Shown here one piece after another: positions 1 through 64,000 of a stretch of 64,000 nucleotides of DNA. How positions within the stretch are numbered: the stretch's first letter is position 1; the number at the start of each line of letters is the position of its first letter. A program made the translations under genes and the position numbers. Source of the DNA: an uncultured Dysosmobacter sp. (GTDB taxonomy: Bacteria; Bacillota; Clostridia; Oscillospirales; Oscillospiraceae); the NCBI RefSeq assembly GCF_947631635.1, contig NZ_CANRMB010000012.1:1-64000 (forward strand). Reading direction: 5' to 3'. Under the pieces are notes generated by a model. That model did no database searches. It had not been told where the DNA came from and saw only the letters and a list, made by a program, of their open reading frames with translations.

Positions 1-1284
1 GTTCGGTACATCGCCGTCAACGACGGAGTGGACAGCGCACAGGGCGACAACGATCTGACTCCGCTGCGTAATTTATTCAACGAATGGATGGTGAGAGACA
101 CGAGCAAGAAGATCAAGGCGGTCTTCAAATCCAAGGGCATGAGCGGCAAGCCCATCACAAGTCAGCCGGTCTACGGCTATCTGAAGGGCGAGGATGGAGG
201 CTTCATCGTGGACCCGGAAACCGCTCCGGTGGTCAAGCAGATATACAGTCTGTGCCTGGCTGGGAACGGTCCCACCAAGATAGCCCGGATGCTGACCGAG
301 CAGAACATCCCCACGCCGGGCACGATGGAATACCGGAGGACGGGCAGCACCCGGCGCTACTACCCTGACTACGCCTGCCGGTGGTCCGCCAATACGGTGG
401 GGCACATCCTGGAGCGCCGCGAATACTTGGGACATACGGTGAACTTCAAGACCGAAAAGGTGTCCTACAAGGTCAAGGCCAGCGTTATCAACCCGGAGGA
501 CAAGCTGGTGATCTTCGAGAACACCCATGAGCCGATCATCGACGAGGTGACTTGGGAGCGCGTCCAGGAACTTCGGAAACAGCGTAAGCGCCCCAACCGC
601 TATGACGAGGTGGGCCTGTTCTCCGGCCTGCTGTTCTGCGCCGACTGCGGCAGCGTCATGTATCAGCAGAGATACCAGACGGACAAGCGGAAACAGGACT
701 GCTATATCTGCGGCAGCTACAAGAAGCGCACCGCCGACTGTACGGCTCACTTCATCCGCACAGACCTGCTGACCGCCGGCGTGACCGCCAATCTGCGGAA
801 GGTCACCGACTACGCCGCCAGACATGAGGCCCGGTTTATGAAGCTGCTGGTCGCGCAGAACGAGGACGGCGGCAAGCGAAAGAACGCCGCCAAGCGCCGG
901 GAGCTGGACGCCGCCAGAAAGCGGATCACGGAGCTGTCCGCCATCTTCAAGCGGCTGTATGAGGACAGCGTGGCCGGACGCATCAGCGATGAACGCTTCA
1001 TGGAGCTGTCGGCAGAGTACGAACGGGAGCAGGCCGGGCTGAAAGAGCGCGCCGGTCAGTTGGAGGCGGAGTTAGCCAAGGCGCGGGATGCTACGGTGAA
1101 TGTGGAGCGGTTTATGAACGTGGTCCGCAAGTACACCAGCTTCGAGGAGCTGACCCCCACCCTGTTACGGGAGTTCATCGAGAAGATCGTGGTGCATGAG
1201 CCCTACAAGGACGAGAAGGGTATCCGCCGCCAGGATATTGAGATCTATTACAGCTTCGTGGGCAAGGTGGACCTGCCCGATTGA
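1..1284 (+). CDS. Large serine recombinase, C-terminal part (5' end outside window)
   Basis: The frame is open from base 1, so the gene starts left of the window; 427 codons are visible. The first residues (YIAVNDGVDS, then GDND, then DTSKKI) match the end of the catalytic resolvase domain and the long helix of TnpX/TndX-type recombinases. The Recombinase domain follows (about nt 130-520), then a zinc ribbon with CADCGS and CGSYKKRTADC (about nt 635-745), a coiled coil rich in E, R and A (about nt 880-1100) and a C-terminal DUF4368-like region. Proteins of this family excise and integrate conjugative or mobilizable elements. The serine catalytic residue would lie in the missing part. Being last in its element, it probably marks the right end of an integrated island to the left. 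Confidence 0.92.
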   Translation, partial: VRYIAVNDGVDSAQGDNDLTPLRNLFNEWMVRDTSKKIKAVFKSKGMSGKPITSQPVYGYLKGEDGGFIVDPETAPVVKQIYSLCLAGNGPTKIARMLTEQNIPTPGTMEYRRTGSTRRYYPDYACRWSANTVGHILERREYLGHTVNFKTEKVSYKVKASVINPEDKLVIFENTHEPIIDEVTWERVQELRKQRKRPNRYDEVGLFSGLLFCADCGSVMYQQRYQTDKRKQDCYICGSYKKRTADCTAHFIRTDLLTAGVTANLRKVTDYAARHEARFMKLLVAQNEDGGKRKNAAKRRELDAARKRITELSAIFKRLYEDSVAGRISDERFMELSAEYEREQAGLKERAGQLEAELAKARDATVNVERFMNVVRKYTSFEELTPTLLREFIEKIVVHEPYKDEKGIRRQDIEIYYSFVGKVDLPD

Positions 1285-1333
1285 CGCCAGACCCCTCCGG
1301 CGAACGCAGCCGCCGGGCGGGCTGGTGCCAGAG

Positions 1334-1457
1334 CCTAAAAAGGAAACCGTTTCCGTTTTAGTTTATCCTCGGAAAGAGCCTCGACGTGACCGAACTTGGT
1401 TCGCTCACGTTGCCGCCGATGGCACGGTTCTAAAACGGACACCGTGTCGCTTTTAGG
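1334..1457. repeat. Pair of related 27-28-bp palindromes downstream of the recombinase
   Basis: Positions 1334-1361 and 1430-1457 are inverted repeats of each other (5 mismatches in 28 by hand). Each is also palindromic on its own, of the form CTAAAA-N15-TTTTAG. A third hairpin (1385-1395 with 1399-1409, one mismatch) lies between them. The placement just 3' of a serine recombinase suggests an attachment or accessory site, or a structured terminator; the function is inferred only from position. Confidence 0.55.
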
Positions 1458-1467
1458 ACCGCGCACG

Positions 1468-1491
1468 AAAAGCCGCAATCTGCGGTTTTTT
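1468..1491 (+). terminator. Weak intrinsic terminator
   Basis: A short CCGCA/TGCGG stem with an ATC loop is preceded by an A run and followed by TTTTTT, so it could terminate in either direction. It would end recombinase-side transcription. Confidence 0.5.
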
Positions 1492-1585
1492 GGCGCACAT
1501 ATTTTTTTACACACAGTTTACTTCTTTATCAGTAATGAGCAGACAGGCCGGATTTGAAGCGGACTGGCCTGAAAATTGAGAAGCC

Positions 1586-1620
1586 ATGCCCCGCCGGACC
1601 TTTTGCGTCCGGCGGGGCAT
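1586..1620. terminator. Strong G+C-rich hairpin
   Basis: A perfect 14-bp stem (ATGCCCCGCCGGAC with its complement) has a 7-nt loop. There is only a weak T stretch after it, so termination is plausible but not certain. The rest of 1285-1808 holds no gene I can support; it leads into the htrA ribosome binding site. Confidence 0.5.
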
Positions 1621-1808
1621 TGTTCAAAATTTCTTCAAAACCCTTTCAGGCATTTTTAAGATACCGGGGCTATACTACGGGCAAAGGCTCGGGAAGGACC
1701 ACAGAATTCAAAAAAGATGCAAACATTCTTCACACTTTCGACACAATCCCCCGGTATCATTTGTTCTAACAGATGAGAAAACGGGATACATAATAGGAGG
1801 AAACGATT

Positions 1809-3221
1809 ATGTATAACGATGAGCAGAACCTGTACCACTACACCTACCGCAAGGACGGCAGCGAGCCCGGGGCGCGCTATGACGCCCAGCAGGCCGCCTC
1901 CGGCGCCCGTCCCACTGTGGACGAACAGCTCCACAGCTATCAGTCCGGGCAGGACCGGCGTCCGCCCGTGCAGGAGATGAAGCCCGTGAAAAAGAACCGG
2001 ATCGGTCTGAAGATCACCGCGCTGGCCCTGTGCTGCGCCCTGGTGGGCGGCGCTGTGGGCGGCGGAACGGTGTGGGCCGTCAGCCGCGGCAGCGGAAATT
2101 CCACCAGCGTCAACGTGTCCAACCGCCCCGCCACCCAGGTGAGCATCAACACCGTGGACGGCAAGACGCCCATGACTGACGCGGAGGTCTACGCCGCCAA
2201 CGTCAACAGCGTGGTATCCATCAACGTCACCGGCACCAGCGGCACCAACTTCTTCGGCCAGTCGGTGCAGACGGCCTCTGCCGGCAGCGGATTTGTCCTG
2301 ACCAAGGACGGCTACATCGTCACCAACTACCATGTGGTGAAGGACGCCGACACCGTGAAGGTTACCATGTACAACGGCGATGCCTATGAGGCCAAATATA
2401 TCGGCGGCGACGAGGACTATGATATCGCCGTCATCAAGGTGGAGGCCGCGGACCTCCCGGCCGTCACCCTGGGGGACAGTACGACACTGAATGTGGGCGA
2501 CCACGTGCTGGCCATCGGCAACCCCCTGGGCGAGCTGACCTTCTCCATGAGCGGCGGCATGGTCTCCAGTGTGAACCGGGCCATCAATGTGGACGGCACC
2601 CCCTTCAACATGATCCAGACCGACACCTCCATCAACCCCGGCAACTCCGGCGGCCCCCTGCTGAACAGCTGCGGCGAGGTGGTGGGCATCGTCTCCGCCA
2701 AGTATTCCAGCTATTCCAATGAGGCCGTGGAGGGACTGGGCTTTGCCATCCCCATCAACGATGTGATCGCCATGATCCAGGACATCATGACCAACGGCTA
2801 CGTGAGCAACAAGCCCTTCCTGGGTATCACCCCCATGTCCATGACGGAGCAGATGGCGGCCCAGTACCGCTATGACGTGACCACCGGCGTGTTCGTCTGC
2901 TCCACGGAGGACGGCAGCGCCGCCGAGAAGGCGGGACTGCAGATGGGCGACGTCATCACCAAGGTGGACGACACCGACATCAGGACCGTGGAGGACCTGA
3001 ACGCTGCCAAGAAGAAGTACTCCGCCGGAGATACGGCCACGCTGACTGTCTACCGGGGCGGGGAGACCATCCAGGTGGAGATCACCTGGGGCTCCGTGCC
3101 TGTTGACCGGCAGGCGGAGGAGAGCCAACAGCAGACCCAGGACAACAGCCAGAATGGGAACAGCTATTACGGCAATCCCTACGACCTGTTCGACTATTTC
3201 TTCGGCAGCCGCTACCGTTGA
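1809..3221 (+). CDS. htrA: Membrane-anchored HtrA/DegP-type serine protease with PDZ domain
   Basis: 470 residues. An acidic, Q-rich cytoplasmic stretch (1-62) precedes one membrane helix (about 65-92), then a trypsin-like protease domain with the complete triad: H175 (TNYHVV), D205 (DYDIAV) and S280 (NPGNSGGPL). A PDZ domain occupies about 335-430 and the tail is rich in Q, N and Y. The family degrades or refolds misfolded exported proteins at the cell surface. The start is set by AGGAGG at 1795-1800, eight bases before ATG. It appears monocistronic, with a strong terminator behind it, and belongs to the G+C-rich host chromosome rather than to the island that follows. Confidence 0.95.
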   Translation: MYNDEQNLYHYTYRKDGSEPGARYDAQQAASGARPTVDEQLHSYQSGQDRRPPVQEMKPVKKNRIGLKITALALCCALVGGAVGGGTVWAVSRGSGNSTSVNVSNRPATQVSINTVDGKTPMTDAEVYAANVNSVVSINVTGTSGTNFFGQSVQTASAGSGFVLTKDGYIVTNYHVVKDADTVKVTMYNGDAYEAKYIGGDEDYDIAVIKVEAADLPAVTLGDSTTLNVGDHVLAIGNPLGELTFSMSGGMVSSVNRAINVDGTPFNMIQTDTSINPGNSGGPLLNSCGEVVGIVSAKYSSYSNEAVEGLGFAIPINDVIAMIQDIMTNGYVSNKPFLGITPMSMTEQMAAQYRYDVTTGVFVCSTEDGSAAEKAGLQMGDVITKVDDTDIRTVEDLNAAKKKYSAGDTATLTVYRGGETIQVEITWGSVPVDRQAEESQQQTQDNSQNGNSYYGNPYDLFDYFFGSRYR

Positions 3222-3316
3222 TGTTCCTCTCCGTGCCCGACGGCGGCTTCGCGGCAATCGCTGCGGCAAGGCAAAAGACCGCCATTGCGACGGGAGCGGG
3301 AGGCTCATATATGCAT

Positions 3317-3350
3317 AAAAAGCGCACCGTGCCATGCACGGTGCGCTTTT
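3317..3350 (+). terminator. Intrinsic terminator of htrA
   Basis: An 11-bp perfect stem GCGCACCGTGC with a CAT loop is flanked by AAAAA and TTTT; it can work in both directions. Confidence 0.85.
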
Positions 3351-3660
3351 CTGACATCCAGGGGAACCGGGCGACCATATAGCGGAGTTGTCCGCATATG
3401 GGAAGACAAAAATTGGAAAATATGACGAATAAATCAGATATTTACTCGCCATATTTTGTTAAAATTGTAGAAAACAGGAAGCGGTGATGGTATCATTTCA
3501 TTACCAAGGATTTTAGAATTTGGCAAACTTAAGAGGGATGAGCAAAACACGGGCCAAATGAAATCGTGCAGAGCAGAGACGGGGGGAGGCCGGAAGGGCG
3601 TTGGCGAAAAGCGTACAAAAACCAAACGCAGCAGAGAGCTGAGCGATAAAAGCGCAGCCC
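3351..3660. other. Gene-free junction between htrA and the cassette island
   Basis: About 310 bp with no supported gene. Base composition shifts from G+C-rich to A+T-rich near 3400, which marks the left edge of the acquired island. I see no recombinase gene or clear direct repeat here. Confidence 0.6.
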
Positions 3661-3927
3661 AAAAATGCGGAAGGCAAGTAATACTTGCCTAAATGTAAAC
3701 TGTGTGCGGTTTACATTTGACCGGATATTTCTTAAATTTGGAGGTGAAAGAATGGAGCTGTCTCAGAAACTAAAAGAATTGAGAAAGAAACAAGGACTGA
3801 CGCAGATAGAACTGGCCGAAAAACTATTTGTGTCCAGGCAGGCTGTAACCGGATGGGAAGCGGGAACATCGAGGCCGTCGACAGGAAATTTGCAGAGCCT
3901 GGGCAAGTTCTTTAATGTACCACTGGA
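3661..3927 (+). repeat. Cassette head, copy 1
   Basis: 267 bp that recur at 6118-6384 with about 11 differences by hand count (~96% identity) and no gaps noticed. The head covers the double operator, ribosome binding site and first ~58 codons of the XRE regulator. Similarity stops sharply after the codons for VPL, inside the gene, so the C-terminal part and everything downstream differ between cassettes. Confidence 0.9.
3672..3718 (+). promoter_or_regulatory. Double inverted-repeat operator of XRE regulator 1
   Basis: Two dyads lie in series: AGGCAAGTA-A-TACTTGCCT (3672-3690) and AAATGTAAAC-N8-GTTTACATTT (3691-3718). They end 33 bases before the ATG. Position and conservation in both cassettes suggest autoregulation by the XRE protein; binding is inferred. 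Confidence 0.7.
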
Positions 3928-4180
3928 CTATCTATTTAACGAAGGTGAAGACGAACCGCCGACTCCAATGGCCCCGGATGTGGAAAGGGGGGAGGTACAG
4001 AAAAAAGGAAGGCAGAGGATCAGGTGGCTTTTGATCGGCGCGGTAGTTTTTGTGCTGCTGGTATGTTTTCTTTCCTGGCATAGAAATAACCAGAAGAATG
4101 ATATGGATGATTTACATACGCTCCAAAGAGAAGATACTACTTTGGGTGAAGTTCCGAAATTTGATTTGAATTGGGATTAA
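3752..4180 (+). CDS. Membrane-anchored XRE-family transcription regulator (cassette 1)
   Basis: 142 residues from ATG 3752, chosen because GGAGGTG lies six bases upstream; a longer in-frame reading would run through the operator. An XRE/Cro helix-turn-helix fills residues 4-60 (GLTQIELAEKL, SRQAVTGWEAG). A hinge of about 30 residues follows, then one membrane helix (about 92-110) after a basic RQRIR stop-transfer motif, and an acidic extracellular tail of about 30 residues. This topology suits a one-component sensor that reads an outside or membrane signal and controls the adjacent operator. The next gene encodes an exported protein whose ribosome binding site starts right after this stop codon, so the two are probably co-translated. 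Confidence 0.88.
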   Translation: MELSQKLKELRKKQGLTQIELAEKLFVSRQAVTGWEAGTSRPSTGNLQSLGKFFNVPLDYLFNEGEDEPPTPMAPDVERGEVQKKGRQRIRWLLIGAVVFVLLVCFLSWHRNNQKNDMDDLHTLQREDTTLGEVPKFDLNWD

Positions 4181-4200
4181 AAGGAAGGGAGGTGAAACCA

Positions 4201-4608
4201 GTGAGAATGAAAAAATATCTTTGTTTAATGTTCGCCTGTCTTGCAATAGTCAGTTGTTTTTCTGTTCCTGCGGCTGCAGCTGATATTGGAGAACGGGTAA
4301 CAGAAATTACAGGACCAAAAGCAACAGGTAAATTTGATTTTGAGATTCCTGCAAAGACCCTGGCGGAAGCAAGTAGCAGCTTTCCGATGGATTATGGAGA
4401 AACCATTACCATCACGGCATCCTACGCTCCTGCCTCTGCGAGTATGGACTTCGGGCTGATTGACTCAGACGGGGTATTTTACTCCGTACCAGGAAGTAAT
4501 GGGAGCATTAACAGGACGATCAGGATCAATCTCAGAGGGACCTATACATTTGCGGTAAAAAACAACTCCAACTACGAAGTGAGTGTGTCTGGATTTGTAA
4601 ATTATTAA
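4201..4608 (+). CDS. Small exported beta-rich protein, cassette-1 paralog
   Basis: 135 residues from GTG 4201 (GGGAGGTG six bases upstream; ATG 4207 is the alternative). An N-terminal signal peptide (MKKYLCLMFACLAIVS with an AAA-A cleavage region) precedes a domain of about 100 residues rich in alternating polar and hydrophobic strands. Its core DFGLIDSDGVFY and YTFAVKNNSN recur in the protein at 6688-7107, which is clearly homologous (DFGLLDSDGVYH, YTLAIRNNSS). I do not recognise a named family; it looks like a single beta-sandwich. It always follows the membrane-anchored XRE regulator in this window, so it may be the regulator's extracellular partner or ligand (inference). Confidence 0.8.
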   Translation: MRMKKYLCLMFACLAIVSCFSVPAAAADIGERVTEITGPKATGKFDFEIPAKTLAEASSSFPMDYGETITITASYAPASASMDFGLIDSDGVFYSVPGSNGSINRTIRINLRGTYTFAVKNNSNYEVSVSGFVNY

Positions 4609-4644
4609 CAAGTAGTCACTCATCGGGAAAGAAAGGAGAATTAC

Positions 4645-5490
4645 ATGAGAAAGACAAGAAAGATTCTGGCGGCGTTGGTTCTAGCTCTGGCAATGACCCT
4701 GAGTAACACTGCATTTGCACTAGATGGAGTAGTAATTGAACCGATTGAACCGGATTACAAAGAAATTGTTGAGGAGGTCTTTCCGGGATACTGGGATGTA
4801 GAAATATCTCCGCAGTGGTCAAGCGGAGACAAGGACGTTGCAAATCCCGGGACACATGGTTATATCACTCAGGTTGCATATGATCTCCTCCGTGATGAAA
4901 AAAATGCTGCGTATTCATTTTATAGTGGGCAACGGACGAATCTTATTAGGGGATCAGTTTTACCTGATAAAGATGAAACACAAGGAATTTTGTTTCTATG
5001 GCATTTCTATGGACCAGATGGAAAGAGCTGGGATGGAAGCAGCGTTACAGCATACACAAAATGTATTGAGCATTATAATGATGCGGTAGACCTATATTAT
5101 GCTGGTTCTAAGGCCAGCGCTATGGAAGAACTTGGACGAGCACTTCATTATCTTCAGGACGTGAATGTTCCGCATCATGCAATGAATGTAACAGCCATAC
5201 ACATAGGAAATAACCATTCATCTTTTGAGAGCGAAGTTGAGGAAGATAAGGAGTCTTATGCGGTCACGGGATTTAATCAATCTGTTTATACTGATGCAGA
5301 TTATTCTCTTGGAACGATTATTGATGACCGTGCGGAAATTGCGAGAGATTGGTATGATGATGCTTCTTCCAGCAACAGAAGTGACCGTAATAGAGCTGCA
5401 GGAGCTTGTGTACGAAACTCCCAAAGAGCTACTGCGACAGTCCTTTATAAATTTATGTATGATGTGGGCTATATTGTGGATGTGCGATAA
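4645..5490 (+). CDS. Secreted zinc-dependent phospholipase C family protein
   Basis: 281 residues; signal peptide 1-26 and a pro-segment to about residue 57. The mature part begins WSSGDKD, like Bacillus cereus PLC. By comparison with that enzyme all zinc ligands seem present: W58, H71 (GTHGYIT), D108, H120 (LWHFYGP), H168 and D172 (ALHYLQDVNVPHHA), H178, H191 and E195 (NHSSFESE). The H168-D172-H178 spacing equals H118-D122-H128 of B. cereus PLC. The family hydrolyses phosphatidylcholine and related lipids outside the cell; some members are toxins (C. perfringens alpha-toxin), others serve nutrition. There is no C-terminal C2-like domain, so the protein is of the short Bacillus type. AAAGGAGA precedes the ATG. 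It is the main cargo of cassette 1; substrate is not determined. Confidence 0.88.
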   Translation: MRKTRKILAALVLALAMTLSNTAFALDGVVIEPIEPDYKEIVEEVFPGYWDVEISPQWSSGDKDVANPGTHGYITQVAYDLLRDEKNAAYSFYSGQRTNLIRGSVLPDKDETQGILFLWHFYGPDGKSWDGSSVTAYTKCIEHYNDAVDLYYAGSKASAMEELGRALHYLQDVNVPHHAMNVTAIHIGNNHSSFESEVEEDKESYAVTGFNQSVYTDADYSLGTIIDDRAEIARDWYDDASSSNRSDRNRAAGACVRNSQRATATVLYKFMYDVGYIVDVR

Positions 5491-5507
5491 ATGCGTATAC
5501 TGACGAT

Positions 5508-5843
5508 ATGATACAACTTTTCCTTTACAGTGGTGAAGAAGTCATACACTATGGGTTGCAGAATTTAGTTGTACGCATAATTCTAGCTGTGGAAGTTATT
5601 ACAATTTTACTCGGAATTATGATTGGCCTGTTCATTCACATCAATGGGAAGCGTTATATTTTGTTGGTGCTTCCTGGTTTTGTTGGTTGCTTGCTATTCG
5701 TTTTTATAAATACTTTGGGGGGGCTAGTGTTAAGCAATGCGGATATATGGCCTCCATTATTGGCGGAGGATTTGCTGGTTTTTTCTGTAATTTCCTGTAT
5801 GGTCTCGTATTTTAAGAAACGATGTAAATCGAGAGGTGTATGA
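5508..5843 (+). CDS. Small membrane protein, unknown
   Basis: 111 residues with three probable membrane helices (about 20-42, 48-70 and 85-103) and a basic C-terminus (KKRCKSR). It begins 17 bases after the phospholipase gene without a clear ribosome binding site, so translational coupling is assumed. No family recognised. As last gene of cassette 1 it could be an immunity-like or anchoring partner of the exported proteins, but nothing in the sequence shows this. Confidence 0.6.
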   Translation: MIQLFLYSGEEVIHYGLQNLVVRIILAVEVITILLGIMIGLFIHINGKRYILLVLPGFVGCLLFVFINTLGGLVLSNADIWPPLLAEDLLVFSVISCMVSYFKKRCKSRGV

Positions 5844-5848
5844 AAAAA

Positions 5849-5892
5849 GTGAGTGGGACGGGTGTTGCAGAGGAGGCACCTGTTCCACTCAC
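5849..5892 (+). terminator. Hairpin at the end of cassette-1 cargo
   Basis: A 16-bp stem (GTGAGTGGGACGGGTG with its partner, two G-U pairs) lies right after the last stop codon and an A run. The following T tract is missing; the conserved tail starts five bases later. Confidence 0.6.
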
Positions 5893-5896
5893 TGTA

Positions 5897-6030
5897 TAAC
5901 GGTTTACCCGTTCATGCCATTACAGAGCTTGAACGGGTAAACTGTTATACGGTTAGATTCCTGAATATGTTGCCCCCCTCCGTGCAGTATGGCAGGCAGC
6001 TTCATCAGCAGCTGGGCCGGCTGTCATCAA
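5897..6030. repeat. Cassette tail, copy 1
   Basis: 134 bp repeated at 9353-9486 with about five differences. It opens with a long hairpin (GGTTTACCCGTTCATG and partner) that carries mismatches in this copy, then an unstructured G+C-rich part. No family recognised. Confidence 0.9.
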
Positions 6031-6117
6031 GGGGTGACGATGATTTTGCTGGTAATTCCTTTTTGAAAAGGACACGCAAATGCGCTCAGAAAGTATGAAA
6101 CCATAAAAAAATAGCCG

Positions 6118-6384
6118 AAAAATGCGGAAGGCAAGTAATACTTGCCTAAATGTAAACCGCGTGCGGTTTACATTTGACTGGATATTTCTTAAATTTGGAG
6201 GTGAAAGAATGGAACTGTCTCAGAAACTAAAAGAATTAAGAAAGAAACAAGGGCTGACACAGATAGAACTGGCCGAAAAACTATTTGTGTCCAGGCAGGC
6301 TATAACTGGATGGGAAGCGGGAACATCGAGGCCGTCGACAGGAAATTTGCAGAGCCTGGGCAAGTTATTTAATGTCCCACTGGA
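6118..6384 (+). repeat. Cassette head, copy 2
   Basis: Second copy of the 267-bp head (see 3661-3927). It begins 87 bp after the tail of cassette 1, so the two cassettes are in tandem and in the same orientation. Confidence 0.9.
6129..6175 (+). promoter_or_regulatory. Double inverted-repeat operator of XRE regulator 2
   Basis: The same two dyads as at 3672-3718. The second is here a perfect 13-bp inverted repeat with a 2-nt centre: AAATGTAAACCGC-GT-GCGGTTTACATTT (6148-6175). Confidence 0.72.
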
Positions 6385-6682
6385 AATGCTTCTGGATGAC
6401 ACGGCAGAGGTGGAGCATGCGCCGGAGAAGATTTCTGTTGTGGAACGGTTGGAGGAAGAGAACAGGGAGCAGGAAACAGAACAGGCTGGAAGACACAAAA
6501 TCGTTATTCTTGTGATTGCATTCTTGCTGGTTTTGCTCACCGTAGCTGTACTGACGCATAGGGGAACAAATCAAGAAGATTCAGAAGATCTGGATTTCAG
6601 CATGATGAAAGACGAAGTCTGGGATACTGCTGAGGATGATATAGAATATGGAACACTTGGAAGATTTGATGAAGGGAGGTGA
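6209..6682 (+). CDS. Membrane-anchored XRE-family transcription regulator (cassette 2)
   Basis: 157 residues from ATG 6209 with GGAGGTG in front. Residues 1-58 are almost identical to the cassette-1 regulator, including the whole helix-turn-helix; after VPLE the sequences part. An E-rich linker (about 60-93) leads to one membrane helix (about 95-114) and an acidic 40-residue outer tail. Because the DNA-binding parts match, both regulators should bind both operators and could cross-regulate, while the unlike outer tails may sense different things (inference). The stop codon lies seven bases before the start of the next gene, whose ribosome binding site is inside this one. Confidence 0.88.
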   Translation: MELSQKLKELRKKQGLTQIELAEKLFVSRQAITGWEAGTSRPSTGNLQSLGKLFNVPLEMLLDDTAEVEHAPEKISVVERLEEENREQETEQAGRHKIVILVIAFLLVLLTVAVLTHRGTNQEDSEDLDFSMMKDEVWDTAEDDIEYGTLGRFDEGR

Positions 6683-6687
6683 AGGAA

Positions 6688-7107
6688 ATGCGCAGGTTTT
6701 CGTGTATGGTATTGACCGGGATGGCGATGATCGGATGCTTGTGTACCAGCGCCGGAGCAGTTGAAGGCTCAGATGCGATTTCAGGGGAATATGAACAGTC
6801 GGAAACGGCCATTGCACGGGCAACAGGCCCCCTCGACTGGACCATAAAGGCGAATAGCAGGAAAGTAATGGATACGGCTTTTTCCATGGCGGCAGGGGAA
6901 AGTGTACGAATTCGCGCAATCTACTCGCCGGAAGACGCCAGCCTGGACTTCGGATTGCTCGATTCGGACGGAGTATACCACTATATCAATGTGACAACAG
7001 GCAGCATTGACAAGACGATTGAGGTTCCGGAAAACGGAAGTTATACGCTGGCGATCAGGAACAATTCGAGCAACTCGGTCAAGGTGACTGGGATCGTGAG
7101 ATATTGA
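6688..7107 (+). CDS. Small exported beta-rich protein, cassette-2 paralog
   Basis: 139 residues from ATG 6688, six bases after GGGAGGTG. Signal peptide 1-24 (ends TSAGA). The C-terminal ~95 residues match the protein at 4201-4608: ATGPLDW, DFGLLDSDGVYH, TIEVPENGSYTLAIRNNSS. The order XRE regulator then this protein is kept in both cassettes while the other cargo changes, so the pair is a unit. No known family recognised. Confidence 0.8.
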   Translation: MRRFSCMVLTGMAMIGCLCTSAGAVEGSDAISGEYEQSETAIARATGPLDWTIKANSRKVMDTAFSMAAGESVRIRAIYSPEDASLDFGLLDSDGVYHYINVTTGSIDKTIEVPENGSYTLAIRNNSSNSVKVTGIVRY

Positions 7108-7115
7108 GCTGAATT

Positions 7116-7247
7116 ATGGTATCTAAAATTGGTTTTATAGGAACACTAATCTATATTTTTAGATTTGTGATCTTAATGACAATTGGTATGATTTTTGTCA
7201 AGTTAATAAAAAATAAGTCCCTTATCCGTGTAAGTGTTGTTGGCTAA
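7116..7247 (+). CDS. Possible 43-residue membrane peptide
   Basis: A short frame codes for one hydrophobic helix (FIGTLIYIFRFVILMTIGMIF) followed by a basic end (KLIKNKS). It begins nine bases after the preceding stop. There is no strong ribosome binding site, so it may be chance; its size and make-up resemble small membrane peptides. Confidence 0.3.
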   Translation: MVSKIGFIGTLIYIFRFVILMTIGMIFVKLIKNKSLIRVSVVG

Positions 7248-7271
7248 ATCAGTGAATAATCAGTTAATTTT

Positions 7272-7715
7272 GTGTATAAACATAGGAAGTGGTTTGATAT
7301 AAAACAACTGATAACAATGCTTCTGTTGCTGACATTTGTGTTGGCAATGGCAGGGTGTGGCAGTGGCAATCAGAAGGGTGATCCTTGGGTATGGGTACAA
7401 GCATTGAAAGCGGATGATATAAGTTCAGTTGCCATATGGTACGACAATGAAGAACAAGTAGCGCTTTCGCCAGATGAAATTGCTAAACTAATCACTCTGC
7501 TTAACGACCTGAAACAAAGCGACTTTACCGAAAACGAAGAGTTGACTGGCGGGACACCTGCTTATGGTGTTCAGATTACAACCGCAGATGACACATACTA
7601 CATCAATGAAGCTATTGCTCCATCTGGCACGTTGGAAATTAAATATGGCGAAAAAATGTGGTGGATTGATAACGAGGCATTGAGTAGTTTCATTAAAGGA
7701 AAAAATGAAGAATAA
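7272..7715 (+). CDS. Small lipoprotein, unknown
   Basis: Up to 147 residues. A hydrophobic leader ends in the lipobox LAMAGC, so the mature protein should be lipid-anchored on the outer face of the membrane. The mature part is about 115 residues, acidic, with a DDISSVAIWYDNEEQ stretch and a predicted mix of helices and strands. The start is uncertain: GTG 7272 gives a long N-region, ATG 7317 a very short one, and neither has a good ribosome binding site. No family recognised. It is specific to cassette 2. Confidence 0.65.
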   Translation: MYKHRKWFDIKQLITMLLLLTFVLAMAGCGSGNQKGDPWVWVQALKADDISSVAIWYDNEEQVALSPDEIAKLITLLNDLKQSDFTENEELTGGTPAYGVQITTADDTYYINEAIAPSGTLEIKYGEKMWWIDNEALSSFIKGKNEE

Positions 7716-7813
7716 CCATCGGCAGTCTTTCCGCTGAAACAACTATCCATTGAGGATATCTGCCCATTTTGTTAAGCGCTGCATAAATATGCATCATTTT
7801 AGATGGAAAGGCA

Positions 7814-7946
7814 GTATTATTTCCGAATTTAAAATTCGGAAATAATACAATTTGATTTCAGTCGTTTTGCGGTTGCCGCCGCTCTGCGGCGGCAACCGCA
7901 AAACATGACACCTATTACTTCCGACCTTTAAGTTCGGAAGTAATAG
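7814..7946. repeat. Three consecutive strong hairpins
   Basis: Three stems sit in a row: an A+T-rich 17-bp stem (7814-7848), a perfect 18-bp G+C-rich stem with a TCT loop (7865-7903), and a 13-bp stem with CTATTACTTCCGA (7912-7946). The outer two share the motif TATTA-TTCCGA. There is no T run after the central stem. The gap 7716-8002 holds nothing else apart from the ribosome binding site of the next gene. Confidence 0.75.
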
Positions 7947-8002
7947 CAGCACAAGATTAATAAGGGATAAAAATAAACGGTGAAAAAGAAAGGAAAAACA
8001 CT

Positions 8003-8530
8003 ATGAAGAGGTTTAGACAATTTGCATCTATGTTGCTAGCACTGTCCCTGGCACTCTCTATTGTGGCGCTTCCTGCTGCGGCCGTGGAACCCGAGACGTC
8101 GGAGGATATGCTTGAAGCGGCAATTATGGAGTACGGAAACTATAACACATATGAGTTGAGCGATGGTACGACTGTGATTGTAGGAGTGCTGCCGATTGCT
8201 AGTACTTATGGTGGGTATGATATTGAAAAAGGGGTTGCGCGTCCTACGGCTTCTCACAATTACCAATGTACGGCTGCAGAAGGAAATTACTGTAGGAGTG
8301 CTGCGTACAATATCGATGAGAACGACACCAGTTTGACTGCAACACTTACGTACGATGCATCGGTTGATGCGGTGAGCGAAACAAAAAAGTTAGCACCCGG
8401 TGAGCGACTTGTTATGGTGGCAAAATCGACTACGAGCGGGGGCTTGACGGGAAAAATGTCTGCGGTGCTTACTGCGGTAAGGGCGGATTCTGTGACGTAC
8501 AGTTATACGGTCGATCAATATTGGGCATAA
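8003..8530 (+). CDS. Exported protein, unknown (cassette 2)
   Basis: 175 residues with a clear signal peptide (1-27, ends LPAAAVE). The mature part is T-, S- and Y-rich and beta-like, with GVLPIASTYGGYDI and two cysteines near the centre (QCTAAEGNYC) that could form a disulfide. AAAGGA stands ten bases before the ATG. No family recognised. The end resembles the strand pattern of the other exported cargo proteins, but I see no clear homology. Confidence 0.7.
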   Translation: MKRFRQFASMLLALSLALSIVALPAAAVEPETSEDMLEAAIMEYGNYNTYELSDGTTVIVGVLPIASTYGGYDIEKGVARPTASHNYQCTAAEGNYCRSAAYNIDENDTSLTATLTYDASVDAVSETKKLAPGERLVMVAKSTTSGGLTGKMSAVLTAVRADSVTYSYTVDQYWA

Positions 8531-8560
8531 GACCGATTACAATTATATGGGAAAAATTAT

Positions 8561-9298
8561 ATGGGAAAAAATAAAATGAAGCCGTTCCTTTGTGGGATGG
8601 TCGTTATGTCCTTGCTGATGGTTTTGTGCGGTGCTGCAATGGAGCCATCTGGAAACGTGTGCTTTAATACAGCAAGTTTATCTATTAATGGCAACCGAAT
8701 TATACAAGAGGGAACGAATTTGAAAACGGCTTCTGGGGCGGATATCCCATCCATTATCCAATATACAGATTCGCAGGGGGCTATTACAAATTACATTCCG
8801 ATACGATTTTTATTGGAATCAATGGGCATGGAGGTAACCTGGCAAGGATTCCGCAACAACATCGATGTGGAAGTAGAGGGCGATGCAGCATTGTATACCA
8901 TGGAACTGGACAGCGCAGGAACAATTTATAATGGTGGCCAGTTCGAAGAGGTAAAACCGATAAGTCCAACCAAAGGGAAAGAAATATTGACAACGGAATA
9001 CCTGGCGAAAGATGCTTTTGAGAAAACACTGGATTTGCACGAAGAAGATGGAGACTTTGTAAGTGTCACTGTAACCAACAATGGCAAGTATCCCTTACAA
9101 TTCGGCCTGGGGCAAAGTATGGCGTCTGCCATAGTGACGAATCCGACAGGAGCACCTGCAGGACAGAGTGTGACCCGAACAATCAAAATAAATGATTGGG
9201 ATTCCATGAAGAGTGGTATTTGCGTAAGTATCGGAAATGCTGATTATATTTCGCGGTATTTGAATATTACTGTTGATGTGATCCAGTTTGCGCAGTGA
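8561..9298 (+). CDS. Exported protein with copper amine oxidase N-like (stalk) domain
   Basis: 245 residues; signal-like hydrophobic stretch 8-26. Residues about 36-107 (SINGNRIIQEGTNL, YIPIRFLLESMGMEVTW) match the pattern of the short surface 'stalk'/Cu-amine-oxidase N domain common in Clostridia. The rest (about 155-245) is beta-rich with VSVTVTNNGKYPLQF and could be a second sandwich domain. ATG 8561 or 8576 may be the start; a duplicated ATATGGGAAAAA motif blurs the choice and no good ribosome binding site is seen. Last cargo gene of cassette 2; probably cell-surface. Confidence 0.68.
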   Translation: MGKNKMKPFLCGMVVMSLLMVLCGAAMEPSGNVCFNTASLSINGNRIIQEGTNLKTASGADIPSIIQYTDSQGAITNYIPIRFLLESMGMEVTWQGFRNNIDVEVEGDAALYTMELDSAGTIYNGGQFEEVKPISPTKGKEILTTEYLAKDAFEKTLDLHEEDGDFVSVTVTNNGKYPLQFGLGQSMASAIVTNPTGAPAGQSVTRTIKINDWDSMKSGICVSIGNADYISRYLNITVDVIQFAQ

Positions 9299-9313
9299 TC
9301 AATTTTATGTAGG

Positions 9314-9352
9314 ATAAGGGAGGGATGTGGAATATCTGCGTCCCTCCCTTAT
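9314..9352 (+). terminator. Hairpin at the end of cassette-2 cargo
   Basis: A perfect 12-bp stem ATAAGGGAGGGA with its complement and a 15-nt loop directly abuts the conserved tail. It mirrors the hairpin at 5849-5892 in position, not in sequence. Confidence 0.65.
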
Positions 9353-9486
9353 TAACGGTTTACCCGTTCATGCCCTTACAGGGCATGAACGGGTAAACCG
9401 TTATACGGTTAGATTCCTGAATATGTTGACCCCCTCCGTGCAGTATGGCAGGCAGCTTCATCAGCAGCTGGGCCGGCTGTCATCAA
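9353..9486. repeat. Cassette tail, copy 2
   Basis: 134-bp tail as at 5897-6030. Here the opening hairpin is perfect over 23 bp (9353-9375 with 9381-9403, TTACA loop). The A+T-rich island ends here; host sequence with the ychF promoter follows. Confidence 0.9.
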
Positions 9487-9560
9487 GAAGCCACAATACC
9501 CGATTTTCATGGGAACCTACCACGGGAGAAATTTTGTTTCGGCATTTGCGGGACGACAGC

Positions 9561-9589
9561 TTGCACTTTTCCGCCGGGGATGGTACAAT
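9561..9589 (+). promoter_or_regulatory. Probable sigma-A promoter of ychF
   Basis: -35 TTGCAC and -10 TACAAT are separated by 17 bp, 38 bases before the ychF start. Confidence 0.65.
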
Positions 9590-9626
9590 ACTATGTCGAA
9601 AAAATCAGCAAAGGAGATTTGCTTTT

Positions 9627-10736
9627 ATGAAACTGGGCATCGTCGGACTTCCAAATGTTGGAAAATCAACCCTATTCAACGCCATCACCAACGCCGGCGC
9701 GGAGAGCGCCAACTACCCCTTCTGCACCATTGACCCCAACGTGGGCATGGTGGCCGTTCCCGACGAGCGGCTGGACAGGCTGGCGGAGATGTATGAGCCG
9801 GACAAAAAGACTCCGGCGGTCATCGAGTTCGTGGATATCGCGGGTCTGGTGAAGGGCGCCAGCCAGGGCGCGGGCCTGGGCAACAAGTTCCTGGCCAACA
9901 TCCGGGAGACCGACGCCATCGTCCATGTGGTCCGCTGCTTTGACGATGAGAACATCATGCATGTGGTGGCCGACGCGGGCACCAATGTGCCGGTGGACCC
10001 CCTGGGGGATATTGAGACCATTGACCTGGAGCTGATTATGGCGGACCTGGAAATGGTGAACCGCCGCATCGAAAAGGCCGCCAAGGCCGCCAAGGGCGAC
10101 AAGAAGTTCCTCCACGAGGTGGAGGTGTTCAAGGGCCTGGCGGAGCATCTGAACGCCGGCAAGTCCGCCCGCACCTACGATTGCAGTGAGGACGATATGG
10201 CCCTCATCGCCACCAGCGACCTTCTGAGCCTGAAACCCATCATCTACGCCGCCAACACCGACGAGGACGGCTTTACCAACCTGGCGGGCAACCAGTATTA
10301 CCGGCAGGTGAAGGAGCTGGCGGAGCGGGAGGGCGCTCAGGTGCTGCCCATCTGCGCCAAGCTGGAGCAGGATATCGCCGAGCTGGAGGGCGAGGAGAAG
10401 CAGCTGTTCCTGGAGGAGCTGGGCGTGGAGGAGTCCGGCCTGGACCGCCTCATCAAGTGCTCCTACACGCTGCTGGGCCTGATCTCCTTCCTGACCTACG
10501 GCAAGGACGAGTGCCGCGCCTGGACCATCAAGAAGGGCACCAAAGCCCCCAAGGCCGCGGGCAAGATCCACACCGACATCGAGCGGGGCTTCATCCGGGC
10601 GGAGGTCATCGCCTACGAGGATATGATGAAGTGCGGCAGTGTCAACGCCGCCAAGGAAAAAGGCCTGCTCCGCAGCGAGGGCAAGGAGTATGTCGTCCAG
10701 GACGGCGACATGATCTACTTCCGGTTCAATGTGTGA
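9627..10736 (+). CDS. ychF: Redox-regulated ATPase YchF (Obg family)
   Basis: 369 residues, close to the family's usual ~365. P-loop GLPNVGKST at 7-15, DIAGL at 70-74 and NTDE at 210-213 in place of the NKxD that would select GTP; YchF proteins hydrolyse ATP. A C-terminal TGS domain (about 280-365) ends with DMIYFRFNV. YchF binds ribosomes and modulates translation and stress responses. AAGGAG at 9610-9615 sets the start; the upstream in-frame extension through the cassette tail is not coding. The next small gene overlaps or abuts its stop. Confidence 0.97.
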   Translation: MKLGIVGLPNVGKSTLFNAITNAGAESANYPFCTIDPNVGMVAVPDERLDRLAEMYEPDKKTPAVIEFVDIAGLVKGASQGAGLGNKFLANIRETDAIVHVVRCFDDENIMHVVADAGTNVPVDPLGDIETIDLELIMADLEMVNRRIEKAAKAAKGDKKFLHEVEVFKGLAEHLNAGKSARTYDCSEDDMALIATSDLLSLKPIIYAANTDEDGFTNLAGNQYYRQVKELAEREGAQVLPICAKLEQDIAELEGEEKQLFLEELGVEESGLDRLIKCSYTLLGLISFLTYGKDECRAWTIKKGTKAPKAAGKIHTDIERGFIRAEVIAYEDMMKCGSVNAAKEKGLLRSEGKEYVVQDGDMIYFRFNV

Positions 10737-10737
10737 G

Positions 10738-10941
10738 ATGACGGAATTAGAGCGCCTGACGGCCTATGACCGGATGTATGAAGACCTGCTGAAAGAGCGG
10801 GACAAGGTGGCCGCCGATATGGACAGGCTCCGTGCCGCCGGAAAGAACCGGGGCGCCACCTACCAGCAGCTGCTGGCGCAGAAGCTGACGGTGCAGAATC
10901 TCATTGGAAGATTTGAGATCTACGGCATCAAAGAGAAATAA
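10738..10941 (+). CDS. Small coiled-coil protein, unknown
   Basis: 67 residues, mostly helical and charged (ELERLTAYDRMYEDLLKERD). The start is one base past the ychF stop (or ATG 10729 overlapping it), so it should be translated by coupling. A terminator follows at once, making ychF and this gene a two-gene unit. No family recognised. Confidence 0.65.
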   Translation: MTELERLTAYDRMYEDLLKERDKVAADMDRLRAAGKNRGATYQQLLAQKLTVQNLIGRFEIYGIKEK

Positions 10942-10942
10942 A

Positions 10943-10975
10943 GAGAGGCGGACGCAGATGCGTCCGCCTCTTTTC
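10943..10975 (+). terminator. Terminator between ychF unit and convergent gene
   Basis: A 12-bp perfect stem GAGGCGGACGCA with a 2-nt loop is followed by TTTT. The 3' end of the opposite gene touches it. Confidence 0.85.
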
Positions 10976-11261
10976 AATGGGAGAGAAGTGCGTCCCGGCC
11001 CTGGAGAATCTCCAAAGTCAGAGCGGCGCCAAGATGAAAGCCGTAGACGAATTTGCGGTAGCTGAAGTCATCTTCGGCATCGTCGGACAAGTCGTCATAG
11101 GCGTCCAGCAGGGCGGTCTGTTCCGGCGTCAGCATGGACCGCAGACTGTCCATCAGCTGGACACGGGCTTTTACATGTTCCAAGGCGGGAGAATCCGGCG
11201 CGCAGGGGCGGGCATTGTAGGCGATGGGGGCGTCGCACAGCCATTCCAGGATGCTTTCCAT
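10974..11261 (-). CDS. DUF6809-like small protein
   Basis: 95 residues. An N-terminal MESILEWLCDAPIAYNARP, a helical centre (LMDSLRSMLTPEQTALLDAYDDLSD) and FSYRKFVYGFHLGAALTLEI resemble DUF6809 proteins found in Clostridia and their mobile elements. AAAGGA lies ahead of the start on this strand. Function unknown. It stands next to a ribbon-helix-helix gene and a MITE-like element, so this may be an accessory patch. Confidence 0.65.
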   Translation of the reverse strand: MESILEWLCDAPIAYNARPCAPDSPALEHVKARVQLMDSLRSMLTPEQTALLDAYDDLSDDAEDDFSYRKFVYGFHLGAALTLEILQGRDALLSH

Positions 11262-11401
11262 AAAAAGATTCCTTTCTGTTTTGTTTGACGCTTCCCTTGC
11301 AAAGTCTCGCCGCGCATGGTAACATATTTACGCGGGTCCGGCTCTGCCGGAAGCGTGGATCGGGAAGCGGTGCTGTCTGTGGAAGGGGAGCGCCGCTTCC
11401 T

Positions 11402-11587
11402 CTATTTTTGGGGATCGATCAGTTCGGCATAGATGCGGTCAATGCCTTCCCGAATGATCCGAGACCGGGACATTCCGGTTTTTTCACAGCAAAAGTCGAG
11501 CTTTTCCAGCTCTTGAACGGTCATCTTTGTTTCAACACGCATTTGCCGTGGATTATCAGAATGCGGTCTGCCTGTTCTCGGACTCAA
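11402..11587 (-). CDS. Ribbon-helix-helix (CopG/Arc-type) DNA-binding protein
   Basis: 61 residues from TTG 11587, preceded by GAGGTGATGA. RQMRVETKMTVQELEKLDF followed by GMSRSRIIREGIDRIYAEL is the strand-helix-helix pattern of small repressors. A 12-bp inverted repeat lies over its promoter (11601-11641). Such proteins are often antitoxins or plasmid/transposon repressors, but no toxin gene is beside it. Confidence 0.78.
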   Translation of the reverse strand: MSPRTGRPHSDNPRQMRVETKMTVQELEKLDFCCEKTGMSRSRIIREGIDRIYAELIDPQK

Positions 11588-11600
11588 ATCATCACCTCAC

Positions 11601-11641
11601 TTTTTATCCGTACTTTAATAATATATTTATACGGATAAAAA
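11601..11641 (-). promoter_or_regulatory. Operator of the ribbon-helix-helix gene
   Basis: Inverted repeat TTTTTATCCGTA (11601-11612) / TACGGATAAAAA (11630-11641) around an A+T-rich centre, 14 bases upstream of the start codon. Autoregulation is the likely role. Confidence 0.65.
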
Positions 11642-11781
11642 GTCAATAGAAATATTGCAATCTTGGGAAGAGAATTTGCCGATGGAATAGACGGGGAGCG
11701 TCCGGCCACAAGGCGGGGAGGTAGATTTCGCGCCGCGGGCGCGGGACGGGGTTTTTCCGCCTGCGGGCGGGGACGAGGGAT

Positions 11782-12718
11782 GTGCCGCTTTGCGGCACGG
11801 GAATGAACCCCCATTTTCTTTTCGGTTGCGCCGAAAAGAAAACGGCCGTTCACGGTCAAAAGAAAAGGCGCTTTGGTGTCCACAGTCGGCCCCTAGGGCC
11901 AACTGTGGACAAGACGTGGGGTCCCAGAAAGAGACCGTTGGTGGTCGAGGCTGGATTTTGCGTTGGGCGCGGGCACGGCTTTGCTGAATCTTTTGGCTTT
12001 TAGCCACGCGAATGGGAATTGCGGGAACGGGCAAAGACTGAAAGGACCAGCGGTTCCTTTCGCTGCCGCTCTTTGATTCCTTGCGGAAGCGTCTGCGTGT
12101 GGGCCTTATACGGGACCATGCAGTGGCAGCGGGGCCAGCGGTGAAAACCTTTCGATGGACCCCCCGAATCTGCACCCAAGCCGCCAACCTGCGGGGGGCG
12201 AAATCCTACCTTCGTACCCAGTCCGGCGTCCCCGCCAGAGGCTAATGTAAGCGCCCAGGTAGTGTGTAGCGAAGCGGAACACACGGGGCCAGTGGTAAAA
12301 GTCTTTCATCGACCACCCCAAATCTACATCCAAACTTCCAAATGCGGCTTAGTATCCCTACCCTCGTACCCGGTATAGCGCACCCGGCAGAGGCCAATCT
12401 AACCGCCCAGGTAGTGTGTAGCGGAGCGGAACACACGGGGCTTGTTGCCGAAAGCCTTTCAATGAGCACCCCGGATTTGCGCCCAAGCCCCCAACTTGCG
12501 GCGGCGCAGCTCTAAATTCGTACCCAGTATAGCGCACCCGGCAGGATGCTTCCGGGCTTGGTGGCACATCTAACCACCAACTCCCGTCCGTCCACAGTTG
12601 GCCCGATGGGCCAATTGTGGACACAAAAGCGCCTTTTCTTTTGACCGTGAACGGCCGTTTTCTTTTCGGCGCAATCGAAAAGAAAATGGGGGTTCATTCC
12701 CGTGCCGCAAAGCGGCAC
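11782..12718. mobile_element. MITE-like element, copy A (937 bp core)
   Basis: Bounded by inverted repeats 11782-11910 and 12590-12718, each 129 bp and about 95% identical by hand alignment. The repeats contain small hairpins: TGCCGC-TTT-GCGGCA, TTTTCTTTTCGG with its complement, and CCACAGT..GGCCC with GGGCCAACTGTGG. Outside both ends the symmetry weakly continues for ~60 bp as G+C-rich palindromes (CCGCCTGCGGGCGG). No transposase or credible gene lies inside; short frames through the repeats are not protein-like. A second copy is at 22790-23840. Confidence 0.82.
12255..12552. repeat. Internal tandem units of element A
   Basis: Two good copies of a ~151-bp unit start at about 12255 and 12405, with a degraded third before them (about 12120). 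Each begins GCCCAGGTAGTGTGTAGC, then GAACACACGGGG (a TGTGT/ACACA hairpin), and ends near a GTATAGCGCACCCGGCAG motif. Confidence 0.75.
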
Positions 12719-12856
12719 ACTCCCCCGTCCCCGCCCCGTGGGCGGAAAAACCTCCCGCACCCATGGCGCGCCCCCCCCGTCCCCGCCCGCAGGCGCCCCT
12801 GCGCCCAGATTCAAATTCCGATCCCTATAACAGGACATCCATAAAAAACACATGAA

Positions 12857-12924
12857 ACTATCACAGTAGTATTGACAATCACAAACTACTGTGATAGTAT
12901 AACACCGTAAACTATTGCAATAGT
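12857..12924 (+). promoter_or_regulatory. Promoter with three BlaI/MecI-type operators
   Basis: -35 TTGACA (12872-12877), 17 bp, -10 TAGTAT (12895-12900). Three ACTA-N6-TAGT dyads lie at 12857-12870, 12885-12898 and 12911-12924; the first two are exact reverse complements. They bracket the -35, cover the -10 and overlap the start of transcription, so the BlaI-type repressor should shut the operon off. Confidence 0.82.
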
Positions 12925-12939
12925 TTGGAGGATCAAACC

Positions 12940-13314
12940 ATGTCTGTGAAGCTGTTCTACTCGGAATTGAAAGTGATGGACGTCCTCTGGAAGCTGGGGG
13001 ACAGGACCGCCAAGCAGATCTCCGATATTTTGAAGGAGGAGATCGGCTGGAACATGAACACGACCTATACGGTCATCAAAAAGTGCATCGCAAAGGGAGC
13101 CATTCGGCGCAGTGAGCCAAACTTTTTGTGCCATGCCCTGCTCTCCAAGGGAGAGGTGCAGGCGGCGGAGACCGAGGAGCTGATCGGCAAGCTGTTCGAC
13201 GGCTCTCCCGACCTGCTGTTCGCGTCCCTGCTGAACAGTCAGAAGCTCTCCGGAGAGCAGTTGGAACGGCTCCGGCAGATCATCGCCGACGCGGAGCAGG
13301 GAGCGCAGTCATGA
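12940..13314 (+). CDS. BlaI/MecI/CopY-family repressor
   Basis: 124 residues from ATG 12940 (GGAGG at 12926-12930). A winged-helix domain (SELKVMDVLWKLGDRTAKQI, NTTYTVIKKCIAKGAI) precedes a dimerisation tail. BlaI-type repressors bind ACTA-N6-TAGT operators as dimers and are cleaved when a membrane M56 protease senses its signal. The next gene, overlapping by four bases, encodes such a protease, so the pair is a sensor-repressor switch. Operators in its own promoter show autoregulation. Confidence 0.92.
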   Translation: MSVKLFYSELKVMDVLWKLGDRTAKQISDILKEEIGWNMNTTYTVIKKCIAKGAIRRSEPNFLCHALLSKGEVQAAETEELIGKLFDGSPDLLFASLLNSQKLSGEQLERLRQIIADAEQGAQS

Positions 13315-15365
13315 GCCTGCTGGAACGGAGCCTGGCGGGAGCACTGCTGATCCTGGCGGCGGCAGCCCTTCGGATGCTGGTCCGGGACCGCCTGCCCAAG
13401 CGGACCTTTGTGGTTTTGTGGTGGGTGGCGGCGGCCCGGCTGCTGGTACCGGCGGAGCTGCCCTCCCGGTTCAGCGTGTACGCGCTGCTGGCCGCCCGTC
13501 GGCAGGCACCGGCACCCATTCCCAGGGGGACGGGCGCTCTGGTGCAGGTCATTCCGAGGGCTGGACTGCCGGAGACCGTCCCCGCCGTGCCGGAGACCAT
13601 TCCCGCCGTGCCCGCCGCGTCCGTCTGGACCGCGCTGTGGCTTGCGGGGATGCTGTCCCTGGCGGCGTGGTTCGCCGTCTCCTACATCCGCTGCCAGCGG
13701 AGATTCCGCATGTCCCTGCCTGTGGAGACGGGGTATGCGGCGGCGTGGGCACGGAGGCACCCCCGCATCGCGGTCCGGGAATCGGACCAGATCGCCGCGC
13801 CTCTGACCTATGGATTTCTGCACCCGGTCATCCTCCTGCCAAAGGGCATGGACCGGGAGGATGAAACGGCCCTGAACCACATCCTCACCCATGAGCAGGT
13901 CCATATCCGGCGGCTGGACGGCGTGACCAAGCTGGTGCTGGCGGCAGCCCTGTGCGTCCACTGGTTCAATCCGGCGGTGTGGCTGCTGTATGTGCTGGCA
14001 AACCGGGATTTGGAGCTGGCCTGCGACGAGGCGGTGGTGCGCCGGCTGGGACAGCCGGCGGCCTATGCCAGAACGCTGCTGAAGATGGAGGAGCGGAAGG
14101 CGGAATGCCGCCCGCTGTACAGCCACTTCAGCCGAACTGCCATTGAAGAAAGGATCAAAGCCATTATGAAATTAAAGAAAACAACGGCGCTGGCGCTGGT
14201 GTGCGCCCTGCTGCTGGTGGCGGGCGTGACCACGGCCTTTGCCACCTCCGCGCCTGACGCCCCGCCGGAGGGCACGCCGCTGGAGCGGCTGGAGGACAGC
14301 ATCGTCTGCGGGGACGGCGCAGTCTCCTTCACCATTCCCGAGGCGGACGTCTCCTGGTCTATCTGGATCGGCGGGCGGCTGGAGACACCGGATGGCGGCA
14401 TGAGCGTCCACTATCTGGAGGAGGAGAGCGCCGCCGGAAGCTGGGAGCAGGGCAGGACCTACCGCTTTGAGTTGGCGGACGGCCCCTATGACAGCCTGAC
14501 CCTGACCGCCGCCGCGGACGGCGCGGAAAAGGACATCGACCTGACGGCCTATCTGCCGGAAGAGAATGCCGGGATCTCGGAGAAGGTAGCGGCAGAATGG
14601 GAGGAGATATTGGCGGACTATGTCCCCTTCGGCCTGACTTACCGGTTCGACGACCCGGACCACGACGGAAACGGCCTGTCCATGTCCTATCAGGGCCGGG
14701 AGGTCCGGGGCATCCTGGACGGGGAGACCTGGATCACGGAGCACACGGGGAACGGCGCCTATGGCGAGGACGCGGTGGAGCTGTATGCCGTCTATGAAAA
14801 CGGCAGATTGACCGGCCTGCGTGTTGCCGATGAGGAAGAACAGGCCCAGTGGGACCGGCAGCGGGAGGAAGCGGCGTCCGCCCAGAGCATGGTCTGGCCC
14901 ACGGAGGGCGATTCGGTGCGGCTCACCGCCTCTTTTGGCGGAGAGCGGATGGTGCCGGACCTCAGCGGGGTGCAGGGGGATGTGGAGGACTCCGCCGAGC
15001 TGCCGCACCGCCTCTATACCCATACCGGCATCGATTTTGGAGGCATAGAGCGGGGGACCGCGATTCTGGCGGTCCTGGACGGGACCGTGGAGAAAGCGGA
15101 CTTTGACGCGGAATATGGCAAGTACGTGCTGCTGGACCACGGCAATGGCCTGGAGACCCTCTACGCCCACTGCCAGAGCCTGTCCGTGGAAGCGGGGGAC
15201 ACTGTGGAGCAGGGAGACGTGATCGCCGCCGTGGGCAGCACGGGCAATTCCACCGGCCCCCACCTGCACTTCGAGGTCCGGCAGGACGGCGAACCCCAGG
15301 ACCCGCTGGGCTATTACGCCGATGAGACCCTGGGGCGGATGGAGCCGCCCGCATCCCAAAAGTGA
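13311..15365 (+). CDS. M56 (BlaR1-like) metallopeptidase fused to M23 peptidase domain
   Basis: 684 residues; ATG 13311 overlaps the repressor stop (ATGA). Membrane helices lie near 8-24, 31-50 and 105-126; the M56 zinc site HEQVH is at 194-198, followed by a helix (206-228) and FNPAVWLLYVL. Another membrane helix (about 290-310) leads to a long outer region (320-560) without beta-lactam-sensor motifs. The C-terminal M23/LytM domain has H571 and D575 (HTGID), H620 (YAH) and HLH 651-653, a full zinc set. M23 enzymes cut peptidoglycan peptides. The fusion suggests a sensor that binds or trims peptidoglycan and then cleaves the BlaI repressor (inference). Confidence 0.9.
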   Translation: MSLLERSLAGALLILAAAALRMLVRDRLPKRTFVVLWWVAAARLLVPAELPSRFSVYALLAARRQAPAPIPRGTGALVQVIPRAGLPETVPAVPETIPAVPAASVWTALWLAGMLSLAAWFAVSYIRCQRRFRMSLPVETGYAAAWARRHPRIAVRESDQIAAPLTYGFLHPVILLPKGMDREDETALNHILTHEQVHIRRLDGVTKLVLAAALCVHWFNPAVWLLYVLANRDLELACDEAVVRRLGQPAAYARTLLKMEERKAECRPLYSHFSRTAIEERIKAIMKLKKTTALALVCALLLVAGVTTAFATSAPDAPPEGTPLERLEDSIVCGDGAVSFTIPEADVSWSIWIGGRLETPDGGMSVHYLEEESAAGSWEQGRTYRFELADGPYDSLTLTAAADGAEKDIDLTAYLPEENAGISEKVAAEWEEILADYVPFGLTYRFDDPDHDGNGLSMSYQGREVRGILDGETWITEHTGNGAYGEDAVELYAVYENGRLTGLRVADEEEQAQWDRQREEAASAQSMVWPTEGDSVRLTASFGGERMVPDLSGVQGDVEDSAELPHRLYTHTGIDFGGIERGTAILAVLDGTVEKADFDAEYGKYVLLDHGNGLETLYAHCQSLSVEAGDTVEQGDVIAAVGSTGNSTGPHLHFEVRQDGEPQDPLGYYADETLGRMEPPASQK

Positions 15366-15371
15366 CGATCC

Positions 15372-15406
15372 AAATAAAACCTCCGGGAGACCGGGGGTTT
15401 TATTTT
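15372..15406 (+). terminator. Terminator of the BlaI/M56-M23 operon
   Basis: AATAAAACCTCCGG pairs with CCGGGGGTTTTATT around GAGA, followed by TTG; the stem has flanking A/T runs. Confidence 0.75.
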
Positions 15407-15426
15407 GTTGATGATAAAAATTAATC

Positions 15427-15469
15427 TTGACTTTCATAAAATTAAAGTTTATATTTAATTTTATGAAAG
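15427..15469 (+). promoter_or_regulatory. Promoter embedded in a 39-bp dyad operator
   Basis: -35 TTGACT (15427-15432), 17 bp, -10 TATATT (15450-15455). A perfect 16-bp inverted repeat CTTTCATAAAATTAAA / TTTAATTTTATGAAAG (15431-15469, 7-nt centre) overlaps the whole promoter. The DUF2089 gene beginning 14 bases later is the obvious candidate to bind it. Confidence 0.8.
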
Positions 15470-15482
15470 GGGGGACGCGCAT

Positions 15483-15776
15483 ATGGAGACGATCCCAAGC
15501 TGGATGGCGGGCCTGGAGGACGAGGATATGGCCTTCATCAAAAAATTCGTGCTCTCCTCCGGTTCGCTGAAGGAGGTGGCGTCGCTGTACGGCGTCAGCT
15601 ATCCCACGGTGCGGCTGCGGCTGGACCGGCTCATTCAAAAGATCCAGATCGCCGAGACAGCGGAGGCGGACCCCTATGTGTCCCTGGTCAAGCGGCTGGC
15701 GGTGGATGACAAGCTGGACTTTGACACCGCCAAGATCCTCATCAGCGAATACCGCCGGACAAAGGGGGAGAGCTGA
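15483..15776 (+). CDS. DUF2089-family DNA-binding protein
   Basis: 97 residues. SSGSLKEVASLYGVSYPTVR with a following RLDRLIQKI is the helix-turn-helix core of DUF2089 proteins. The C-terminal half (SLVKRLAVDDKLDFDTAKILI) is typical as well. A G-rich ribosome binding site (GGGGGG) is close to ATG 15483. It probably represses or activates its own strong dyad-covered promoter and so controls the small membrane proteins behind it, which start one base after its stop. Confidence 0.85.
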   Translation: METIPSWMAGLEDEDMAFIKKFVLSSGSLKEVASLYGVSYPTVRLRLDRLIQKIQIAETAEADPYVSLVKRLAVDDKLDFDTAKILISEYRRTKGES

Positions 15777-15777
15777 C

Positions 15778-16158
15778 GTGAAAAAGGGCTCTTACAGCAT
15801 GGCCACAAAAATTCGGATCTTTATCGATTTTGACCGGCGGGAGTGGGTCCTGCCCATTGGGGCCGCTGTTCTGGCAGAGCTTTGGCTGGCCAGCCGGGAG
15901 AAGCGGTGGCCCGGCCTGCTCCTGCCGGGGGCGGCGTTTCTGTGGGGAACAGGAAAGACCATCCTGTTTTTCGCGGGGGCATGGGGCCGTTTTATGACGA
16001 GAGGAGTCCTGCTGGGGACCGCGATACAATATTTTGGCCTGTATCAGATCCCGGCGCTGCTCCTGCTGGCGGTCTATGCCGCCTGCCGGGAGTACCGGAG
16101 GCGGAAGCAGCGGCGGATGGAGGACCAGATAGACAGGATGAACATCGACGACCTGTGA
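15778..16158 (+). CDS. Small membrane protein of tandem family, member 1
   Basis: 126 residues from GTG 15778, with GGGGGAG ahead. Probable membrane helices: about 24-37, 45-63 and 78-100. The ending YAACREYRRRKQRRMEDQIDRMNIDDL has a basic stretch followed by a short acidic I/L-D-D-L motif shared with the next two genes and with a gene fragment at 16590-16682. No family recognised. The operon and shared tail suggest a family that interacts with one common partner. Confidence 0.7.
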   Translation: MKKGSYSMATKIRIFIDFDRREWVLPIGAAVLAELWLASREKRWPGLLLPGAAFLWGTGKTILFFAGAWGRFMTRGVLLGTAIQYFGLYQIPALLLLAVYAACREYRRRKQRRMEDQIDRMNIDDL

Positions 16159-16182
16159 GACCGGGGCCTGAGGAGGGACGCA

Positions 16183-16578
16183 GTGGATTACTTCAAATAT
16201 TTTGACGTGGGCGTGTCGGTGGGCCTGGTCGGCGGCGGATTCAATACGGGGGACCCGGTGTTTCTGCTGGTATTCGGCCTTCTGGCCGTCCTGCTGGAGG
16301 TGTGGCTGTCCTGCCGGAAGAGCCGGCGGCCCGGCCTGCTTCTGCCGGCGGCGTCCTTCCTGTGGGCGCTGGGGAGCTTCCTGATGTGTTACGACGCCGC
16401 ACTGGCCCAGCTTTTGGAGAGACTGGGGATCACTGCCGCCATGGTGCTTCTGGTATTTCTGCGGAACAACCTGCTCACCCTGCTCCTGCTGGCGGTCTAT
16501 GCCGTCTGCCGCTGGATCCGCAGGCGGAGGCGCCGCCGGACGCGGGAGCTGGACAGGACGCGGGTGGAGGACCTGTGA
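16183..16578 (+). CDS. Small membrane protein of tandem family, member 2
   Basis: 131 residues from GTG 16183 (AGGAGGG six bases ahead). Layout matches its neighbours: hydrophobic helices near 25-42, 50-70 and 83-105, the link SCRKSRRPGLLLPAASFLW (compare member 1, SREKRWPGLLLPGAAFLW), a run of seven or more arginines, and the end DRTRVEDL. Unknown function. Confidence 0.7.
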   Translation: MDYFKYFDVGVSVGLVGGGFNTGDPVFLLVFGLLAVLLEVWLSCRKSRRPGLLLPAASFLWALGSFLMCYDAALAQLLERLGITAAMVLLVFLRNNLLTLLLLAVYAVCRWIRRRRRRRTRELDRTRVEDL

Positions 16579-16589
16579 GCGGGACCGCC

Positions 16590-16682
16590 TATGCCGCCTG
16601 CCGGGAATGCCGGAGACGAAACCGGCGGCAGGACCGGAAATTGGATAAAATGCGCATCGAGGATATTGGAGGAGGTACATGA
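16590..16682 (+). pseudogene. Tail fragment of a fourth family member
   Basis: The frame encodes YAACRECRRRN..., then LDKMRIEDI, followed by a stop. This equals the C-terminal 25-30 residues of the tandem membrane-protein family (compare YAACREYRRRK and DRMNIDDL of member 1), but the rest of the gene is missing. It lies directly between members 2 and 3 and its end contains the ribosome binding site of member 3. Confidence 0.65.
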
Positions 16683-16683
16683 A

Positions 16684-17013
16684 ATGGCTTTTGGACTCAG
16701 GACGCTGATTGCGCTGCTCGTGCCGCTGCTTCTGCTGGCAGGCGTCGTCTGTTTGCAGATCTTTCTCTCCAGACGGGAGAGCAAATGGCCGGGACTGGTG
16801 CTGCCGCTGCTGGCGTTTTTATATGCCCTGGTGCTGGCGCTCAACGTGACGGCCTCCGGCGGCGGTTTTCCCTGGGGGCCGCTGCTGGCCGCCCTGATCC
16901 TGGGGAACGTCCCCACGGTGGTCCTGTTGGCCATTTACTGGGCCTGCCGGGAGAAACAGCGGATAAAGGCCCAGATGGACAAAATGCATCTGGACGATCT
17001 GAATGACCTGTGA
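16684..17013 (+). CDS. Small membrane protein of tandem family, member 3
   Basis: 109 residues from ATG 16684, with GGAGGAGGT 7 bases ahead (an ATG five bases earlier is out of frame). Three hydrophobic segments (about 6-27, 36-53 and 63-85), the link SRRESKWPGLVLPLLAFLY and the end DKMHLDDLNDL place it with the two upstream genes. Unknown function. Confidence 0.7.
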   Translation: MAFGLRTLIALLVPLLLLAGVVCLQIFLSRRESKWPGLVLPLLAFLYALVLALNVTASGGGFPWGPLLAALILGNVPTVVLLAIYWACREKQRIKAQMDKMHLDDLNDL

Positions 17014-17051
17014 GGCCCTGCGCCGCATGGGCGGAGCGCAGAGAAAAAGCA

Positions 17052-17081
17052 ATGGGAGACCGCCAGCCGGCGGTCTCCCAT
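17052..17081. terminator. Bidirectional terminator
   Basis: A 13-bp stem ATGGGAGACCGCC / GGCGGTCTCCCAT with a 4-nt loop and A/T runs on both sides serves two convergent units. Confidence 0.85.
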
Positions 17082-17100
17082 ATTTTCTCAACGCGGCGGG

Positions 17101-17730
17101 TCAGTCGTGGGCCCGGGGCAGGTTCCAGCGGAAGTGGGCGGACAGCCCCCGGATGACAAAGACCACGGCAGCGCCTGCCAGCATGGCGGGCATCTCGCCC
17201 GCGCGGCCCCACAGCAGGCCGCACACCAGAGCGCCTGCCAGAGAGGCTGAGGCGTAGACGTGCTTGACAAAGACGTAAGGCGTGTCCCCGGCCATCATGT
17301 CCCGCAGGATCCCGCCGCCCACGCCGGTGACAACGCCCACGAACACCAGCAGGAACAGCGTGGGCCGGGAGGCGCTGCCATAGGCGGCCCGGATGCCCGC
17401 CACGGTGAAGATGCCCAGGCCCAGGGTGTCCATCACCAGCATGACCAGGTCGTAGAGGGCCTGGTCCCGCATCAGCAGATGGCGCACCTGGGGCAGGAAG
17501 AGCACCAGGGAGGTGACCAGGGCCACGGCGGCATAGATGGGGTTTTGAAAGGTGGCAGGGGGTGTGCTGCCCAGGATCACATCCCGGATGACGCCCCCGC
17601 CCACGGCGGTGGTCAGGCCCAGGATGCACACGCCGAAGATATCCATGTTCTTCCGCAGCCCGGTGATGGCCCCGGAGGCGGCGAAGGCCATGGTGCCCAC
17701 CAATTCGAGAATGAGAAGGAAGAGGTCCAT
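17101..17730 (-). CDS. TRIC/UPF0126-family membrane channel protein (YicG-like)
   Basis: 209 residues, seven hydrophobic helices arranged as two repeats of three. The repeat signature appears twice: GGGVIRDVILG (about 45-55) and GGGILRDMMAG (about 128-138). Bacterial members of this family are homologues of trimeric intracellular cation channels or are listed as UPF0126; substrate here is unknown. It follows the LysR gene on the same strand after 33 bases, so the two are probably one transcript and the channel may be the regulator's target. Confidence 0.85.
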   Translation of the reverse strand: MDLFLLILELVGTMAFAASGAITGLRKNMDIFGVCILGLTTAVGGGVIRDVILGSTPPATFQNPIYAAVALVTSLVLFLPQVRHLLMRDQALYDLVMLVMDTLGLGIFTVAGIRAAYGSASRPTLFLLVFVGVVTGVGGGILRDMMAGDTPYVFVKHVYASASLAGALVCGLLWGRAGEMPAMLAGAAVVFVIRGLSAHFRWNLPRAHD

Positions 17731-17763
17731 GGGAATTCTCCTGCGACAAAAATGTAAGGTGTT

Positions 17764-18657
17764 TCAGGCCCCGGCGCCGCCCGCCCGCACCATCTCCATA
17801 AAGGCGGTGGCGGCGGCGGTGGGGGTCACGTCCCGCAGGGTGCACATGTCCACGCTGCGGGCGGGGATGTCGAAGTCGGTCTTCAGCAGGCGGATCTCCC
17901 CGGCGTCCAGCGCCCTCTGCACAAATTCCAGCGTCACGCCTGCCACGCCCAGGCCGATGCGGGCCAGGGAGACCAGCAGGCCCCGGGAGGACAGCTCGAT
18001 CTCCGGCGTCAGCGTGACGCCGCTCTTCAAAAACTCCTGCTCCAGAAAGACGCGGCTGCTGGCCTTGCGCTCCAGCAGGATCAGGGGGAAGTCCGCGATC
18101 TCCTGCCGGGTGTACACGTGGTCGAAATCGCAGGCATAGCCGCTGCCCGCCACAAATGCGGAGTGGGTGGCAAAGCAGGGCCAGCCCTCCACGGAGCTGT
18201 CGGCGGGGGAGGAGGCGAAGGCGATGTCCACGGCGCCGGATTTCAGCATGCTCAGCACCTTGGCGCTGCGGCCGCTGACGATCTTCAGCCGGATGCCGGG
18301 GTGCTCCCGGTGGAAGGCGTCCAGGTACGGCGTCAAAAACCAGCTGGTCACGGTGTCGCTGGCGCCGATGACCAGGGAGCCCAGCAGCAGCTGCTGGGCC
18401 TGGGAGAGCTTGTCCTCTCCGGTGGCCAGAAGCCCCAGGGCGCTGCGGACATACTGGTACAGCATCTGCCCCTCGCTGGTCAGGGAAACGCCCCGGGGGC
18501 TGCGGGCGAACAGCCGGGCCTGCAGGGCCGTCTCCAGCTGCTTGATGGACTGGCTCACCGCCGACTGGGAGATGTACAGGTTTTTTGCCGCCACAGAGAT
18601 GTTGCCGGTCTCGGCGACCTCCTTGAACACGCGGTATAATTCCAATTTGACTGCCAT
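17764..18657 (-). CDS. LysR-family transcription regulator
   Basis: 297 residues, usual length. The N-terminal winged helix (1-60: VFKEVAETGNISVAAKNLYISQSAVSQ, quoted here in two parts: VFKEVAETGNIS and VAAKNLYISQSAVSQ) is followed by a substrate-binding domain starting about residue 90 (LVIGASDTVTSWFL). The first part of the effector domain resembles CysL/CbbR-type regulators, but the ligand cannot be told. It faces away from ymdB across a 435-bp gap. Confidence 0.92.
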   Translation of the reverse strand: MAVKLELYRVFKEVAETGNISVAAKNLYISQSAVSQSIKQLETALQARLFARSPRGVSLTSEGQMLYQYVRSALGLLATGEDKLSQAQQLLLGSLVIGASDTVTSWFLTPYLDAFHREHPGIRLKIVSGRSAKVLSMLKSGAVDIAFASSPADSSVEGWPCFATHSAFVAGSGYACDFDHVYTRQEIADFPLILLERKASSRVFLEQEFLKSGVTLTPEIELSSRGLLVSLARIGLGVAGVTLEFVQRALDAGEIRLLKTDFDIPARSVDMCTLRDVTPTAAATAFMEMVRAGGAGA

Positions 18658-18813
18658 GGGGACTCCCTCCGAGTTCAGATGTTCTTATGATGACCACTGC
18701 TATTATAAGCGAAAGACGGCGGAGGACGCAATACCAAAAACCGCGCCTTTTCAACAAAATATAAAAAAAGCGCCCTGGCTCCGGCGAGCTGCGGAAAAAA
18801 TTTCCGCGGGCCT

Positions 18814-18841
18814 TTGCAAAACCAGCCTTTTTTGGTATACT
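18814..18841 (+). promoter_or_regulatory. Probable sigma-A promoter ahead of ymdB
   Basis: -35 TTGCAA, 16 bp, -10 TATACT. The -35/-10 pair is close to those of mraZ and pyc in this window. Confidence 0.6.
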
Positions 18842-18883
18842 ACTCAATCAGAGTGACCCGGCGATGAGACAGGAGGCTGCCCC

Positions 18884-18973
18884 ATGTGCGGACCTTTTTG
18901 GCCCGGTTTCAGGCGGCGGGCGGACGGAACTTCATCTTCATCCACCGCGGCGGACCATCGGTCCGCCGGTTGA
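18884..18973 (+). CDS. Possible 29-residue leader peptide
   Basis: AGGAGG stands nine bases before an ATG (18884) that opens a 29-codon frame (MCGPFWPGFRRRADG...). It is the first good start after the promoter at 18814. The composition is not strongly protein-like, so it may be chance. Confidence 0.25.
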   Translation: MCGPFWPGFRRRADGTSSSSTAADHRSAG

Positions 18974-19092
18974 AAAGGAGCTTGTGCTCCGTTTCGGCTG
19001 CGTTGACGATATCAGATCCGGGACTTCACGGAGCTGGACGCCCCGGTGGGTCTGGCGGCGGAAAATTGACGAAAGACAGCGGAGGGACACAC

Positions 19093-19866
19093 ATGCTGTA
19101 TCACATCCTGGCGGTGGGCGACGTGGTGGGCGAGCCGGGGCTGCGGCACCTGGAGCGCCATCTGCGCCCCCTGCAAACATTCAAACAGATCCACTTCACG
19201 GTGGTCAACGGTGAGAATGCCTCCAGCGTGGGGCTGACGCCGGACCAGGCGTGGCGCATCCGCGACGCCGGGGCCGACGCCGTGACCCTGGGCAACCACA
19301 CCTTCGGCAAAATGCAGATCAAGGACTTTCTGGACGACACGCCCTGGCTCCTGCGGCCCGCCAACTACACCGGGCGGGCGCCGGGCCACGGCTGCGAGAC
19401 CTTCGACCTGGGCGGCGTCCGGGTGCGGGTGATGAACCTGATCGGCCGCTGCGGCCTGGCCTGGGGCACGGAGAACCCCTTCACCACGGCGGACAGGCTG
19501 CTGGATCAGGGGGAGGCGGACTTCACCCTGGTGGACTTCCACGCGGAGGCCACCAGCGAAAAGCTGGCCCTGGGCTATCACCTGGACGGGCGGGTGTCCG
19601 CCCTGTGGGGCACCCACACCCATGTGCCCACCGCCGACGAGCGGGTGTATCCCAAGGGCACCGGCTACCTCACGGACCTGGGCATGACCGGCCCCGTCGA
19701 ATCCGTGCTGGGCATCGAGCCGTGGCAGTCGGTGGAGGGCTTTTTGGGCGGCCTGCCGGGGCGGTACCGGGTGCCGGACGGCCCCTGCAAGATGCAGGGC
19801 GCCGTGTTCACCCTGGACAGCGCCACGGGACTCTGCACCGCCGTGGAGCGGGTGGATATCCGATAA
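19093..19866 (+). CDS. ymdB: YmdB-family metallophosphoesterase
   Basis: 258 residues from ATG 19093 (GGAGGG ahead). All family metal sites are visible: GDVVGEPG (D10), VNGENAS, GNHTF, DFHAEATSEK and GTHTHVPTADE. YmdB of Bacillus is a cyclic-nucleotide (2',3'- and 3',5'-cAMP) phosphodiesterase that shapes biofilm and motility decisions, forms large oligomers and is normally encoded right after rny. Here rny is 23 kb away and ymdB is followed by a YbaK-type deacylase 36 bases later. A longer in-frame N-terminus exists but lacks similarity and a start signal. Confidence 0.93.
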   Translation: MLYHILAVGDVVGEPGLRHLERHLRPLQTFKQIHFTVVNGENASSVGLTPDQAWRIRDAGADAVTLGNHTFGKMQIKDFLDDTPWLLRPANYTGRAPGHGCETFDLGGVRVRVMNLIGRCGLAWGTENPFTTADRLLDQGEADFTLVDFHAEATSEKLALGYHLDGRVSALWGTHTHVPTADERVYPKGTGYLTDLGMTGPVESVLGIEPWQSVEGFLGGLPGRYRVPDGPCKMQGAVFTLDSATGLCTAVERVDIR

Positions 19867-19902
19867 GAGAGTTTTTACAAATCAAGATAGGAGAGATAAA
19901 AC

Positions 19903-20379
19903 ATGTCGATTCAAAAAGTACGGGCTTATTTCGAGGGCTTTGGCATCGCGGACCGCATCCGGGAATTTGAGGTCTCCTCAGCCACGGTGGAGCTGGCGGC
20001 TGTGGCTGTGGGCGTGGAGGGCGCCCGCATCGCCAAGAGCCTGAGCTTCAAGGTGGACGACCAGCCCATCATCATCGTGGTGGCCGGAGACGCCAAGGTG
20101 GACAACAGCGCCTACAAGCGCCAGTTCCACACCAAGGCCAAGATGCTGACCCGTGAGGAGGCCCACGAGTTCATCGGCCACGACGTGGGCGGCGTGTGCT
20201 CCTTCGCCCTGCCGGAGAACGTGAAGGTGTATCTGGACGTGTCCCTCCAGCGGTTCGAGACCGTATTCCCCGCCGCCGGCAGCGACAACAGCGCCATCGA
20301 GCTGACCTGCGAGGAATTGGAGAAGTACTCCTCCAACTTCCAGGAGTGGGTGGACGTGTGCAAGGGCTGGAGAGATTAA
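19903..20379 (+). CDS. YbaK/EbsC-type aminoacyl-tRNA deacylase
   Basis: 158 residues. The domain runs end to end: SSATVELAAVAVGVEGARIAKSL, here seen as VELAAVAVGVEGARIAKSL and KVDDQPIIIVVAGDAKVD, then GHDVGGVCSFALPE and KVYLDVSLQRFETVFPAAGS. Proteins of this kind hydrolyse mischarged Cys- or Ala-tRNA(Pro) or related species in the cytosol. Which tRNA is edited cannot be read from sequence. AGGAGA lies about 10 bases before the ATG. It probably shares the ymdB transcript. Confidence 0.9.
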   Translation: MSIQKVRAYFEGFGIADRIREFEVSSATVELAAVAVGVEGARIAKSLSFKVDDQPIIIVVAGDAKVDNSAYKRQFHTKAKMLTREEAHEFIGHDVGGVCSFALPENVKVYLDVSLQRFETVFPAAGSDNSAIELTCEELEKYSSNFQEWVDVCKGWRD

Positions 20380-20480
20380 AGTTCAGATCCCCCGCCCCAG
20401 CGGCACTGCCGCGGCAAAAATGATTTTCTTGTTATGCGGTGACGAAAAACGACGGCTTTTCCTCTATGGGAGGTGTTGAC

Positions 20481-21578
20481 ATGTTCCAATTCATCCACGC
20501 GGCGGACTTCCATCTGGACAGTGCCTTCGGTGCGCTGACGGCCCGGCAGGCGGCGGCACGCCGCCGGGAGAGCCGGGAGACGGCCTTCCGGCTGGCAAAC
20601 TATGTGAACGGACACGGCATCGGCCTGGTGCTGCTGGCGGGAGACTTGTTCGACAGCGGCAGCGCCTTCCGGGAGACCGGGGAGCAGCTGGCCCAGGCTC
20701 TGGGGCAGATGCAGGCCAAGGTGTTCATTGCCCCCGGGAACCACGACTGGATCGGCCCCGGCAGTCCCTGGCTGACGGTGAACTGGCCGGAGAACGTACA
20801 GATCTTCCGGGAGAACGCCATGACCGCCGTGGACCTGCCGGAATGGAACCTGACCATCCACGGCGCGGCCTTCACCGGCCCGGAGCAGGCGGCGGGGCTT
20901 CTGACCGGCTTTGCCGCCCCGGAGGACGGCAGGGTCCACATCGGCCTGCTCCACGGGGAGATCGACCCGGCGGAGGCCCGGTACGACCCCATCCGAAGGG
21001 AGGAGATCGCCGCCAGCGGCCTCCACTATCTGGCCCTGGGCCATATCCACAAACGCGCGGAGCCTGTGACGCTGGGAAAGACGCTGTGCGCCTGGCCCGG
21101 CTGTCCCGAGGGACGGGGCTTTGACGAGCTGGGGGAAAAGGGCTTTTACGAGGGCACCGTGGAGGACTCCGGCAGGGTGTCGCTGTCCTTTGTGCCCTTT
21201 GCCCGGCGGCGGTATGAGATCCTGGAGGTGGATGTGACGGGCCGGGACCCCCGCGCCGCCGTGGAGGCCGCCCTTCCGGCGGACACCGCCCAGCACCTGT
21301 ACCGGATCGTCCTCACCGGCGAGACCGGAGAGGGCGGCCTGGACACAGGCGCGTTGGAGACGGCGCTGGCGGACCGCTTTTACGCCCTGGAGCTTCGGGA
21401 CCGCACCCGCATGGCGGAGGACATCTGGGCGCGGGCGGAGGAGGACTCCCTGCGGGGACTGTTCCTCCGGGAGCTGCGGGCCAAGTGGAACGCCGCCCAG
21501 ACGGAGGCGGAACGGGAGACCGTCACCCAGGCCGCCCGGTTTGGCCTGGCGGCGTTGGACCACCGGGACCTTGGATGA
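20481..21578 (+). CDS. SbcD/YhaO-like DNA repair exonuclease (metallophosphoesterase)
   Basis: 365 residues from ATG 20481 (GGGAGGTG upstream). Metallophosphoesterase motifs: HAADFHLDS, LLAGDLFDSG, APGNHDW, GLLHGEI and ALGHIHK. It is thus of the Mre11/SbcD nuclease type, closest in layout to YhaO. Such nucleases normally work with an SMC-like ATPase (SbcC or YhaN) encoded next door; here the following gene is on the other strand and unrelated, so the partner must be elsewhere or lost. Residues about 240-350 form the family's capping region. Confidence 0.88.
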   Translation: MFQFIHAADFHLDSAFGALTARQAAARRRESRETAFRLANYVNGHGIGLVLLAGDLFDSGSAFRETGEQLAQALGQMQAKVFIAPGNHDWIGPGSPWLTVNWPENVQIFRENAMTAVDLPEWNLTIHGAAFTGPEQAAGLLTGFAAPEDGRVHIGLLHGEIDPAEARYDPIRREEIAASGLHYLALGHIHKRAEPVTLGKTLCAWPGCPEGRGFDELGEKGFYEGTVEDSGRVSLSFVPFARRRYEILEVDVTGRDPRAAVEAALPADTAQHLYRIVLTGETGEGGLDTGALETALADRFYALELRDRTRMAEDIWARAEEDSLRGLFLRELRAKWNAAQTEAERETVTQAARFGLAALDHRDLG

Positions 21579-21581
21579 TCA

Positions 21582-21625
21582 AAAGAAAAACCGCGCCGCT
21601 GACAGCGGCGCGGTTCTTATTTTTG
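21582..21625. terminator. Terminator between convergent genes
   Basis: A 12-bp stem AACCGCGCCGCT / AGCGGCGCGGTT with ACA...A loop has A runs before and CTTATTTTT after; it overlaps the 3' end of the opposite gene. Confidence 0.85.
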
Positions 21626-21940
21626 CTCGGAGAGCCAGGCGAGAAAGCTCTCGGCCAGGTCCAGCTGTCTGTCGTCCATGATGCGGAGACGCTCCGCGAT
21701 GCTCTTCCAGCGCTGGCCCTCGTGCCGGGCGGTGCCCACCAGAAATTCATCCGGTGTCGTGTCCAGGGCGATGGCGAGGCGCATGATGACCTCGGTGGAG
21801 GGAATAGAGATAGCGCGCTCAATACTGGACAAATACTTGTCTCCAATTTCCGCACGTTCCGAAACTTTTGCTTGTGTCAAGCCCAATGCCTTTCGACGGC
21901 GCGCAATACGGCGCCCGATTTCGGTATAATCCAATTCCAT
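21617..21940 (-). CDS. XRE-family regulator
   Basis: 107 residues. Helix-turn-helix at about 8-62 (RRKALGLTQAKVSERAEIG, YLSSIERA, IPSTEVIMRLAIALD). A C-terminal helical stretch follows without membrane segment. AGGAGGATAGACT precedes the ATG on this strand. It diverges from the small gene pair at 22089-22702; this layout, with an A+T-rich region between, is typical of small phage- or element-derived modules, so it may repress that pair. Confidence 0.87.
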   Translation of the reverse strand: MELDYTEIGRRIARRRKALGLTQAKVSERAEIGDKYLSSIERAISIPSTEVIMRLAIALDTTPDEFLVGTARHEGQRWKSIAERLRIMDDRQLDLAESFLAWLSEQK

Positions 21941-22016
21941 AGTCTATCCTCCTGCCTCTATGGTTATCATACCGAATAATTCCTATACGAAAACGCATTT
22001 AAAGGCGATAATCGTC

Positions 22017-22045
22017 TTGACAAGTTATAAATTCAACTTTATAGT
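22017..22045 (+). promoter_or_regulatory. Promoter of the 22089-22702 gene pair
   Basis: -35 TTGACA, 17 bp, -10 TATAGT: near-consensus, in an A+T-rich stretch facing the XRE regulator gene. Confidence 0.75.
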
Positions 22046-22088
22046 ATGAATTACATCTTAAAAGACGAATTTGGAGGAGCTGAGGAAA

Positions 22089-22238
22089 ATGTATAAAGAG
22101 ATGTATTACCGTCTGTTCAACACCATTACCGACGCGTTGGAACTGATGGACCGGGAGCGCTTCCAAGAGGCGCTGGATCTGCTGAAGAGCGCCCAGCAGG
22201 CCGCTGAAGAGCGTTACCTCGACGGAGACGAGACATGA
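22089..22238 (+). CDS. 49-residue helical protein, unknown
   Basis: Short gene MYKEMYYRLFNTITDALEL... that ends EERYLDGDET. GGAGGAGCTGAGGAAA precedes ATG 22089, and its stop overlaps the next start (ATGA), so expression is well supported. The whole chain should form two amphipathic helices (ELMDRERFQEALDLLKSAQQ, in two parts). Similar short acidic proteins occur in Clostridia accessory regions; no function known. Confidence 0.75.
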   Translation: MYKEMYYRLFNTITDALELMDRERFQEALDLLKSAQQAAEERYLDGDET

Positions 22239-22702
22239 AGCCGAAGCAGCCGGTCCCCGCATGGACGGGAGTGCTGTTTACGCTGCTCACCTTCGCCGGG
22301 ATCAATCTGCCCATTTTTGTGGTGGATGGGCGTTCCGCTGTCATCACCCATTTCCTGTGGACGGGAGAGGTGAAACGCCTGGTGGTCTGTCTCATTGCCA
22401 TGCACTTTGTGTCTGTGCTGGCGGCGGTCCAGGGCATGCGCTGGTGTGTTTTCTTCGTTGTGGGAATGGTGTTGTGGTTCCTGGTGCCTATGGTGATAGG
22501 GGCCTTGAGAGTCGTCAGCGTGAAGGTGATGTTTCAGCACATGAGCATTGGGACATGGTGCTGTTTCGCGGGGCTTATCGGACTGCTCCTGAGTCCCTTT
22601 TTCCGCCGCATAGACGATGCGATTCACAGGAAATTGATCTCCTGTTGGAAAAATAGGGGAAAAAATAAAGAGGATTTGCCGGAGAACCTGGAGGAGCGGT
22701 GA
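22235..22702 (+). CDS. Membrane protein, unknown
   Basis: 155 residues, four probable membrane helices (about 11-30, 47-66, 72-95 and 108-124) and a basic, charged C-terminus (RRIDDAIHRKL, KNRGKNKED). It overlaps the upstream gene by four bases. Family not recognised. It sits between a phage-like regulator and MITE-like copy B, so it is probably accessory. Confidence 0.65.
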   Translation: MKPKQPVPAWTGVLFTLLTFAGINLPIFVVDGRSAVITHFLWTGEVKRLVVCLIAMHFVSVLAAVQGMRWCVFFVVGMVLWFLVPMVIGALRVVSVKVMFQHMSIGTWCCFAGLIGLLLSPFFRRIDDAIHRKLISCWKNRGKNKEDLPENLEER

Positions 22703-22789
22703 GAGTGGTTCCGCCTGCGGGCGGGACGGGGATTTCGCGCCGCGGGCGCAGGAGGAAGGTTTCCGCCCACGGGGCGGGGACGGGGAAGT

Positions 22790-23840
22790 GTGCCGCTTTG
22801 CGGCACGGGAATGAACCCCCATTTTCTTTTCGGTCTTGCCGAAAAGAAAACGGCCGTTCACGGTCAAAAGAAAAGGCGCTTGGTGTCCACAGTTGGCCCC
22901 TAGGGCCAAGTGTGGATAAGACGTGGGGTCCCAGAAAGAGACCGTTGGAAGTTGAGGCTGGATTCTGCGTTGGGCGCGGGCACGGCTTTGCTGAATCTTT
23001 CGGTTTTTAGCCACGCGAATCGGAATTGCGGGGGCGGGCAAAGATTGAAAGGACCAGCGTCCCTTTCCGCGCTCCTGTTGCAACATGGTCGTGCAGCGCG
23101 TGCGATGAATCGCCCACCCTGCACTCCCTGTTGCTGCCACTCCTCGCCCTCCCTTCCTCCGCCACTGGCGGCGGTCGGGCTCGTCCCCCCGCTTCGCTTA
23201 GCGCTGCCTGGGCAGTTGCAGTAGTGTGCTTTGGAATGCCCCATTCCACAGGCAGGGCCAGAATGAAAGCCTTTCAATGACCACTCCGAACTTGAACCCA
23301 AGCCGCTAACCTGCGGCGGCGGAGTTCTAAACCCGCACCCGGTATAGCGTCCCCGTCAGAGGCCAATGTAACCGCCCAGGTAGTGTGTAGTGAAGCGGAA
23401 CACACGGGGCTTGTTGCTGAAAGCCTTTCGGCGACCGCCCAAAATTTGTACCTAAGCCTCCAAATGCGGGCACGCACTCCTACGCTCGTACCCTGTATAG
23501 CGCACCCGGCAGAGGCCGATTTAACCACCCGGGTAGTGTGTAGCGAAGCGGAACACACGGGGCTTGTTGCTAAAAGCCTTTCGATGACCACCCTGCATTT
23601 GCACCCAAGCCGCCAACCTGCGGCGGCGCAGCTCTAAACTCGTACCACGTCCGGCGCACCCGGCAGAAGATTTCCGGCCTTAGTGGCACATCTAACCACT
23701 AACTCCCGTCCGCCCACAGTTGGCCCGATGGGCCAACTGTGGACACAAAAGCGCCTTTTCTTTTGACCGTGAACGGCCGTTTTCTTTTTGGCGCAACCGA
23801 AAAGAAAATGGGGGTTCATTTCCGTGCCGCAAAGCGGCAC
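22790..23840. mobile_element. MITE-like element, copy B (1051 bp core)
   Basis: Terminal inverted repeats 22790-22917 and 23712-23840 match those of copy A in sequence and orientation. The left interior (about 22918-23060: ACGTGGGGTCCCAGAAAGAG and on to a GCCACGCGAAT motif) is also shared with copy A. Copy B is ~110 bp longer, partly because of a segment at about 23070-23230. Outside the core both flanks carry G+C-rich palindromes (CCGCCTGCGGGCGG, CGCCGCGGGCG) to about 22700 and 23955. No gene inside. Confidence 0.82.
23372..23680. repeat. Internal tandem units of element B
   Basis: Two units of ~153 bp (AGTGTGTAG at 23382 and 23535) plus a partial one before them, homologous to those in copy A. 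Confidence 0.72.
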
Positions 23841-23998
23841 ACCCCCCGTCCCCGCCCGTGGGCGGAAACCTCCCGTCCCACGCCCGCGGCGTGAAATCCC
23901 CCGTCCCCGGCCTGTGGCCGGGCAAAAGCCCCGCCCGCAGGCGGCCTGACGCCCCTCCACCCGGAGCTGGGCACCAAGCCGCCCCCAGAGTTTTCCCC

Positions 23999-24027
23999 TT
24001 GACAAAGCCGGGCCAAAGTGTTATATT
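23999..24027 (+). promoter_or_regulatory. Promoter of the T-box/thrS unit
   Basis: -35 TTGACA, 17 bp, -10 TATATT, placed just before the T-box leader. Confidence 0.75.
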
Positions 24028-24039
24028 GAGCCTTAATCT

Positions 24040-24290
24040 GATAAAAAGGCTTTGAAAAGGACGCTGTTCGGGAAAGACCGCAGAGAGGGGCCGCCGCTGG
24101 CTGTAAGCGGCCCTGGCCGGAACCGGGGCCAGTCACCGCCTTGGAGCCGCCCACCGATACGTAGGCTGGGACGGGACCTCCCGTTACAGAGGACACGAGC
24201 GGCGCCCCCGCGGGCGCAAGCAGGGTGGAACCGTGGAATACGATCTCGTATCTCACCCCTGATTTCCGTCAGGGGTGGGATTTTTTTCAC
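24040..24290 (+). promoter_or_regulatory. T-box riboswitch (threonyl-tRNA)
   Basis: The leader contains the T-box core AGGGTGGAACCGTGG (24220-24234) that pairs with uncharged tRNA acceptor ends, and a terminator stem CACCCCTGA / TCAGGGGTG followed by a run of seven T (24254-24287). A long structured Stem I region precedes it; an ACC triplet near 24080 could be the specifier for Thr (inference). When charged Thr-tRNA is plentiful, transcription should stop before thrS. Confidence 0.9.
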
Positions 24291-24315
24291 CCCTCACCAA
24301 AAGGAGGAACACAAG

Positions 24316-26073
24316 ATGTCTGAAGAAAACCTGTATACCTTTGAAAACGAAGAATACCGCCGCACCTACTGGCACACCTGCTCCCACGTCCTGGCCCAGG
24401 CCATCAAGCGCCTGTGGCCGGAGGTGAAGCTGGCCATCGGCCCCTCCATCGACGAGGGCTTCTATTATGATCTGGACTCTCCCTTTGCCTTTACCCCGGA
24501 GCACATGGAGAAGATCGAGGCGGAGATGCGCAAGATCTGCAAGGAGAAGCTGAAGCTGGAGCGGTTTGAGCTGCCCCGGCCCGAGGCCCTGCAGTTCATG
24601 GAGGAGAAGGAGGAGCCCTACAAGGTGGAGCTGATCAACGATCTGCCCGCCGACGCCCACATCTCCTTCTATAAGCAGGGGGAGTTCACCGACCTGTGCG
24701 CCGGTCCCCATCTGGACTCCACCGGCCGCATCAAGGGCAACGGCATCAAGCTCACCGCCTGCAACGCCGCCTACTGGCGGGGCGACTCCAACCGGCAGAC
24801 CCTGCAGCGCATCTATGGCATCGCCTTCCCCAAAAAGGAGGAGCTGGACGCCTATCTGGAGCGCATTGAGGAGGCCAAACGCCGGGACCACCGGAAACTG
24901 GGCAAGGAGCTGGGCCTCTTTATGATGGCCGACGAGGGTCCCGGCTTCCCCTTCTTCCTGCCCAAGGGCATGGTGCTGAAGAACACCCTGCTGGATTACT
25001 GGCGGCAGTGCCACAAGCGCTATGGCTATGTGGAGATTGCCACACCCATCATCCTCAACCAGGAACTCTGGCACCGCAGCGGCCACTGGGACCACTACAA
25101 GGACAACATGTACACCACCGTCATCGACGGGGAGGACTATGCCGTCAAACCCATGAACTGCCCCGGCGGCATGCTGGTGTATAAGAACGAGCCCCACTCC
25201 TACCGGGATCTGCCTCTGCGCATGGCGGAGCTGGGCCTGGTCCACCGCCACGAGATGTCCGGCGCCCTCCACGGCCTGTTCCGGGTCCGCTGCTTCACCC
25301 AGGACGACGCCCACATCTTCATGACCCCGGCCCAGATGAAGGACGAGATCAAGAACGTGGTGCAGCTCTTTGACGAGATCTACTCCACCTTCGGCCTGAC
25401 CTATCAGATTGAGCTCTCCACCATGCCCGAGGACCACATGGGCGATGAGAAGGACTGGAAGTTCGCCGAGGACACCCTCCAGACCGCCATCGAGGAGATG
25501 GGCAAGAACTTTGTCATCAACGCCGGCGACGGCGCGTTCTACGGCCCCAAGCTGGACTTCCATCTGGCGGATTCCCTGGGCCGGACCTGGCAGTGCGGCA
25601 CCATCCAGCTGGACTTCCAGATGCCGGAGCGGTTCGAGCTGGAGTATATCGGCGAGGACGGCCAGAAGCACCGTCCCGTCATGATCCACCGGGCGCTGCT
25701 GGGCTCTATCGAGCGATTCATCGGCGTCATCACCGAGCACTTCGCCGGCGCCTTCCCCGCCTGGCTCTCTCCTGTTCAGGTGAAGCTGCTGCCGGTCACC
25801 GACCGGGCGGCGGAATACGCCGATCAGACAGCCGCCAGGCTGGATGCCGCCGGCTACCGGGTGGAAGTGGATGGCCGCAATGAGAAGATCGGCAAGAAGA
25901 TCCGGGAGGCCACCCTGGAAAAGATCCCCTATATGCTGGTCATCGGCGACAAGGAGGCTGAGGCGGGCACCGTCTCCGTCCGCCACCGCGCCGACGGCGA
26001 CCTGGGCGTCATGAGCTTCGACGCGTTCGAGGCCCAGCTGAAAGAGGTCGTGGACTCCAAGGCCTGCAAATAA
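24316..26073 (+). CDS. thrS: Threonyl-tRNA synthetase lacking the N-terminal TGS domain
   Basis: 585 residues from ATG 24316 (AAGGAGG ahead); usual bacterial forms are ~640. The missing part is the TGS domain: the chain starts directly with the editing domain, whose H20 and H24 (HTCSH) are the first of the usual metal-site-like histidines, and includes DLCAGPH. The catalytic core has KPMNCPGG, RHEMSGALHGLFRVR (motif 2), QDDAHIF, and GSIERFIGV (motif 3), with the Cys/His zinc ligands in place. An anticodon-binding domain (about 480-580) ends the protein. Controlled by the T-box in front; a terminator follows. Confidence 0.97.
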   Translation: MSEENLYTFENEEYRRTYWHTCSHVLAQAIKRLWPEVKLAIGPSIDEGFYYDLDSPFAFTPEHMEKIEAEMRKICKEKLKLERFELPRPEALQFMEEKEEPYKVELINDLPADAHISFYKQGEFTDLCAGPHLDSTGRIKGNGIKLTACNAAYWRGDSNRQTLQRIYGIAFPKKEELDAYLERIEEAKRRDHRKLGKELGLFMMADEGPGFPFFLPKGMVLKNTLLDYWRQCHKRYGYVEIATPIILNQELWHRSGHWDHYKDNMYTTVIDGEDYAVKPMNCPGGMLVYKNEPHSYRDLPLRMAELGLVHRHEMSGALHGLFRVRCFTQDDAHIFMTPAQMKDEIKNVVQLFDEIYSTFGLTYQIELSTMPEDHMGDEKDWKFAEDTLQTAIEEMGKNFVINAGDGAFYGPKLDFHLADSLGRTWQCGTIQLDFQMPERFELEYIGEDGQKHRPVMIHRALLGSIERFIGVITEHFAGAFPAWLSPVQVKLLPVTDRAAEYADQTAARLDAAGYRVEVDGRNEKIGKKIREATLEKIPYMLVIGDKEAEAGTVSVRHRADGDLGVMSFDAFEAQLKEVVDSKACK

Positions 26074-26083
26074 TCAACCGTGT

Positions 26084-26119
26084 GATCCGCCGCATCTGTC
26101 CGGGTGCGGCGGATCTTTT
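26084..26119 (+). terminator. Terminator of thrS
   Basis: An 11-bp stem GATCCGCCGCA / TGCGGCGGATC has a 10-nt loop and TTTT. Confidence 0.85.
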
Positions 26120-26235
26120 GGGCTTGACCGCTGATGGCAGACATTAGTCCTGCTGAAATAGACAAAATGCCGCGGAGCATCCCAACAAAAATCTGGAGCC
26201 TTCTCCGAAATTGCGGGAAATCCGCCCGGCCCCCA

Positions 26236-26273
26236 TTGCAACGGAGGAAGCGTAAGGAGTATACTGTACAGTA
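26236..26273 (+). promoter_or_regulatory. Promoter and palindrome ahead of pyruvate carboxylase
   Basis: -35 TTGCAA (26236-26241), 18 bp, -10 TATACT (26260-26265). The palindrome TACTGTACAGTA (26262-26273) overlaps the -10, a natural operator position; the regulator is unknown. Confidence 0.6.
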
Positions 26274-26331
26274 ATTTTGGATCATCTGCCCTGCCCCGGA
26301 CGGGGGAGGGAACGGAAGAGGAGGAGACCAC

Positions 26332-29300
26332 ATGAGCAGAACGTTCAAGAAGGTGCTGGTCGCCAACCGGGGCGAGATCGCCATGCGTATTTTCCGCGCG
26401 TGCCACGACCTGGGTTTGCAGACTATCGCCATCTATTCCAATGAGGACACATACAGCGTTTTCCGCACCGCCGCCGACGAGTCCTACCTGATCGGTGAAA
26501 ACGAGAGCCCCCTGGGGGCCTATCTGAACATCCCCCGCATCATCCATCTGGCCAAGAAGCACGGCGCCGACGCCATCCATCCCGGCTACGGCTTCCTGTC
26601 CGAGAACGGCGACTTCGCCCGGGCCTGCGAGGAGGCGGGCATCCAGTTCATCGGCCCCAGCTCCAAGATCCTGGACATGATGGGCGACAAGCTCTCCGCC
26701 AAGCAGATGGCCGTGGATTGCGGCGTGCCCATCACCCCCGGCACCACCGAGCCGCTGAAGAGCCGGGAGGAGGCCCAGAAGCTGGCCATGGAGTTCGGCT
26801 TCCCCGTCATCCTGAAAGCCGCCGCGGGCGGCGGCGGCCGCGGCATGCGCCGCTGCGACACCGTGGAGGAAGTGGGCGTCAACTTCGACCTGGTGAAGGC
26901 GGAGGCCAAGAAGGCCTTCGGCAACGACGATATCTTCATGGAAAAATTCCTGGTGGAGCCGAAGCACATCGAGGTCCAGATTCTGGGAGATGAGTTCGGC
27001 AATGTGGTCCACCTGTACGAACGTGACTGCTCCCTCCAGCGGCGCTACCAGAAGGTGGTGGAGTTCACCCCCGCCTTCTCTGTGGATGAAAACGTCCGAA
27101 AGGCCCTGTACGAGGACGCCGTGAAGATCGCCAAGCACGTGGGCTACGTCAACGCGGGCACCCTGGAATTCCTGGTGGACAGGGAGGGACACCACTATTT
27201 CATCGAGATGAACCCCCGCATCCAGGTGGAGCACACCGTCACGGAGATGGTGACGGGCATCGACCTGGTGCGCTCCCAGATCCTGATCGCCGAGGGCCGT
27301 CCTCTCGATGACCCGGAGATCGGCATTGCCAGTCAGGAGGCCATCCGGCATGACGGCTATGCCATCCAGTGCCGCGTCACCACCGAGGACCCGGCCAACA
27401 ACTTCGCCCCCGACACCGGCAAGATCACGGCTTACCGCTCTGCCGGCGGTTTCGGCATCCGGCTGGACGGCGGCAACGCCTATACCGGCGCCGTCATCTC
27501 CCCCTACTATGACTCCCTGCTGGTGAAGATCACCACCTGGGACAATACCTTTGCCGGGGTGTGCCGCAAGGCCGCCCGCGCCATCAACGAGATCCATGTC
27601 CGGGGCGTCAAGACCAACATCGCGTTCATCACCAACATTCTGAAGAACCCCACCTTCATGGCGGGCAAGTGCCACACGAAGTTCATCGACGAGACCCCGG
27701 AGCTGTTCCAGATCGACGAGAGCCAGGACCGGGCCACCAAGATGCTGAAATACATCGGCAACATCGTGGTAAAGGAGCAGGAGGGGCACAAGTTCTACGA
27801 CGCGCCCCGGTTCCCGCCGGTCACCGGAGATCGGCCCGACGGTTTGAAGCAGCTGCTGGACGCCAAGGGCCCCAAGGCCGTGGCGGACTGGGTGCTGGAT
27901 CAGAAGAAGCTGCTGATCTGCGACACCACCTGCCGGGACGCCCACCAGTCCCTGTTGGCCACCCGTGTCCGCACCCGGGATATCGTCAAGGGCATGGAGG
28001 GCACCAGCGAGATCCTGGCGGACGCCTTCTCCCTGGAGTGCTGGGGCGGCGCCACCTTCGACGTGGCCTACCGCTTCCTCCATGAGTCCCCCTGGGAGCG
28101 CCTGGATCTGATCCGCCAGAAGGCCCCCAACCTGCTGCTGCAGATGCTGCTGCGGGGCGCCAACGCCGTGGGCTACACCAACTATCCCGACAACGTGATC
28201 CGGGAGTTCATCAAGGAGGCCGCCCGGTCCGGCATCGATGTGTTCCGGGTGTTTGACTCCCTGAACTGGCTGCCCGGCATGGAAGTTGCCATGGACGAGG
28301 TGCTGAACCAGGATAAGATCTGCCAGGCCACCATCTGCTACACCGGCGATATCCTGGATCCCAAGCGGGACAAATATCCCCTGGATTACTATGTGAAGCT
28401 GGCCAAGGAGCTGGAGCACCGGGGCGCCCATATGCTGTGCATCAAGGATATGTCCGGCATTTTGAAGCCCTACGCCGCCAAGAAGCTGGTGTCCACGCTG
28501 AAGCAGGAGATCGGCATCCCCGTTCAGCTCCACACCCACGACACCTCCGGCAACCAGGTGGCCGCCTATCTGCTGGCGGCGGAGGCCGGCGTGGACGTGG
28601 TGGACTGCGCCATCAGCTCCATGGCGTCCCTCACCAGCCAGCCCTCTCTGAACGCCGTGGTGGCGGCCCTGCAGGGCACGGAGCGGGACACCGGCATGGA
28701 TCTGGACCGCCTGCAGTACCTCACCGATTACTGGGAGGATGTGCGCAAGCGCTACGACTCCTTTGAGGCGGGCATCACCAGTCCCGCTACCGATATCTAC
28801 CGCTACGAGATCCCCGGCGGCCAGTACACCAACCTGAAGCCCCAGGTGGAATCCCTGGGCCTGGGCGGCCGCTTCCTGGAGGTCAAGGAGAACTACCGGG
28901 TGGTCAACGAGATGCTGGGCGACATCGTGAAGGTGACGCCCTCCAGCAAGATGGTGGGCGACCTGGCCATCTTCATGACCCAGAACGGCCTGACGCCGGA
29001 GACCATCGTGGAGAAGGGCGAGGGCCTGGCCTTCCCGGACAGCGCCGTCAGCTATTTTTCCGGCATGATGGGCCAGCCCGCAGGCGGCTTCCCCAAGGAT
29101 CTCCAGAAGGTGGTGCTGAAGGGCAAGGAGCCCATCACCTGCCGCCCCGGCGAGCTGCTGCCGCCGGTGGACTTTGAGGCGAAAAAGCGGGAGATGATGG
29201 CCTTCGACCCCGACCCCTCCTGGCGGGCGGTGCTCAGCTACTGCCTGTATCCCAAGGTGGTGGAGGAGTATGTGAAGAGCCGGAAGGAGTACGGCTATAT

Positions 29301-29748
29301 CATGCGCCTGGGCAGCCATGTGTTCTTCCACGGCCTGGCCGTGGGCGAGACCAACAAGGTCAATATCGCTGACGGCAAGACCCTGGTCATCAAGTATCTG
29401 GGCCTGGGTGAGATCGACAAGGAGGGCATGCGCACCGTCAGCTTTGAGCTGAACGGCATCCGCCGGGATGTGCAGGTGCCTGACGAGGCGGCTCAGAAGA
29501 ACATCGTCAAGGTGCCCATGGCGGACCCGGAGGACAAGAGCCAGGTGGGCGCCTCCATCCCCGGCGCGGTCAGCAAGATCAGCGTCAAGGTTGGCGACCG
29601 CGTGGAGAAGAACCAGACCCTGGTCACCATCGAGGCCATGAAGATGGAGACCGCCATCACCGCCCGCATGGGCGGCGTGGTCGGCAGCATCGAGGTCCGG
29701 GAGGGAGACACCGTCAAGGGCGGCCAGCTCCTGCTGACGATCAAGTGA
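26332..29748 (+). CDS. pyc: Pyruvate carboxylase
   Basis: 1138 residues, full single-chain form. Biotin carboxylase domain (about 5-455; KVLVANRGEIAMRIFRAC, GGGGRGMR, FIEMNPRIQVEHTVTE), carboxyltransferase domain (about 525-800; CDTTCRDAHQSLLATR, then KDMSGILKP) and a C-terminal biotin carrier with K1104 in EAMKMET. The enzyme turns pyruvate, bicarbonate and ATP into oxaloacetate, feeding the reductive TCA branch and amino-acid synthesis in the cytosol. GGAGGAGA precedes ATG. Single-gene unit with own promoter and terminator. Confidence 0.98.
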   Translation: MSRTFKKVLVANRGEIAMRIFRACHDLGLQTIAIYSNEDTYSVFRTAADESYLIGENESPLGAYLNIPRIIHLAKKHGADAIHPGYGFLSENGDFARACEEAGIQFIGPSSKILDMMGDKLSAKQMAVDCGVPITPGTTEPLKSREEAQKLAMEFGFPVILKAAAGGGGRGMRRCDTVEEVGVNFDLVKAEAKKAFGNDDIFMEKFLVEPKHIEVQILGDEFGNVVHLYERDCSLQRRYQKVVEFTPAFSVDENVRKALYEDAVKIAKHVGYVNAGTLEFLVDREGHHYFIEMNPRIQVEHTVTEMVTGIDLVRSQILIAEGRPLDDPEIGIASQEAIRHDGYAIQCRVTTEDPANNFAPDTGKITAYRSAGGFGIRLDGGNAYTGAVISPYYDSLLVKITTWDNTFAGVCRKAARAINEIHVRGVKTNIAFITNILKNPTFMAGKCHTKFIDETPELFQIDESQDRATKMLKYIGNIVVKEQEGHKFYDAPRFPPVTGDRPDGLKQLLDAKGPKAVADWVLDQKKLLICDTTCRDAHQSLLATRVRTRDIVKGMEGTSEILADAFSLECWGGATFDVAYRFLHESPWERLDLIRQKAPNLLLQMLLRGANAVGYTNYPDNVIREFIKEAARSGIDVFRVFDSLNWLPGMEVAMDEVLNQDKICQATICYTGDILDPKRDKYPLDYYVKLAKELEHRGAHMLCIKDMSGILKPYAAKKLVSTLKQEIGIPVQLHTHDTSGNQVAAYLLAAEAGVDVVDCAISSMASLTSQPSLNAVVAALQGTERDTGMDLDRLQYLTDYWEDVRKRYDSFEAGITSPATDIYRYEIPGGQYTNLKPQVESLGLGGRFLEVKENYRVVNEMLGDIVKVTPSSKMVGDLAIFMTQNGLTPETIVEKGEGLAFPDSAVSYFSGMMGQPAGGFPKDLQKVVLKGKEPITCRPGELLPPVDFEAKKREMMAFDPDPSWRAVLSYCLYPKVVEEYVKSRKEYGYIMRLGSHVFFHGLAVGETNKVNIADGKTLVIKYLGLGEIDKEGMRTVSFELNGIRRDVQVPDEAAQKNIVKVPMADPEDKSQVGASIPGAVSKISVKVGDRVEKNQTLVTIEAMKMETAITARMGGVVGSIEVREGDTVKGGQLLLTIK

Positions 29749-29766
29749 ATTGTGTATTCTCACAAA

Positions 29767-29797
29767 CAGGACCCGCCCATCGGCGGGTCCTGCTTTT
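29767..29797 (+). terminator. Terminator of pyc
   Basis: An 11-bp stem CAGGACCCGCC / GGCGGGTCCTG is followed by CTTTTT. Confidence 0.88.
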
Positions 29798-29960
29798 TCC
29801 AAGGGAAAAATCACCTAGAATTCCGCGCACTGCGGACAGATGTTTGTGCACAATGACGTGGCATGGGGAGCTTTTGAACCCCAAATACAGAGAAAACGAA
29901 AAATAATGCAGGGTAAAGAATATTAACTTGCAAAAAAGCACCAAAAAGCGAAAAATATAC

Positions 29961-29989
29961 TTGAAAAATGAAAGGGGATACGGTATGAT
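29961..29989 (+). promoter_or_regulatory. Promoter of the TAXI-TRAP operon
   Basis: -35 TTGAAA, 17 bp, -10 TATGAT. Confidence 0.7.
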
Positions 29990-30041
29990 ATGCAAGTAGC
30001 TGCAAGATACCCCGATCAAACTAGGAAAAGAGGATGTTAAG

Positions 30042-31067
30042 ATGAAGAAGATTCTGTCTTTGCTGATGGCCGTCATGATGATGGCTGCTGTTCTGGCCGG
30101 CTGCGGCGGTGACAAGCCCGCCGATACCACTGATGAGAACAAGGAACCCACCCAGGAGAGCACCCCCGCTCCCGCCGCCACCGGCAGCGAGCTGACGTTC
30201 ACCACCGGCGGTTCCTCCGGCACTTATTATGCCTTTGGTTCCGTTCTGGCCGGTCAGGTCAGCAGCGCCACCGGCAGCAAGATCACCGCTGTGGAGGGCA
30301 AGGGCTCCCAGGGCAACATCGAGCTGATGGACATGGATGGCGCCCAGCTGGGCTTCGTCCAGTCCGACGTCATGAGCTACGCCTATGAGGGCACCAACCT
30401 GTTCGCCGACTTCGGCAAGGTGGACTGCTTCTCCACCGTGGCCGCCCTGTACATGGAGCAGGTCCAGATCGTCACCTGCGATCCCAGCATCAAGACCGTG
30501 GCCGACCTGAAGGGCAAGAACGTCTCCATCGGCGACTCCGGCTCCGGTGTGTACTACAACGCCATCGACGTGCTGGGCGCCTACGGCCTGACCGAGCAGG
30601 ACATCAAGCCCACCTACCAGGGCTTCGGTGACAGCGCCGAGGCGCTGAAGGACGGCGCCATCGACGCGGCCTTCGTGGTCGCCGGCGCGCCCACCACCGC
30701 CATCACCGAGCTGTCCAGCGCCAAGGACACCTATCTGGTGAGCCTGGACCAGGAGCACATTGACGCGCTGATCGCCAAGTCCCCCTATTACAGCGCCTAC
30801 ACCATCTCCGCCGATACCTACGGCATGGACACCGACACCACCACCGTGGCTGTGGGCGCCGTGGTCATCGCCCGTGACGATGTGTCCGAGGACGACGTGT
30901 ACAACTTTGTGTCCGGCGTGTTTGACAACATCGACGCTATCACCGCCGTGCACGCCAAGGGTGCTGAGCTGAGCCTGGACTTCGCTGCCAGCGTCACCTC
31001 CGTCCCCTATCACGCCGGCGCCGCAAAGTACTTCGCTGAGAAGGGCTACACCGTTCCCACCAAGTAA
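30042..31067 (+). CDS. TAXI-family TRAP transporter substrate-binding lipoprotein
   Basis: 341 residues. Signal peptide with lipobox LAGC (C21), then a low-complexity P/T/E linker to residue 48 and the TAXI binding fold: FTTGGSSGTYYAFGSVLA, VEGKGSQGNIELM, KNVSIGDSGSGV. The family binds C4-dicarboxylates, glutamate or other acids outside the membrane and passes them to the permease encoded downstream, driven by a Na+ or H+ gradient. Substrate not readable. The start has a weak GAGGATGTTAAG ribosome site. Confidence 0.94.
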   Translation: MKKILSLLMAVMMMAAVLAGCGGDKPADTTDENKEPTQESTPAPAATGSELTFTTGGSSGTYYAFGSVLAGQVSSATGSKITAVEGKGSQGNIELMDMDGAQLGFVQSDVMSYAYEGTNLFADFGKVDCFSTVAALYMEQVQIVTCDPSIKTVADLKGKNVSIGDSGSGVYYNAIDVLGAYGLTEQDIKPTYQGFGDSAEALKDGAIDAAFVVAGAPTTAITELSSAKDTYLVSLDQEHIDALIAKSPYYSAYTISADTYGMDTDTTTVAVGAVVIARDDVSEDDVYNFVSGVFDNIDAITAVHAKGAELSLDFAASVTSVPYHAGAAKYFAEKGYTVPTK

Positions 31068-31250
31068 GAGGCCGTTCAAACACTGTTAAGGAATCGATAA
31101 AGATCCCCGGATATCCCTGAGAGGCTGCGGCGGGCGGTGCCCGCCGCAGTCCCTTGTCGATTTTACGGGGCGGATGAGTTTCCGTCCGGAACGGCGGAAA
31201 GTCATGTGTTCCGCAAAGAAATTCTGATATGGAGGAAGCGAGGAGACCCC

Positions 31251-33302
31251 ATGAGCTTTTGGAAAAAGGAAACCAAGCCCCCTGTGCATACCGCTCCGGC
31301 GGATGACAGCGGCGTAGGCACTGCCGCCGATGTGGACGAGGTCATGAAAAAGTATGACCGGGAGTCCAACACCCGCGTCTGGGAGGGCACCCCCAAAATT
31401 TTGGTCAAGGGTCTGATGATCCTGTTCTCGGTGTACAGCATCCTGGTGACCCTGGTTTTCAGCACCTGGCTGCCGGAGGTGAAGCTGACCACCTTCCTGG
31501 CCTGGGTCCTGGTGATCGGATACCTGAATTTCCCCGCCCGCAAGGGCAGCGTGAAGGTCAACCACATGCCCTGGTATGACATCGTCATCATGGTCCTGGG
31601 CGCGGGTTCCTTCCTCTATTACACCTTCCACGCCCAGGAGATCATCAAGCTGTCCCTGCGGACGGCCAAGAACAACTTCCTGCTGGCCATCGCCGTCATC
31701 GGCGTTCTGGCGCTGATCGAGCTGTGCCGCCGCAGTGTGGGCCTTCCCATTCTGTGCGTGGTGGGTGCCCTGCTGGTCTATACCTTCAGCCAGGTCCAGT
31801 GGCGCATCGCCATCTATAACCTGTTCTACACCACCACCGGCGTCATGAATACCCCCATCAACGTCTGCTCCAAGTATATCGTGGTGTTCATCATCTTCGG
31901 CGCCTTCCTGGAGCGGACGGGTATCGCCCAATTCTTCATCAACCTGGCCAACGCCGTGGCGGGCTCCTCCGCCGGCGGTCCGGCCAAGGTGGCCGTCATC
32001 TCCTCCGCCCTGTGCGGCATGGTGTCCGGCTCCTCTGTGGGCAACACCGTCACCACCGGCTCCGTCACCATTCCCATGATGAAAAAGACCGGCTATCAGG
32101 GCGAGTTTGCCGGCGCGGTGGAGGCCGCAGCGTCCACCGGCGGCCAGATCATGCCGCCCATCATGGGCGCGGCCGCCTTCCTGATGGCGGAGTACCTGGG
32201 CGTGCCCTACGGCACCGTGGCCCTCACCGCCATCCTGCCTGCTGTGCTGTATTTCACCGGCATTTACATCGCCGTTCACCTGGAGGCCCGGAAGCTGGGC
32301 CTGAAGGGCATCCCCAAGGACGAACTGCCCAAGCTGAGCGTCCTGATGAAGAAGATCTACCTGCTGGCGCCCCTGGTGGTGCTGGTGGCGCTGGTCTCCA
32401 TGAACCTCAAGACCATGCAGTTCTCCGCCGCCGTTGCCATTCTGGTGACGATCATCGTGGGCTTCATCGGCAATCTCACCAGCGCCGTGGCCGCCAGCCG
32501 TGCCGGCGGCAGCTTCGGCGGGACCCTGGGCCATTCCCTGATCAGCCATGAGAGCGACGCGGAGAGCATCTCCATCTTCAAGATCCTGGATGCGCTGGAA
32601 GCCGGCGGCAAGGGCACCATCACCGTGGCCGTGGCCTGCGCCATGGCCGGCATCGTGGCGGGCTGCATCACCGTCACCGGCCTTGCCTCCAAGCTCATCA
32701 CCGCCATCGTCTCCGTCTCCGCCGGCCATATGATGATCGCCCTGGTGCTGACCATGCTGTGCTGCATCGTGCTGGGCATGGGTGTGCCCACCACCGCCAA
32801 CTACTGCATCATGGCCGCCACCTGCGCCCCCATTCTGATGAACCCCGCCATCGGCGTGGTCCCCATGGCCGCCCACTTCTTCGTGTTCTACTTCGGCATC
32901 GTGGCGGACATCACGCCGCCCGTGGCCCTGGCGGCCTACGCCGGCAGCGCCATCGCCAAGGCGCCGCCCATGAAAACGGCCATCAACGCCACCAAGCTGG
33001 CCATCGCCGCCTTCATCGTGCCCTATATCTTCGCCATGAACCCCGCCATGCTTCTGGTGAACGTCGACAACCCCCTCCAGGTGGTGCAGATCGTGGTCAC
33101 CGCGCTCATCGGCCTGTTCGGCGTGGCGGCGGCCCTCAACGGCTTCCTGTATAAGAAGATCAACCTCCTGTTCCGCCTGGGCCTGATCGCGGGCGGCCTG
33201 TGCATGATGGTCCCCGGCGACCTGACCGATGTGATCGGCCTGGTGGTCGTCTGCGGCATCGTGTTCTTCCAGCGTGCCGCCGCAAAGCGGGTCTCCGCGT
33301 AA
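31251..33302 (+). CDS. TRAP transporter fused permease (4TM12TM)
   Basis: 683 residues from ATG 31251 (GGAGGAAGCGAGGAGA ahead). A small-subunit (DctQ-like) part and a large (DctM-like) part are joined in one chain with about 16-18 membrane helices, the usual partner of TAXI proteins. Conserved parts are GSSVGNTVTTGSVTIPMMKK, seen in pieces as SGSSVGNTVTTGS and TIPMMKKTGY, and GMGVPTTANYCI. It lies 183 bases after the binding protein; the gap holds no terminator I can see, so the two form an operon. Confidence 0.94.
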   Translation: MSFWKKETKPPVHTAPADDSGVGTAADVDEVMKKYDRESNTRVWEGTPKILVKGLMILFSVYSILVTLVFSTWLPEVKLTTFLAWVLVIGYLNFPARKGSVKVNHMPWYDIVIMVLGAGSFLYYTFHAQEIIKLSLRTAKNNFLLAIAVIGVLALIELCRRSVGLPILCVVGALLVYTFSQVQWRIAIYNLFYTTTGVMNTPINVCSKYIVVFIIFGAFLERTGIAQFFINLANAVAGSSAGGPAKVAVISSALCGMVSGSSVGNTVTTGSVTIPMMKKTGYQGEFAGAVEAAASTGGQIMPPIMGAAAFLMAEYLGVPYGTVALTAILPAVLYFTGIYIAVHLEARKLGLKGIPKDELPKLSVLMKKIYLLAPLVVLVALVSMNLKTMQFSAAVAILVTIIVGFIGNLTSAVAASRAGGSFGGTLGHSLISHESDAESISIFKILDALEAGGKGTITVAVACAMAGIVAGCITVTGLASKLITAIVSVSAGHMMIALVLTMLCCIVLGMGVPTTANYCIMAATCAPILMNPAIGVVPMAAHFFVFYFGIVADITPPVALAAYAGSAIAKAPPMKTAINATKLAIAAFIVPYIFAMNPAMLLVNVDNPLQVVQIVVTALIGLFGVAAALNGFLYKKINLLFRLGLIAGGLCMMVPGDLTDVIGLVVVCGIVFFQRAAAKRVSA

Positions 33303-33313
33303 TTTCCAGATCA

Positions 33314-33342
33314 GACCGCTCCCGTGAGGGAGCGGTCTTTTT
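33314..33342 (+). terminator. Terminator of the TRAP operon
   Basis: A 10-bp stem GACCGCTCCC / GGGAGCGGTC with GTGA loop precedes TTTTT. Confidence 0.88.
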
Positions 33343-33509
33343 CAAAAAATCCTGGATTTGGGGAAACCATTTGGGCGGATGCGCCGTCTATTAAATGAGA
33401 GAAGTTGGAACAGACCGGAAACTGTAACCGTTTTGTTGTTGTATTATGAGAAAAACTGTACTAGCATTAATGATACAGTTTTCGATGAATCAATGAAGGA
33501 GAAGAAGCC

Positions 33510-35201
33510 ATGTCGGAAGTTATGGAGAGAACAGATCTGCCGCAGGCCCAGCAGGAGACGGCTCCTGCCGTTCAGGAGCAGGAGGCGGCACCTCAAAAGC
33601 CCTCCCTGAAAGAGAAATGGAAGGGTATGCCCCGGAAGAAGCGGCGGCGGATCGTCCGCTGGACCGTGATCTTGCTGATCCTGCTTGCCATCGCTCTGGC
33701 GGCCTGGAAATTCCTGGGCGGAAAGGATGGCAGCGGTGAGTCCCAGATGGTCACGGATGTGGTGCAGTACGGCTCCATCACCTCCACCGTGGAGGGCAGC
33801 GGCCTGACCCGGGCCAAGAGCAGCGAGACCATCACCCTGACCACCGCGGGCACGGTGTTGGACGTGCTGGTGTCGGAGGGCGACGTTGTCACCGCCGGAA
33901 CGCCGCTGTTCACCATCGACAGCCCCGCGGCGGAGACTGCGGTGCAGAAGGCCCGCAGCAACGTGGAGGGCTATGAAAAGCAGCTGTCCACGGCGGAAAA
34001 GGATATCGCGGGCCTGAACCTGTCCGCTGGATATCCCGGCAAGCTGATGGAGACCGTGACCCTGAACCCCGGGGACACCATCAGCAAGGGACAGAAGGTG
34101 GCGGTCCTGGCGGACGACACCCGTATGCGGCTCATGCAGTATTACAGCTACGCCTATGCCGGAGACCTGTATGTGGGGCAGACGGTGGAGGTATCCATCC
34201 CGTCCCTGATGGCGTCCGTGTCCGGCACCGTGGCGGCGGTCAACATGGTCAGCCGCATCACCCCGGAGGGGTCCAAGCTCTTCTCCGCGGAGATCATTTT
34301 ACAGAACGAGGGCGCCCTTTCCGCGGAGATGGCGGCCTCCGCCACAGTCACTGTGAACGGCGAGACGGTATATCCCTATGAGCCGGGCAAGCTGGAATAC
34401 TACCGTGTGGGCGACCTGTGCTCCACCGTCAGCGGCACCGTGATCTCCAGCGGCCTGGTGGATTACCTCCAGGTATCCGCCGGACAGGTGCTGGTCCGCA
34501 TCGACGGCGAGGAGAGCGAGAGCGAGCTGTTCACCATTCAGCAGGATCTGGAGGCCGCCCGGGAGGAGCTGGAGACGGCGCAGAAGAACCTGGCGAATTG
34601 CAGCGCCGTGGCGCCCATCGACGGCATGGTCATCGGCCTGGCCATTCAGCCCGGCGACGAGATCGCGGCCAACACCGCCGTGGTCACCATCTCCGATACG
34701 TCCACCATCACCGTCAGTGCAAATGTGGACGAGCGGAACATCAGCTACATCAAGCCCGGCATGATGGTGAATCTGGACCAGTGGGGCACCCCCGGCTTCG
34801 GCACGGTGGAGACCGTCAGCCTGTCCTCCTCCGTCAACAACGGCGTGGCGACCTATCCCATCACCATCTCCGCCGACAACACGGAGGGCACCATCCAGGT
34901 CAACAGCTACATCAACTACTCCCTGGTGGCCAGCGAGAACGACAACTGCCTGGTGCTGCCCATCCAGTGCGTGCGGACCGTGAGCACGGAGGAGGGAGAG
35001 ACCCTGACGGTGGTCTTTGTCTCCGGCGACCGGCCGGACAACGCCATCGAGATGCCCATGGTGGACGAGGAGATCCCCGAGGGCTTCTGGCCGGTGCCCG
35101 TGGAGATCGGCATCAGCGACAACTACAACGTGGAGATCCGGTCCGGCGTGGAGGAAGGCACAGAGGTCTTCACCCAGATCCAGGCCATCAACGCATGGTG
35201 A
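33510..35201 (+). CDS. MacA-like membrane-fusion protein (HlyD family)
   Basis: 563 residues. A Q/E-rich cytoplasmic start, basic PRKKRRR, one membrane helix (about 48-68), then two biotinyl-lipoyl-like segments (about 98-130 and 375-405), a coiled-coil section (QQDLEAAREELETAQKNL) and barrel domains. Such adaptors work with MacB-type ABC exporters; in monoderms they act at the cell surface without an outer-membrane channel. The ATPase gene starts four bases after its stop. It probably exports a peptide or antimicrobial; substrate unknown. Confidence 0.87.
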   Translation: MSEVMERTDLPQAQQETAPAVQEQEAAPQKPSLKEKWKGMPRKKRRRIVRWTVILLILLAIALAAWKFLGGKDGSGESQMVTDVVQYGSITSTVEGSGLTRAKSSETITLTTAGTVLDVLVSEGDVVTAGTPLFTIDSPAAETAVQKARSNVEGYEKQLSTAEKDIAGLNLSAGYPGKLMETVTLNPGDTISKGQKVAVLADDTRMRLMQYYSYAYAGDLYVGQTVEVSIPSLMASVSGTVAAVNMVSRITPEGSKLFSAEIILQNEGALSAEMAASATVTVNGETVYPYEPGKLEYYRVGDLCSTVSGTVISSGLVDYLQVSAGQVLVRIDGEESESELFTIQQDLEAAREELETAQKNLANCSAVAPIDGMVIGLAIQPGDEIAANTAVVTISDTSTITVSANVDERNISYIKPGMMVNLDQWGTPGFGTVETVSLSSSVNNGVATYPITISADNTEGTIQVNSYINYSLVASENDNCLVLPIQCVRTVSTEEGETLTVVFVSGDRPDNAIEMPMVDEEIPEGFWPVPVEIGISDNYNVEIRSGVEEGTEVFTQIQAINAW

Positions 35202-35205
35202 CGCC

Positions 35206-35907
35206 ATGGCACATTTAGTAGAATTGCGGGACATCTATAAGATCTACGGCGAGGGCCTGGAGAGCGAGGTCCGCGCGCTGGACGGCGTGTCCCTGACCAT
35301 CGACAAGGGGGAGTTCGTGGCCGTGGTGGGCCAGTCCGGCTCCGGCAAGTCCACCATGATGAACGTGCTGGGCTGCCTGGACATCCCCACCAGGGGAGAC
35401 TACCTCCTGGACGGCACCGACGTCCGGGAGCTGACGGACAGGGAGCTCTCCCATATCCGCAACAAGCAGATCGGATTTATTTTTCAGCAGTACAACCTCA
35501 TTCAGAGCTTGACGGTGCTGGAAAATGTGGAGCTGCCCCTGATCTACCAGGGCATCAACGCCGACGACCGCCGGGACCTGGCTATGGAGGCCCTGGAGCG
35601 GGTGGGCCTGGCGGGCCGCGTGAAGCACAGGCCCACGGAGATGTCCGGCGGCCAGCAGCAGCGGGTGGCCATCGCGCGGGCCATCGCCACCAAGCCCCCC
35701 ATCATCATGGCCGACGAGCCCACCGGCGCGCTGGACTCCCGCACGGGACGGGAGGTGCTGGAATTTCTCCAGCAGCTGAACCGGGAGGGCAGCACCGTGA
35801 TCCTCATCACCCATGACAACGGCATCGCCGCCACCGCCCGCCGCTGCGTGCGTCTGGCGGACGGAAAGATGATAGAGGACAAACAGCAGGAGGTGGATTG
35901 GTTTTGA
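35206..35907 (+). CDS. MacB-type ABC transporter ATP-binding protein
   Basis: 233 residues from ATG 35206. Walker [10 protein letters not shown] (42-50), Q-loop Q94, signature MSGGQQQR (146-153), Walker B IIMADEP (166-172) and switch H in ITHD. The [16 protein letters not shown] segment is the typical LolD/MacB-group hallmark. It energises the permease in the next gene, with which it overlaps by ten bases. Confidence 0.94.
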
Positions 35908-37157
35908 ATATCCGACAGGCCTTGAAAATGGCGTGGCGGTCCATTTGGGGCAAGAAAGGCCGGTCCGTCCTCACCATGCTGGGCATCATCATCGGCATCG
36001 CCGCCGTCATGACCATCGTGTCCGCCATGAACGGCTACACGGAAAAGACTATGGAGCAGTACGCCGCCATGGGCAGCAACAAGCTGGAGGTCTACATCTG
36101 GAACTACCTCTATGATGAGGACGGCAACAGCCTGGGCAAGGATTACTTTCCGGACCTGTACGACTACTGCAACAGTCTGAAGGAGCTGGTGGCCGGCGTG
36201 ACGCCGGAGGCATACTGCAACGCCACGGCGGTCTACGGCACGAAAAGCTCCGCCAATATGGAGTGGGAGTACGACGACAACGGCAACCTCCTCAGCTCAC
36301 GGCCCCAGCTCTATTACGGCAGCGACCAGTACAGCGCCTGCAACAATCTGACGCTGGCCAAGGGCCGGGACCTGACGCCGATGGATATGGAGCGCTATAA
36401 CCAGGTCTGCGTTTTGGGCTCCGAGGCCGCCAAGGCCTTCTTCGGCACCGCCGACCCGGTGGGGAAGGCCATGCAGTTCAACGGGCAGAACTTCTTCGTG
36501 GTGGGGGTTTACGCGCCCCGCCTTACCGGCGAGGCCGCCAAAAACAACTCCATGGACAACATCATCGTCCTGCCCTATACCGCCCGGCGGGTCCTGGGCG
36601 GCGAGGCGCCGGAGCAGTTCGTGGTCAAGGTCAAAAACGCGGAGTCCCTGGCCGAGGCGGCCTCCCGCATCCGGGGCTTTTTAAAGGGCCTGGTGAATCC
36701 AAACGCCGGAGATACCCAGGTCTACTCCAATGACGAGTGGCAGCAGAGCATGAATGAGCAGATGGGCATGATCTCTCTGGTGCTGGGCGGCATCGCCGCC
36801 ATCAGCCTGCTGGTGGGCGGCATCGGCATCATGAACATCATGCTGGTCACGGTGACGGAGCGGACCCGGGAGATCGGTATCCGCCGGGCCATCGGCGCCC
36901 AGCGCAGCAGCATCATCACCCAGTTCCTGATGGAGGCGGCCATGCTCTGCGGCATCGGCGGCATCATCGGCATCGGCCTAGGCACCGTGGGCAGTTATGT
37001 CGCGGGCAGGCTGATGTTCCAGATGACCATCTATCCGGCGACCTGGATCACCGCCTGCGCGTTTTCGCTGTCGGTGGCCCTGGGCATCATCTTCGGCATC
37101 TACCCGGCGGTGAAGGCCGCCAATCTCCAGCCTGTGGAAGCGCTGCGGGCGGAGTGA
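35898..37157 (+). CDS. MacB-type ABC transporter permease
   Basis: 419 residues. Start is TTG 35898 or TTG 35904; CAGGAGG just upstream fits either. N-terminal membrane helix (about 20-42), a large extracellular MacB periplasmic-core-like domain (about 50-280), then three helices (about 295-320, 350-378 and 390-410) with [19 protein letters not shown] and the [10 protein letters not shown] motif of FtsX/MacB proteins. Together with the two upstream genes it forms a tripartite mechanotransmission-type exporter. Confidence 0.93.
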
Positions 37158-37322
37158 TGCCGGTCGAAGGCTTTATGCCGCGGCTTTCCGCGGCTGGTTC
37201 AGAGATCAGTATTTCACAGCCGTTCCTCCGCATTTTATGCGGAGCCTGTGGATCTTTGATTTGCGGGCGTGAGAGCAGCGACCGTGCTTTCATGGGAAAC
37301 TAGTATGAGGAGGAAGAGCAAT

Positions 37323-39326
37323 ATGAAAAAACGGCTTTTGAGCCTTTTGTTGGCGGTGTGCACCACCGTGTCCCTGTTGGTGCTCCCCGCGGAGGCGGCC
37401 ACCGTCAAATTTTCCGATGTGCAGGACCAGACCACCACCACGGCGGTGGAGGTCCTGCGGCTCATGGGCGTGCTGGACGGCTACGGCGACGGGTCCTTCC
37501 GGCCCAACGCCCAGCTCACCCGGGCGCAGTTCTGCAAAATGGCGGTCTACGCCATCAATGGCAGCAGCGAGCTGGGGATGCACCGCACCGTGACGGTGTT
37601 TCCGGACGTGAAGCCCTCCCATTGGGCGGCGGGGTACATCAACATGGCCGCCAAGGGGAAGCAGATCATTTCCGGCTATCCCGACGGCAGGTTCTACCCG
37701 GAGCGGAAGGTCACGGTGGGCCAGGCGGCCACCATCCTGCTGCGGGTCCTGGGCTATAAGGACGAGAACGTGGGCGGCGTGTGGCCGGACAGCTACATGG
37801 CCATGGCCGAGACCATCGGCCTCACCGAGGGCATCCGGGCCGGCGGCAACGACGTGCTGACCCGCGCCCAGGCGGCCCGGCTCTTCCTGAACCTGCTGAC
37901 GGTGAACAAGGCCGAGGGCGGCAAGCTGTACACCCTGAGCGAGGAGACGGACTTCATCTCCGTGGACGGCGGCAGCGGCACCATCAAGACCAGCGATGAG
38001 ACCTATACCATGGTCCATCCCACCGATTCCAGCTCCCTGGCAGGCACCCGGGGCCGGGTGGTCCTGGCGGGCGAAAAGGCGCTGACCTTCCTGCCCTCCT
38101 CCACCGGCAGCAGCGGCGTGGCCAGTACGGCGGTCATCATCTATGCCGATGGCTCCAGCGCCGGTCTGGACGCGCTGGCCGGAAACCGGGACTACACCAT
38201 CTATAAGAACGGCACCCGCGCCACGACCGCTGACCTGCGGAAGAACGACGTGGCCACCTATTACGCGGCCACCAACTCCATTCTGGTCTGCGACACCCGG
38301 GTCAGCGTGTACTACGAGGACTGCGCGCCCAATCCCAGCGCACCCACCCGGATCACGGCCATGGGCCATGAGTTCCCCGTGCTGCCCGTTGCGCAGGAGA
38401 GCCTGTCCAAGTTCAAGCCTGGCCAGCAGATGATCATCCTTCTGACCACGGACGGCCAGGTGGCCGCGGCGGTGGACGTGGACAGCGGCGTTCGCGGCAA
38501 TGCCGTGGGCGTGGTCCAGAGCGGCTCTGTGCAGATGTTCTGCGGCACCACCATGCTGCCCCTCAAGGGCCAGGAACTGGACGATGTGGAGAGCCGGGTG
38601 GTCCGCCTCTCCTCCAGCAAGAAGGGCGAGCTGAACCTGAACCGCGTCAGCGGGACCGTGTACGGCGACCTGAAGGTCACGGAGCGGAAGCTGGGCAGCA
38701 AGCACCTGACGGAGAACGTGGTCATTTACCGGGACGGCAAGCTCATCACGCTGAACCAGCTGGCAAACGCCGTGGTGCCCAGAGCACAGATCCTCTACGC
38801 CCGGACCAACTGGGCCGGCGAGGTGGACCTGCTGGTCCTGAAGGGGGCCCTGGACGACGCCACCATCTATGGCCGCGCCTACTGGATCTACGATCAGGAT
38901 ACGGTGGAAGTCACGGATAAGAATGGCCGTGAGCCTGGCGAAGATGGCTATGTGTCCACCACCAAGACCGTTGACCGGAGCAAGATGGGCGTGGAATACG
39001 GCGACGGAAAGAGAACCGAGGCATATAACTGCGGCTACAACGTCAAGAGCGGCGAGTTCGTCGGCATCACCCTGAACGCAGGCAAGACGGCCATCGTGGG
39101 TCTGGAGCGCCTGTCCAAGCTGGGCGGTGTCTCCAACAGCGCCTGGATCGGCGACACAGCGGTGACCTTCGGCGGCAAGACCTATACCGTGGATCCCGAC
39201 ACCCTGCTGTGCTACAACGGGGACAGCCGGAACTGGATCACCCTGGACCGCGCCAGAGAGTACGCGGACAAAGCGGACCTCTATGCGAGAGACGGCATGA
39301 TCATTGCCATGGAAGTGAAGTCCTGA
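37323..39326 (+). CDS. S-layer homology (SLH) domain protein
   Basis: 667 residues from ATG 37323 (GGAGGAAG upstream). Signal peptide 1-25 (LPAEA), then three SLH repeats (about 28-85, 90-146 and 147-205) with ALEVLRL-like, GYGDGSFRPN, GYPDGRFYPE and LTRAQ pieces. SLH triplets tie proteins to pyruvylated cell-wall polymers. The C-terminal 460 residues have no domain I recognise; repeated beta strands with VVIYRDGKLITLN. Separated from the exporter by 165 bp without clear terminator. Confidence 0.9.
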   Translation: MKKRLLSLLLAVCTTVSLLVLPAEAATVKFSDVQDQTTTTAVEVLRLMGVLDGYGDGSFRPNAQLTRAQFCKMAVYAINGSSELGMHRTVTVFPDVKPSHWAAGYINMAAKGKQIISGYPDGRFYPERKVTVGQAATILLRVLGYKDENVGGVWPDSYMAMAETIGLTEGIRAGGNDVLTRAQAARLFLNLLTVNKAEGGKLYTLSEETDFISVDGGSGTIKTSDETYTMVHPTDSSSLAGTRGRVVLAGEKALTFLPSSTGSSGVASTAVIIYADGSSAGLDALAGNRDYTIYKNGTRATTADLRKNDVATYYAATNSILVCDTRVSVYYEDCAPNPSAPTRITAMGHEFPVLPVAQESLSKFKPGQQMIILLTTDGQVAAAVDVDSGVRGNAVGVVQSGSVQMFCGTTMLPLKGQELDDVESRVVRLSSSKKGELNLNRVSGTVYGDLKVTERKLGSKHLTENVVIYRDGKLITLNQLANAVVPRAQILYARTNWAGEVDLLVLKGALDDATIYGRAYWIYDQDTVEVTDKNGREPGEDGYVSTTKTVDRSKMGVEYGDGKRTEAYNCGYNVKSGEFVGITLNAGKTAIVGLERLSKLGGVSNSAWIGDTAVTFGGKTYTVDPDTLLCYNGDSRNWITLDRAREYADKADLYARDGMIIAMEVKS

Positions 39327-39340
39327 CGGCATCCAATTAA

Positions 39341-39378
39341 AAAACAGCCGGGAGCCAATTGGCTCCCGGCTGTTTTTA
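39341..39378. terminator. Terminator between convergent genes
   Basis: A 16-bp stem AAAACAGCCGGGAGCC / GGCTCCCGGCTGTTTT with AATT loop and flanking A/T runs works both ways. Confidence 0.88.
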
Positions 39379-39453
39379 TCATATCGCCGAGGAAACAGCA
39401 GAATAGCTTCCGCCTTAGAATCGGGGAGAACGAGGGACCATTATAAGAGACGC

Positions 39454-40686
39454 TTATACGACCTGAAAGAGATAGAATTTGAGATAATTGGTCTCGTCCA
39501 CGCCCCAGAGGATGGGGTGGTCGCAGCTCTGCTGCCGGGCCTCGATCTGCCGAAGCTGGACGCCGGCGTCTTTTGCCGCGTCGTGGAGCATGGCGACGAA
39601 TTTTTCCTCCGTGGCAAAGTGGGAGCAGGAGCAGGTGGCGAGATATCCGCCCCTCGGCAAAAGGCGCATGGCCCGGTAGTTGATCTCCTTGTACCCGGTG
39701 ATGGCATTGGCCACGGTCTTTCGAGACTTGGTGAAGGCCGGTGGGTCCAGGATGATGAAGTCATACTTCACGGGCGCTTTTTCCAGCTGGGGCAGAAGGT
39801 CGAACACATTGGCGGCCACGCAGTCCACAACTTCGGAAAGCCCGTTTCTGGCGGCGTTGGCCCGGGCCATCTCCACGGCGGATTCCGACACATCCACGGC
39901 AGTGACATGCTTTGCGCCGCCTGCCGCCGCGTTCAGGGCAAAGGAGCCGGTGTGGGTAAAGCAGTCCAGCACGGTCTTGCCCCGGGCCAGGCGGGCCACA
40001 GCCTGGCGGTTGTACTTCTGGTCCAGAAAGAAGCCGGTCTTCTGCCCGTTCTCCACATCCACCAGATAGCGGATGCCGTTTTCCGTGATCTCTGTGACGG
40101 GGCTTTCCGGCGGTTCCTCGCCGGGCAGGGGAAACCAGGCCTTATACTGGGAGAGGCCCTCCTTTTCCCGCAGGGCCGCGTCGTTGCGCTCGTAAACGCC
40201 CCGGATGGCCTGCCCGTCCTCCCGGAGGATGCGGACCAGCATGGGGAGGAGCAGCGCCTTGACGCCCTCCATGCCCACGGACAGCACCTGGACACTGAGC
40301 AGGTCGTGGAACTTGTCCACCGTCAGTCCGGGGAACGCGTCCGCCTCGCCGAAGATGACGCGGCAGCAGTCCAGGTCCTCCGGGGCCATCACGCTCTTCC
40401 GGTATTCCCAGGCCCAGCGGAGCTTCCGCTCCCAAAAGGCAGCGTCGAAGCGGTCATTGGCGTTTCGGGAGATCAGACGGATGCGGATCTTGGACTGTTC
40501 CGACAGGAAGCCAGTGCCAAGATATCGGCCCTTTTTGCCCAATATATCCACCAATTCGCCGTTTTTGGGCGTTCCATCCACCGCCAGGACCTCCGCGTCG
40601 TAGACCCAGGGATGTCCCCGGAGGATGGCCGCTTCCGCCTTGGGGGTGACGGTAAATCTGGGGTAGATGCGCGCTGTTTTCATCAT
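39454..40686 (-). CDS. RlmI-like class I SAM-dependent rRNA methyltransferase
   Basis: 410 residues from ATG 40686, six bases after AGGAGG on this strand. A PUA-like domain (about 3-80; GHPWVYDAEV) precedes the RlmI linker and the Rossmann methyltransferase: VLDCFTHTGSFALNAAAGGA, AVDVSESAVEMA, and the catalytic-region DPPAFTKS; a cysteine-bearing CSCSHF follows, as in m5C methyltransferases. Probable target is 23S rRNA cytosine near 1962 (family knowledge). It diverges from the amidase gene; the two start codons are 90 bases apart. Confidence 0.92.
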   Translation of the reverse strand: MMKTARIYPRFTVTPKAEAAILRGHPWVYDAEVLAVDGTPKNGELVDILGKKGRYLGTGFLSEQSKIRIRLISRNANDRFDAAFWERKLRWAWEYRKSVMAPEDLDCCRVIFGEADAFPGLTVDKFHDLLSVQVLSVGMEGVKALLLPMLVRILREDGQAIRGVYERNDAALREKEGLSQYKAWFPLPGEEPPESPVTEITENGIRYLVDVENGQKTGFFLDQKYNRQAVARLARGKTVLDCFTHTGSFALNAAAGGAKHVTAVDVSESAVEMARANAARNGLSEVVDCVAANVFDLLPQLEKAPVKYDFIILDPPAFTKSRKTVANAITGYKEINYRAMRLLPRGGYLATCSCSHFATEEKFVAMLHDAAKDAGVQLRQIEARQQSCDHPILWGVDETNYLKFYLFQVV

Positions 40687-40776
40687 CAGGTCCCTCCTGC
40701 GCAGTTCGTTTCCGAAACAGTGTATCACACTTTTCTGGAAATTGCCATAGAATCAAATGAGAAGGAGGGACCTATC

Positions 40777-41517
40777 ATGCCTATCATCTATCTGAGCCCA
40801 TCCACGCAGGAGTGGAACCAATATGTCACGGGAAACGGCTCTGAGGAGTATCACATGAACCTGCTGGCAGACGCCCTGGTGCCCTACCTGGTGTCTAACG
40901 GCATTCAGTATAAGCGCAACAGGCCGGAGATGACCGCCGGCTCCTCCATCCGGGAGGCCAACAGCAGCTACTACGACTTCTATCTGGCCCTGCACTCCAA
41001 TGCCGCCCCGGAGGGCCATTACGGGGAGCAGCGGGGCATCATTGCCTTTTATTATCCCGGCAGCACCCAGGGGCAGCGGGCGGCGGAGCTGATCGCGGAG
41101 GAGCTGCGGAAGATCTACCCCCTGCCTGACCGCGTTATCACCCGGGCCACCACCACGCTGGGAGAGGTGCGCCAGTCCAACGCCCCGGCGGTTCTGGTGG
41201 AGATCGGCTACCACGACAACTACTCCGACGCTGTCTGGCTGGAGGGCCACTGGGACGCCATCGCCCAGCAGCTGGCCCGGGCGCTGACCCGCTTCTTCGG
41301 CCTGCCCTTCATCTACCCCATGGACCCTGTCCAGGGCACGGTGGCGGTAAACTACGGTACGCTGAACCTGCGCAGCTACCCGTCCTCCACCGGGACCATC
41401 CTGGCCAACATGCCCAACGGCGCCGCCGTCACCATCTACGGCGAATGGCAGGGGTGGTATGTGGTCCATTATGGGGATTATGTGGGGTACGCAGCAGCGG
41501 CCTACATCGACACCTGA
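40777..41517 (+). CDS. N-acetylmuramoyl-L-alanine amidase with SH3-like domain
   Basis: 246 residues from ATG 40777 (GGAGGGACC upstream). The Amidase_3 fold runs from 2 to about 180: YLSPSTQEWNQY, EEYHMN, DFYLALHSNAAPE and APAVLVEIGYHDN. The usual first zinc-ligand His is replaced by W in STQEWN, a variant common in Clostridia, so activity should be confirmed. An SH3b domain (about 187-246) binds the wall. No signal peptide is seen: export may be by another route, for example during spore formation or lysis. The last 25 codons belong to a tandem repeat that continues past the stop. Confidence 0.88.
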   Translation: MPIIYLSPSTQEWNQYVTGNGSEEYHMNLLADALVPYLVSNGIQYKRNRPEMTAGSSIREANSSYYDFYLALHSNAAPEGHYGEQRGIIAFYYPGSTQGQRAAELIAEELRKIYPLPDRVITRATTTLGEVRQSNAPAVLVEIGYHDNYSDAVWLEGHWDAIAQQLARALTRFFGLPFIYPMDPVQGTVAVNYGTLNLRSYPSSTGTILANMPNGAAVTIYGEWQGWYVVHYGDYVGYAAAAYIDT

Positions 41518-41971
41518 CCCATGAGCCGTCCGGCCAGAGGCCGGGCGCCGCGGCAGCGGCGTCAAGTATTTTGGCGGCGCCAAAATCTTGAATCGGGCGG
41601 GCTTAGCCTGCCCGGTTTGTTTTGATCCGGGGTCCCCAAAGGGCCTGCCCTTTGGGGATGAATGGCAGGGGTGGTACGTGGTCCATTATGGGGATTACGT
41701 GGGGTACGCGGCAGCGGCTTACATCGACACCTGACCCGTGAGCCGTCCGGCCAGAGGCCGGGCGCCGCGGCAGCGGCGTCAAGTATTTTGGCGGCGCCAA
41801 AATCTTGAACCGGGCGGGCTTAGCCTGCCCGGTTTGTTTTGATCCGAGGTCCCCAAAGGGCCTGCCCTTTGGGGATGAATGGCAGGGATGGTACGTGGTC
41901 CATTATGGGGATTATGTGGGGTACGCAGCGGCGGCTTACATCGACACCTGACCCATGAGCCGTCCGGCCAG
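41443..41971 (+). repeat. 217-bp tandem repeat of amidase gene end
   Basis: Three copies begin at 41443, 41660 and 41877 (exact 217-bp period); the third stops at about 41971. Each copy holds the last 25 codons of the amidase gene with its stop codon, 42 bp of G+C-rich trailer and, in the first two, a ~100-bp three-hairpin element. From 41972 to about 42110 I see only A+T-rich sequence with ACCACATGTAGTGG-type symmetry. Confidence 0.93.
41560..41659. repeat. Three-hairpin intergenic element, amidase copy (repeated at 41777-41876)
   Basis: Order: hairpin 1 ATTTTGGC-GGC-GCCAAAAT, then CTTGAA, hairpin 2 CCGGGC(GGGC) with its partner, the palindrome GGGGTCCCC, and hairpin 3 CCCCAAAGGGC-CT-GCCCTTTGGGG. 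The same order with related ends occurs at 61256-61361 after murE. Confidence 0.75.
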
Positions 41972-42111
41972 CCTGGACACTTGACCGGATCGAAGGGAAG
42001 GGGCGGCCCGGTAAGCGGGGCGTAAGTGGGGACGGGAGTGCCGGAACGCCGCAAAAAACCACATGTAGTGGAAAAACTTTTGCATAAACCACATATTTAT
42101 GCGGTTTGTCC

Positions 42112-42140
42112 TTGACAGTGGTCCGGCAAACGATTAAACT
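42112..42140 (+). promoter_or_regulatory. Promoter of rny
   Basis: -35 TTGACA, 17 bp, -10 TAAACT; leader of ~110 nt. Confidence 0.75.
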
Positions 42141-42254
42141 AGAAAAGGATAATCATCGGAGGGCAGCAGGGGTGCCATTCGATCGTTTTCTAACCATGGA
42201 ATCTTGATAGATACAGCGAACCAATACCGAATTTGAATGGAGGAAACACGACTT

Positions 42255-43802
42255 ATGATGGATGCCATCATCGCCGGCCTGGTCGGGCTGGTCGTTGGCG
42301 GCGTGGTCTGCTTCCCGCTCGGTATTCGCTATCGGAAAAATGTCTCCGAGAAGGAAATCTCAAGCGCAGAAGAGGAAGGAAAGCGCATCATCAATGAGGC
42401 CATCAAGAGTGCCGAGACTAAGAAAAAGGAAGCCCTTTTGGAAGCCAAAGAAGAGATTTTGAAAAGCCGCAGCGAGTACGAGAAGGAAGAAAAATCACGC
42501 AGAGCCGATCTGCAGCGGCAGGAAAACCGCCTGCAGCAGAAGGAGGAGAACCTCGACCGAAAGACCGAGGCCATCGAGAAAAAGGAGGAGTCCCTGGCCC
42601 AGAAGCACGCGGCCATCGACAAGGAAAACGAAGAGATCAAGGTCATCAAGCGCAGCCAGACCGAAATGCTGGAACGCATCTCCGGCTTCACCGCCGAGGA
42701 GGCAAAGCAGTATCTCATCGATCAGGTGGAGTCTGAGGTGACCCACGAGACCGCCCTCAAGATCAAAGAGGTGGAGTCCCGGATGAAGGAAGAGTGCGAG
42801 GCCCGCGCCCGCGAAGTGGTGGCCCAGGCCATCCAGCGCTGCGCCGCCGACCAGGTGGCCGAGATGACCGTCAGTGTGGTTCCCCTGCCCAATGACGAGA
42901 TGAAGGGCCGCATCATTGGCCGTGAGGGCCGCAACATCCGCACCATCGAGACCTTGACCGGCGTGGACCTGATCATTGACGACACCCCGGAGGCCATCAC
43001 GGTCTCCTGCTTCGAGCCCGTGCGGCGGGAGATCGCCCGCCTGGCTCTGGAAAAGCTGATCGCCGACGGCCGCATCCACCCCACCCATATCGAGGAGATG
43101 GTGGAGAAGGCCCGCCGGGAGGTGGAGGCCACCATCAAGGCCGAGGGCGAGCGCGTCACCTTTGAGTGCGGTGTCCGCAACCTGCACCCCGAGCTGGTGA
43201 AGATGCTGGGCCGCCTGCACTACCGCACCAGCTACGGTCAGAATGTTTTGCAGCACTCCGTGGAGGTGTCCCACATCGCCGGCATGATGGCCGCCGAGCT
43301 GGGCGCCGATGTTCAGGCCGCCAAGCGCGCCGGACTGCTCCACGACCTGGGCAAGTCCGTTGACCACGAGCTGGAGGGCACCCATGTGGCCCTGGGCGTG
43401 GAGTTCGCCCGGAAGTACAAGGAGCGGGAGGACATCCTCCACGCCATCGAGGCCCACCACAACGATGTGGAGCCCCGCACCATCGTCGCCTGCCTGGTGC
43501 AGGCCGCGGATGCCATTTCCGCCGCCCGTCCCGGTGCGCGCCGCGAGAATCTGGAGAATTACATCAAGCGCCTGGAACAGCTGGAGACCATCACCGGCTC
43601 CCATCCCGGCGTCGATAAGGCGTATGCCATCCAGGCCGGCCGCGAGGTCCGCGTCATGGTGAAGCCCGAGCAGGTCAGCGAGGACCAGATGGTCATCCTG
43701 GCCCGGGACCTGGCGAAGAAGATCGAGGAAGAGATGGAATATCCCGGTCAGATCAAGGTCCATGTCCTGCGGGAGACCAAGGTCGTTGAATACGCGAAGT
43801 AA
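42255..43802 (+). CDS. rny: Ribonuclease Y
   Basis: 515 residues from ATG 42255; GGAGG at 42239-42243 excludes the earlier in-frame ATG that overlaps it. N-terminal membrane helix (about 3-22), long coiled coil (about 30-190, K/E-rich), KH domain ([15 protein letters not shown]), HD domain with HD in [12 protein letters not shown] and the C-terminal region. RNase Y starts mRNA decay at the membrane. ymdB, its usual neighbour, is 23 kb away. Single gene with own promoter and terminator. Confidence 0.97.
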
Positions 43803-43816
43803 AAAGAGCATGAGAA

Positions 43817-43849
43817 AATCCTCCGGGGTGTTCCCCGGAGGATTTTTTA
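43817..43849 (+). terminator. Terminator of rny
   Basis: A 13-bp stem AAATCCTCCGGGG / CCCCGGAGGATTT with a 4-nt loop and a T run. Confidence 0.88.
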
Positions 43850-43977
43850 TGGAAAAAAGCAGGTGCGGAACGGGGGCTGCCGCCCCGGCTCTCCGTCCCT
43901 CCCGCGTGAGAGATATGCCTTGCAGATGTCAAAAAGCCGGACAGCGGTCTGCTGTCCGGCTTGGTAAGATCCGGCCG

Positions 43978-44904
43978 TTACGCCAAAAATCCCTTCAGGA
44001 TGCAGTCCTCGGCCTCTTCCTCGGTCAGGCCCAGGGTCTCCAGCTTCAAAAGCTGGTCGCCGGCGATCTTGCCGATGGCTGCCTCGTGGACCAGCTGCGC
44101 CTCGGTGCAGTTGGCGGTGATGGCGGGGATGGACTTGATCTTCGCGTCGCCCATGATGATGGAGTCGCACTGCACATGGCCGAAGCACTGGGCGTTGCCC
44201 ACCATCCGGGGATAGAACACCTGGCTGGAGGTGTCCTGGGCCACGGAACGGGAGATGACCCGACCCTTGGAGTCCTCGCCGTCCAGCACGATCTCCATGT
44301 CGCTCTCCGCCACCTGTTCCCCATGGGTCAGCAGGCGCTCGGTGATGACGGCCTCGGCGCCCTTGCCGCAGACGATCTTGGTGTACCGCTTGGTGGAGTC
44401 GATGCCCCGGATCTGGACGCTCTCCATCTGGATGGAGGCGCCCTCCTCCAGATAGACCACGGTCTGGGGATTCATGATCCTGCCGCCCTTGCCGTCGCCC
44501 TCGCCGTAGTGCTTCTCCGTGTACTTCACATGGGAGTGTTTGCCCACGTAGAAGGTGTGGACGCCGTCGTGGCGGGAGGTCTGGTCGCCGCAGTTGTGGA
44601 TGCCGCAGCCGGCCACGATGTCCACGTCGCAGTTCTCACCAATGTAGAAGTCGTTGTAGACCATCTCCTGGATGCCGGGCTTGGTGATGATGACGGGGAT
44701 GTGGCAGGTCTCGCCCACGGTGCCGTCCTTGATGCGGATGTCGATGCCGCTTTTTCCATCGGTCTTGCTGGTGATCTTGATGTGCTCGGTGCTCTGGCGG
44801 CCGTCGCAGCCGCTGTCCTTCCGGATGTTGAAGGCGCCCACGGGCTTGCCCAGCATGTCCGCGATCTTTTCCAGAAGCTCGCGGTCGATCTCATTTTCCA
44901 TCAT
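43978..44904 (-). CDS. Short SufB/SufD-family Fe-S assembly scaffold
   Basis: 308 residues, much shorter than the ~470 of classical SufB. The beta-helix core is present (SVQIRGIDSTKRYTKIV in parts VQIRGIDSTKRYT, SQVFYPRMVGNAQCFGHVQC, and the conserved HEAAIGKI). Cysteine and histidine residues along it may hold the cluster. Its ATG overlaps the sufC stop (ATGA type), so production is tied to SufC. It corresponds to SmsB of the minimal SUF-like (SMS) SmsCB system known from anaerobes. No sufS, sufU or second scaffold lies nearby. AAGGAGGTGA precedes the start. Confidence 0.9.
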   Translation of the reverse strand: MMENEIDRELLEKIADMLGKPVGAFNIRKDSGCDGRQSTEHIKITSKTDGKSGIDIRIKDGTVGETCHIPVIITKPGIQEMVYNDFYIGENCDVDIVAGCGIHNCGDQTSRHDGVHTFYVGKHSHVKYTEKHYGEGDGKGGRIMNPQTVVYLEEGASIQMESVQIRGIDSTKRYTKIVCGKGAEAVITERLLTHGEQVAESDMEIVLDGEDSKGRVISRSVAQDTSSQVFYPRMVGNAQCFGHVQCDSIIMGDAKIKSIPAITANCTEAQLVHEAAIGKIAGDQLLKLETLGLTEEEAEDCILKGFLA

Positions 44905-45641
44905 TGCGCCTTCACCTCCTTTGTCAAAACAGGGCAGCCGCCCAGGGTGTCCGCCAGGATCTGGGGCAGAATATCCGCCGCGGAACCGCGGTGCCGGATG
45001 GTGCCGTCGCCCACCACGATGACCTCGTCCGCCAGGGAGATGATGCGCTCCTGATGGGAGATGATGATCATGGTGGCGCTGCCCTGGGTGTGGATCTGCT
45101 CAAAGGTCTCCGTCAGCCGGGCGAAGGACCACAGGTCGATGCCGGCTTCCGGCTCGTCGAAGATCATCAGATCGGCATTGCGGGCCAGGATGGATGCGAT
45201 CTCAATGCGCTTGACCTCGCCGCCGGAGAGGGATACATCCACCTCCCGGTCCAGATAGTCGTTGGCACACAGGCCCACTTTTGTCAGGTATTGGCAGCAC
45301 CTGTCCTTGGACAGCTTCTGGTCCCCGGAGGCCAGGGTCAGCAGGTCCCGGACCGTCAGGCCCTTGAAGCGGGGCGGCTGCTGAAAGCCGTAGCTGATGC
45401 CCAGGCGTGCCCGCTCCGTGATGCCCAGCTCCGTGATATCCTGGCCGTTCCAGAGGATCTGGCCGGAGGTGGGCGTCACCAGGCCCATGACGACCTTCGC
45501 CAGAGTGGTCTTGCCGCCGCCGTTAGGGCCCGTAAAGACCACCAGCTTGTGGTCGTCGATGGTGAGGGAGATATCGTTCAAGATTCCCAGCTCTTCGTCG
45601 CCCTCCCGGACGGCGTAGCTGATGTGTTTCAGTTCCAGCAT
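44901..45641 (-). CDS. sufC: SufC-type Fe-S assembly ATPase
   Basis: 246 residues. Walker A GPNGGGKTT, signature LSGGEVKR, Walker B MIFDEPEAGID and H in IISHQ. The EAGID form after Walker B is typical of SufC-group ATPases. It dimerises on the SufB-like scaffold and powers cluster building in the cytosol. First gene of the two-gene operon, with AAGGAGG ahead and a good promoter. Confidence 0.95.
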   Translation of the reverse strand: MLELKHISYAVREGDEELGILNDISLTIDDHKLVVFTGPNGGGKTTLAKVVMGLVTPTSGQILWNGQDITELGITERARLGISYGFQQPPRFKGLTVRDLLTLASGDQKLSKDRCCQYLTKVGLCANDYLDREVDVSLSGGEVKRIEIASILARNADLMIFDEPEAGIDLWSFARLTETFEQIHTQGSATMIIISHQERIISLADEVIVVGDGTIRHRGSAADILPQILADTLGGCPVLTKEVKAQ

Positions 45642-45685
45642 GGAAAGGAACCTCCTTTGATGGCAGAAATGCTCACAGTTTCTCT

Positions 45686-45714
45686 ATTTTAGCAGATAGA
45701 ACAGGAAAAAGCAA
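45686..45714 (-). promoter_or_regulatory. Promoter of the sufCB operon
   Basis: On the minus strand: -35 TTGCTT (45709-45714), 17 bp, -10 TAAAAT (45686-45691). Confidence 0.7.
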
Positions 45715-45836
45715 CGGAATGTATCCCTCTTTCAAGGGTATTTTAACCAAAAAATCGACTTTATGCCTGTTGCTCCTGCAACAAGAACAAAAAATGGGAT
45801 TTCCGCATAAACTACAAAGAAAGGGAGGGACCTCAT

Positions 45837-46484
45837 ATGGAACAACATTTGCATAGCCCCGAGGTGTATGACTACCGGCAGTATGACCGCATCTGGCAGA
45901 GGGTAGCGCCCAATCTGGAGCCCTACCCGGAGGTGCGGCAGGGGGAGACGGCGGTGCCGGCGGTCCAGACAGGCGCGCTGCCCGCCGGCACGGACGCGCT
46001 GACGCCGGCCCAAGTCCGGCAGGAATCCCAGCTTCCAGGCGCGGAGGCTGATCCCTGCTGCATGGGCAGCGCAGCGGCGGAGATGCTGGAGGTGCTGACA
46101 GGCTTCATTGAGGAGGAGCTGTCGGACCGCCGGTATCTTCTGGCCATGGTCCGGCAGGCACCGTCCTGGGCGCGGCAGCGGCTGCGGGACCTGGCCGCCG
46201 CGGAGGGGGCGCAGGCCAAACAGCTGATGGCGGTGTATTATCTCATCACAGGGGAGTGCTACCGCCCCAGCGTCAGCTGCGAGCGCGTCTATGTGGGGCG
46301 GTGGTGTCCGGCGCTGCGGGAGCGGTATCACGCCGCCGCCTGCAACGCGCTGAACTATGCCCGGGCGGCAGACGGCACCACGGACCCGTGCCTTGCGAAG
46401 CTGCTCAATGAGCTGAGCGCAGGGGAGTACCGCCACGCCGATGAACTGCTGCGGATGCTGGAACGGTCCCTGCAAGGCCTGTGA
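45837..46484 (+). CDS. Ferritin-like-domain protein, degenerate
   Basis: 215 residues. A variable, P/Q/A-rich first third, then four helices: TGFIEEELSDRRYLLAMV, RLRDLAAAEGAQAKQLMAV, YHAAACNALNYARAA and KLLNELSAGEYRHADELL (each within 20 residues). The E-x-x-H pair is clear only in the last helix (EYRHAD); the second has E-G-A-Q, so a complete di-iron site is doubtful. GGGAGGGA precedes ATG. Perhaps a spore-coat or redox-related helper; function unassigned. Confidence 0.65.
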   Translation: MEQHLHSPEVYDYRQYDRIWQRVAPNLEPYPEVRQGETAVPAVQTGALPAGTDALTPAQVRQESQLPGAEADPCCMGSAAAEMLEVLTGFIEEELSDRRYLLAMVRQAPSWARQRLRDLAAAEGAQAKQLMAVYYLITGECYRPSVSCERVYVGRWCPALRERYHAAACNALNYARAADGTTDPCLAKLLNELSAGEYRHADELLRMLERSLQGL

Positions 46485-46499
46485 CCATGGAAGTTTTCA

Positions 46500-46528
46500 T
46501 TGTGCCCCGCGGGGAAATATGATATACT
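46500..46528 (+). promoter_or_regulatory. Promoter of the cytidylate-kinase-like gene
   Basis: -35 TTGTGC, 17 bp, -10 TATACT, 50 bases before ATG 46578. Confidence 0.65.
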
Positions 46529-46577
46529 GTCCCCAAAGACGTTCCGCGTCCGCGGTGCGACAACAGGGGGAAGTAGC

Positions 46578-47189
46578 ATGAACAAGATCATCACCATCAG
46601 CCGTGAATACGGCGCAGGCGGCCACACCATCGGCCAGGCCGTGGCAAAGACATTGGGCATCCCGTTCTATGACCGGGACATCGTGCGGGAGACCGCCAAG
46701 GCCAGCGGATTTGACACCGAGCTGATCGAGACCGAGGGCGAGGACATCTCCAAAGCCGATTCCATTTTGAAGAGCATCTGCTCGGTCTCCAGCACCTATT
46801 ATCACGATACCCAGGAGGCCATCCACGATGTGCAGAAGGCCATCATCCTGCGCTTTGCTCAGGAGGGGCCCTGCGTGATCCTGGGCCGCTGCGCCGACGA
46901 GATCCTGCGGGAGGCCGGGATCGAGAGCATCAATGTGTTCATCCACGCCGATGACGTTCACCGGGCGGTGCGCGTCAGCGAGCTGATCGGCAGCACCAAC
47001 GCCACGGAGATCCAGAAGGTCATGACGAAAAAGGACAGCAGCCGCCATACGTATTACAGCCGCTATACCGGCAAGAAGTGGGGCGACAGCAAGAACTACC
47101 ATCTGACGCTGGACAGCGGCATCCTGGGCTATGACCTGTGCGTGAAGCTCATTGCCGAGGCCGCCCAGGCGGAGGAGCGCGCCCAATAA
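46578..47189 (+). CDS. Cytidylate kinase-like family protein
   Basis: 203 residues from ATG 46578 (GGGGGAAG). A P-loop-like ITISREYGAGGHTIGQAVA, quoted in parts ISREYGAGGHT and IGQAVAKTL, then IPFYDRDIV and CVILGRCADEIL, mark the AAA_26/Cmk-like family. The strict P-loop GxxxxGKS is replaced by GAGGHTIG, as in the family. Substrate unknown; it is not the essential Cmk itself. It stands alone between promoter and terminator. Confidence 0.88.
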   Translation: MNKIITISREYGAGGHTIGQAVAKTLGIPFYDRDIVRETAKASGFDTELIETEGEDISKADSILKSICSVSSTYYHDTQEAIHDVQKAIILRFAQEGPCVILGRCADEILREAGIESINVFIHADDVHRAVRVSELIGSTNATEIQKVMTKKDSSRHTYYSRYTGKKWGDSKNYHLTLDSGILGYDLCVKLIAEAAQAEERAQ

Positions 47190-47206
47190 AATCTATCAGC
47201 GCGGCA

Positions 47207-47238
47207 CACGGTCCGGAGCTGTCCGGACCGTGTTTTTT
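47207..47238 (+). terminator. Terminator
   Basis: An 11-bp stem CACGGTCCGGA / TCCGGACCGTG with a 4-nt loop and six T. Confidence 0.88.
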
Positions 47239-47261
47239 CATCTTTTTTCCCATGTCCGCCG

Positions 47262-47290
47262 TTGCCCTGCCGGGGACTTTGTGGTATACT
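47262..47290 (+). promoter_or_regulatory. Promoter of the DUF2461 gene
   Basis: -35 TTGCCC, 17 bp, -10 TATACT. Confidence 0.65.
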
Positions 47291-47321
47291 GGCCTTGATT
47301 TTGGACAGATGGAGGCCAAGC

Positions 47322-48011
47322 ATGTTTACCGGATTTACCGACGAGACAGTGGACTTCATGTGGGGCATCCGCTTCAACAACGAGCGGGCCTGGTTTGAAG
47401 CCCACAAGGAGATATACCTGACCCAGTTCTACCAGCCCATGAGGGAGCTGGGAGACGAGCTCTACGACTTTTTGCGGGAAAAGCGGCCGGACCACGGCCT
47501 GATCCGCAAGGTGACCCGCATTTACCGGGACGCCCGCCGGCTCCACGGACGGGGACCGTACAAGGAGAGCCTGTGGTTTTCCGTGGAACAGCCGTCGGAG
47601 CAGTGGACGGCGCACCCCACCTTCTGGTTTGAGCTGATGCCGGAGGGGTGGTGCTACGGCATGGGCTATTACATGCCCAAGGCCCTGACCATGGCAAAGC
47701 TCCGGGCCCGTATCGACCGGGACCCCGCCGCCATGGAGGCGCTGACACGGAAGCTGGGCCGCCAGCAGGAGTTCGTGCTGGAGACGCAGGATTATAAAAA
47801 GCCCCGGAGCCAGGCCCCCTCCCAGCTGCTGAAGCCCTGGTATCAGATGAAGTCCTTTTCCATCATCCACCAGGACAAGCTGACGGACGAGCTGTTCAGC
47901 CGGGAGATCGTGGACCGGCTGAAGCGGGGCTATGAGTTCCTGCTGCCCTATTACGACTATTTTGTCACGCTGGATGGAGACCCGGACCCAAGAGAGCCCG
48001 GCGCGGAATAG
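47322..48011 (+). CDS. DUF2461-family protein
   Basis: 229 residues from ATG 47322 (GGAGG). The family core is visible: FMWGIRFNNERAWFEAHKEI in parts FNNERAWFEAHK, then RKVTRIYRDARRL, GRGPYKESLW and MGYYMPKALTMAKLR. Members are cytosolic and of unknown function; no catalytic residues are agreed on. The HD-domain gene follows after 70 bases without terminator. Confidence 0.9.
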   Translation: MFTGFTDETVDFMWGIRFNNERAWFEAHKEIYLTQFYQPMRELGDELYDFLREKRPDHGLIRKVTRIYRDARRLHGRGPYKESLWFSVEQPSEQWTAHPTFWFELMPEGWCYGMGYYMPKALTMAKLRARIDRDPAAMEALTRKLGRQQEFVLETQDYKKPRSQAPSQLLKPWYQMKSFSIIHQDKLTDELFSREIVDRLKRGYEFLLPYYDYFVTLDGDPDPREPGAE

Positions 48012-48081
48012 TGAATGAGGCACGTGAACACGGATATTGATTGATAAGATTTGATACATTTGATACAAAGGAGAGATTTTT

Positions 48082-48666
48082 ATGAAAGCATGTCCTGACA
48101 GAGCGGCAGCCCTGGCGCTGCTGCGGAAATACAACGGGGAGCCGTTTCATATCCAGCACGCCCTGACGGTGGAGGGCACCATGCGCTGGTATGCCAATGA
48201 GCTGGGCCACGGCGAGGACGCCGATTTCTGGGCCGCGGTGGGCCTGCTCCACGACGTGGACTTTGAGAAATGGCCGGAGGAGCACTGCAAAAAGGCACCG
48301 GAGCTGCTGGCGGAGATCGGGTGCAGCGAGGAGTTCATCCATGCCGTGTGCAGCCATGGCTATGGCATCTGCTGCGATGTGGAGCCCACCCAGGAGATGG
48401 AGAAGGTGCTCTTCGCGGCGGACGAGCTGACGGGACTCATCGGCGCGGCGGCCCGGATGCGGCCCAGCAAGTCCGTGTCCGACATGGAGGTCAGCTCCCT
48501 GAAGAAGAAATTCAAGGACAAGAAATTCGCCGCCGGATGCTCCCGGGACATCATCAAGGAGGGCGCGGAGCGCCTGGGATGGACGCTGGAGGAGCTGATG
48601 GAAAAGACCATTTTGGCGATGCGGTCCTGTGAGGAGCGCATCAACGCCGAGATGGCGGCGCTGTAA
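48082..48666 (+). CDS. HD-domain hydrolase
   Basis: 194 residues. HD metal site spread as HIQHALTVEGTMRWYA, GLLHDVDFEKWPEEH and SHGYG, the order of small HDIG-type phosphohydrolases that cleave nucleotides or related phosphate esters. The C-terminal part (SLKKKFKDKKFAAGCSRDII) matches uncharacterised clostridial relatives. AAGGAGAG precedes the ATG. Substrate unknown. Confidence 0.88.
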   Translation: MKACPDRAAALALLRKYNGEPFHIQHALTVEGTMRWYANELGHGEDADFWAAVGLLHDVDFEKWPEEHCKKAPELLAEIGCSEEFIHAVCSHGYGICCDVEPTQEMEKVLFAADELTGLIGAAARMRPSKSVSDMEVSSLKKKFKDKKFAAGCSRDIIKEGAERLGWTLEELMEKTILAMRSCEERINAEMAAL

Positions 48667-48674
48667 CTGCAAAA

Positions 48675-48707
48675 AGAGTGTCCGGGAGGTCCCGGACACT
48701 CTTTTTA
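48675..48707. terminator. Terminator between convergent genes
   Basis: A 13-bp stem AGAGTGTCCGGGA / TCCCGGACACTCT with a 2-nt loop and flanking A/T runs. Confidence 0.88.
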
Positions 48708-49154
48708 CGTCTCCTGCTGAAAGTGCTGGAGATTTTGATTGAGCAGCCTGGTGTCCCGCCGGTTTTCCAGCCAGAGGGCATACCACAGAGCCGCCAGCCC
48801 CAACTCCAGAACCGCGATCATGACGGCCGCCCACCAGGCCGGAACGCCGGGGAACCAGTCAAAGACCAGGGCGCCGCCGATATAGACGACATTGGCCAGC
48901 ACGGCCAACAGGGCGGCGCGCCGCCCCATGGCCGCCTCCCCCCAGCTCTTTCCCCTGGGAAAGATCACGGTCTCCGCAAAAGCAAAGAGAAAACTGACCA
49001 GAAGCATTTCCAGCATTGTCCACGAATCCACGGAGAACTCTCCCAGCAGAGCGCTGACCACCGCTTTGTAAAAGACCGCCGCAGTGGTGTACAGTCCCAT
49101 GCGGTATTTCACATCCCTGCCCCACAGATAGGTGCGATTGAATTCCTGCATCAT
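48705..49154 (-). CDS. DUF3021-family membrane protein
   Basis: 149 residues from ATG 49154 (or the next ATG). Four membrane helices (about 22-40, 46-66, 80-98 and 106-126), layout of DUF3021 proteins, which are nearly always paired with a LytTR regulator, as here, and are thought to hold or inhibit it. AAGGAG lies just upstream. It starts 16 bases after the LytTR stop. Confidence 0.82.
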   Translation of the reverse strand: MMQEFNRTYLWGRDVKYRMGLYTTAAVFYKAVVSALLGEFSVDSWTMLEMLLVSFLFAFAETVIFPRGKSWGEAAMGRRAALLAVLANVVYIGGALVFDWFPGVPAWWAAVMIAVLELGLAALWYALWLENRRDTRLLNQNLQHFQQET

Positions 49155-49170
49155 CAAGCTCCTTTCTTAA

Positions 49171-49608
49171 TTACATGCCAAGCCGCTCCCGCAGAAGCGG
49201 CGCGTAGTGCCGGGAGATCAGAACGCGCTCCCCGTTGCGCATGGTGGCCTCGATGCGGTTGCCCGCGCAGCTCTTCAGCCGCCGGATGCCGTGGAGATTT
49301 GCCACCATGGACCGGCTGATGCGGCAGAACCCCAGCGCTTCATACCGGGCCTCCAGCTCAGAAAGCGTCAAGGCCGTGGCCCAGACGGCGCTTTCGCAAT
49401 ACAGCCAGGTCCGCTCCTCCACGGATTCGGCGTACAGCACCTCCCCCGGCCGAAGCAGCACCAGCTGCCGGTCCTCCGTCCAGGCGCAGAGGGTTTGAAG
49501 CCCGGATTTGAGAAGAGAGAGGATATGGAGCATCTCTTCGTCCAGTTCCCGGCAGCGGAGAATGACCTCGTTTTCCAATACGTCGCCGTGTTCCACTGTG
49601 ATTTTCAT
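49171..49608 (-). CDS. LytTR-family DNA-binding regulator
   Basis: 145 residues; an N-terminal ~40-residue helical part and the LytTR domain (about 45-142): VLYAESVEERTWLYC, LSELEARYEALGFCRISRS (19 residues), LHGIRRLKS and NGERVLISRHYAPLLRERL. There is no receiver domain, so it is a one-component regulator whose signal may come from the DUF3021 membrane partner. Operators of this group are paired direct repeats; I did not find a convincing one in the short upstream gap. Confidence 0.92.
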   Translation of the reverse strand: MKITVEHGDVLENEVILRCRELDEEMLHILSLLKSGLQTLCAWTEDRQLVLLRPGEVLYAESVEERTWLYCESAVWATALTLSELEARYEALGFCRISRSMVANLHGIRRLKSCAGNRIEATMRNGERVLISRHYAPLLRERLGM

Positions 49609-49708
49609 GATTCCCTCCTTCGTCAGCTGACACCTTGAGCATATCCTGCGGAAGGGGAAAAAGCAAGGGATGTGCCACTGGGATGCGTTTTCACGGGGGT
49701 GAGATGCA

Positions 49709-49747
49709 AAAAAGGGGCGTCCGGCCGATGACCGGGCGCCCCTTTTT
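49709..49747. terminator. Terminator of the fakA operon
   Basis: AAAAAGGGGCG pairs with CGCCCCTTTTT around a G+C-rich loop; it can serve either direction. Confidence 0.85.
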
Positions 49748-49755
49748 GATCAGGG

Positions 49756-51450
49756 TCATTCCATGGAGATGATATAGTAGTAGACAGGCTGGCCGCCGGA
49801 GAGGATCGCCACCTCCGCGTCGGGACAGGCGCTTTCAAAGACCTGACCGGCCCTCTGGGCGTCCTCCTCGGACACATCCTCGCCGAAATACAGGGAGATG
49901 AAGGAGGCCTCCTTTTCCACGGCGTCCTCCGCCAGCTTGGTCAGCAGGGCCTCCAAAGAGCTGTCGGTGCCGAAGAGCCTGCCCTCCTCCAGGGCCAGAT
50001 AGTCGCCCTCCTTGATGGCAAAGCCGTCAAAGTCGGAATCCCGGGCGGCGTAGGTGATCTGCGCGGTGGTGACGGTGGACAGGGACTCCGTCATGGCGTC
50101 GGTGATGGACTGGGCGTCCGGGGCCTCGAAATCCACATTCATCATGGCGGTGATGCCCTGGGGGACGGTCTTGGTGGGGATGACCACCACGTTTTTCTCC
50201 GTCAGCACGCCGCACTGCTGGGCGGCCATGATGATATTGCCGTTGTTGGGAAGGATAAACACGGTCTCGGCGGGGATCTTGTCCACGCCCGCCAGAATGC
50301 TCTCTGTGGAGGGGTTCATGGTCTGCCCGCCGGACACCACGCCGTCGGCGCCCAGGTCCTTGAATACGGTGGCGAGACCGTCGCCAGCGCAGACCGCCAG
50401 GAAGCCGTACTTCTTTTCCGGCGCGGCGACAACGTGGCCGGAGGCTTCCGGCGCCCCGGCGTGCTCCAGCTCCTCCTCCACGGCGTCCAGATCGTCGGTG
50501 CTCTGGGCCTCCCGGCCCGCGGCCAGGTCCTCCGCTTGGGTGCGCATGTTCTCGATCTTGGCCAGCTCCAAGGTGCCGTACTTCTGGGCCTCGGTCAGGG
50601 CGGCGCCGGGGATGTCGGTATGGACATGGACCTTGAAGGCCTCGTCGTCCTCGCCGATGACCAGGCTGTCGCCGATGCTGCTCAAATAGGCGCGGAAGGA
50701 CTCCAGCGGCTTGTTCACGGTTTTGCGCACGATGAAGACGGTGTCGAAGGTGAAGGTGATCTCCTCGGCGGAGAGGGCGGCGAAGTCGGCCTTCTCCTGG
50801 ACCGCGGTGTCCTCGGTGGTCTCGGGAAGGGGCTCGCCCCGCATCTCGGCCAGCATTCCCTCCAGGATCAGGAGGTAGCCCTTGCCGCCGGCGTCCACCA
50901 CGCCGGCCTTTTTCAGAACGGGGTTCATATCCGTGGTCTGCGCCAAGGCGTCATAGCCCTCGCGGATAGCCTCCTCCAGGATCTTTTCCAGATCGGTCTC
51001 GCCCTGGCCGGCCACATCCACGGCCCGCTTGGCGGCAAGGCGGGAGACCGTCAGGACCGTGCCCTCGGCGGGCTTCATCACGGCCTTGTAGGCGGCGGAG
51101 ACACCCTCCTGCATGGCGGCGGCAAAGGTGGCCGCGTCGGCGGTCTCCCGGCCCTTCAGTCCCTTGGACAGGCCCCGGAACAGCAGGGAGAGGATGACGC
51201 CGGAGTTTCCCCGGGCGCCCCGCAGCAGGGCGGAGGCGGTGACGGAGGCGGCCTGCTCCACCGTGGCGGGGGCTGCCTTGCGCAGCTCCGCGACGGCGGT
51301 GCCGATGGTCATGGACATGTTGGTGCCCGTGTCGCCGTCGGGGACGGGGAACACGTTCAGGTCATTGATGGCCTGCTTCTGGGCGGTGATGGCGGCGGCG
51401 CCGTGCAGGACCATCTGCTTGAACAGGGCGCCTGTGATTTGTTCGTTCAT
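49756..51450 (-). CDS. fakA: Fatty acid kinase catalytic subunit FakA (DAK2/YloV)
   Basis: 564 residues. DAK2 kinase domain (about 8-200) with NVFPVPDGDTGTNM and LRGARGNSGVI; then the middle FakA domain and a DegV-like C-terminal part. FakA phosphorylates fatty acids held by FakB (DegV-type) proteins, which feed phospholipid synthesis. No fakB is near. The Asp23-family gene lies 16 bases upstream, the classic yloU-yloV pair of Firmicutes. Confidence 0.95.
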   Translation of the reverse strand: MNEQITGALFKQMVLHGAAAITAQKQAINDLNVFPVPDGDTGTNMSMTIGTAVAELRKAAPATVEQAASVTASALLRGARGNSGVILSLLFRGLSKGLKGRETADAATFAAAMQEGVSAAYKAVMKPAEGTVLTVSRLAAKRAVDVAGQGETDLEKILEEAIREGYDALAQTTDMNPVLKKAGVVDAGGKGYLLILEGMLAEMRGEPLPETTEDTAVQEKADFAALSAEEITFTFDTVFIVRKTVNKPLESFRAYLSSIGDSLVIGEDDEAFKVHVHTDIPGAALTEAQKYGTLELAKIENMRTQAEDLAAGREAQSTDDLDAVEEELEHAGAPEASGHVVAAPEKKYGFLAVCAGDGLATVFKDLGADGVVSGGQTMNPSTESILAGVDKIPAETVFILPNNGNIIMAAQQCGVLTEKNVVVIPTKTVPQGITAMMNVDFEAPDAQSITDAMTESLSTVTTAQITYAARDSDFDGFAIKEGDYLALEEGRLFGTDSSLEALLTKLAEDAVEKEASFISLYFGEDVSEEDAQRAGQVFESACPDAEVAILSGGQPVYYYIISME

Positions 51451-51466
51451 TCGTTCTGTTCCTCCC

Positions 51467-51817
51467 TTACAGGGTCATGGAATCGACGCATACGTCCACG
51501 GCTTTGACAGGCACGCCGGTGTTTTTGGCCACCACATAGCGCACCTCGTTCATGATGGAGCGGCACACCGCGGGGAGGTTGACGCCGTTCTCCACAATGA
51601 TATGGAGCTCGATGGAGATGGAGTTGTCGTCGTGATACGTGATGCTGACGCCTTTGCTCATGGCCTCCCGGCGCAGCAGGTGGACCAGACCGTCGGTCAT
51701 GGAGCGGTAGGCCATGCCCTTGACGCCGAAGCAGTTGGTGGCGGCCATGCCCGTGATGTTGGAGAACACGGCGCTGCTGACGGAGATCTCACCTTGTTCA
51801 GACTTGAATTGGATCAT
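51467..51817 (-). CDS. yloU: Asp23/Gls24-family envelope stress protein (YloU)
   Basis: 116 residues. EISVSSAVFSNITGMAATN and GVSITYHDDNSISIELHIIV plus VNLPAVCRSIMNEVRYVV are family hallmarks. Members are small membrane-associated proteins linked to cell-wall homeostasis; here co-transcribed with fakA. GAAAGGACG precedes the ATG. Confidence 0.93.
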   Translation of the reverse strand: MIQFKSEQGEISVSSAVFSNITGMAATNCFGVKGMAYRSMTDGLVHLLRREAMSKGVSITYHDDNSISIELHIIVENGVNLPAVCRSIMNEVRYVVAKNTGVPVKAVDVCVDSMTL

Positions 51818-51894
51818 GAGAACGTCCTTTCTTTCCTGGTATTGACAGAAGGCGGCAAAGCCGCGCTTCCTGGTATCCGTACTTTTAGAGCTTT

Positions 51895-51923
51895 ATTATA
51901 TACGATTCTTCTGTAAAGTACAA
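51895..51923 (-). promoter_or_regulatory. Promoter of yloU-fakA
   Basis: On the minus strand: -35 TTGTAC (51918-51923), 17 bp, -10 TATAAT (51895-51900). Confidence 0.75.
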
Positions 51924-52016
51924 GTCCCAAAAAGAAGTTCATTCCCTGCGGGAGACTATTGAAAAACGGAAGGATTTGCCGTAAAATAGACGAAAACCGT
52001 GTGGAAGAGGGGAGAG

Positions 52017-52922
52017 ATGCGCGTCATGGCAAAACGGGGGCCGCTGCTGGTGCTGGCCTGCTATATCATGTGGGGCCTTCTGCCTGCCTTTTGGCGGCTG
52101 CTGGGGGACGTGGACTCCTTCTGCGTGCTGGCGTACCGGATCGTCTGGTCGGTGGGCTTCTCCGCCATGGTGCTGGCGCTCCGGGGAGGCTTTTCCGGCG
52201 TCCGGGCGGTCCTCCGGGACCGGGGAGAGCTGGGGCGGCTGGCCCTGGCGGGCGTTTTTATCTGCATCAACTGGGGCGTATATATCTGGGCGGTGAACAG
52301 CGGCCATATGCTGGACGCCAGCCTGGCATACTATATGAATCCCATTTTGAGCATCCTGCTGGGGACCGTGTTTTTTCGGGAGCGGCTGACCCGCCTGCAA
52401 TGGCTGGCGGTGGGCATCGCGCTGACCGGCCTGGTCATCACGGTGGTCCGCTACCGGCAGTTTCCCTGGATGGCGCTGATCATCGGCGGCAGCTTTGCCG
52501 TATACGGGGCTGTCAAAAAGACGGTGAAAGCGGACGCGCTGACCGCGTCCCTGACCGAGACGGCGGTTTTGGCGCTGCCGGCCCTGCTGGTGCTCCTCTG
52601 GAAGGAGGGGGCGGGCGCCGGCGCGGCGGGGGCGCTCCACGGTTGGCAGTGGCTGCTGCTGCCCGCCGCCGGCGTTGTGACCACGGTGCCGCTGCTGCTC
52701 TTTTCCACCGGCATCAAGCGCACGCCCATGACGCTGAACGGCATCTTGATGTATGTGAACCCCACCCTCCAGCTGTTGCTCTCCGTCTTGTATGGGGAGG
52801 CGTTCACCGCCACCCACGCCATCCTGTTCGGCTTCGTCTGGACGGGACTGGCGCTGTATCTGGCCTCCGGCTTTTTGCGGAGCAAATCACAGAGAGAAAA
52901 GGAGAGACCGCCATGCGCGTGA
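52017..52922 (+). CDS. rarD: RarD-type EamA-family transporter
   Basis: 301 residues from ATG 52017 (GGGGAGAG right ahead; GTG 51999 and ATG 52026 are alternatives). Ten membrane helices in two EamA halves; YIMWGLLPAFWRLL and CINWGVYIWAVNSGH are the typical RarD marks. Transport substrate unknown. Its last codons overlap the start of rsmD by ten bases. Confidence 0.92.
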   Translation: MRVMAKRGPLLVLACYIMWGLLPAFWRLLGDVDSFCVLAYRIVWSVGFSAMVLALRGGFSGVRAVLRDRGELGRLALAGVFICINWGVYIWAVNSGHMLDASLAYYMNPILSILLGTVFFRERLTRLQWLAVGIALTGLVITVVRYRQFPWMALIIGGSFAVYGAVKKTVKADALTASLTETAVLALPALLVLLWKEGAGAGAAGALHGWQWLLLPAAGVVTTVPLLLFSTGIKRTPMTLNGILMYVNPTLQLLLSVLYGEAFTATHAILFGFVWTGLALYLASGFLRSKSQREKERPPCA

Positions 52923-53485
52923 TCACAGGCTCCGCCCGGGGCCGGCGGCTGGGGGAGCTGGAGGGGATGGAGACCCGTCCCACCACCGACCGGGTGAAGG
53001 AGGGCATGTTCAACATCCTCCAATTCGATCTGGAGGGCCGCAGGGTCCTGGACCTGTTCGCCGGAACGGGGCAGCTGGGCATCGAGTGTTTGAGCCGGGG
53101 CGCCGCCTCCGCCGTGTTCGTGGACCGGCGGGCCGACGCGGTGAAGCTCATTAAGCAGAATCTGAAGGCCACGGACCTTCAGGACCGGGCCCGCGTGGTG
53201 GCCGGGGACTCCATGGAATACCTGAAAAGTCTGGGGGAGAAGTTCGATATCATCCTGCTGGACCCGCCCTACGCGGCGGGACTGCTGGAACCTGCAATTG
53301 CGCACATCGCAAGGTTTGACATTCTGGCAACCCATGGTATAATTGTTGCGGAGCATCCGGCGGGGAGAACGCTGCCGGCTCTGGAACCGCCCTACCGGCT
53401 CCACCGCACCTACCGCTATGGCAAGATCGGCCTGACCGTCTACCGCCGGAGCGGAAATGAAGAAATTGAGGAATCGATCTCATGA
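52913..53485 (+). CDS. rsmD: 16S rRNA m2G966 methyltransferase RsmD
   Basis: 190 residues from ATG 52913 (GGAGAG). GSARGRRL, RPTTDRVKEGMFNIL, VLDLFAGTGQLGIECLSRGA and the catalytic DPPYAAG are all present. It methylates guanine 966 of 16S rRNA. Followed by coaD with a four-base overlap, the usual order in Firmicutes. Confidence 0.96.
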   Translation: MRVITGSARGRRLGELEGMETRPTTDRVKEGMFNILQFDLEGRRVLDLFAGTGQLGIECLSRGAASAVFVDRRADAVKLIKQNLKATDLQDRARVVAGDSMEYLKSLGEKFDIILLDPPYAAGLLEPAIAHIARFDILATHGIIVAEHPAGRTLPALEPPYRLHRTYRYGKIGLTVYRRSGNEEIEESIS

Positions 53486-53973
53486 GAACAGCAATTTGTT
53501 CCGGCAGCTTTGACCCCATCACCCTGGGGCATCTGGACATCATCCGGCGCGCCGCCGCCTGCTTTGACCGGGTGTGCGTGTGTGTCAGTCCCAATGCCGA
53601 GAAAAAGAACCAAATGTTTACACCGGAGCAGAAGCTCCAGCTGGTGCGGGCGGCCGTCGAGGACCTGCCCAATGTGGAGGCGGAGCTGTGGCCGGGCCTG
53701 CTGGCGGATTTCGCCGCGGCCCACAACGCCAGCGCCATCGTCCGCGGCGTGCGCAATGTGACCGATTTTGACGTAGAATACCAGATGGCGCGGATCAACA
53801 GCGGCATCCATCCGGGATTGGAGACCATGCTGCTGCCCGCCAGCGCGGAATACCAGCATTTCAGCTCCTCCATGGCCCGGGAGATGATCCGGTATCACCA
53901 GCCTCTGGAAAAATACCTGCCGATGTCCATTATCCCTCTGGTGCGGGACATGACAGAGAAAAAGGAAGGATAA
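53482..53973 (+). CDS. coaD: Phosphopantetheine adenylyltransferase
   Basis: 163 residues. GSFDPITLGHLDII holds the T/HxGH nucleotidyl-transfer site; RGVRNVTDFDVEYQMA and SSSMAREM are the other signatures. It makes dephospho-CoA from 4'-phosphopantetheine and ATP. Start ATG overlaps the rsmD stop. Confidence 0.97.
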   Translation: MRTAICSGSFDPITLGHLDIIRRAAACFDRVCVCVSPNAEKKNQMFTPEQKLQLVRAAVEDLPNVEAELWPGLLADFAAAHNASAIVRGVRNVTDFDVEYQMARINSGIHPGLETMLLPASAEYQHFSSSMAREMIRYHQPLEKYLPMSIIPLVRDMTEKKEG

Positions 53974-53978
53974 CGACT

Positions 53979-54506
53979 ATGGCCAATGACATCAACCGTC
54001 TGATCGATATGCTGTATGAACAGATCGAGGACGCAAAGTCCCCCGCGCTGAAGCCCAATATGAGTATCGTGGACCGGGATGGGATGCTGGACCTGCTGGA
54101 CGAGCTGCGGGCGCAGCTGCCGGTGGAGGTCAAGCGGGCCCAGGAGCTGCTGGCCGCCCGGGACAAGTTTGTGGAGGAGGCCAAGCGGGACGTGGAGCGC
54201 ATGATGCGCCAGGCGGAGCTGGACGCCAAGACCAAGGTCTCCGACAGCGAGGTGCTGTACGCCGCCAAGGAGAAGGCCCGCCAGATCGTGGCCCAGGCGG
54301 AGGAACGCTCCCGCAAGCTCTACCAGGTGGCCAATGAGTACGCCGAGGACGCCCTGGCCCGGACCGAGGAGGCTGTCCAGGCCGCCCTGGATGAGGTGAA
54401 GCAGTCCCGGGTCCGTTTCCGCACCGCGTCCGCCGCGAAAATGCAGGAGCAGCGGGACAAGCTGGACGGCAAAAATGACCCCGCCGGCCGCAAGGATGAG
54501 GATTGA
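53979..54506 (+). CDS. Coiled-coil protein downstream of coaD
   Basis: 175 residues, almost all helical, rich in A, E, K and R; heptad-like stretch from about 45 to 150 ([38 protein letters not shown]). Resembles the stalk-like proteins annotated as ATPase or V-type subunit-E-like at this place in Clostridia genomes. It follows coaD by five bases, so same operon. Role unknown; a structural or division-related part is possible. Confidence 0.72.
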
Positions 54507-54609
54507 GCAAAGCGGTAGACCATAATCCTGAAAAATTTGTAAAAAACGCCGAAAAAGTTTTTGAAATTTTTCCAAAGAAAACAATATTTAGAACCTTGAA
54601 TGAAACGAA

Positions 54610-54655
54610 GGCACCTGCCAACACAATATCTTGTGTTGGCAGGTGCCTTTTGTTT
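54610..54655 (+). terminator. Terminator of rsmD-coaD operon
   Basis: A 17-bp perfect stem GGCACCTGCCAACACAA with its complement, TATC loop and TTTTG after it. Confidence 0.9.
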
Positions 54656-54764
54656 TACGTCAACTTCGCCCTCTGGAATCGAACACCTGTTTTAAATGGC
54701 GCTTTTTGCGCTGTTTTTGTGGATTTTAGCCGTGTTTTTCCAGTTTCGTGTCGGAAAAAAATCC

Positions 54765-54827
54765 TTGCAATTGCAGAAATATTTGCGTATACTCAAATCA
54801 ATGGTGGGAGAAAGTGGGGAATATGGG
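54765..54827 (+). promoter_or_regulatory. mraZ promoter with MraZ-type boxes
   Basis: -35 TTGCAA (54765-54770), 17 bp, -10 TATACT (54788-54793). Right after the expected start lie GTGGG boxes at 54804 and 54814 and a TGGG at 54824, spaced about 10 bp, as in known MraZ operators. Autorepression of the dcw cluster is the likely role. Confidence 0.72.
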
Positions 54828-54886
54828 CGCTCAAGTGCCACAGAAACCCATCAAATCCCAAAAAGAGGGGAAAGGGGGAGGCGCCT

Positions 54887-55330
54887 GTGGCGAGACTGCT
54901 GGGAAAATCCAATAACAGCATCGACTCCAAGGGCCGTCTGGTCATTCCCTCCGCCATGCGGGAGGCGCTGGGCGACACCTTTTATATCACCATCGGCGCC
55001 CAGAACTGCCTGACCATCTATCCCCAGGCCAAGTGGGAGCAGATGTCCGAAGAGATGGACGAGCTCCCCTATACGGAGGCCCGGGCCCTGACGCTGCTGT
55101 ATGCCAACGCCGTCCAGTGCGAGCCGGACGGACAGGGCCGCGTGCTGATCCCCGCCGGCCTGCGCAATTACGCGGGCCTGAAGAAGACCGTGACCATCGT
55201 GGGACTGAATACCTTCGCGGAGATCTGGGACGAAAAGACCTGGACCGAGCGGGAGCGCCAGATGCTGGAGAGCGACGATATGGCCGCCGCCATGGACGCC
55301 CTGGCACGCGCCCGCCGCAACCGTGGGTGA
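54887..55330 (+). CDS. mraZ: Transcription regulator MraZ
   Basis: 147 residues from GTG 54887 (GGGGGAG just before; no ATG fits). Two AbrB-type half sites are present: DSKGRLVIP and DGQGRVLIP. MraZ rings bind direct repeats ahead of their own gene and tune the division cluster. First gene of the dcw operon; rsmH starts five bases after the stop. Confidence 0.96.
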
Positions 55331-55335
55331 GCGGC

Positions 55336-56283
55336 ATGGAATACACCCATAAGCCCGTTCTGCTGAACGAGTGCATCGAAGCGTTGAACATCCGCCCCGA
55401 CGGGGTGTATGTGGATGGTACATTGGGCCGCGCAGGGCACTCCGGAGAGATCGCCCAGAGGCTTACCACCGGCCGGCTCATCTGTATCGACCGCGACATG
55501 GCGGCCATTGACGCGGCGCGGGAGCGCCTGGCCCCATGGATGGACCGGGTGACGCTGGTCCACAGCAATTTTTCGGAGCTGGACGGCGTCCTGCCCCAGG
55601 CGGGCGCCGCCGGCGCCGACGGGATGCTCTTCGACCTGGGCGTTTCCTCGCCCCAGCTGGACGACGCATCCCGGGGATTTTCCTACATGCAGGACGCTCC
55701 GCTGGACATGCGGATGGACGCGTCGGCGCCGCTGACGGCCCGCGGGGTGGTCAACGAATGGCCCTATGAGGAGCTGCGCCGCATCCTGTTTGAGTACGGC
55801 GAGGAGCGGTACGCCCCCGCCATTGCGAAAGCCATTGTCCGGGCGCGGGAGACCGCGCCTGTTGAGACCACCCTGGAATTGGTGGATATCATCAAGGGGG
55901 CCATGCCCCCGGCGGCCCTGCGGGAGAAGCAGCACCCCGCCAAGCGGAGCTTTCAGGCCATCCGCATCGCCGTCAACGGCGAGCTGGACGCCCTGCCGCC
56001 CATGCTGAAGGCGGCGGTGGACCACCTGAACCCCGGCGGGCGGCTGGCGGTCATCACCTTCCACTCGCTGGAGGACCGCATCGTCAAGCGCGCCATGCAG
56101 GACATGGCCCGCGGCTGCACCTGCCCGCCGGAATTTCCGGTGTGCGTGTGCGGTAAAAAGCCGAAGATCAGGCTCCTGACCCGCAAGCCCATCATCCCGG
56201 GCGCGGCGGAGCTGGAGGAGAACCCGCGGGCCCGCAGCGCAAAGCTCCGGGTGGCGGAGAAATGCGAAAACTTTGATATTTAG
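55336..56283 (+). CDS. rsmH: 16S rRNA m4C1402 methyltransferase RsmH
   Basis: 315 residues from ATG 55336. HKPVLLNECIEAL, DGTLGRAGHS, DLGVSSPQLD, the R-G-F-S-Y block and TFHSLEDRIVK are the family pattern. It methylates N4 of cytidine 1402 in 16S rRNA. Conserved second gene of the dcw operon. Confidence 0.97.
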   Translation: MEYTHKPVLLNECIEALNIRPDGVYVDGTLGRAGHSGEIAQRLTTGRLICIDRDMAAIDAARERLAPWMDRVTLVHSNFSELDGVLPQAGAAGADGMLFDLGVSSPQLDDASRGFSYMQDAPLDMRMDASAPLTARGVVNEWPYEELRRILFEYGEERYAPAIAKAIVRARETAPVETTLELVDIIKGAMPPAALREKQHPAKRSFQAIRIAVNGELDALPPMLKAAVDHLNPGGRLAVITFHSLEDRIVKRAMQDMARGCTCPPEFPVCVCGKKPKIRLLTRKPIIPGAAELEENPRARSAKLRVAEKCENFDI

Positions 56284-56342
56284 CGGAGAAGGGACAAGCT
56301 CCCTTCTCCTGTGTGTGAGAACCGGGAAGGGAGGAGTCCTCT

Positions 56343-56903
56343 GTGGCATCGACAGCGCGGGAACTGCGCTATACAGGCAGTCACGCCGTGAACGGCAGTC
56401 TGGCGTATGATCTGGATTATGAGGTGCGGGAGCGGGAGCTGCGCCACGCGGGAGAGCTTCCCCGCCGCCGGGAGACGGTGCGGGAGGAACCCAAGGTCCG
56501 CAGCGTATCCAAGGTACAGGTCCGGGAGCGGCAGCATGTTTCCGTGTTTTCCATCGTGGGCTTCGCGGCCGTGATCGGCATGGCGGTCCTGGTCCTCATG
56601 AGCTATGTGCAGCTGACCGTACTGTCCGCCGACACGGTGGCGCTGCAAAGCCAGCTGGCGGCCCTGGAAACGGAAAACGTCCGGCTGACCACGGAATATG
56701 AGCAGATGTTCGATATGGCCGCGGTAAAAGAGGCCGCTGCGGCGGCCGGCATGAGCAAGCCCAGCGGAAGTCAGGTGAGTTATATCGATCTGTCTGAAGG
56801 GGACAGCGCCGAGGTGTATCAGAAGGAGGACCCCAGCCTGTTCAGCCGCCTGCTGACATCCCTGAACCACGGGATCTACGCGGTGGTGGAATATTTTGAC
56901 TGA
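56343..56903 (+). CDS. ftsL: FtsL-like division protein
   Basis: 186 residues from GTG 56343 (GGGAGGAG). A basic cytoplasmic part (1-65, many R/E), one membrane helix (about 67-90) and a short coiled coil (LQSQLAALETENVRLTTEYEQ in parts LQSQLAALETENVR) with a FtsL/DivIC-type end. Assigned by topology and by position between rsmH and the PBP gene; sequence identity in this family is low. It would sit in the divisome and link FtsB/DivIC with the synthases. Confidence 0.8.
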   Translation: MASTARELRYTGSHAVNGSLAYDLDYEVRERELRHAGELPRRRETVREEPKVRSVSKVQVRERQHVSVFSIVGFAAVIGMAVLVLMSYVQLTVLSADTVALQSQLAALETENVRLTTEYEQMFDMAAVKEAAAAAGMSKPSGSQVSYIDLSEGDSAEVYQKEDPSLFSRLLTSLNHGIYAVVEYFD

Positions 56904-57207
56904 CCACCGCACTATAATGCTGTATCCAAAGACAGCTCCAGCCGTCTGACAGGAAAGCGCCCCAGGCGTCTTTGCGCCGGGAGCGGGGAGACGGATGCGG
57001 CGTTTGCACAGAATATCCATTTGGCGCGGAGTGTGTCAGGAGGCGGGCGGGACCGCCCGCCGGTCCGCCGGGAGCGGAGCTGGACCGTTTGTTATACTGG
57101 ATTGGACGCAGGGAGTAAGAAGAGATCTTCTTGCTCCCTTGTTTGCAGAGAAGCGGAATACCGGCACGGCTGCGGAACGGCCCCGCAGCCAAGAGAGGAG
57201 ACAGACC
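56904..57207. other. Gene-free gap before the PBP gene
   Basis: 304 bp. It holds a 9-bp G+C hairpin GGCGGGCGG-GA-CCGCCCGCC (57042-57061) without T run and a TATACT (57093-57098) that could be a -10 lacking a good -35, possibly for an alternative sigma factor. No gene seen. Confidence 0.5.
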
Positions 57208-59673
57208 ATGGCAAGCAATCCCCGAAGAAAAAGCGACGCCGCCCGCCGGGCGAATCAGGTCATTCGGAAACGAACGGTCCTGGTGATGTTCCTGCTGGGC
57301 ATCGTGACATTTATTCTGCTGTTTTTTAAGCTGTACGACCTGCAGATCCGCCAGCATGAAGCGCTGCAGGAAAAGGCGGTGGACCAGCAGACCCTCAGCA
57401 CCGTCGTGACCGCCTCCCGGGGCACGATCTATGACAAAAACCATCATCCGCTGGCCATCTCGGCCACGGCGGAGCAGGTGAACATGTCCCCCAAGGAGAT
57501 CGCGGAGTTCGTGGAGAGCCAGAAGAAGGCCCAGGAGGAGGCCGCGGAAAAGGCGGCGAAAAACGGCGAGGCCTATACGCCCACGCCCATCCGGGACCAG
57601 GCATACATCGCCAGGGGGCTCAGCCGTATCCTGGAAGTGGATGAAGGCACGATCCTGGAGAAGATGGAGAAGACCAATCTCCAATATATCATCCTGAAGA
57701 AGAAGGCCGAACAGGATATGTGCGATGAGGTCCGCCGGTTCATCAACGGCGAGATCGACGAGGAGGGCAACCAGCTGACCTTTGTCAATGACGACGGAAA
57801 GACCCGGCTGATATCCGACCCCACCAAAAGCCCCACCAAGCTCCGGGGCATCTTCATGGAGCCGGACTCCAAGCGCTACTATCCCCAGCATACCCTGGCG
57901 TCCAGCGTCATCGGCTTTGTGGACGGCGACAACAACGGCGGCGTGGGCCTGGAGGCCAAGTACAACAGTGTTCTGGACGGCACCGCCGGCATGACGATCA
58001 GCGCCAAGAACAACCTGAACCAGCCCATCCTGTTCCAGTATGAGCAGTATTACGACGCCCAAAACGGCAACGACCTGGTGCTGACGCTGGACATGGACGT
58101 TCAGTACTATCTGGAAAAGGGCATGGAGAGCATGCTCAAAAAGTACGATGCCAAAAACGGCGGCACCGGCATCGTGATGGAAGTGAACTCCGGCGCCATC
58201 GTGGCCATGGCCTCGTTCCCCAATTATGACCTCAATGATTATGGCACGATCTATGATGAAAAATTGCAGGCCAATCTGGAGAAGACGCTGGCCGACCTGG
58301 AGACCCAAAAGAGCACCTATGAGAGCGAGGAGGCCTATCAGGAGGCGGTGACCACGGCGAAGAACACCACCAGGAATACCCAGTGGCGCAACAAGTGTAT
58401 CGACTCCACCTATGAGCCCGGCTCCACCTTCAAGCCCATCACCCTGGCGGCGGCGCTGGAAGAGGGCCTGGTGAACATGAACAGCACCTTCAACTGCACC
58501 GGCTCCGTCATGGTCCCGGGGTGGAACAAGCCGATCAGATGCTCGAACAAGTCCGGCCATGGAATGCAGACCCTGGAGGAGGCGGTGGGACACTCCTGCA
58601 ACCCCGCGTTCATCTCCATGGGCCTAAAGGTGGGCACCAAGACGTACTATCAATATTTGCAGGCGTTCGGCCTGATGGAAAAGACCGGCGTGGACATGAT
58701 CGGCGAGGTGCAGGGCATCTTTGCCAACGAGTCCAGCTTCAATTCCAACGTGGTCTCCCTGGCGTCCTACTCCTTCGGCCAGACCTTCAACGTCACGCCC
58801 CTGGAGCTGATCCGAGCCCAGGCGGCCTGCATCAACGGCGGATACCTGTACACTCCCTATGTGGTGGAGCAGGTCCTGGACGGCGACGGCAATGTGCTGG
58901 AGCAGCATGACTCCACGCCGGTCCGCCAGGTCATCAGCGAGGAGACCTCCGCCAAGGTCCGCCAGTGCCTGGAATACGTCGTCGCAAAGGGCAGCGGCAA
59001 GAACGGTCAGGTGGCGGGCTACCGCATCGGCGGCAAGACCGGTACCGCGGATAAGACCGGCACCGGCGACGTGGTGGTGTCCTTCATGTGCTTTGCCCCA
59101 GCGGATGATCCCCAGTACATCATGCTGCTGACCATGGACACCCCCAGCCGCTCCACCGGCACGGCCGTTTTCGGCGGCACCATGGTGGCGCCGGTGGCCA
59201 GTCAGATCATGGCGGATATCCTGCCCGCCCTGGGCGTGGAGCCGGACTATTCCTCCGAGGATCTGGCGGGTGCGGACGCGGCTGTCCCTAACACCGTGGG
59301 TCTCACTGCGGCCGCGGCCAAGGAAAAGCTCACCGGCGTCGGCTTCACCTGCCGTACCATCGGCACAGGAGACACCGTGACCGACCAGACGCCCGCAGGC
59401 GGCGCCATCGTGCCCAACAACGCCAATATCATTCTGTACCTGGGGCAGGAGAAGCCGGATACGCCCAGCGTCGTGCCAAATGTGCTCGGCAAGACCGCGG
59501 CGGAGGCCAACAAGGCCCTGACCAACGCGGGGCTTATCATGCGGGTGACCGGTGCCACCAGTTCCGGCTCCGGCAACGTCCGCGCCATCACCCAGTCCCA
59601 GCCGGAGGGCACGGAACTGAAGGCCGGCGATGTGGTGACGGTCCAGTTCGGAGACAGCTCTGTTTTGGACTGA
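57208..59673 (+). CDS. spoVD: Class B penicillin-binding protein with two PASTA domains (SpoVD-like)
   Basis: 821 residues from ATG 57208 (GAGAGGAGA). Short cytoplasmic start, membrane helix (about 23-41), dimerisation domain with ASRGTIYDKN, transpeptidase domain with S406-TFK409 (active serine in STFK), S463-C-N465 and K610-T-G612, then PASTA repeats (about 690-752 and 755-820). It cross-links peptidoglycan at septum or spore cortex. Two such genes (pbpB and spoVD) stand side by side in Bacillus; only one is here, so it may serve division itself. Confidence 0.93.
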   Translation: MASNPRRKSDAARRANQVIRKRTVLVMFLLGIVTFILLFFKLYDLQIRQHEALQEKAVDQQTLSTVVTASRGTIYDKNHHPLAISATAEQVNMSPKEIAEFVESQKKAQEEAAEKAAKNGEAYTPTPIRDQAYIARGLSRILEVDEGTILEKMEKTNLQYIILKKKAEQDMCDEVRRFINGEIDEEGNQLTFVNDDGKTRLISDPTKSPTKLRGIFMEPDSKRYYPQHTLASSVIGFVDGDNNGGVGLEAKYNSVLDGTAGMTISAKNNLNQPILFQYEQYYDAQNGNDLVLTLDMDVQYYLEKGMESMLKKYDAKNGGTGIVMEVNSGAIVAMASFPNYDLNDYGTIYDEKLQANLEKTLADLETQKSTYESEEAYQEAVTTAKNTTRNTQWRNKCIDSTYEPGSTFKPITLAAALEEGLVNMNSTFNCTGSVMVPGWNKPIRCSNKSGHGMQTLEEAVGHSCNPAFISMGLKVGTKTYYQYLQAFGLMEKTGVDMIGEVQGIFANESSFNSNVVSLASYSFGQTFNVTPLELIRAQAACINGGYLYTPYVVEQVLDGDGNVLEQHDSTPVRQVISEETSAKVRQCLEYVVAKGSGKNGQVAGYRIGGKTGTADKTGTGDVVVSFMCFAPADDPQYIMLLTMDTPSRSTGTAVFGGTMVAPVASQIMADILPALGVEPDYSSEDLAGADAAVPNTVGLTAAAAKEKLTGVGFTCRTIGTGDTVTDQTPAGGAIVPNNANIILYLGQEKPDTPSVVPNVLGKTAAEANKALTNAGLIMRVTGATSSGSGNVRAITQSQPEGTELKAGDVVTVQFGDSSVLD

Positions 59674-59788
59674 TGACAGATTTTGCAAGATTTTTGACAC
59701 CATTCTCCGTGTACTTTGCGCTTTGCCCTGTCTATAATAACCTTGGCAGCTTCTGCGGTGTCAAAATCAGATGAAAGGGCGCGCGTTT

Positions 59789-61240
59789 ATGAAATTGAGA
59801 GAACTTTTAAAGGGGATCGAGATCCTCTCCGCCACGGCGGACCTGGATATAGAGATCGCCCATGTCAGCTATGATTCCCGGGCCGCACAGCCCGGAGACC
59901 TGTTCGTGGCCATGACGGGCTTTGCCGTGGACGGACACACCTTTATCGGCAAGGCCATGGCCGCGGGCGCGGCGGCGGTGCTGTGTGAAAAGCTGCCGGA
60001 GGAGGCCGGGGTCCCCTATGTCCAGACGGCGGATTCCCGCAGGGCGCTGGCCGTGGTGGGCGCCAACTTCTTCGGCCATCCGGCGGACAGCATGACCATG
60101 GTGGGCGTCACCGGCACCAACGGCAAGACCACCACCACCTATCTGCTCAAATCCATCCTGGAACAGGCGCTGGGGGCCAAGGTGGGCCTCATCGGCACCA
60201 ACCAGAACATGATCGGAGACGAGGTGATTCCCACGGAGCGGACCACGCCGGAGTCCTTTGAGCTCCAGCACCTCTTCGCCCGGATGCGGGACGCGGGCTG
60301 CACCCATGTGGTGATGGAGGTCTCCTCCCACGCCCTGGTGCTGGACCGGGTGTACGGCGTCCGGTATGCCGTGGGCATCTTCACCAACCTGACCCAGGAC
60401 CATCTGGATTTCCACAAGACCATGGAGGCCTACTGCGACGCCAAGGCCATCCTGTTCCAAAACTGCGGCGCGGGCGTCTGCAACGCCGACGACCCCTGGA
60501 CGGCCCGGCTACTGAAGGACGCTGCCTGCCAAAAGTTCTTCTACGCAGAAAAGGCGGACGCGGACCTGCGGGCGGAAAATATCCGTCTGGACGCGGACGC
60601 GGTGGCCTTTGACGCGGTGACAAAAGAAAAACGGGTGCCGGTGGAGGTGCATATTCCCGGCGGCTTTATGGTATATAATACCCTGGATGTTTTGGGCGCG
60701 GCGCTGATGCTGGGCGTCCCCCTGGAGAAGAGCGCCGCCGTGCTGGCCCGGGTCCCCCATGTGAAGGGCCGGGTGGAGGTGGTGCCTACGCCGGGGAAGG
60801 ACTACACGGTGCTGATCGATTACGCCCACAGCCCGGACGGCATGGAGAACGTGCTCTCCTCCGTGAAGGGCTTCGCAAAGGGCCGCACCATCGCCCTGTT
60901 CGGCTGCGGCGGAGACCGGGATAAGACCAAGCGCCCCAAGATGGGGAGGGTTGCCGCGGAGATCGCGGACTTCGCGGTGGTCACCACCGACAATCCCCGG
61001 ACCGAGCGCCCTGGAGACATCATCGCAGACATTCTGCCCGGACTGGAGGGTACTGACACGCCCTATGTGGTGGTGGAGGACCGGGTGGAGGCCATCCATT
61101 GGGCGATGGACCACGCGGAGCCGGGGGACGTCATCGTCCTCTGCGGCAAGGGCCATGAGACCTACCAGGAAGTGAACCATGTGAAGCACCACATGGATGA
61201 GCGGGAGATCGTGGCGGACTATCTGAAGGCCGGAAAATGA
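59789..61240 (+). CDS. murE: UDP-MurNAc-tripeptide synthetase (meso-DAP-adding type)
   Basis: 483 residues from ATG 59789, with AAAGGG ahead (ATG 59771 lacks a ribosome site). Mur ligase P-loop GTNGKTT (109-115), HLDFHKTMEAY and the DNPR motif in TTDNPRTERPGD, which marks binding of meso-diaminopimelate rather than lysine. The last 23 codons are repeated ~190 bp downstream after a hairpin element. Cytosolic step of peptidoglycan precursor synthesis. Confidence 0.96.
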   Translation: MKLRELLKGIEILSATADLDIEIAHVSYDSRAAQPGDLFVAMTGFAVDGHTFIGKAMAAGAAAVLCEKLPEEAGVPYVQTADSRRALAVVGANFFGHPADSMTMVGVTGTNGKTTTTYLLKSILEQALGAKVGLIGTNQNMIGDEVIPTERTTPESFELQHLFARMRDAGCTHVVMEVSSHALVLDRVYGVRYAVGIFTNLTQDHLDFHKTMEAYCDAKAILFQNCGAGVCNADDPWTARLLKDAACQKFFYAEKADADLRAENIRLDADAVAFDAVTKEKRVPVEVHIPGGFMVYNTLDVLGAALMLGVPLEKSAAVLARVPHVKGRVEVVPTPGKDYTVLIDYAHSPDGMENVLSSVKGFAKGRTIALFGCGGDRDKTKRPKMGRVAAEIADFAVVTTDNPRTERPGDIIADILPGLEGTDTPYVVVEDRVEAIHWAMDHAEPGDVIVLCGKGHETYQEVNHVKHHMDEREIVADYLKAGK

Positions 61241-61431
61241 TCGCCGGAGGTCCGGCGTCCAAGCGTTTTGGCGGGAGCCAAAACCTTGAAATGTCCGGAA
61301 TTCACTTCCGGACATTTGAGTGAAATGCGGGGTCCCCGCAAAATCGAAGATTTTGTGGGGCAGTGAACCATGTGAAGCACCACATGGATGAGCGGGAGAT
61401 CGTGGCAGACTACCTGAAAACCGCTCAATAA
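61171..61431 (+). repeat. Duplicated murE 3' end
   Basis: 70 bp at 61171-61240 (codons for VNHVKHHMDEREIVADYLKAGK and stop, in window order) recur at 61362-61431 (ending YLKTAQ and stop) with about eight changes, mostly in the last 12 bases. The spacing is 191 bp. The downstream copy has no start codon context of its own and is a gene-end fragment. Confidence 0.93.
61256..61361. repeat. Three-hairpin intergenic element, murE copy
   Basis: Hairpin 1 GTTTTGGC-GGGA-GCCAAAAC, then CTTGAA, hairpin 2 ATGTCCGGAA..TTCCGGACAT, then GCGGGGTCCCC and hairpin 3 CCCCGCAAAATC-GAA-GATTTTGTGGGG. The first stem, CTTGAA and GGGGTCCCC match the element after the amidase gene; stems 2 and 3 keep position but differ in sequence. 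Confidence 0.75.
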
Positions 61432-61477
61432 AACACAGAAGCACCGGAAAGACCGGGAAAAAAGGGAGAGGGAACCA

Positions 61478-62461
61478 ATGGATATTTCATTATTGCTCGC
61501 GGCGGCTGTCAGCTTTGCGGCGACGCTGGTCATCGGGAAATTTGTGCTTGCGGAGCTGCGGAAGCTGAAGGCCGGACAGGAGATCCGGGAGGACGGCCCC
61601 AAGTGGCACGCCGGAAAGGCCGGCACGCCCACCATGGGCGGCATCATGTTCATCATCGGCGCAGGAGTCATCACCTTCGTGATGGGCTGGAAGCAGATGC
61701 TGGGCGGGGAGTTCGCCCACCTGTATGTCTATCTCTTCGCCCTGATCTTCGGCCTGATCGGCTTTGTGGACGATTACCGCAAGGTCCGCCAGCATCAGAA
61801 CGAGGGCCTCACCGCCAAGCAGAAGTTTATCCTGCAGCTGGCGGCGGCGGTGGTGTTCCTGGTCCTCATGCGGTATGAGGGCCTGCTGACCAACGAGCTG
61901 TATATCCCCTTCGTAAATGTGACCGTCACCCTGAACTGGATCGTGTATCTGGTCTTTGCGGCGTTCGTCATCGTGGGCTGCGTCAACGCCGTGAACCTGA
62001 CCGACGGCATCGACGGCCTGGCGTGCAGCGTCACCTTTGTGGTCATGGTGTTCTTCACCGCGGCCGCCGCCATGTGGCAGGCCACGCTGGCCCTGTTCCC
62101 GGCGGCCCTGGCAGGCGGCCTGGCGGCGTTTTTCGTCTACAACCATCACCCCGCCAAGGTCTTTATGGGCGACACGGGGAGCCTCTTCCTGGGCGGCGCC
62201 GTGGCGGCGCTGGGCTTTGCCCTGGATATGCCCCTGATCCTGATCCCGGTGGGCATCATCTACATCGCGGAGACCCTTTCGGACATCATCCAGGTGGCGT
62301 ATTTCAAAGCCACCCACGGCAAGCGCTTTTTCAAAATGGCCCCGCTGCACCACCACCTGGAGCTGTCCGGCTGGAGCGAGGCGAAGCTGGTGGCCGTGTT
62401 TGCCGGCATCACGCTGGTGTGCTGCGTGCTGGCGTATCTGGGCATCCAGAACAGATATTGA
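61478..62461 (+). CDS. mraY: Phospho-MurNAc-pentapeptide transferase MraY
   Basis: 327 residues, about ten membrane helices. FVDDYRK, AVNLTDGIDGLA, VFMGDTGSLFLG and the HHHLEL loop hold the magnesium and substrate residues. It forms lipid I on undecaprenyl phosphate at the inner membrane face. GAGAGGGAACC precedes the ATG. Confidence 0.97.
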   Translation: MDISLLLAAAVSFAATLVIGKFVLAELRKLKAGQEIREDGPKWHAGKAGTPTMGGIMFIIGAGVITFVMGWKQMLGGEFAHLYVYLFALIFGLIGFVDDYRKVRQHQNEGLTAKQKFILQLAAAVVFLVLMRYEGLLTNELYIPFVNVTVTLNWIVYLVFAAFVIVGCVNAVNLTDGIDGLACSVTFVVMVFFTAAAAMWQATLALFPAALAGGLAAFFVYNHHPAKVFMGDTGSLFLGGAVAALGFALDMPLILIPVGIIYIAETLSDIIQVAYFKATHGKRFFKMAPLHHHLELSGWSEAKLVAVFAGITLVCCVLAYLGIQNRY

Positions 62462-62547
62462 GATAAGCTCCGCCGGAGCGGGACAGCGCTGCGAGGCGTC
62501 CTGCTGACGGCGGGATCCCATGATTTTTGGGAAAGGAGGGGAACACC

Positions 62548-63780
62548 ATGGCGGCACAGCGGAGACCGGCGCAGCAGCGCCGCAGGCCTATGACCAGGGC
62601 GGAGGCCCAGGCCGTCCAGGAGCGGCGGCAGCGTCAAAAGGAAAAGGAGCAGGAGAGCCGGGAACTGGCCCGTGGCCCCATCGACCTGCCGTTCTGCCTG
62701 CTGGTGCTGCTGCTGACGGCCATCGGATTGGTGATGCTGCTGTCGGCCAGCTTCCCCTCCGCCTACTATGAGAATGATGATCCCACCGCCTATTTCGTGC
62801 GGCAGGGCGTCTTTGCCATCATGGGCGTAGCGGCCATGTTCTTCATCAGCAAGATCAATTACCAGCGGTTCCGGGGCGTGGCAAAACCACTTTTGTATGT
62901 GGCGGTGGTCCTGCTGGTCCTGGTGGCGATCCCCGGCATCGGCCTGGTGCGGAACCACGCCCGGCGCTGGCTGGGCATCCCCGGCACCGCCCTGCAGTTT
63001 CAGCCCTCGGAGATCGCCAAGCTGGCGGTGATCCTGTATTTTTCCGACAGCATTTCCAAGAAAAAAGACAAGATGCACACCACCCGCTACGGCGTCGTGC
63101 CCTATCTGGTGATCCTGGGCGTGCTCTCGGTCCTGATGCTGCTGGAGCCCCACCTGTCCGGCACGGTGCTGATCTTCGGCACCGGTGCGGTGCTGATGCT
63201 GGTGGGCGGCATCAACCTGGCGTGGGTCGGCGCGGCATTCGCCGGCGTGGGCGGCGTGGCATTTTTGATGGTGACAGGCGTCATCACATACGGACAGTCC
63301 CGCATCGCCATGTGGAAGAATCCCTTTATCGACGCCCGGGGCGACGGCTACCAGCTGTCCCAGAGCCTGATCACCATCGGCTCCGGCGGACTGTGGGGCG
63401 TGGGCCTGGGCAGGAGCCGCCAGAAGCAGCTGTATTTGCCGGAGGAGCATAACGACTTTATCTTCGCCATCGTCTGCGAGGAGCTGGGCCTTATCGGCGC
63501 CACCGTCATCATGCTGCTGTTCGCGGCGCTGATCCTGCGGGGCTATTGGATCGCCCTCCACGCCAGGGACCGGTTCGGAAGCCTCTTGGTGGTGGGCGTC
63601 ACCACCCTGATCGCCATGCAGACCTTCCTGAATATCGGCGTGGTGACGGGCCTGCTGCCCACCACAGGCATCTCCCTGCCCTTTTTCAGCTACGGCGGCA
63701 CGGCCCTGTCCATTCAATTGGCGGAGATGGGGATCGTTTTGTCGGTGTCCAGGCAGATGAAGCCCACAAAGGCGGGATAG
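62548..63780 (+). CDS. ftsW: FtsW/SpoVE-type SEDS glycosyltransferase
   Basis: 410 residues from ATG 62548 (GGAGGGGAA). A basic Q/R-rich tail (1-45) then ten membrane helices; LSASFPSAYYEN, GIPGTALQFQPSEIAKLAVI (in parts LQFQPSEIAKLA), DGYQLSQSL and LLPTTGISLPFFSYGG are SEDS marks. It polymerises lipid II with a class B PBP, presumably the SpoVD-like protein encoded two genes upstream. Whether it serves division or cortex cannot be decided. No murD gene lies between mraY and this gene. Confidence 0.94.
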   Translation: MAAQRRPAQQRRRPMTRAEAQAVQERRQRQKEKEQESRELARGPIDLPFCLLVLLLTAIGLVMLLSASFPSAYYENDDPTAYFVRQGVFAIMGVAAMFFISKINYQRFRGVAKPLLYVAVVLLVLVAIPGIGLVRNHARRWLGIPGTALQFQPSEIAKLAVILYFSDSISKKKDKMHTTRYGVVPYLVILGVLSVLMLLEPHLSGTVLIFGTGAVLMLVGGINLAWVGAAFAGVGGVAFLMVTGVITYGQSRIAMWKNPFIDARGDGYQLSQSLITIGSGGLWGVGLGRSRQKQLYLPEEHNDFIFAIVCEELGLIGATVIMLLFAALILRGYWIALHARDRFGSLLVVGVTTLIAMQTFLNIGVVTGLLPTTGISLPFFSYGGTALSIQLAEMGIVLSVSRQMKPTKAG

Positions 63781-63882
63781 GCTCCGCCCAGGGCGTTTGA
63801 GACCGGAAAATTTTCGCCCCGGGCAGCAACACGATTTTTCCCGGCCCTTTTCTGGGGCACTTAGGAGAGCGCAGAGACGGAG

Positions 63883-64000
63883 ATGAGAGATATGGAGAAA
63901 AAACTGGACCGGGTGATCTTCACGTGCGGCGGCACGGCGGGCCATGTGAATCCCGCCATCGCCCTGGCGCAGCTCCTGCACGAGAAGGACCCGGATACGG
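63883..64000 (+). CDS. murG: MurG, N-terminal fragment (cut by window end)
   Basis: 39 residues are visible. RVIFTCGGTAGHVNPAIALA is the GGTGGH-type nucleotide-sugar site of the UDP-GlcNAc transferase that makes lipid II. ATG 63883 or 63892 starts it; GGAGATGAG favours the second. Follows ftsW as in Bacillus. Confidence 0.92.
   Translation, partial: MRDMEKKLDRVIFTCGGTAGHVNPAIALAQLLHEKDPDT

What the first reader, a model, noticed from the sequence alone, without database searches (positions are those of the whole stretch)
3661..9486. Tandem cargo cassettes with conserved ends and exchanged contents
Two adjacent modules share a 267-bp head (~96% identical) and a 134-bp tail (~96% identical). 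What lies between is different: 2 kb with a zinc phospholipase C and membrane protein versus 3 kb with a lipoprotein and two exported proteins. The head boundary falls inside the regulator gene after the HTH, so each cassette carries its own sensor end and cargo behind a shared DNA-binding end. No transposase or integrase is inside. This looks like a family of modules that spread or swap cargo by recombination through the shared ends, and I know no named system of this kind.
Basis: partly seen in the sequence, partly recalled or inferred. Interest (0 to 1): 0.87.

Follow-up and report, generated by a model that had tools for sequence, protein, structure and literature searches.

The report
Plasmid-borne operons with swappable exported cargo
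Two neighbouring operons in a relative of the gut bacterium Oscillibacter belong to a patchily spread family, found also on small circular plasmids, in which a constant switch gene and a constant secreted protein are followed by differing exported proteins, and one of the two shows a clear trace of parts swapped by recombination.

Summary
The repeats are real. Cargo exchange through shared ends is largely supported, with corrections.

Cassette A is a mosaic: 96% identical to B up to 3922-3929, then 94% to a cassette of another species and 50% to B (max-chi 276, at most 22.7 in 10,000 permutations). Simple duplication is excluded.

The small protein occurs in 34 of 400 family genomes. In five congeneric genomes at one chromosomal site, core and flanks align but cargo does not.

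The tail is not a cassette end as such: it is the element 0.7-1 kb before the integrase gene on 8-15 kb circular plasmids; 4 of 8 such plasmids carry the cassette directly before it. The array lies between htrA and ychF, adjacent in a relative.

Likely mechanism: plasmid delivery, homologous exchange, loss of backbone (inferred). Cargo function (effector plus membrane immunity?) is unproven. A new variant of known modular cargo exchange.

The parts
3351..9559 (+). stretch present here but absent between htrA and ychF in relative G029 (L010), where 35 bp separate the two alignable flanks
   Evidence: left flank aligns to window 3350 (htrA terminator), right flank from window 9560 (ychF promoter region)
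3661..3927 (+). head, copy A (operator, promoter region, regulator start up to end of HTH)
   Evidence: 96% to copy B; recombination breakpoint at 3922-3929
3691..3718 (+). operator palindrome A, GTAAAC-N8-GTTTAC, 57 bp before the regulator start
   Evidence: (2 in window, 0 expected)
3752..4180 (+). regulator A: Xre HTH, one TM segment (by eye), short outer C-terminus; mosaic gene
   Evidence: (HTH_3, E 8.4e-17)
4207..4608 (+). small exported protein A (constant partner of the regulator); 91% aa identity to the G013:C19 copy
4645..5490 (+). cargo A1: exported Zn-dependent phospholipase C-like protein; no match in the other 85 of 86 genus genomes
5508..5843 (+). cargo A2: small protein with three hydrophobic segments
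5848..5893 (+). terminator-like hairpin A
   Evidence: -33.6 kcal/mol, z -6.4
5895..6031 (+). tail A: long palindrome 5895-5949 plus conserved 3' part; relative of the plasmid element before int
6118..6384 (+). head, copy B
6148..6175 (+). operator palindrome B
6209..6682 (+). regulator B: Xre HTH, one TM segment (by eye)
   Evidence: (HTH_3, E 9.9e-16)
6688..7107 (+). small exported protein B
   Evidence: best family match DUF7239, below Pfam's cut-off
7272..7715 (+). cargo B1: lipoprotein (GTG start, uncertain)
7815..7945 (+). 131-bp MITE-like inverted-repeat element inserted in cassette B
8003..8530 (+). cargo B2: exported protein, no Pfam or NCBIfam match
8561..9298 (+). cargo B3: exported, weak Cu_amine_oxidN1 match below cut-off; a relative is cargo of another cassette (G104:C16, L089)
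9316..9350 (+). terminator-like hairpin B, unlike A's in sequence
   Evidence: -26.9 kcal/mol, z -7.0
9353..9487 (+). tail B: long palindrome 9353-9403 plus conserved 3' part

Best explanation
The two cassettes are members of a family of modular, horizontally spread operons. A constant 5' module (operator GTAAACCG-N4-CGGTTTAC, an Xre regulator with one TM helix that presumably binds that operator, and a small exported protein) is followed by a variable block of exported proteins, often with a small membrane protein or lipoprotein. Relatives ride on small circular tyrosine-recombinase/ParA plasmids, between parA and the palindromic tail; on one small circle with a Rep_3-like initiator; and on a tRNA-Thr-flanked element. 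Copies settle in chromosomes, lose the plasmid backbone, and exchange contents with resident or incoming copies by homologous recombination inside the constant stretches (after the HTH, after the small gene, or in the tail). Shown: shared ends, mosaic of cassette A, cargo that fails to align at one site in five genomes, orphan fragments, plasmid carriage of relatives, and an unoccupied site in a relative. Inferred: that plasmids are the donors, that homologous recombination rather than the plasmid integrase makes the exchanges, that the regulator represses its own operon through the operator and senses something outside through its TM part, and that the cargo are competition effectors with membrane immunity partners.
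For: Mosaic: window A against B is 96% over 3661-3927 and 50% over 3990-4540; against G013:C19 it is 66% and 94%; max-chi 276, against at most 22.7 in 10,000 permutations (sliding identities). Family: small protein in 12 of 86 genus genomes, 34 of 400 family genomes at E<=0.001, a few marginal, and 11 of 345 order genomes at E<=1e-10; regulator found beside it in 26 of 30 loci examined. Operator exact in 19 of 36 regulator upstream regions and within 2 mismatches in 24 of 36, against 0 and 0.043 per shuffled region; the 36 include some near-identical copies. Cargo difference: five genus-g46 genomes at one zapA/U32-peptidase site, flanks 83-95% identical, core 75-93%, no cargo alignment listed in 10 of 10 pairs. 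Orphan traces: L087 and L124 (small-gene 3' ends repeated), L037 (135-bp head fragment before extra cargo). Plasmids: 8 of 8 circular int contigs, and both backbone copies in F. plautii NZ_CP095095, have the tail 0.7-1 kb before int; 4 of the 8 have operator, regulator and small gene before the tail. L037 keeps parA, RHH and int-upstream remnants around its cassettes. Unoccupied htrA-ychF site in G029. tRNA-Thr copies flank the element in G090.
Against: The window itself holds no plasmid backbone beyond the tail: the spacer after tail A scores no better against the backbone than shuffled sequence, and no backbone protein matches the window. The A_PLC cargo has no relative in the other 85 of 86 genus genomes, so its donor is unseen. 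The genome set holds one genome per species, so exchange within a species was not tested. Four of the 8 circular int plasmids, and F. plautii's, do not carry the cassette; in G033:C55 the interval before the tail is nearly empty. Effector/immunity is weakly supported: small multi-TM partners in 14 of 35 loci (counted, cargo ORFs picked partly by hand), PADLOC matched 0 of 73 cargo proteins, NCBIfam 2 of 73 weakly, and few had any Pfam family. The G090 deletion joint lies inside a cargo gene, not at a shared end. The small gene of one of the five g46 genomes has an in-frame stop.
Confidence: 0.72

Rival explanations
1. Simple local tandem duplication of one operon, followed by divergence of the middle.
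For: Direct tandem orientation; head and tail found at DNA level only here in this genome.
Against: After the breakpoint, A is 94% identical to a cassette of another species and only 50% to B; no match between cargo of A and cargo of B was listed in the all-vs-all comparison.
Confidence: 0.05
2. Site-specific cassette system: the plasmid tyrosine recombinase recognises the palindromic tail (attC- or dif-like) and inserts or excises cargo there.
For: The tail lies 0.7-1 kb before int in 8 of 8 circular int contigs and in both F. plautii copies; all 7 exact tail places in 86 genus genomes are either on int contigs (5) or after regulator-small cassettes (2).
Against: The spacer between the palindrome arms varies in length across copies, unusual for a recombinase core site (recalled); no tail-like site was seen at the head end; the g46 loci show no tail match at E<=1e-3; one int copy on a larger contig lacks the tail.
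Confidence: 0.15
3. Old chromosomal paralogous operons homogenised by gene conversion; the plasmids merely picked some up, and exchange is rare.
For: Many copies are on larger contigs that look chromosomal; the g46 core sits at one site in five genomes; the own genome has five copies.
Against: Patchy presence; relatives on plasmids and on a tRNA-flanked element; plasmid remnants around copies in G013 and G008.
Confidence: 0.12
4. Same module biology, but the cargo are host-surface, nutrient or adhesion proteins rather than competition effectors.
For: Most cargo have no family; those matched include SH3_3, solute-binding, Cu_amine_oxidN1-like and DUF5022 domains.
Against: Some cargo are hydrolase-like (phospholipase C, Amidase_6, Peptidase_A4), and exported plus small membrane pairs recur.
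Confidence: 0.45

Closest known systems
Polymorphic toxin systems (Rhs, CdiA and others; PMC3482391, passages read)
   Same: Constant 5' part, variable 3' content replaced by recombination, and standalone cassettes nearby.
   Different: Here the constant part is separate genes (regulator and small exported protein), not the N-terminus of a toxin; cargo are whole genes; no toxin or immunity activity is known; no RHS or filamentous haemagglutinin family is among the Pfam matches.
Plasmid systems with backbone and cargo genes in gut metagenomes (PMC10914615, passages read)
   Same: A conserved small-plasmid backbone with differing cargo.
   Different: The passages seen describe no operator-regulator-small-protein module and no chromosomal tandem copies; the terms oscillospir, secreted and bacteriocin do not occur in its main text.
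Listeria XRE-controlled secreted metzincin plus TIMP-like lipoprotein locus (PMC8235301, abstract and outline read)
   Same: Xre-type control of a secreted enzyme and a lipoprotein partner of mobile-element origin.
   Different: Two XRE regulators acting as a CI/Cro switch, phage origin, no cargo exchange described in the abstract.
Pneumococcal blp bacteriocin immunity region (search listing only)
   Same: One regulated locus with variable bacteriocin/immunity content.
   Different: Peptide bacteriocins with a dedicated quorum-sensing system and transporter (recalled).
Integron gene cassettes / pdif modules (recalled)
   Same: Cargo next to a palindromic site near a tyrosine recombinase.
   Different: No site seen at both ends, each unit has its own regulator, no integrase matched in the window, variable spacer in the palindrome.

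Membership tests
Polymorphic toxin system | Variable content behind a constant 5' part, exchanged by recombination | tested here: met
Polymorphic toxin system | Toxin domain fused to the constant trafficking protein | tested here: not met
   Cargo are separate genes after the small gene; the constant genes carry no toxin domain match
Polymorphic toxin system | Displaced or orphan cassettes with fragments of the constant part | tested here: met
   L087, L124, L037
Polymorphic toxin system | Toxin activity neutralised by a cognate immunity protein | not testable with these tools
   Only sequence hints
Plasmid system (backbone plus cargo) | Circular elements sharing a backbone with different cargo | tested here: met
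   8 circular int contigs: 7 with exact terminal overlap of 77-125 bp, G079:C75 with a 49-bp 98% overlap
Plasmid system (backbone plus cargo) | The window array is itself such a plasmid | tested here: not met
   It lies between htrA and ychF; no backbone proteins match
Integron / pdif-type cassette | Recombination site at both borders of each cassette | tested here: not met
   Tail at the 3' end only; the head is an operator with regulator
Integron / pdif-type cassette | Recombinase acts on the palindrome | not testable with these tools
   Only nearness of tail and int is known
Composite transposon or IS-borne module | Terminal inverted repeats with a transposase | tested here: not met
   No transposase among the nine proteins scanned; the head and tail repeats are direct

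The most novel reading that the evidence does not exclude
A plasmid-disseminated polymorphic effector system of gut Clostridia. A membrane-tethered Xre switch and its operator, with a small secreted partner, form a portable constant front end onto which exported effector plus membrane-immunity modules are swapped, on plasmids and at fixed chromosomal sites. It would be a third layout beside Rhs/CdiA-type toxins and blp-type bacteriocin loci, and its spent modules would be left as orphans.
Probability: 0.33. Interest if true: 0.78.

Novelty: new variant of a known kind. Interest (0 to 1): 0.6.

Why it matters
If right, little-studied Clostridia (relatives of Dysosmobacter, Oscillibacter and Flavonifractor) have a portable front end that lets them change what they export, in the way other bacteria change toxin tips. 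It gives a handle (small-protein profile, operator, tail) to find many uncharacterised exported proteins, ties small circular plasmids to chromosomal loci, and predicts testable effector/immunity pairs and a membrane-tethered repressor with a defined operator.

Tried and rejected
Simple duplication: rejected by the mosaic. Plasmid remnant in the spacer or flanks of the array: tested, not above shuffles, dropped. Phage origin: the 6.3-kb region matches only a 67-base stretch at the ychF start in one phage record, and the small-protein profile finds no relative in IMG/VR. Plasmid records with the small protein: none in PLSDB, although integrase relatives are there. IMG/VR scan with the integrase: nothing. 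An exact shared boundary in L083, L076 and L046 first looked like a cassette end; it is the start of a common downstream stretch with a Fic-like gene (recognised by eye, no search run), and the G090 contig is a deletion joint inside a cargo gene. Antisense ORF 'minus350' was a spurious frame over parA. Tail as a terminator: each window cassette already has its own terminator-like hairpin before the tail, so not favoured. PDB search with the small-protein profile: no match at E<=1. No core-gene tree against a species tree was built.

Selection to note: cargo ORFs were chosen from ORF lists partly by eye for signal peptides. 80 were compared, one of which (L037 12594) proved to be a stop-ridden frame; 73 of the 80 were scanned. 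Left out of the scan: L037 12594, L086 7902, L119 5035, L120 2991, L123 6689, L129 1326, L154 3211. Family-search hits with marginal E-values (about 1e-3 to 1e-5) were not followed. The slot contents of G084:C35 were not examined. The g46 cargo comparison listed plus-strand pieces over 60 bp only.
Full report
OBSERVATION. The two direct repeats exist: 3646-3927 / 6103-6384 (282 nt, 94%; core of 272 nt at 96%) and 5888-6031 / 9344-9487 (144 nt, 94%; core of 135 nt at 96%). Between them lie unrelated genes.

MOSAIC. Cassette A changes ancestry inside the regulator gene. Against cassette B it is 96% identical over 3661-3927 and 50% over 3990-4540. Against a cassette of another species (G013:C19, L037) it is 66% and 94%. 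Of 400 informative sites, the split at 3922-3929 gives 89:3 before and 24:284 after (max-chi 276; the largest of 10,000 permutations was 22.7) (sliding identities). A therefore has a B-type operator and DNA-binding domain on a foreign sensor end and small gene. Its tail is again B-like (96%). This is a direct trace of recombination between cassettes and excludes plain duplication.

FAMILY. A profile of the small protein finds relatives in 12 of 86 genomes of the genus, 34 of 400 of the family at E<=0.001 (a few marginal) and 11 of 345 of the order at E<=1e-10, in four families. The 9 named loci include Dysosmobacter, Oscillibacter valericigenes and Pseudoflavonifractor assemblies. The own genome has five copies: two here, one on contig C28, and two in tandem on C17. 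The regulator was found in 26 of 30 loci; two of the other four have a regulator C-terminal piece next to the small gene (L122, at its contig end, and L123), and two (L091, L119) showed none. An operator GTAAAC-N8-GTTTAC is exact in 19 of 36 regulator upstream regions, 49-64 bp before the start in 18 of these 19, and within two mismatches in 24 of 36; shuffled regions give 0 and 0.043 (some of the 36 are near-identical copies). It occurs on the five plasmids examined that carry the regulator and is absent from the five plasmid loci without it, so it goes with the regulator.

CARGO DIFFERS AT ONE SITE. Five genus-g46 genomes (L127, L128, L131, L135, L158) have the core at one chromosomal site upstream of zapA and a U32 peptidase (names by eye). 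Flanks align at 83-95% and regulator plus small gene at 75-93%, but between the small gene's 3' end (12-133 bp past its stop) and the stretch before zapA no alignment is listed in 10 of 10 pairs (blastn, E<=1e-3, plus strand, pieces over 60 bp). The small gene of one of the five (G500) has an in-frame stop. L128 also lacks an upstream regulator-bearing stretch that L127 and L158 share.

ORPHAN TRACES. L087 repeats the 3' end of its small gene twice more (68 bp at 97%, 52 bp at 87%) beside further exported/membrane genes. L124 does so once (111 bp, 93%). L037 has a 135-bp head fragment, with a regulator frame that stops after 23 codons, directly before another exported/membrane gene pair, and a 1.16-kb regulator-small duplication at 99%. 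Cargo families seldom recur: 16 of 3160 pairs are listed at E<=1e-3, some only in the signal peptide (a pair reported in one direction only may be missed). One recurrence is B's third cargo with a cargo of G104:C16 (L089).

THE TAIL IS A PLASMID ELEMENT. The exact long palindrome occurs at only 7 places in 86 genus genomes. Five are on contigs with a 340-aa gene that weakly matches Phage_integrase (below Pfam's cut-off; 84% identical to a protein of an F. plautii plasmid); the other two follow regulator-small cassettes (window B and G007:C88). Leaving aside one int copy on a larger contig, eight int-bearing contigs were found (five in the genus, three in the family sample). Seven have exact terminal overlaps of 77-125 bp and the eighth a 49-bp 98% overlap: circular plasmids of 8.0-15.2 kb. 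The usual circular order is p503, parA (some with an RHH gene), slot, tail, int, p255, the tail 0.7-1 kb before int. Four of the eight hold operator, regulator and small gene in the slot. Of the rest, G064:C2 has a sigma factor and exported/membrane genes there and G033:C54 other exported/membrane genes; G033:C55 has almost nothing between its RHH gene and the tail, its exported genes lying before parA; and G084:C35, which has only a p503 fragment and a Rep_3 gene, was not examined there. The F. plautii plasmid NZ_CP095095 has two backbones with a tail each and no exact operator. A ninth circle (G295:C132, 6.1 kb) carries operator, regulator and small gene with a Rep_3-like initiator and no match to int, parA, p503, p255 or the tail. 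G013 cassettes keep parA, RHH and int-upstream remnants, and a G008 cassette an RHH gene. In the window only the tail is left: 76-77 nt align to plasmid L090 at E about 1e-12, and the spacer after tail A is no better than shuffled sequence. An int copy without tail or cassette lies on a 59.9-kb contig of G261.

OTHER CARRIERS AND UNOCCUPIED SITE. The G007/G090 cassettes lie on a stretch with a relaxase-like and an integrase-like gene (names by eye from translations); in G090 it is bracketed by two tRNA-Thr genes. Over 8.9 kb the two genomes are 98.5% identical, but G090 lacks the stretch from inside the first cargo to just after the last one; the G007 array is split over two contigs that a third genome's contig (L076) bridges. 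The joint is inside a gene, so this loss did not use the shared ends. At the window's site, G029 has htrA and ychF adjacent with 35 bp between the alignable flanks, so 3351-9559 is extra here. Three more relatives (L014, L022, L023) have htrA less than 0.9 kb upstream of ychF.

HOW IT LIKELY WORKS. Shown: constant front, variable contents, recombinant structure, plasmid carriage of relatives. Inferred: the regulator represses the operon through its own operator and reads an outside signal through its TM end; plasmids bring new cargo; homologous recombination in the constant stretches exchanges it; plasmid backbone is later lost. What the cargo does is open. Of 79 cargo proteins compared without stops, 73 have a hydrophobic stretch starting in the first 30 residues, and 14 of 35 loci include a protein under 160 aa with two or more hydrophobic segments (counted; crude threshold, ORFs chosen partly by eye). 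Known enzyme-like folds are few: phospholipase C, Amidase_6, Peptidase_A4. PADLOC matched 0 of 73 and NCBIfam 2 of 73, weakly. Exported effector plus membrane immunity is my guess, at less than even odds.

COMPARISON. In logic it resembles polymorphic toxins (passages of PMC3482391), where recombination replaces the variable end of a constant gene body; it fails the fused-toxin feature, and toxicity is untested, so it is not filed there. As a carrier it resembles the plasmid systems of PMC10914615 (passages). An Xre-controlled secreted enzyme/lipoprotein pair is known in Listeria (PMC8235301, abstract and outline), with no exchange described in the abstract. My literature searches listed no paper whose title or abstract start describes this family; they cover only the open-licence library. 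Unexplained: the tail arms contain the same CGGTTTAC half-site as the operator, in opposite arrangement, even on plasmids without the regulator.

Noticed in passing
window 7815-7945: 131-bp inverted-repeat element inside cassette B; related copies at several places in two congeneric genomes (G033, G034) and at fewer in others, so it looks like a MITE.
   Followed up: partly
window 11781-12719: 130-bp inverted repeats (95%) about 680 bp apart, enclosing three imperfect direct repeats at 152-154 bp spacing, downstream of ychF.
   Followed up: no
window 28-1284: C-terminal part of what looks like a large serine recombinase (name by eye) at the very start of the contig, upstream of htrA.
   Followed up: no
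window 5895-5949 and 9353-9403; plasmids L090, L121, L138, L154-L157, L159: The tail arms contain the 8-mer CGGTTTAC that is also the operator half-site, in opposite arrangement, also on plasmids without the regulator.
   Followed up: partly
L159 (NZ_CP095095.1, Flavonifractor plautii VE303-08 plasmid, 21.8 kb): The record holds two copies of the same int plasmid backbone with different genes between, as in a fused pair of plasmids; each copy has its own tail.
   Followed up: partly
L154 1884-3112: An int plasmid whose slot is headed by a sigma-70-type factor and a DUF4367 protein instead of the Xre regulator, again followed by exported/membrane genes.
   Followed up: no
L156 / G033:C55: An int plasmid with almost nothing between its RHH gene and the tail, perhaps an empty slot; its exported genes, one a Peptidase_A4 match, lie before parA instead.
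   Followed up: no
L037 1192-1416 (minus strand): A related Xre regulator with a head-like upstream stretch but no small gene found beside it, next to an exported protein: the operator-regulator head may be older than the two-gene core.
   Followed up: no
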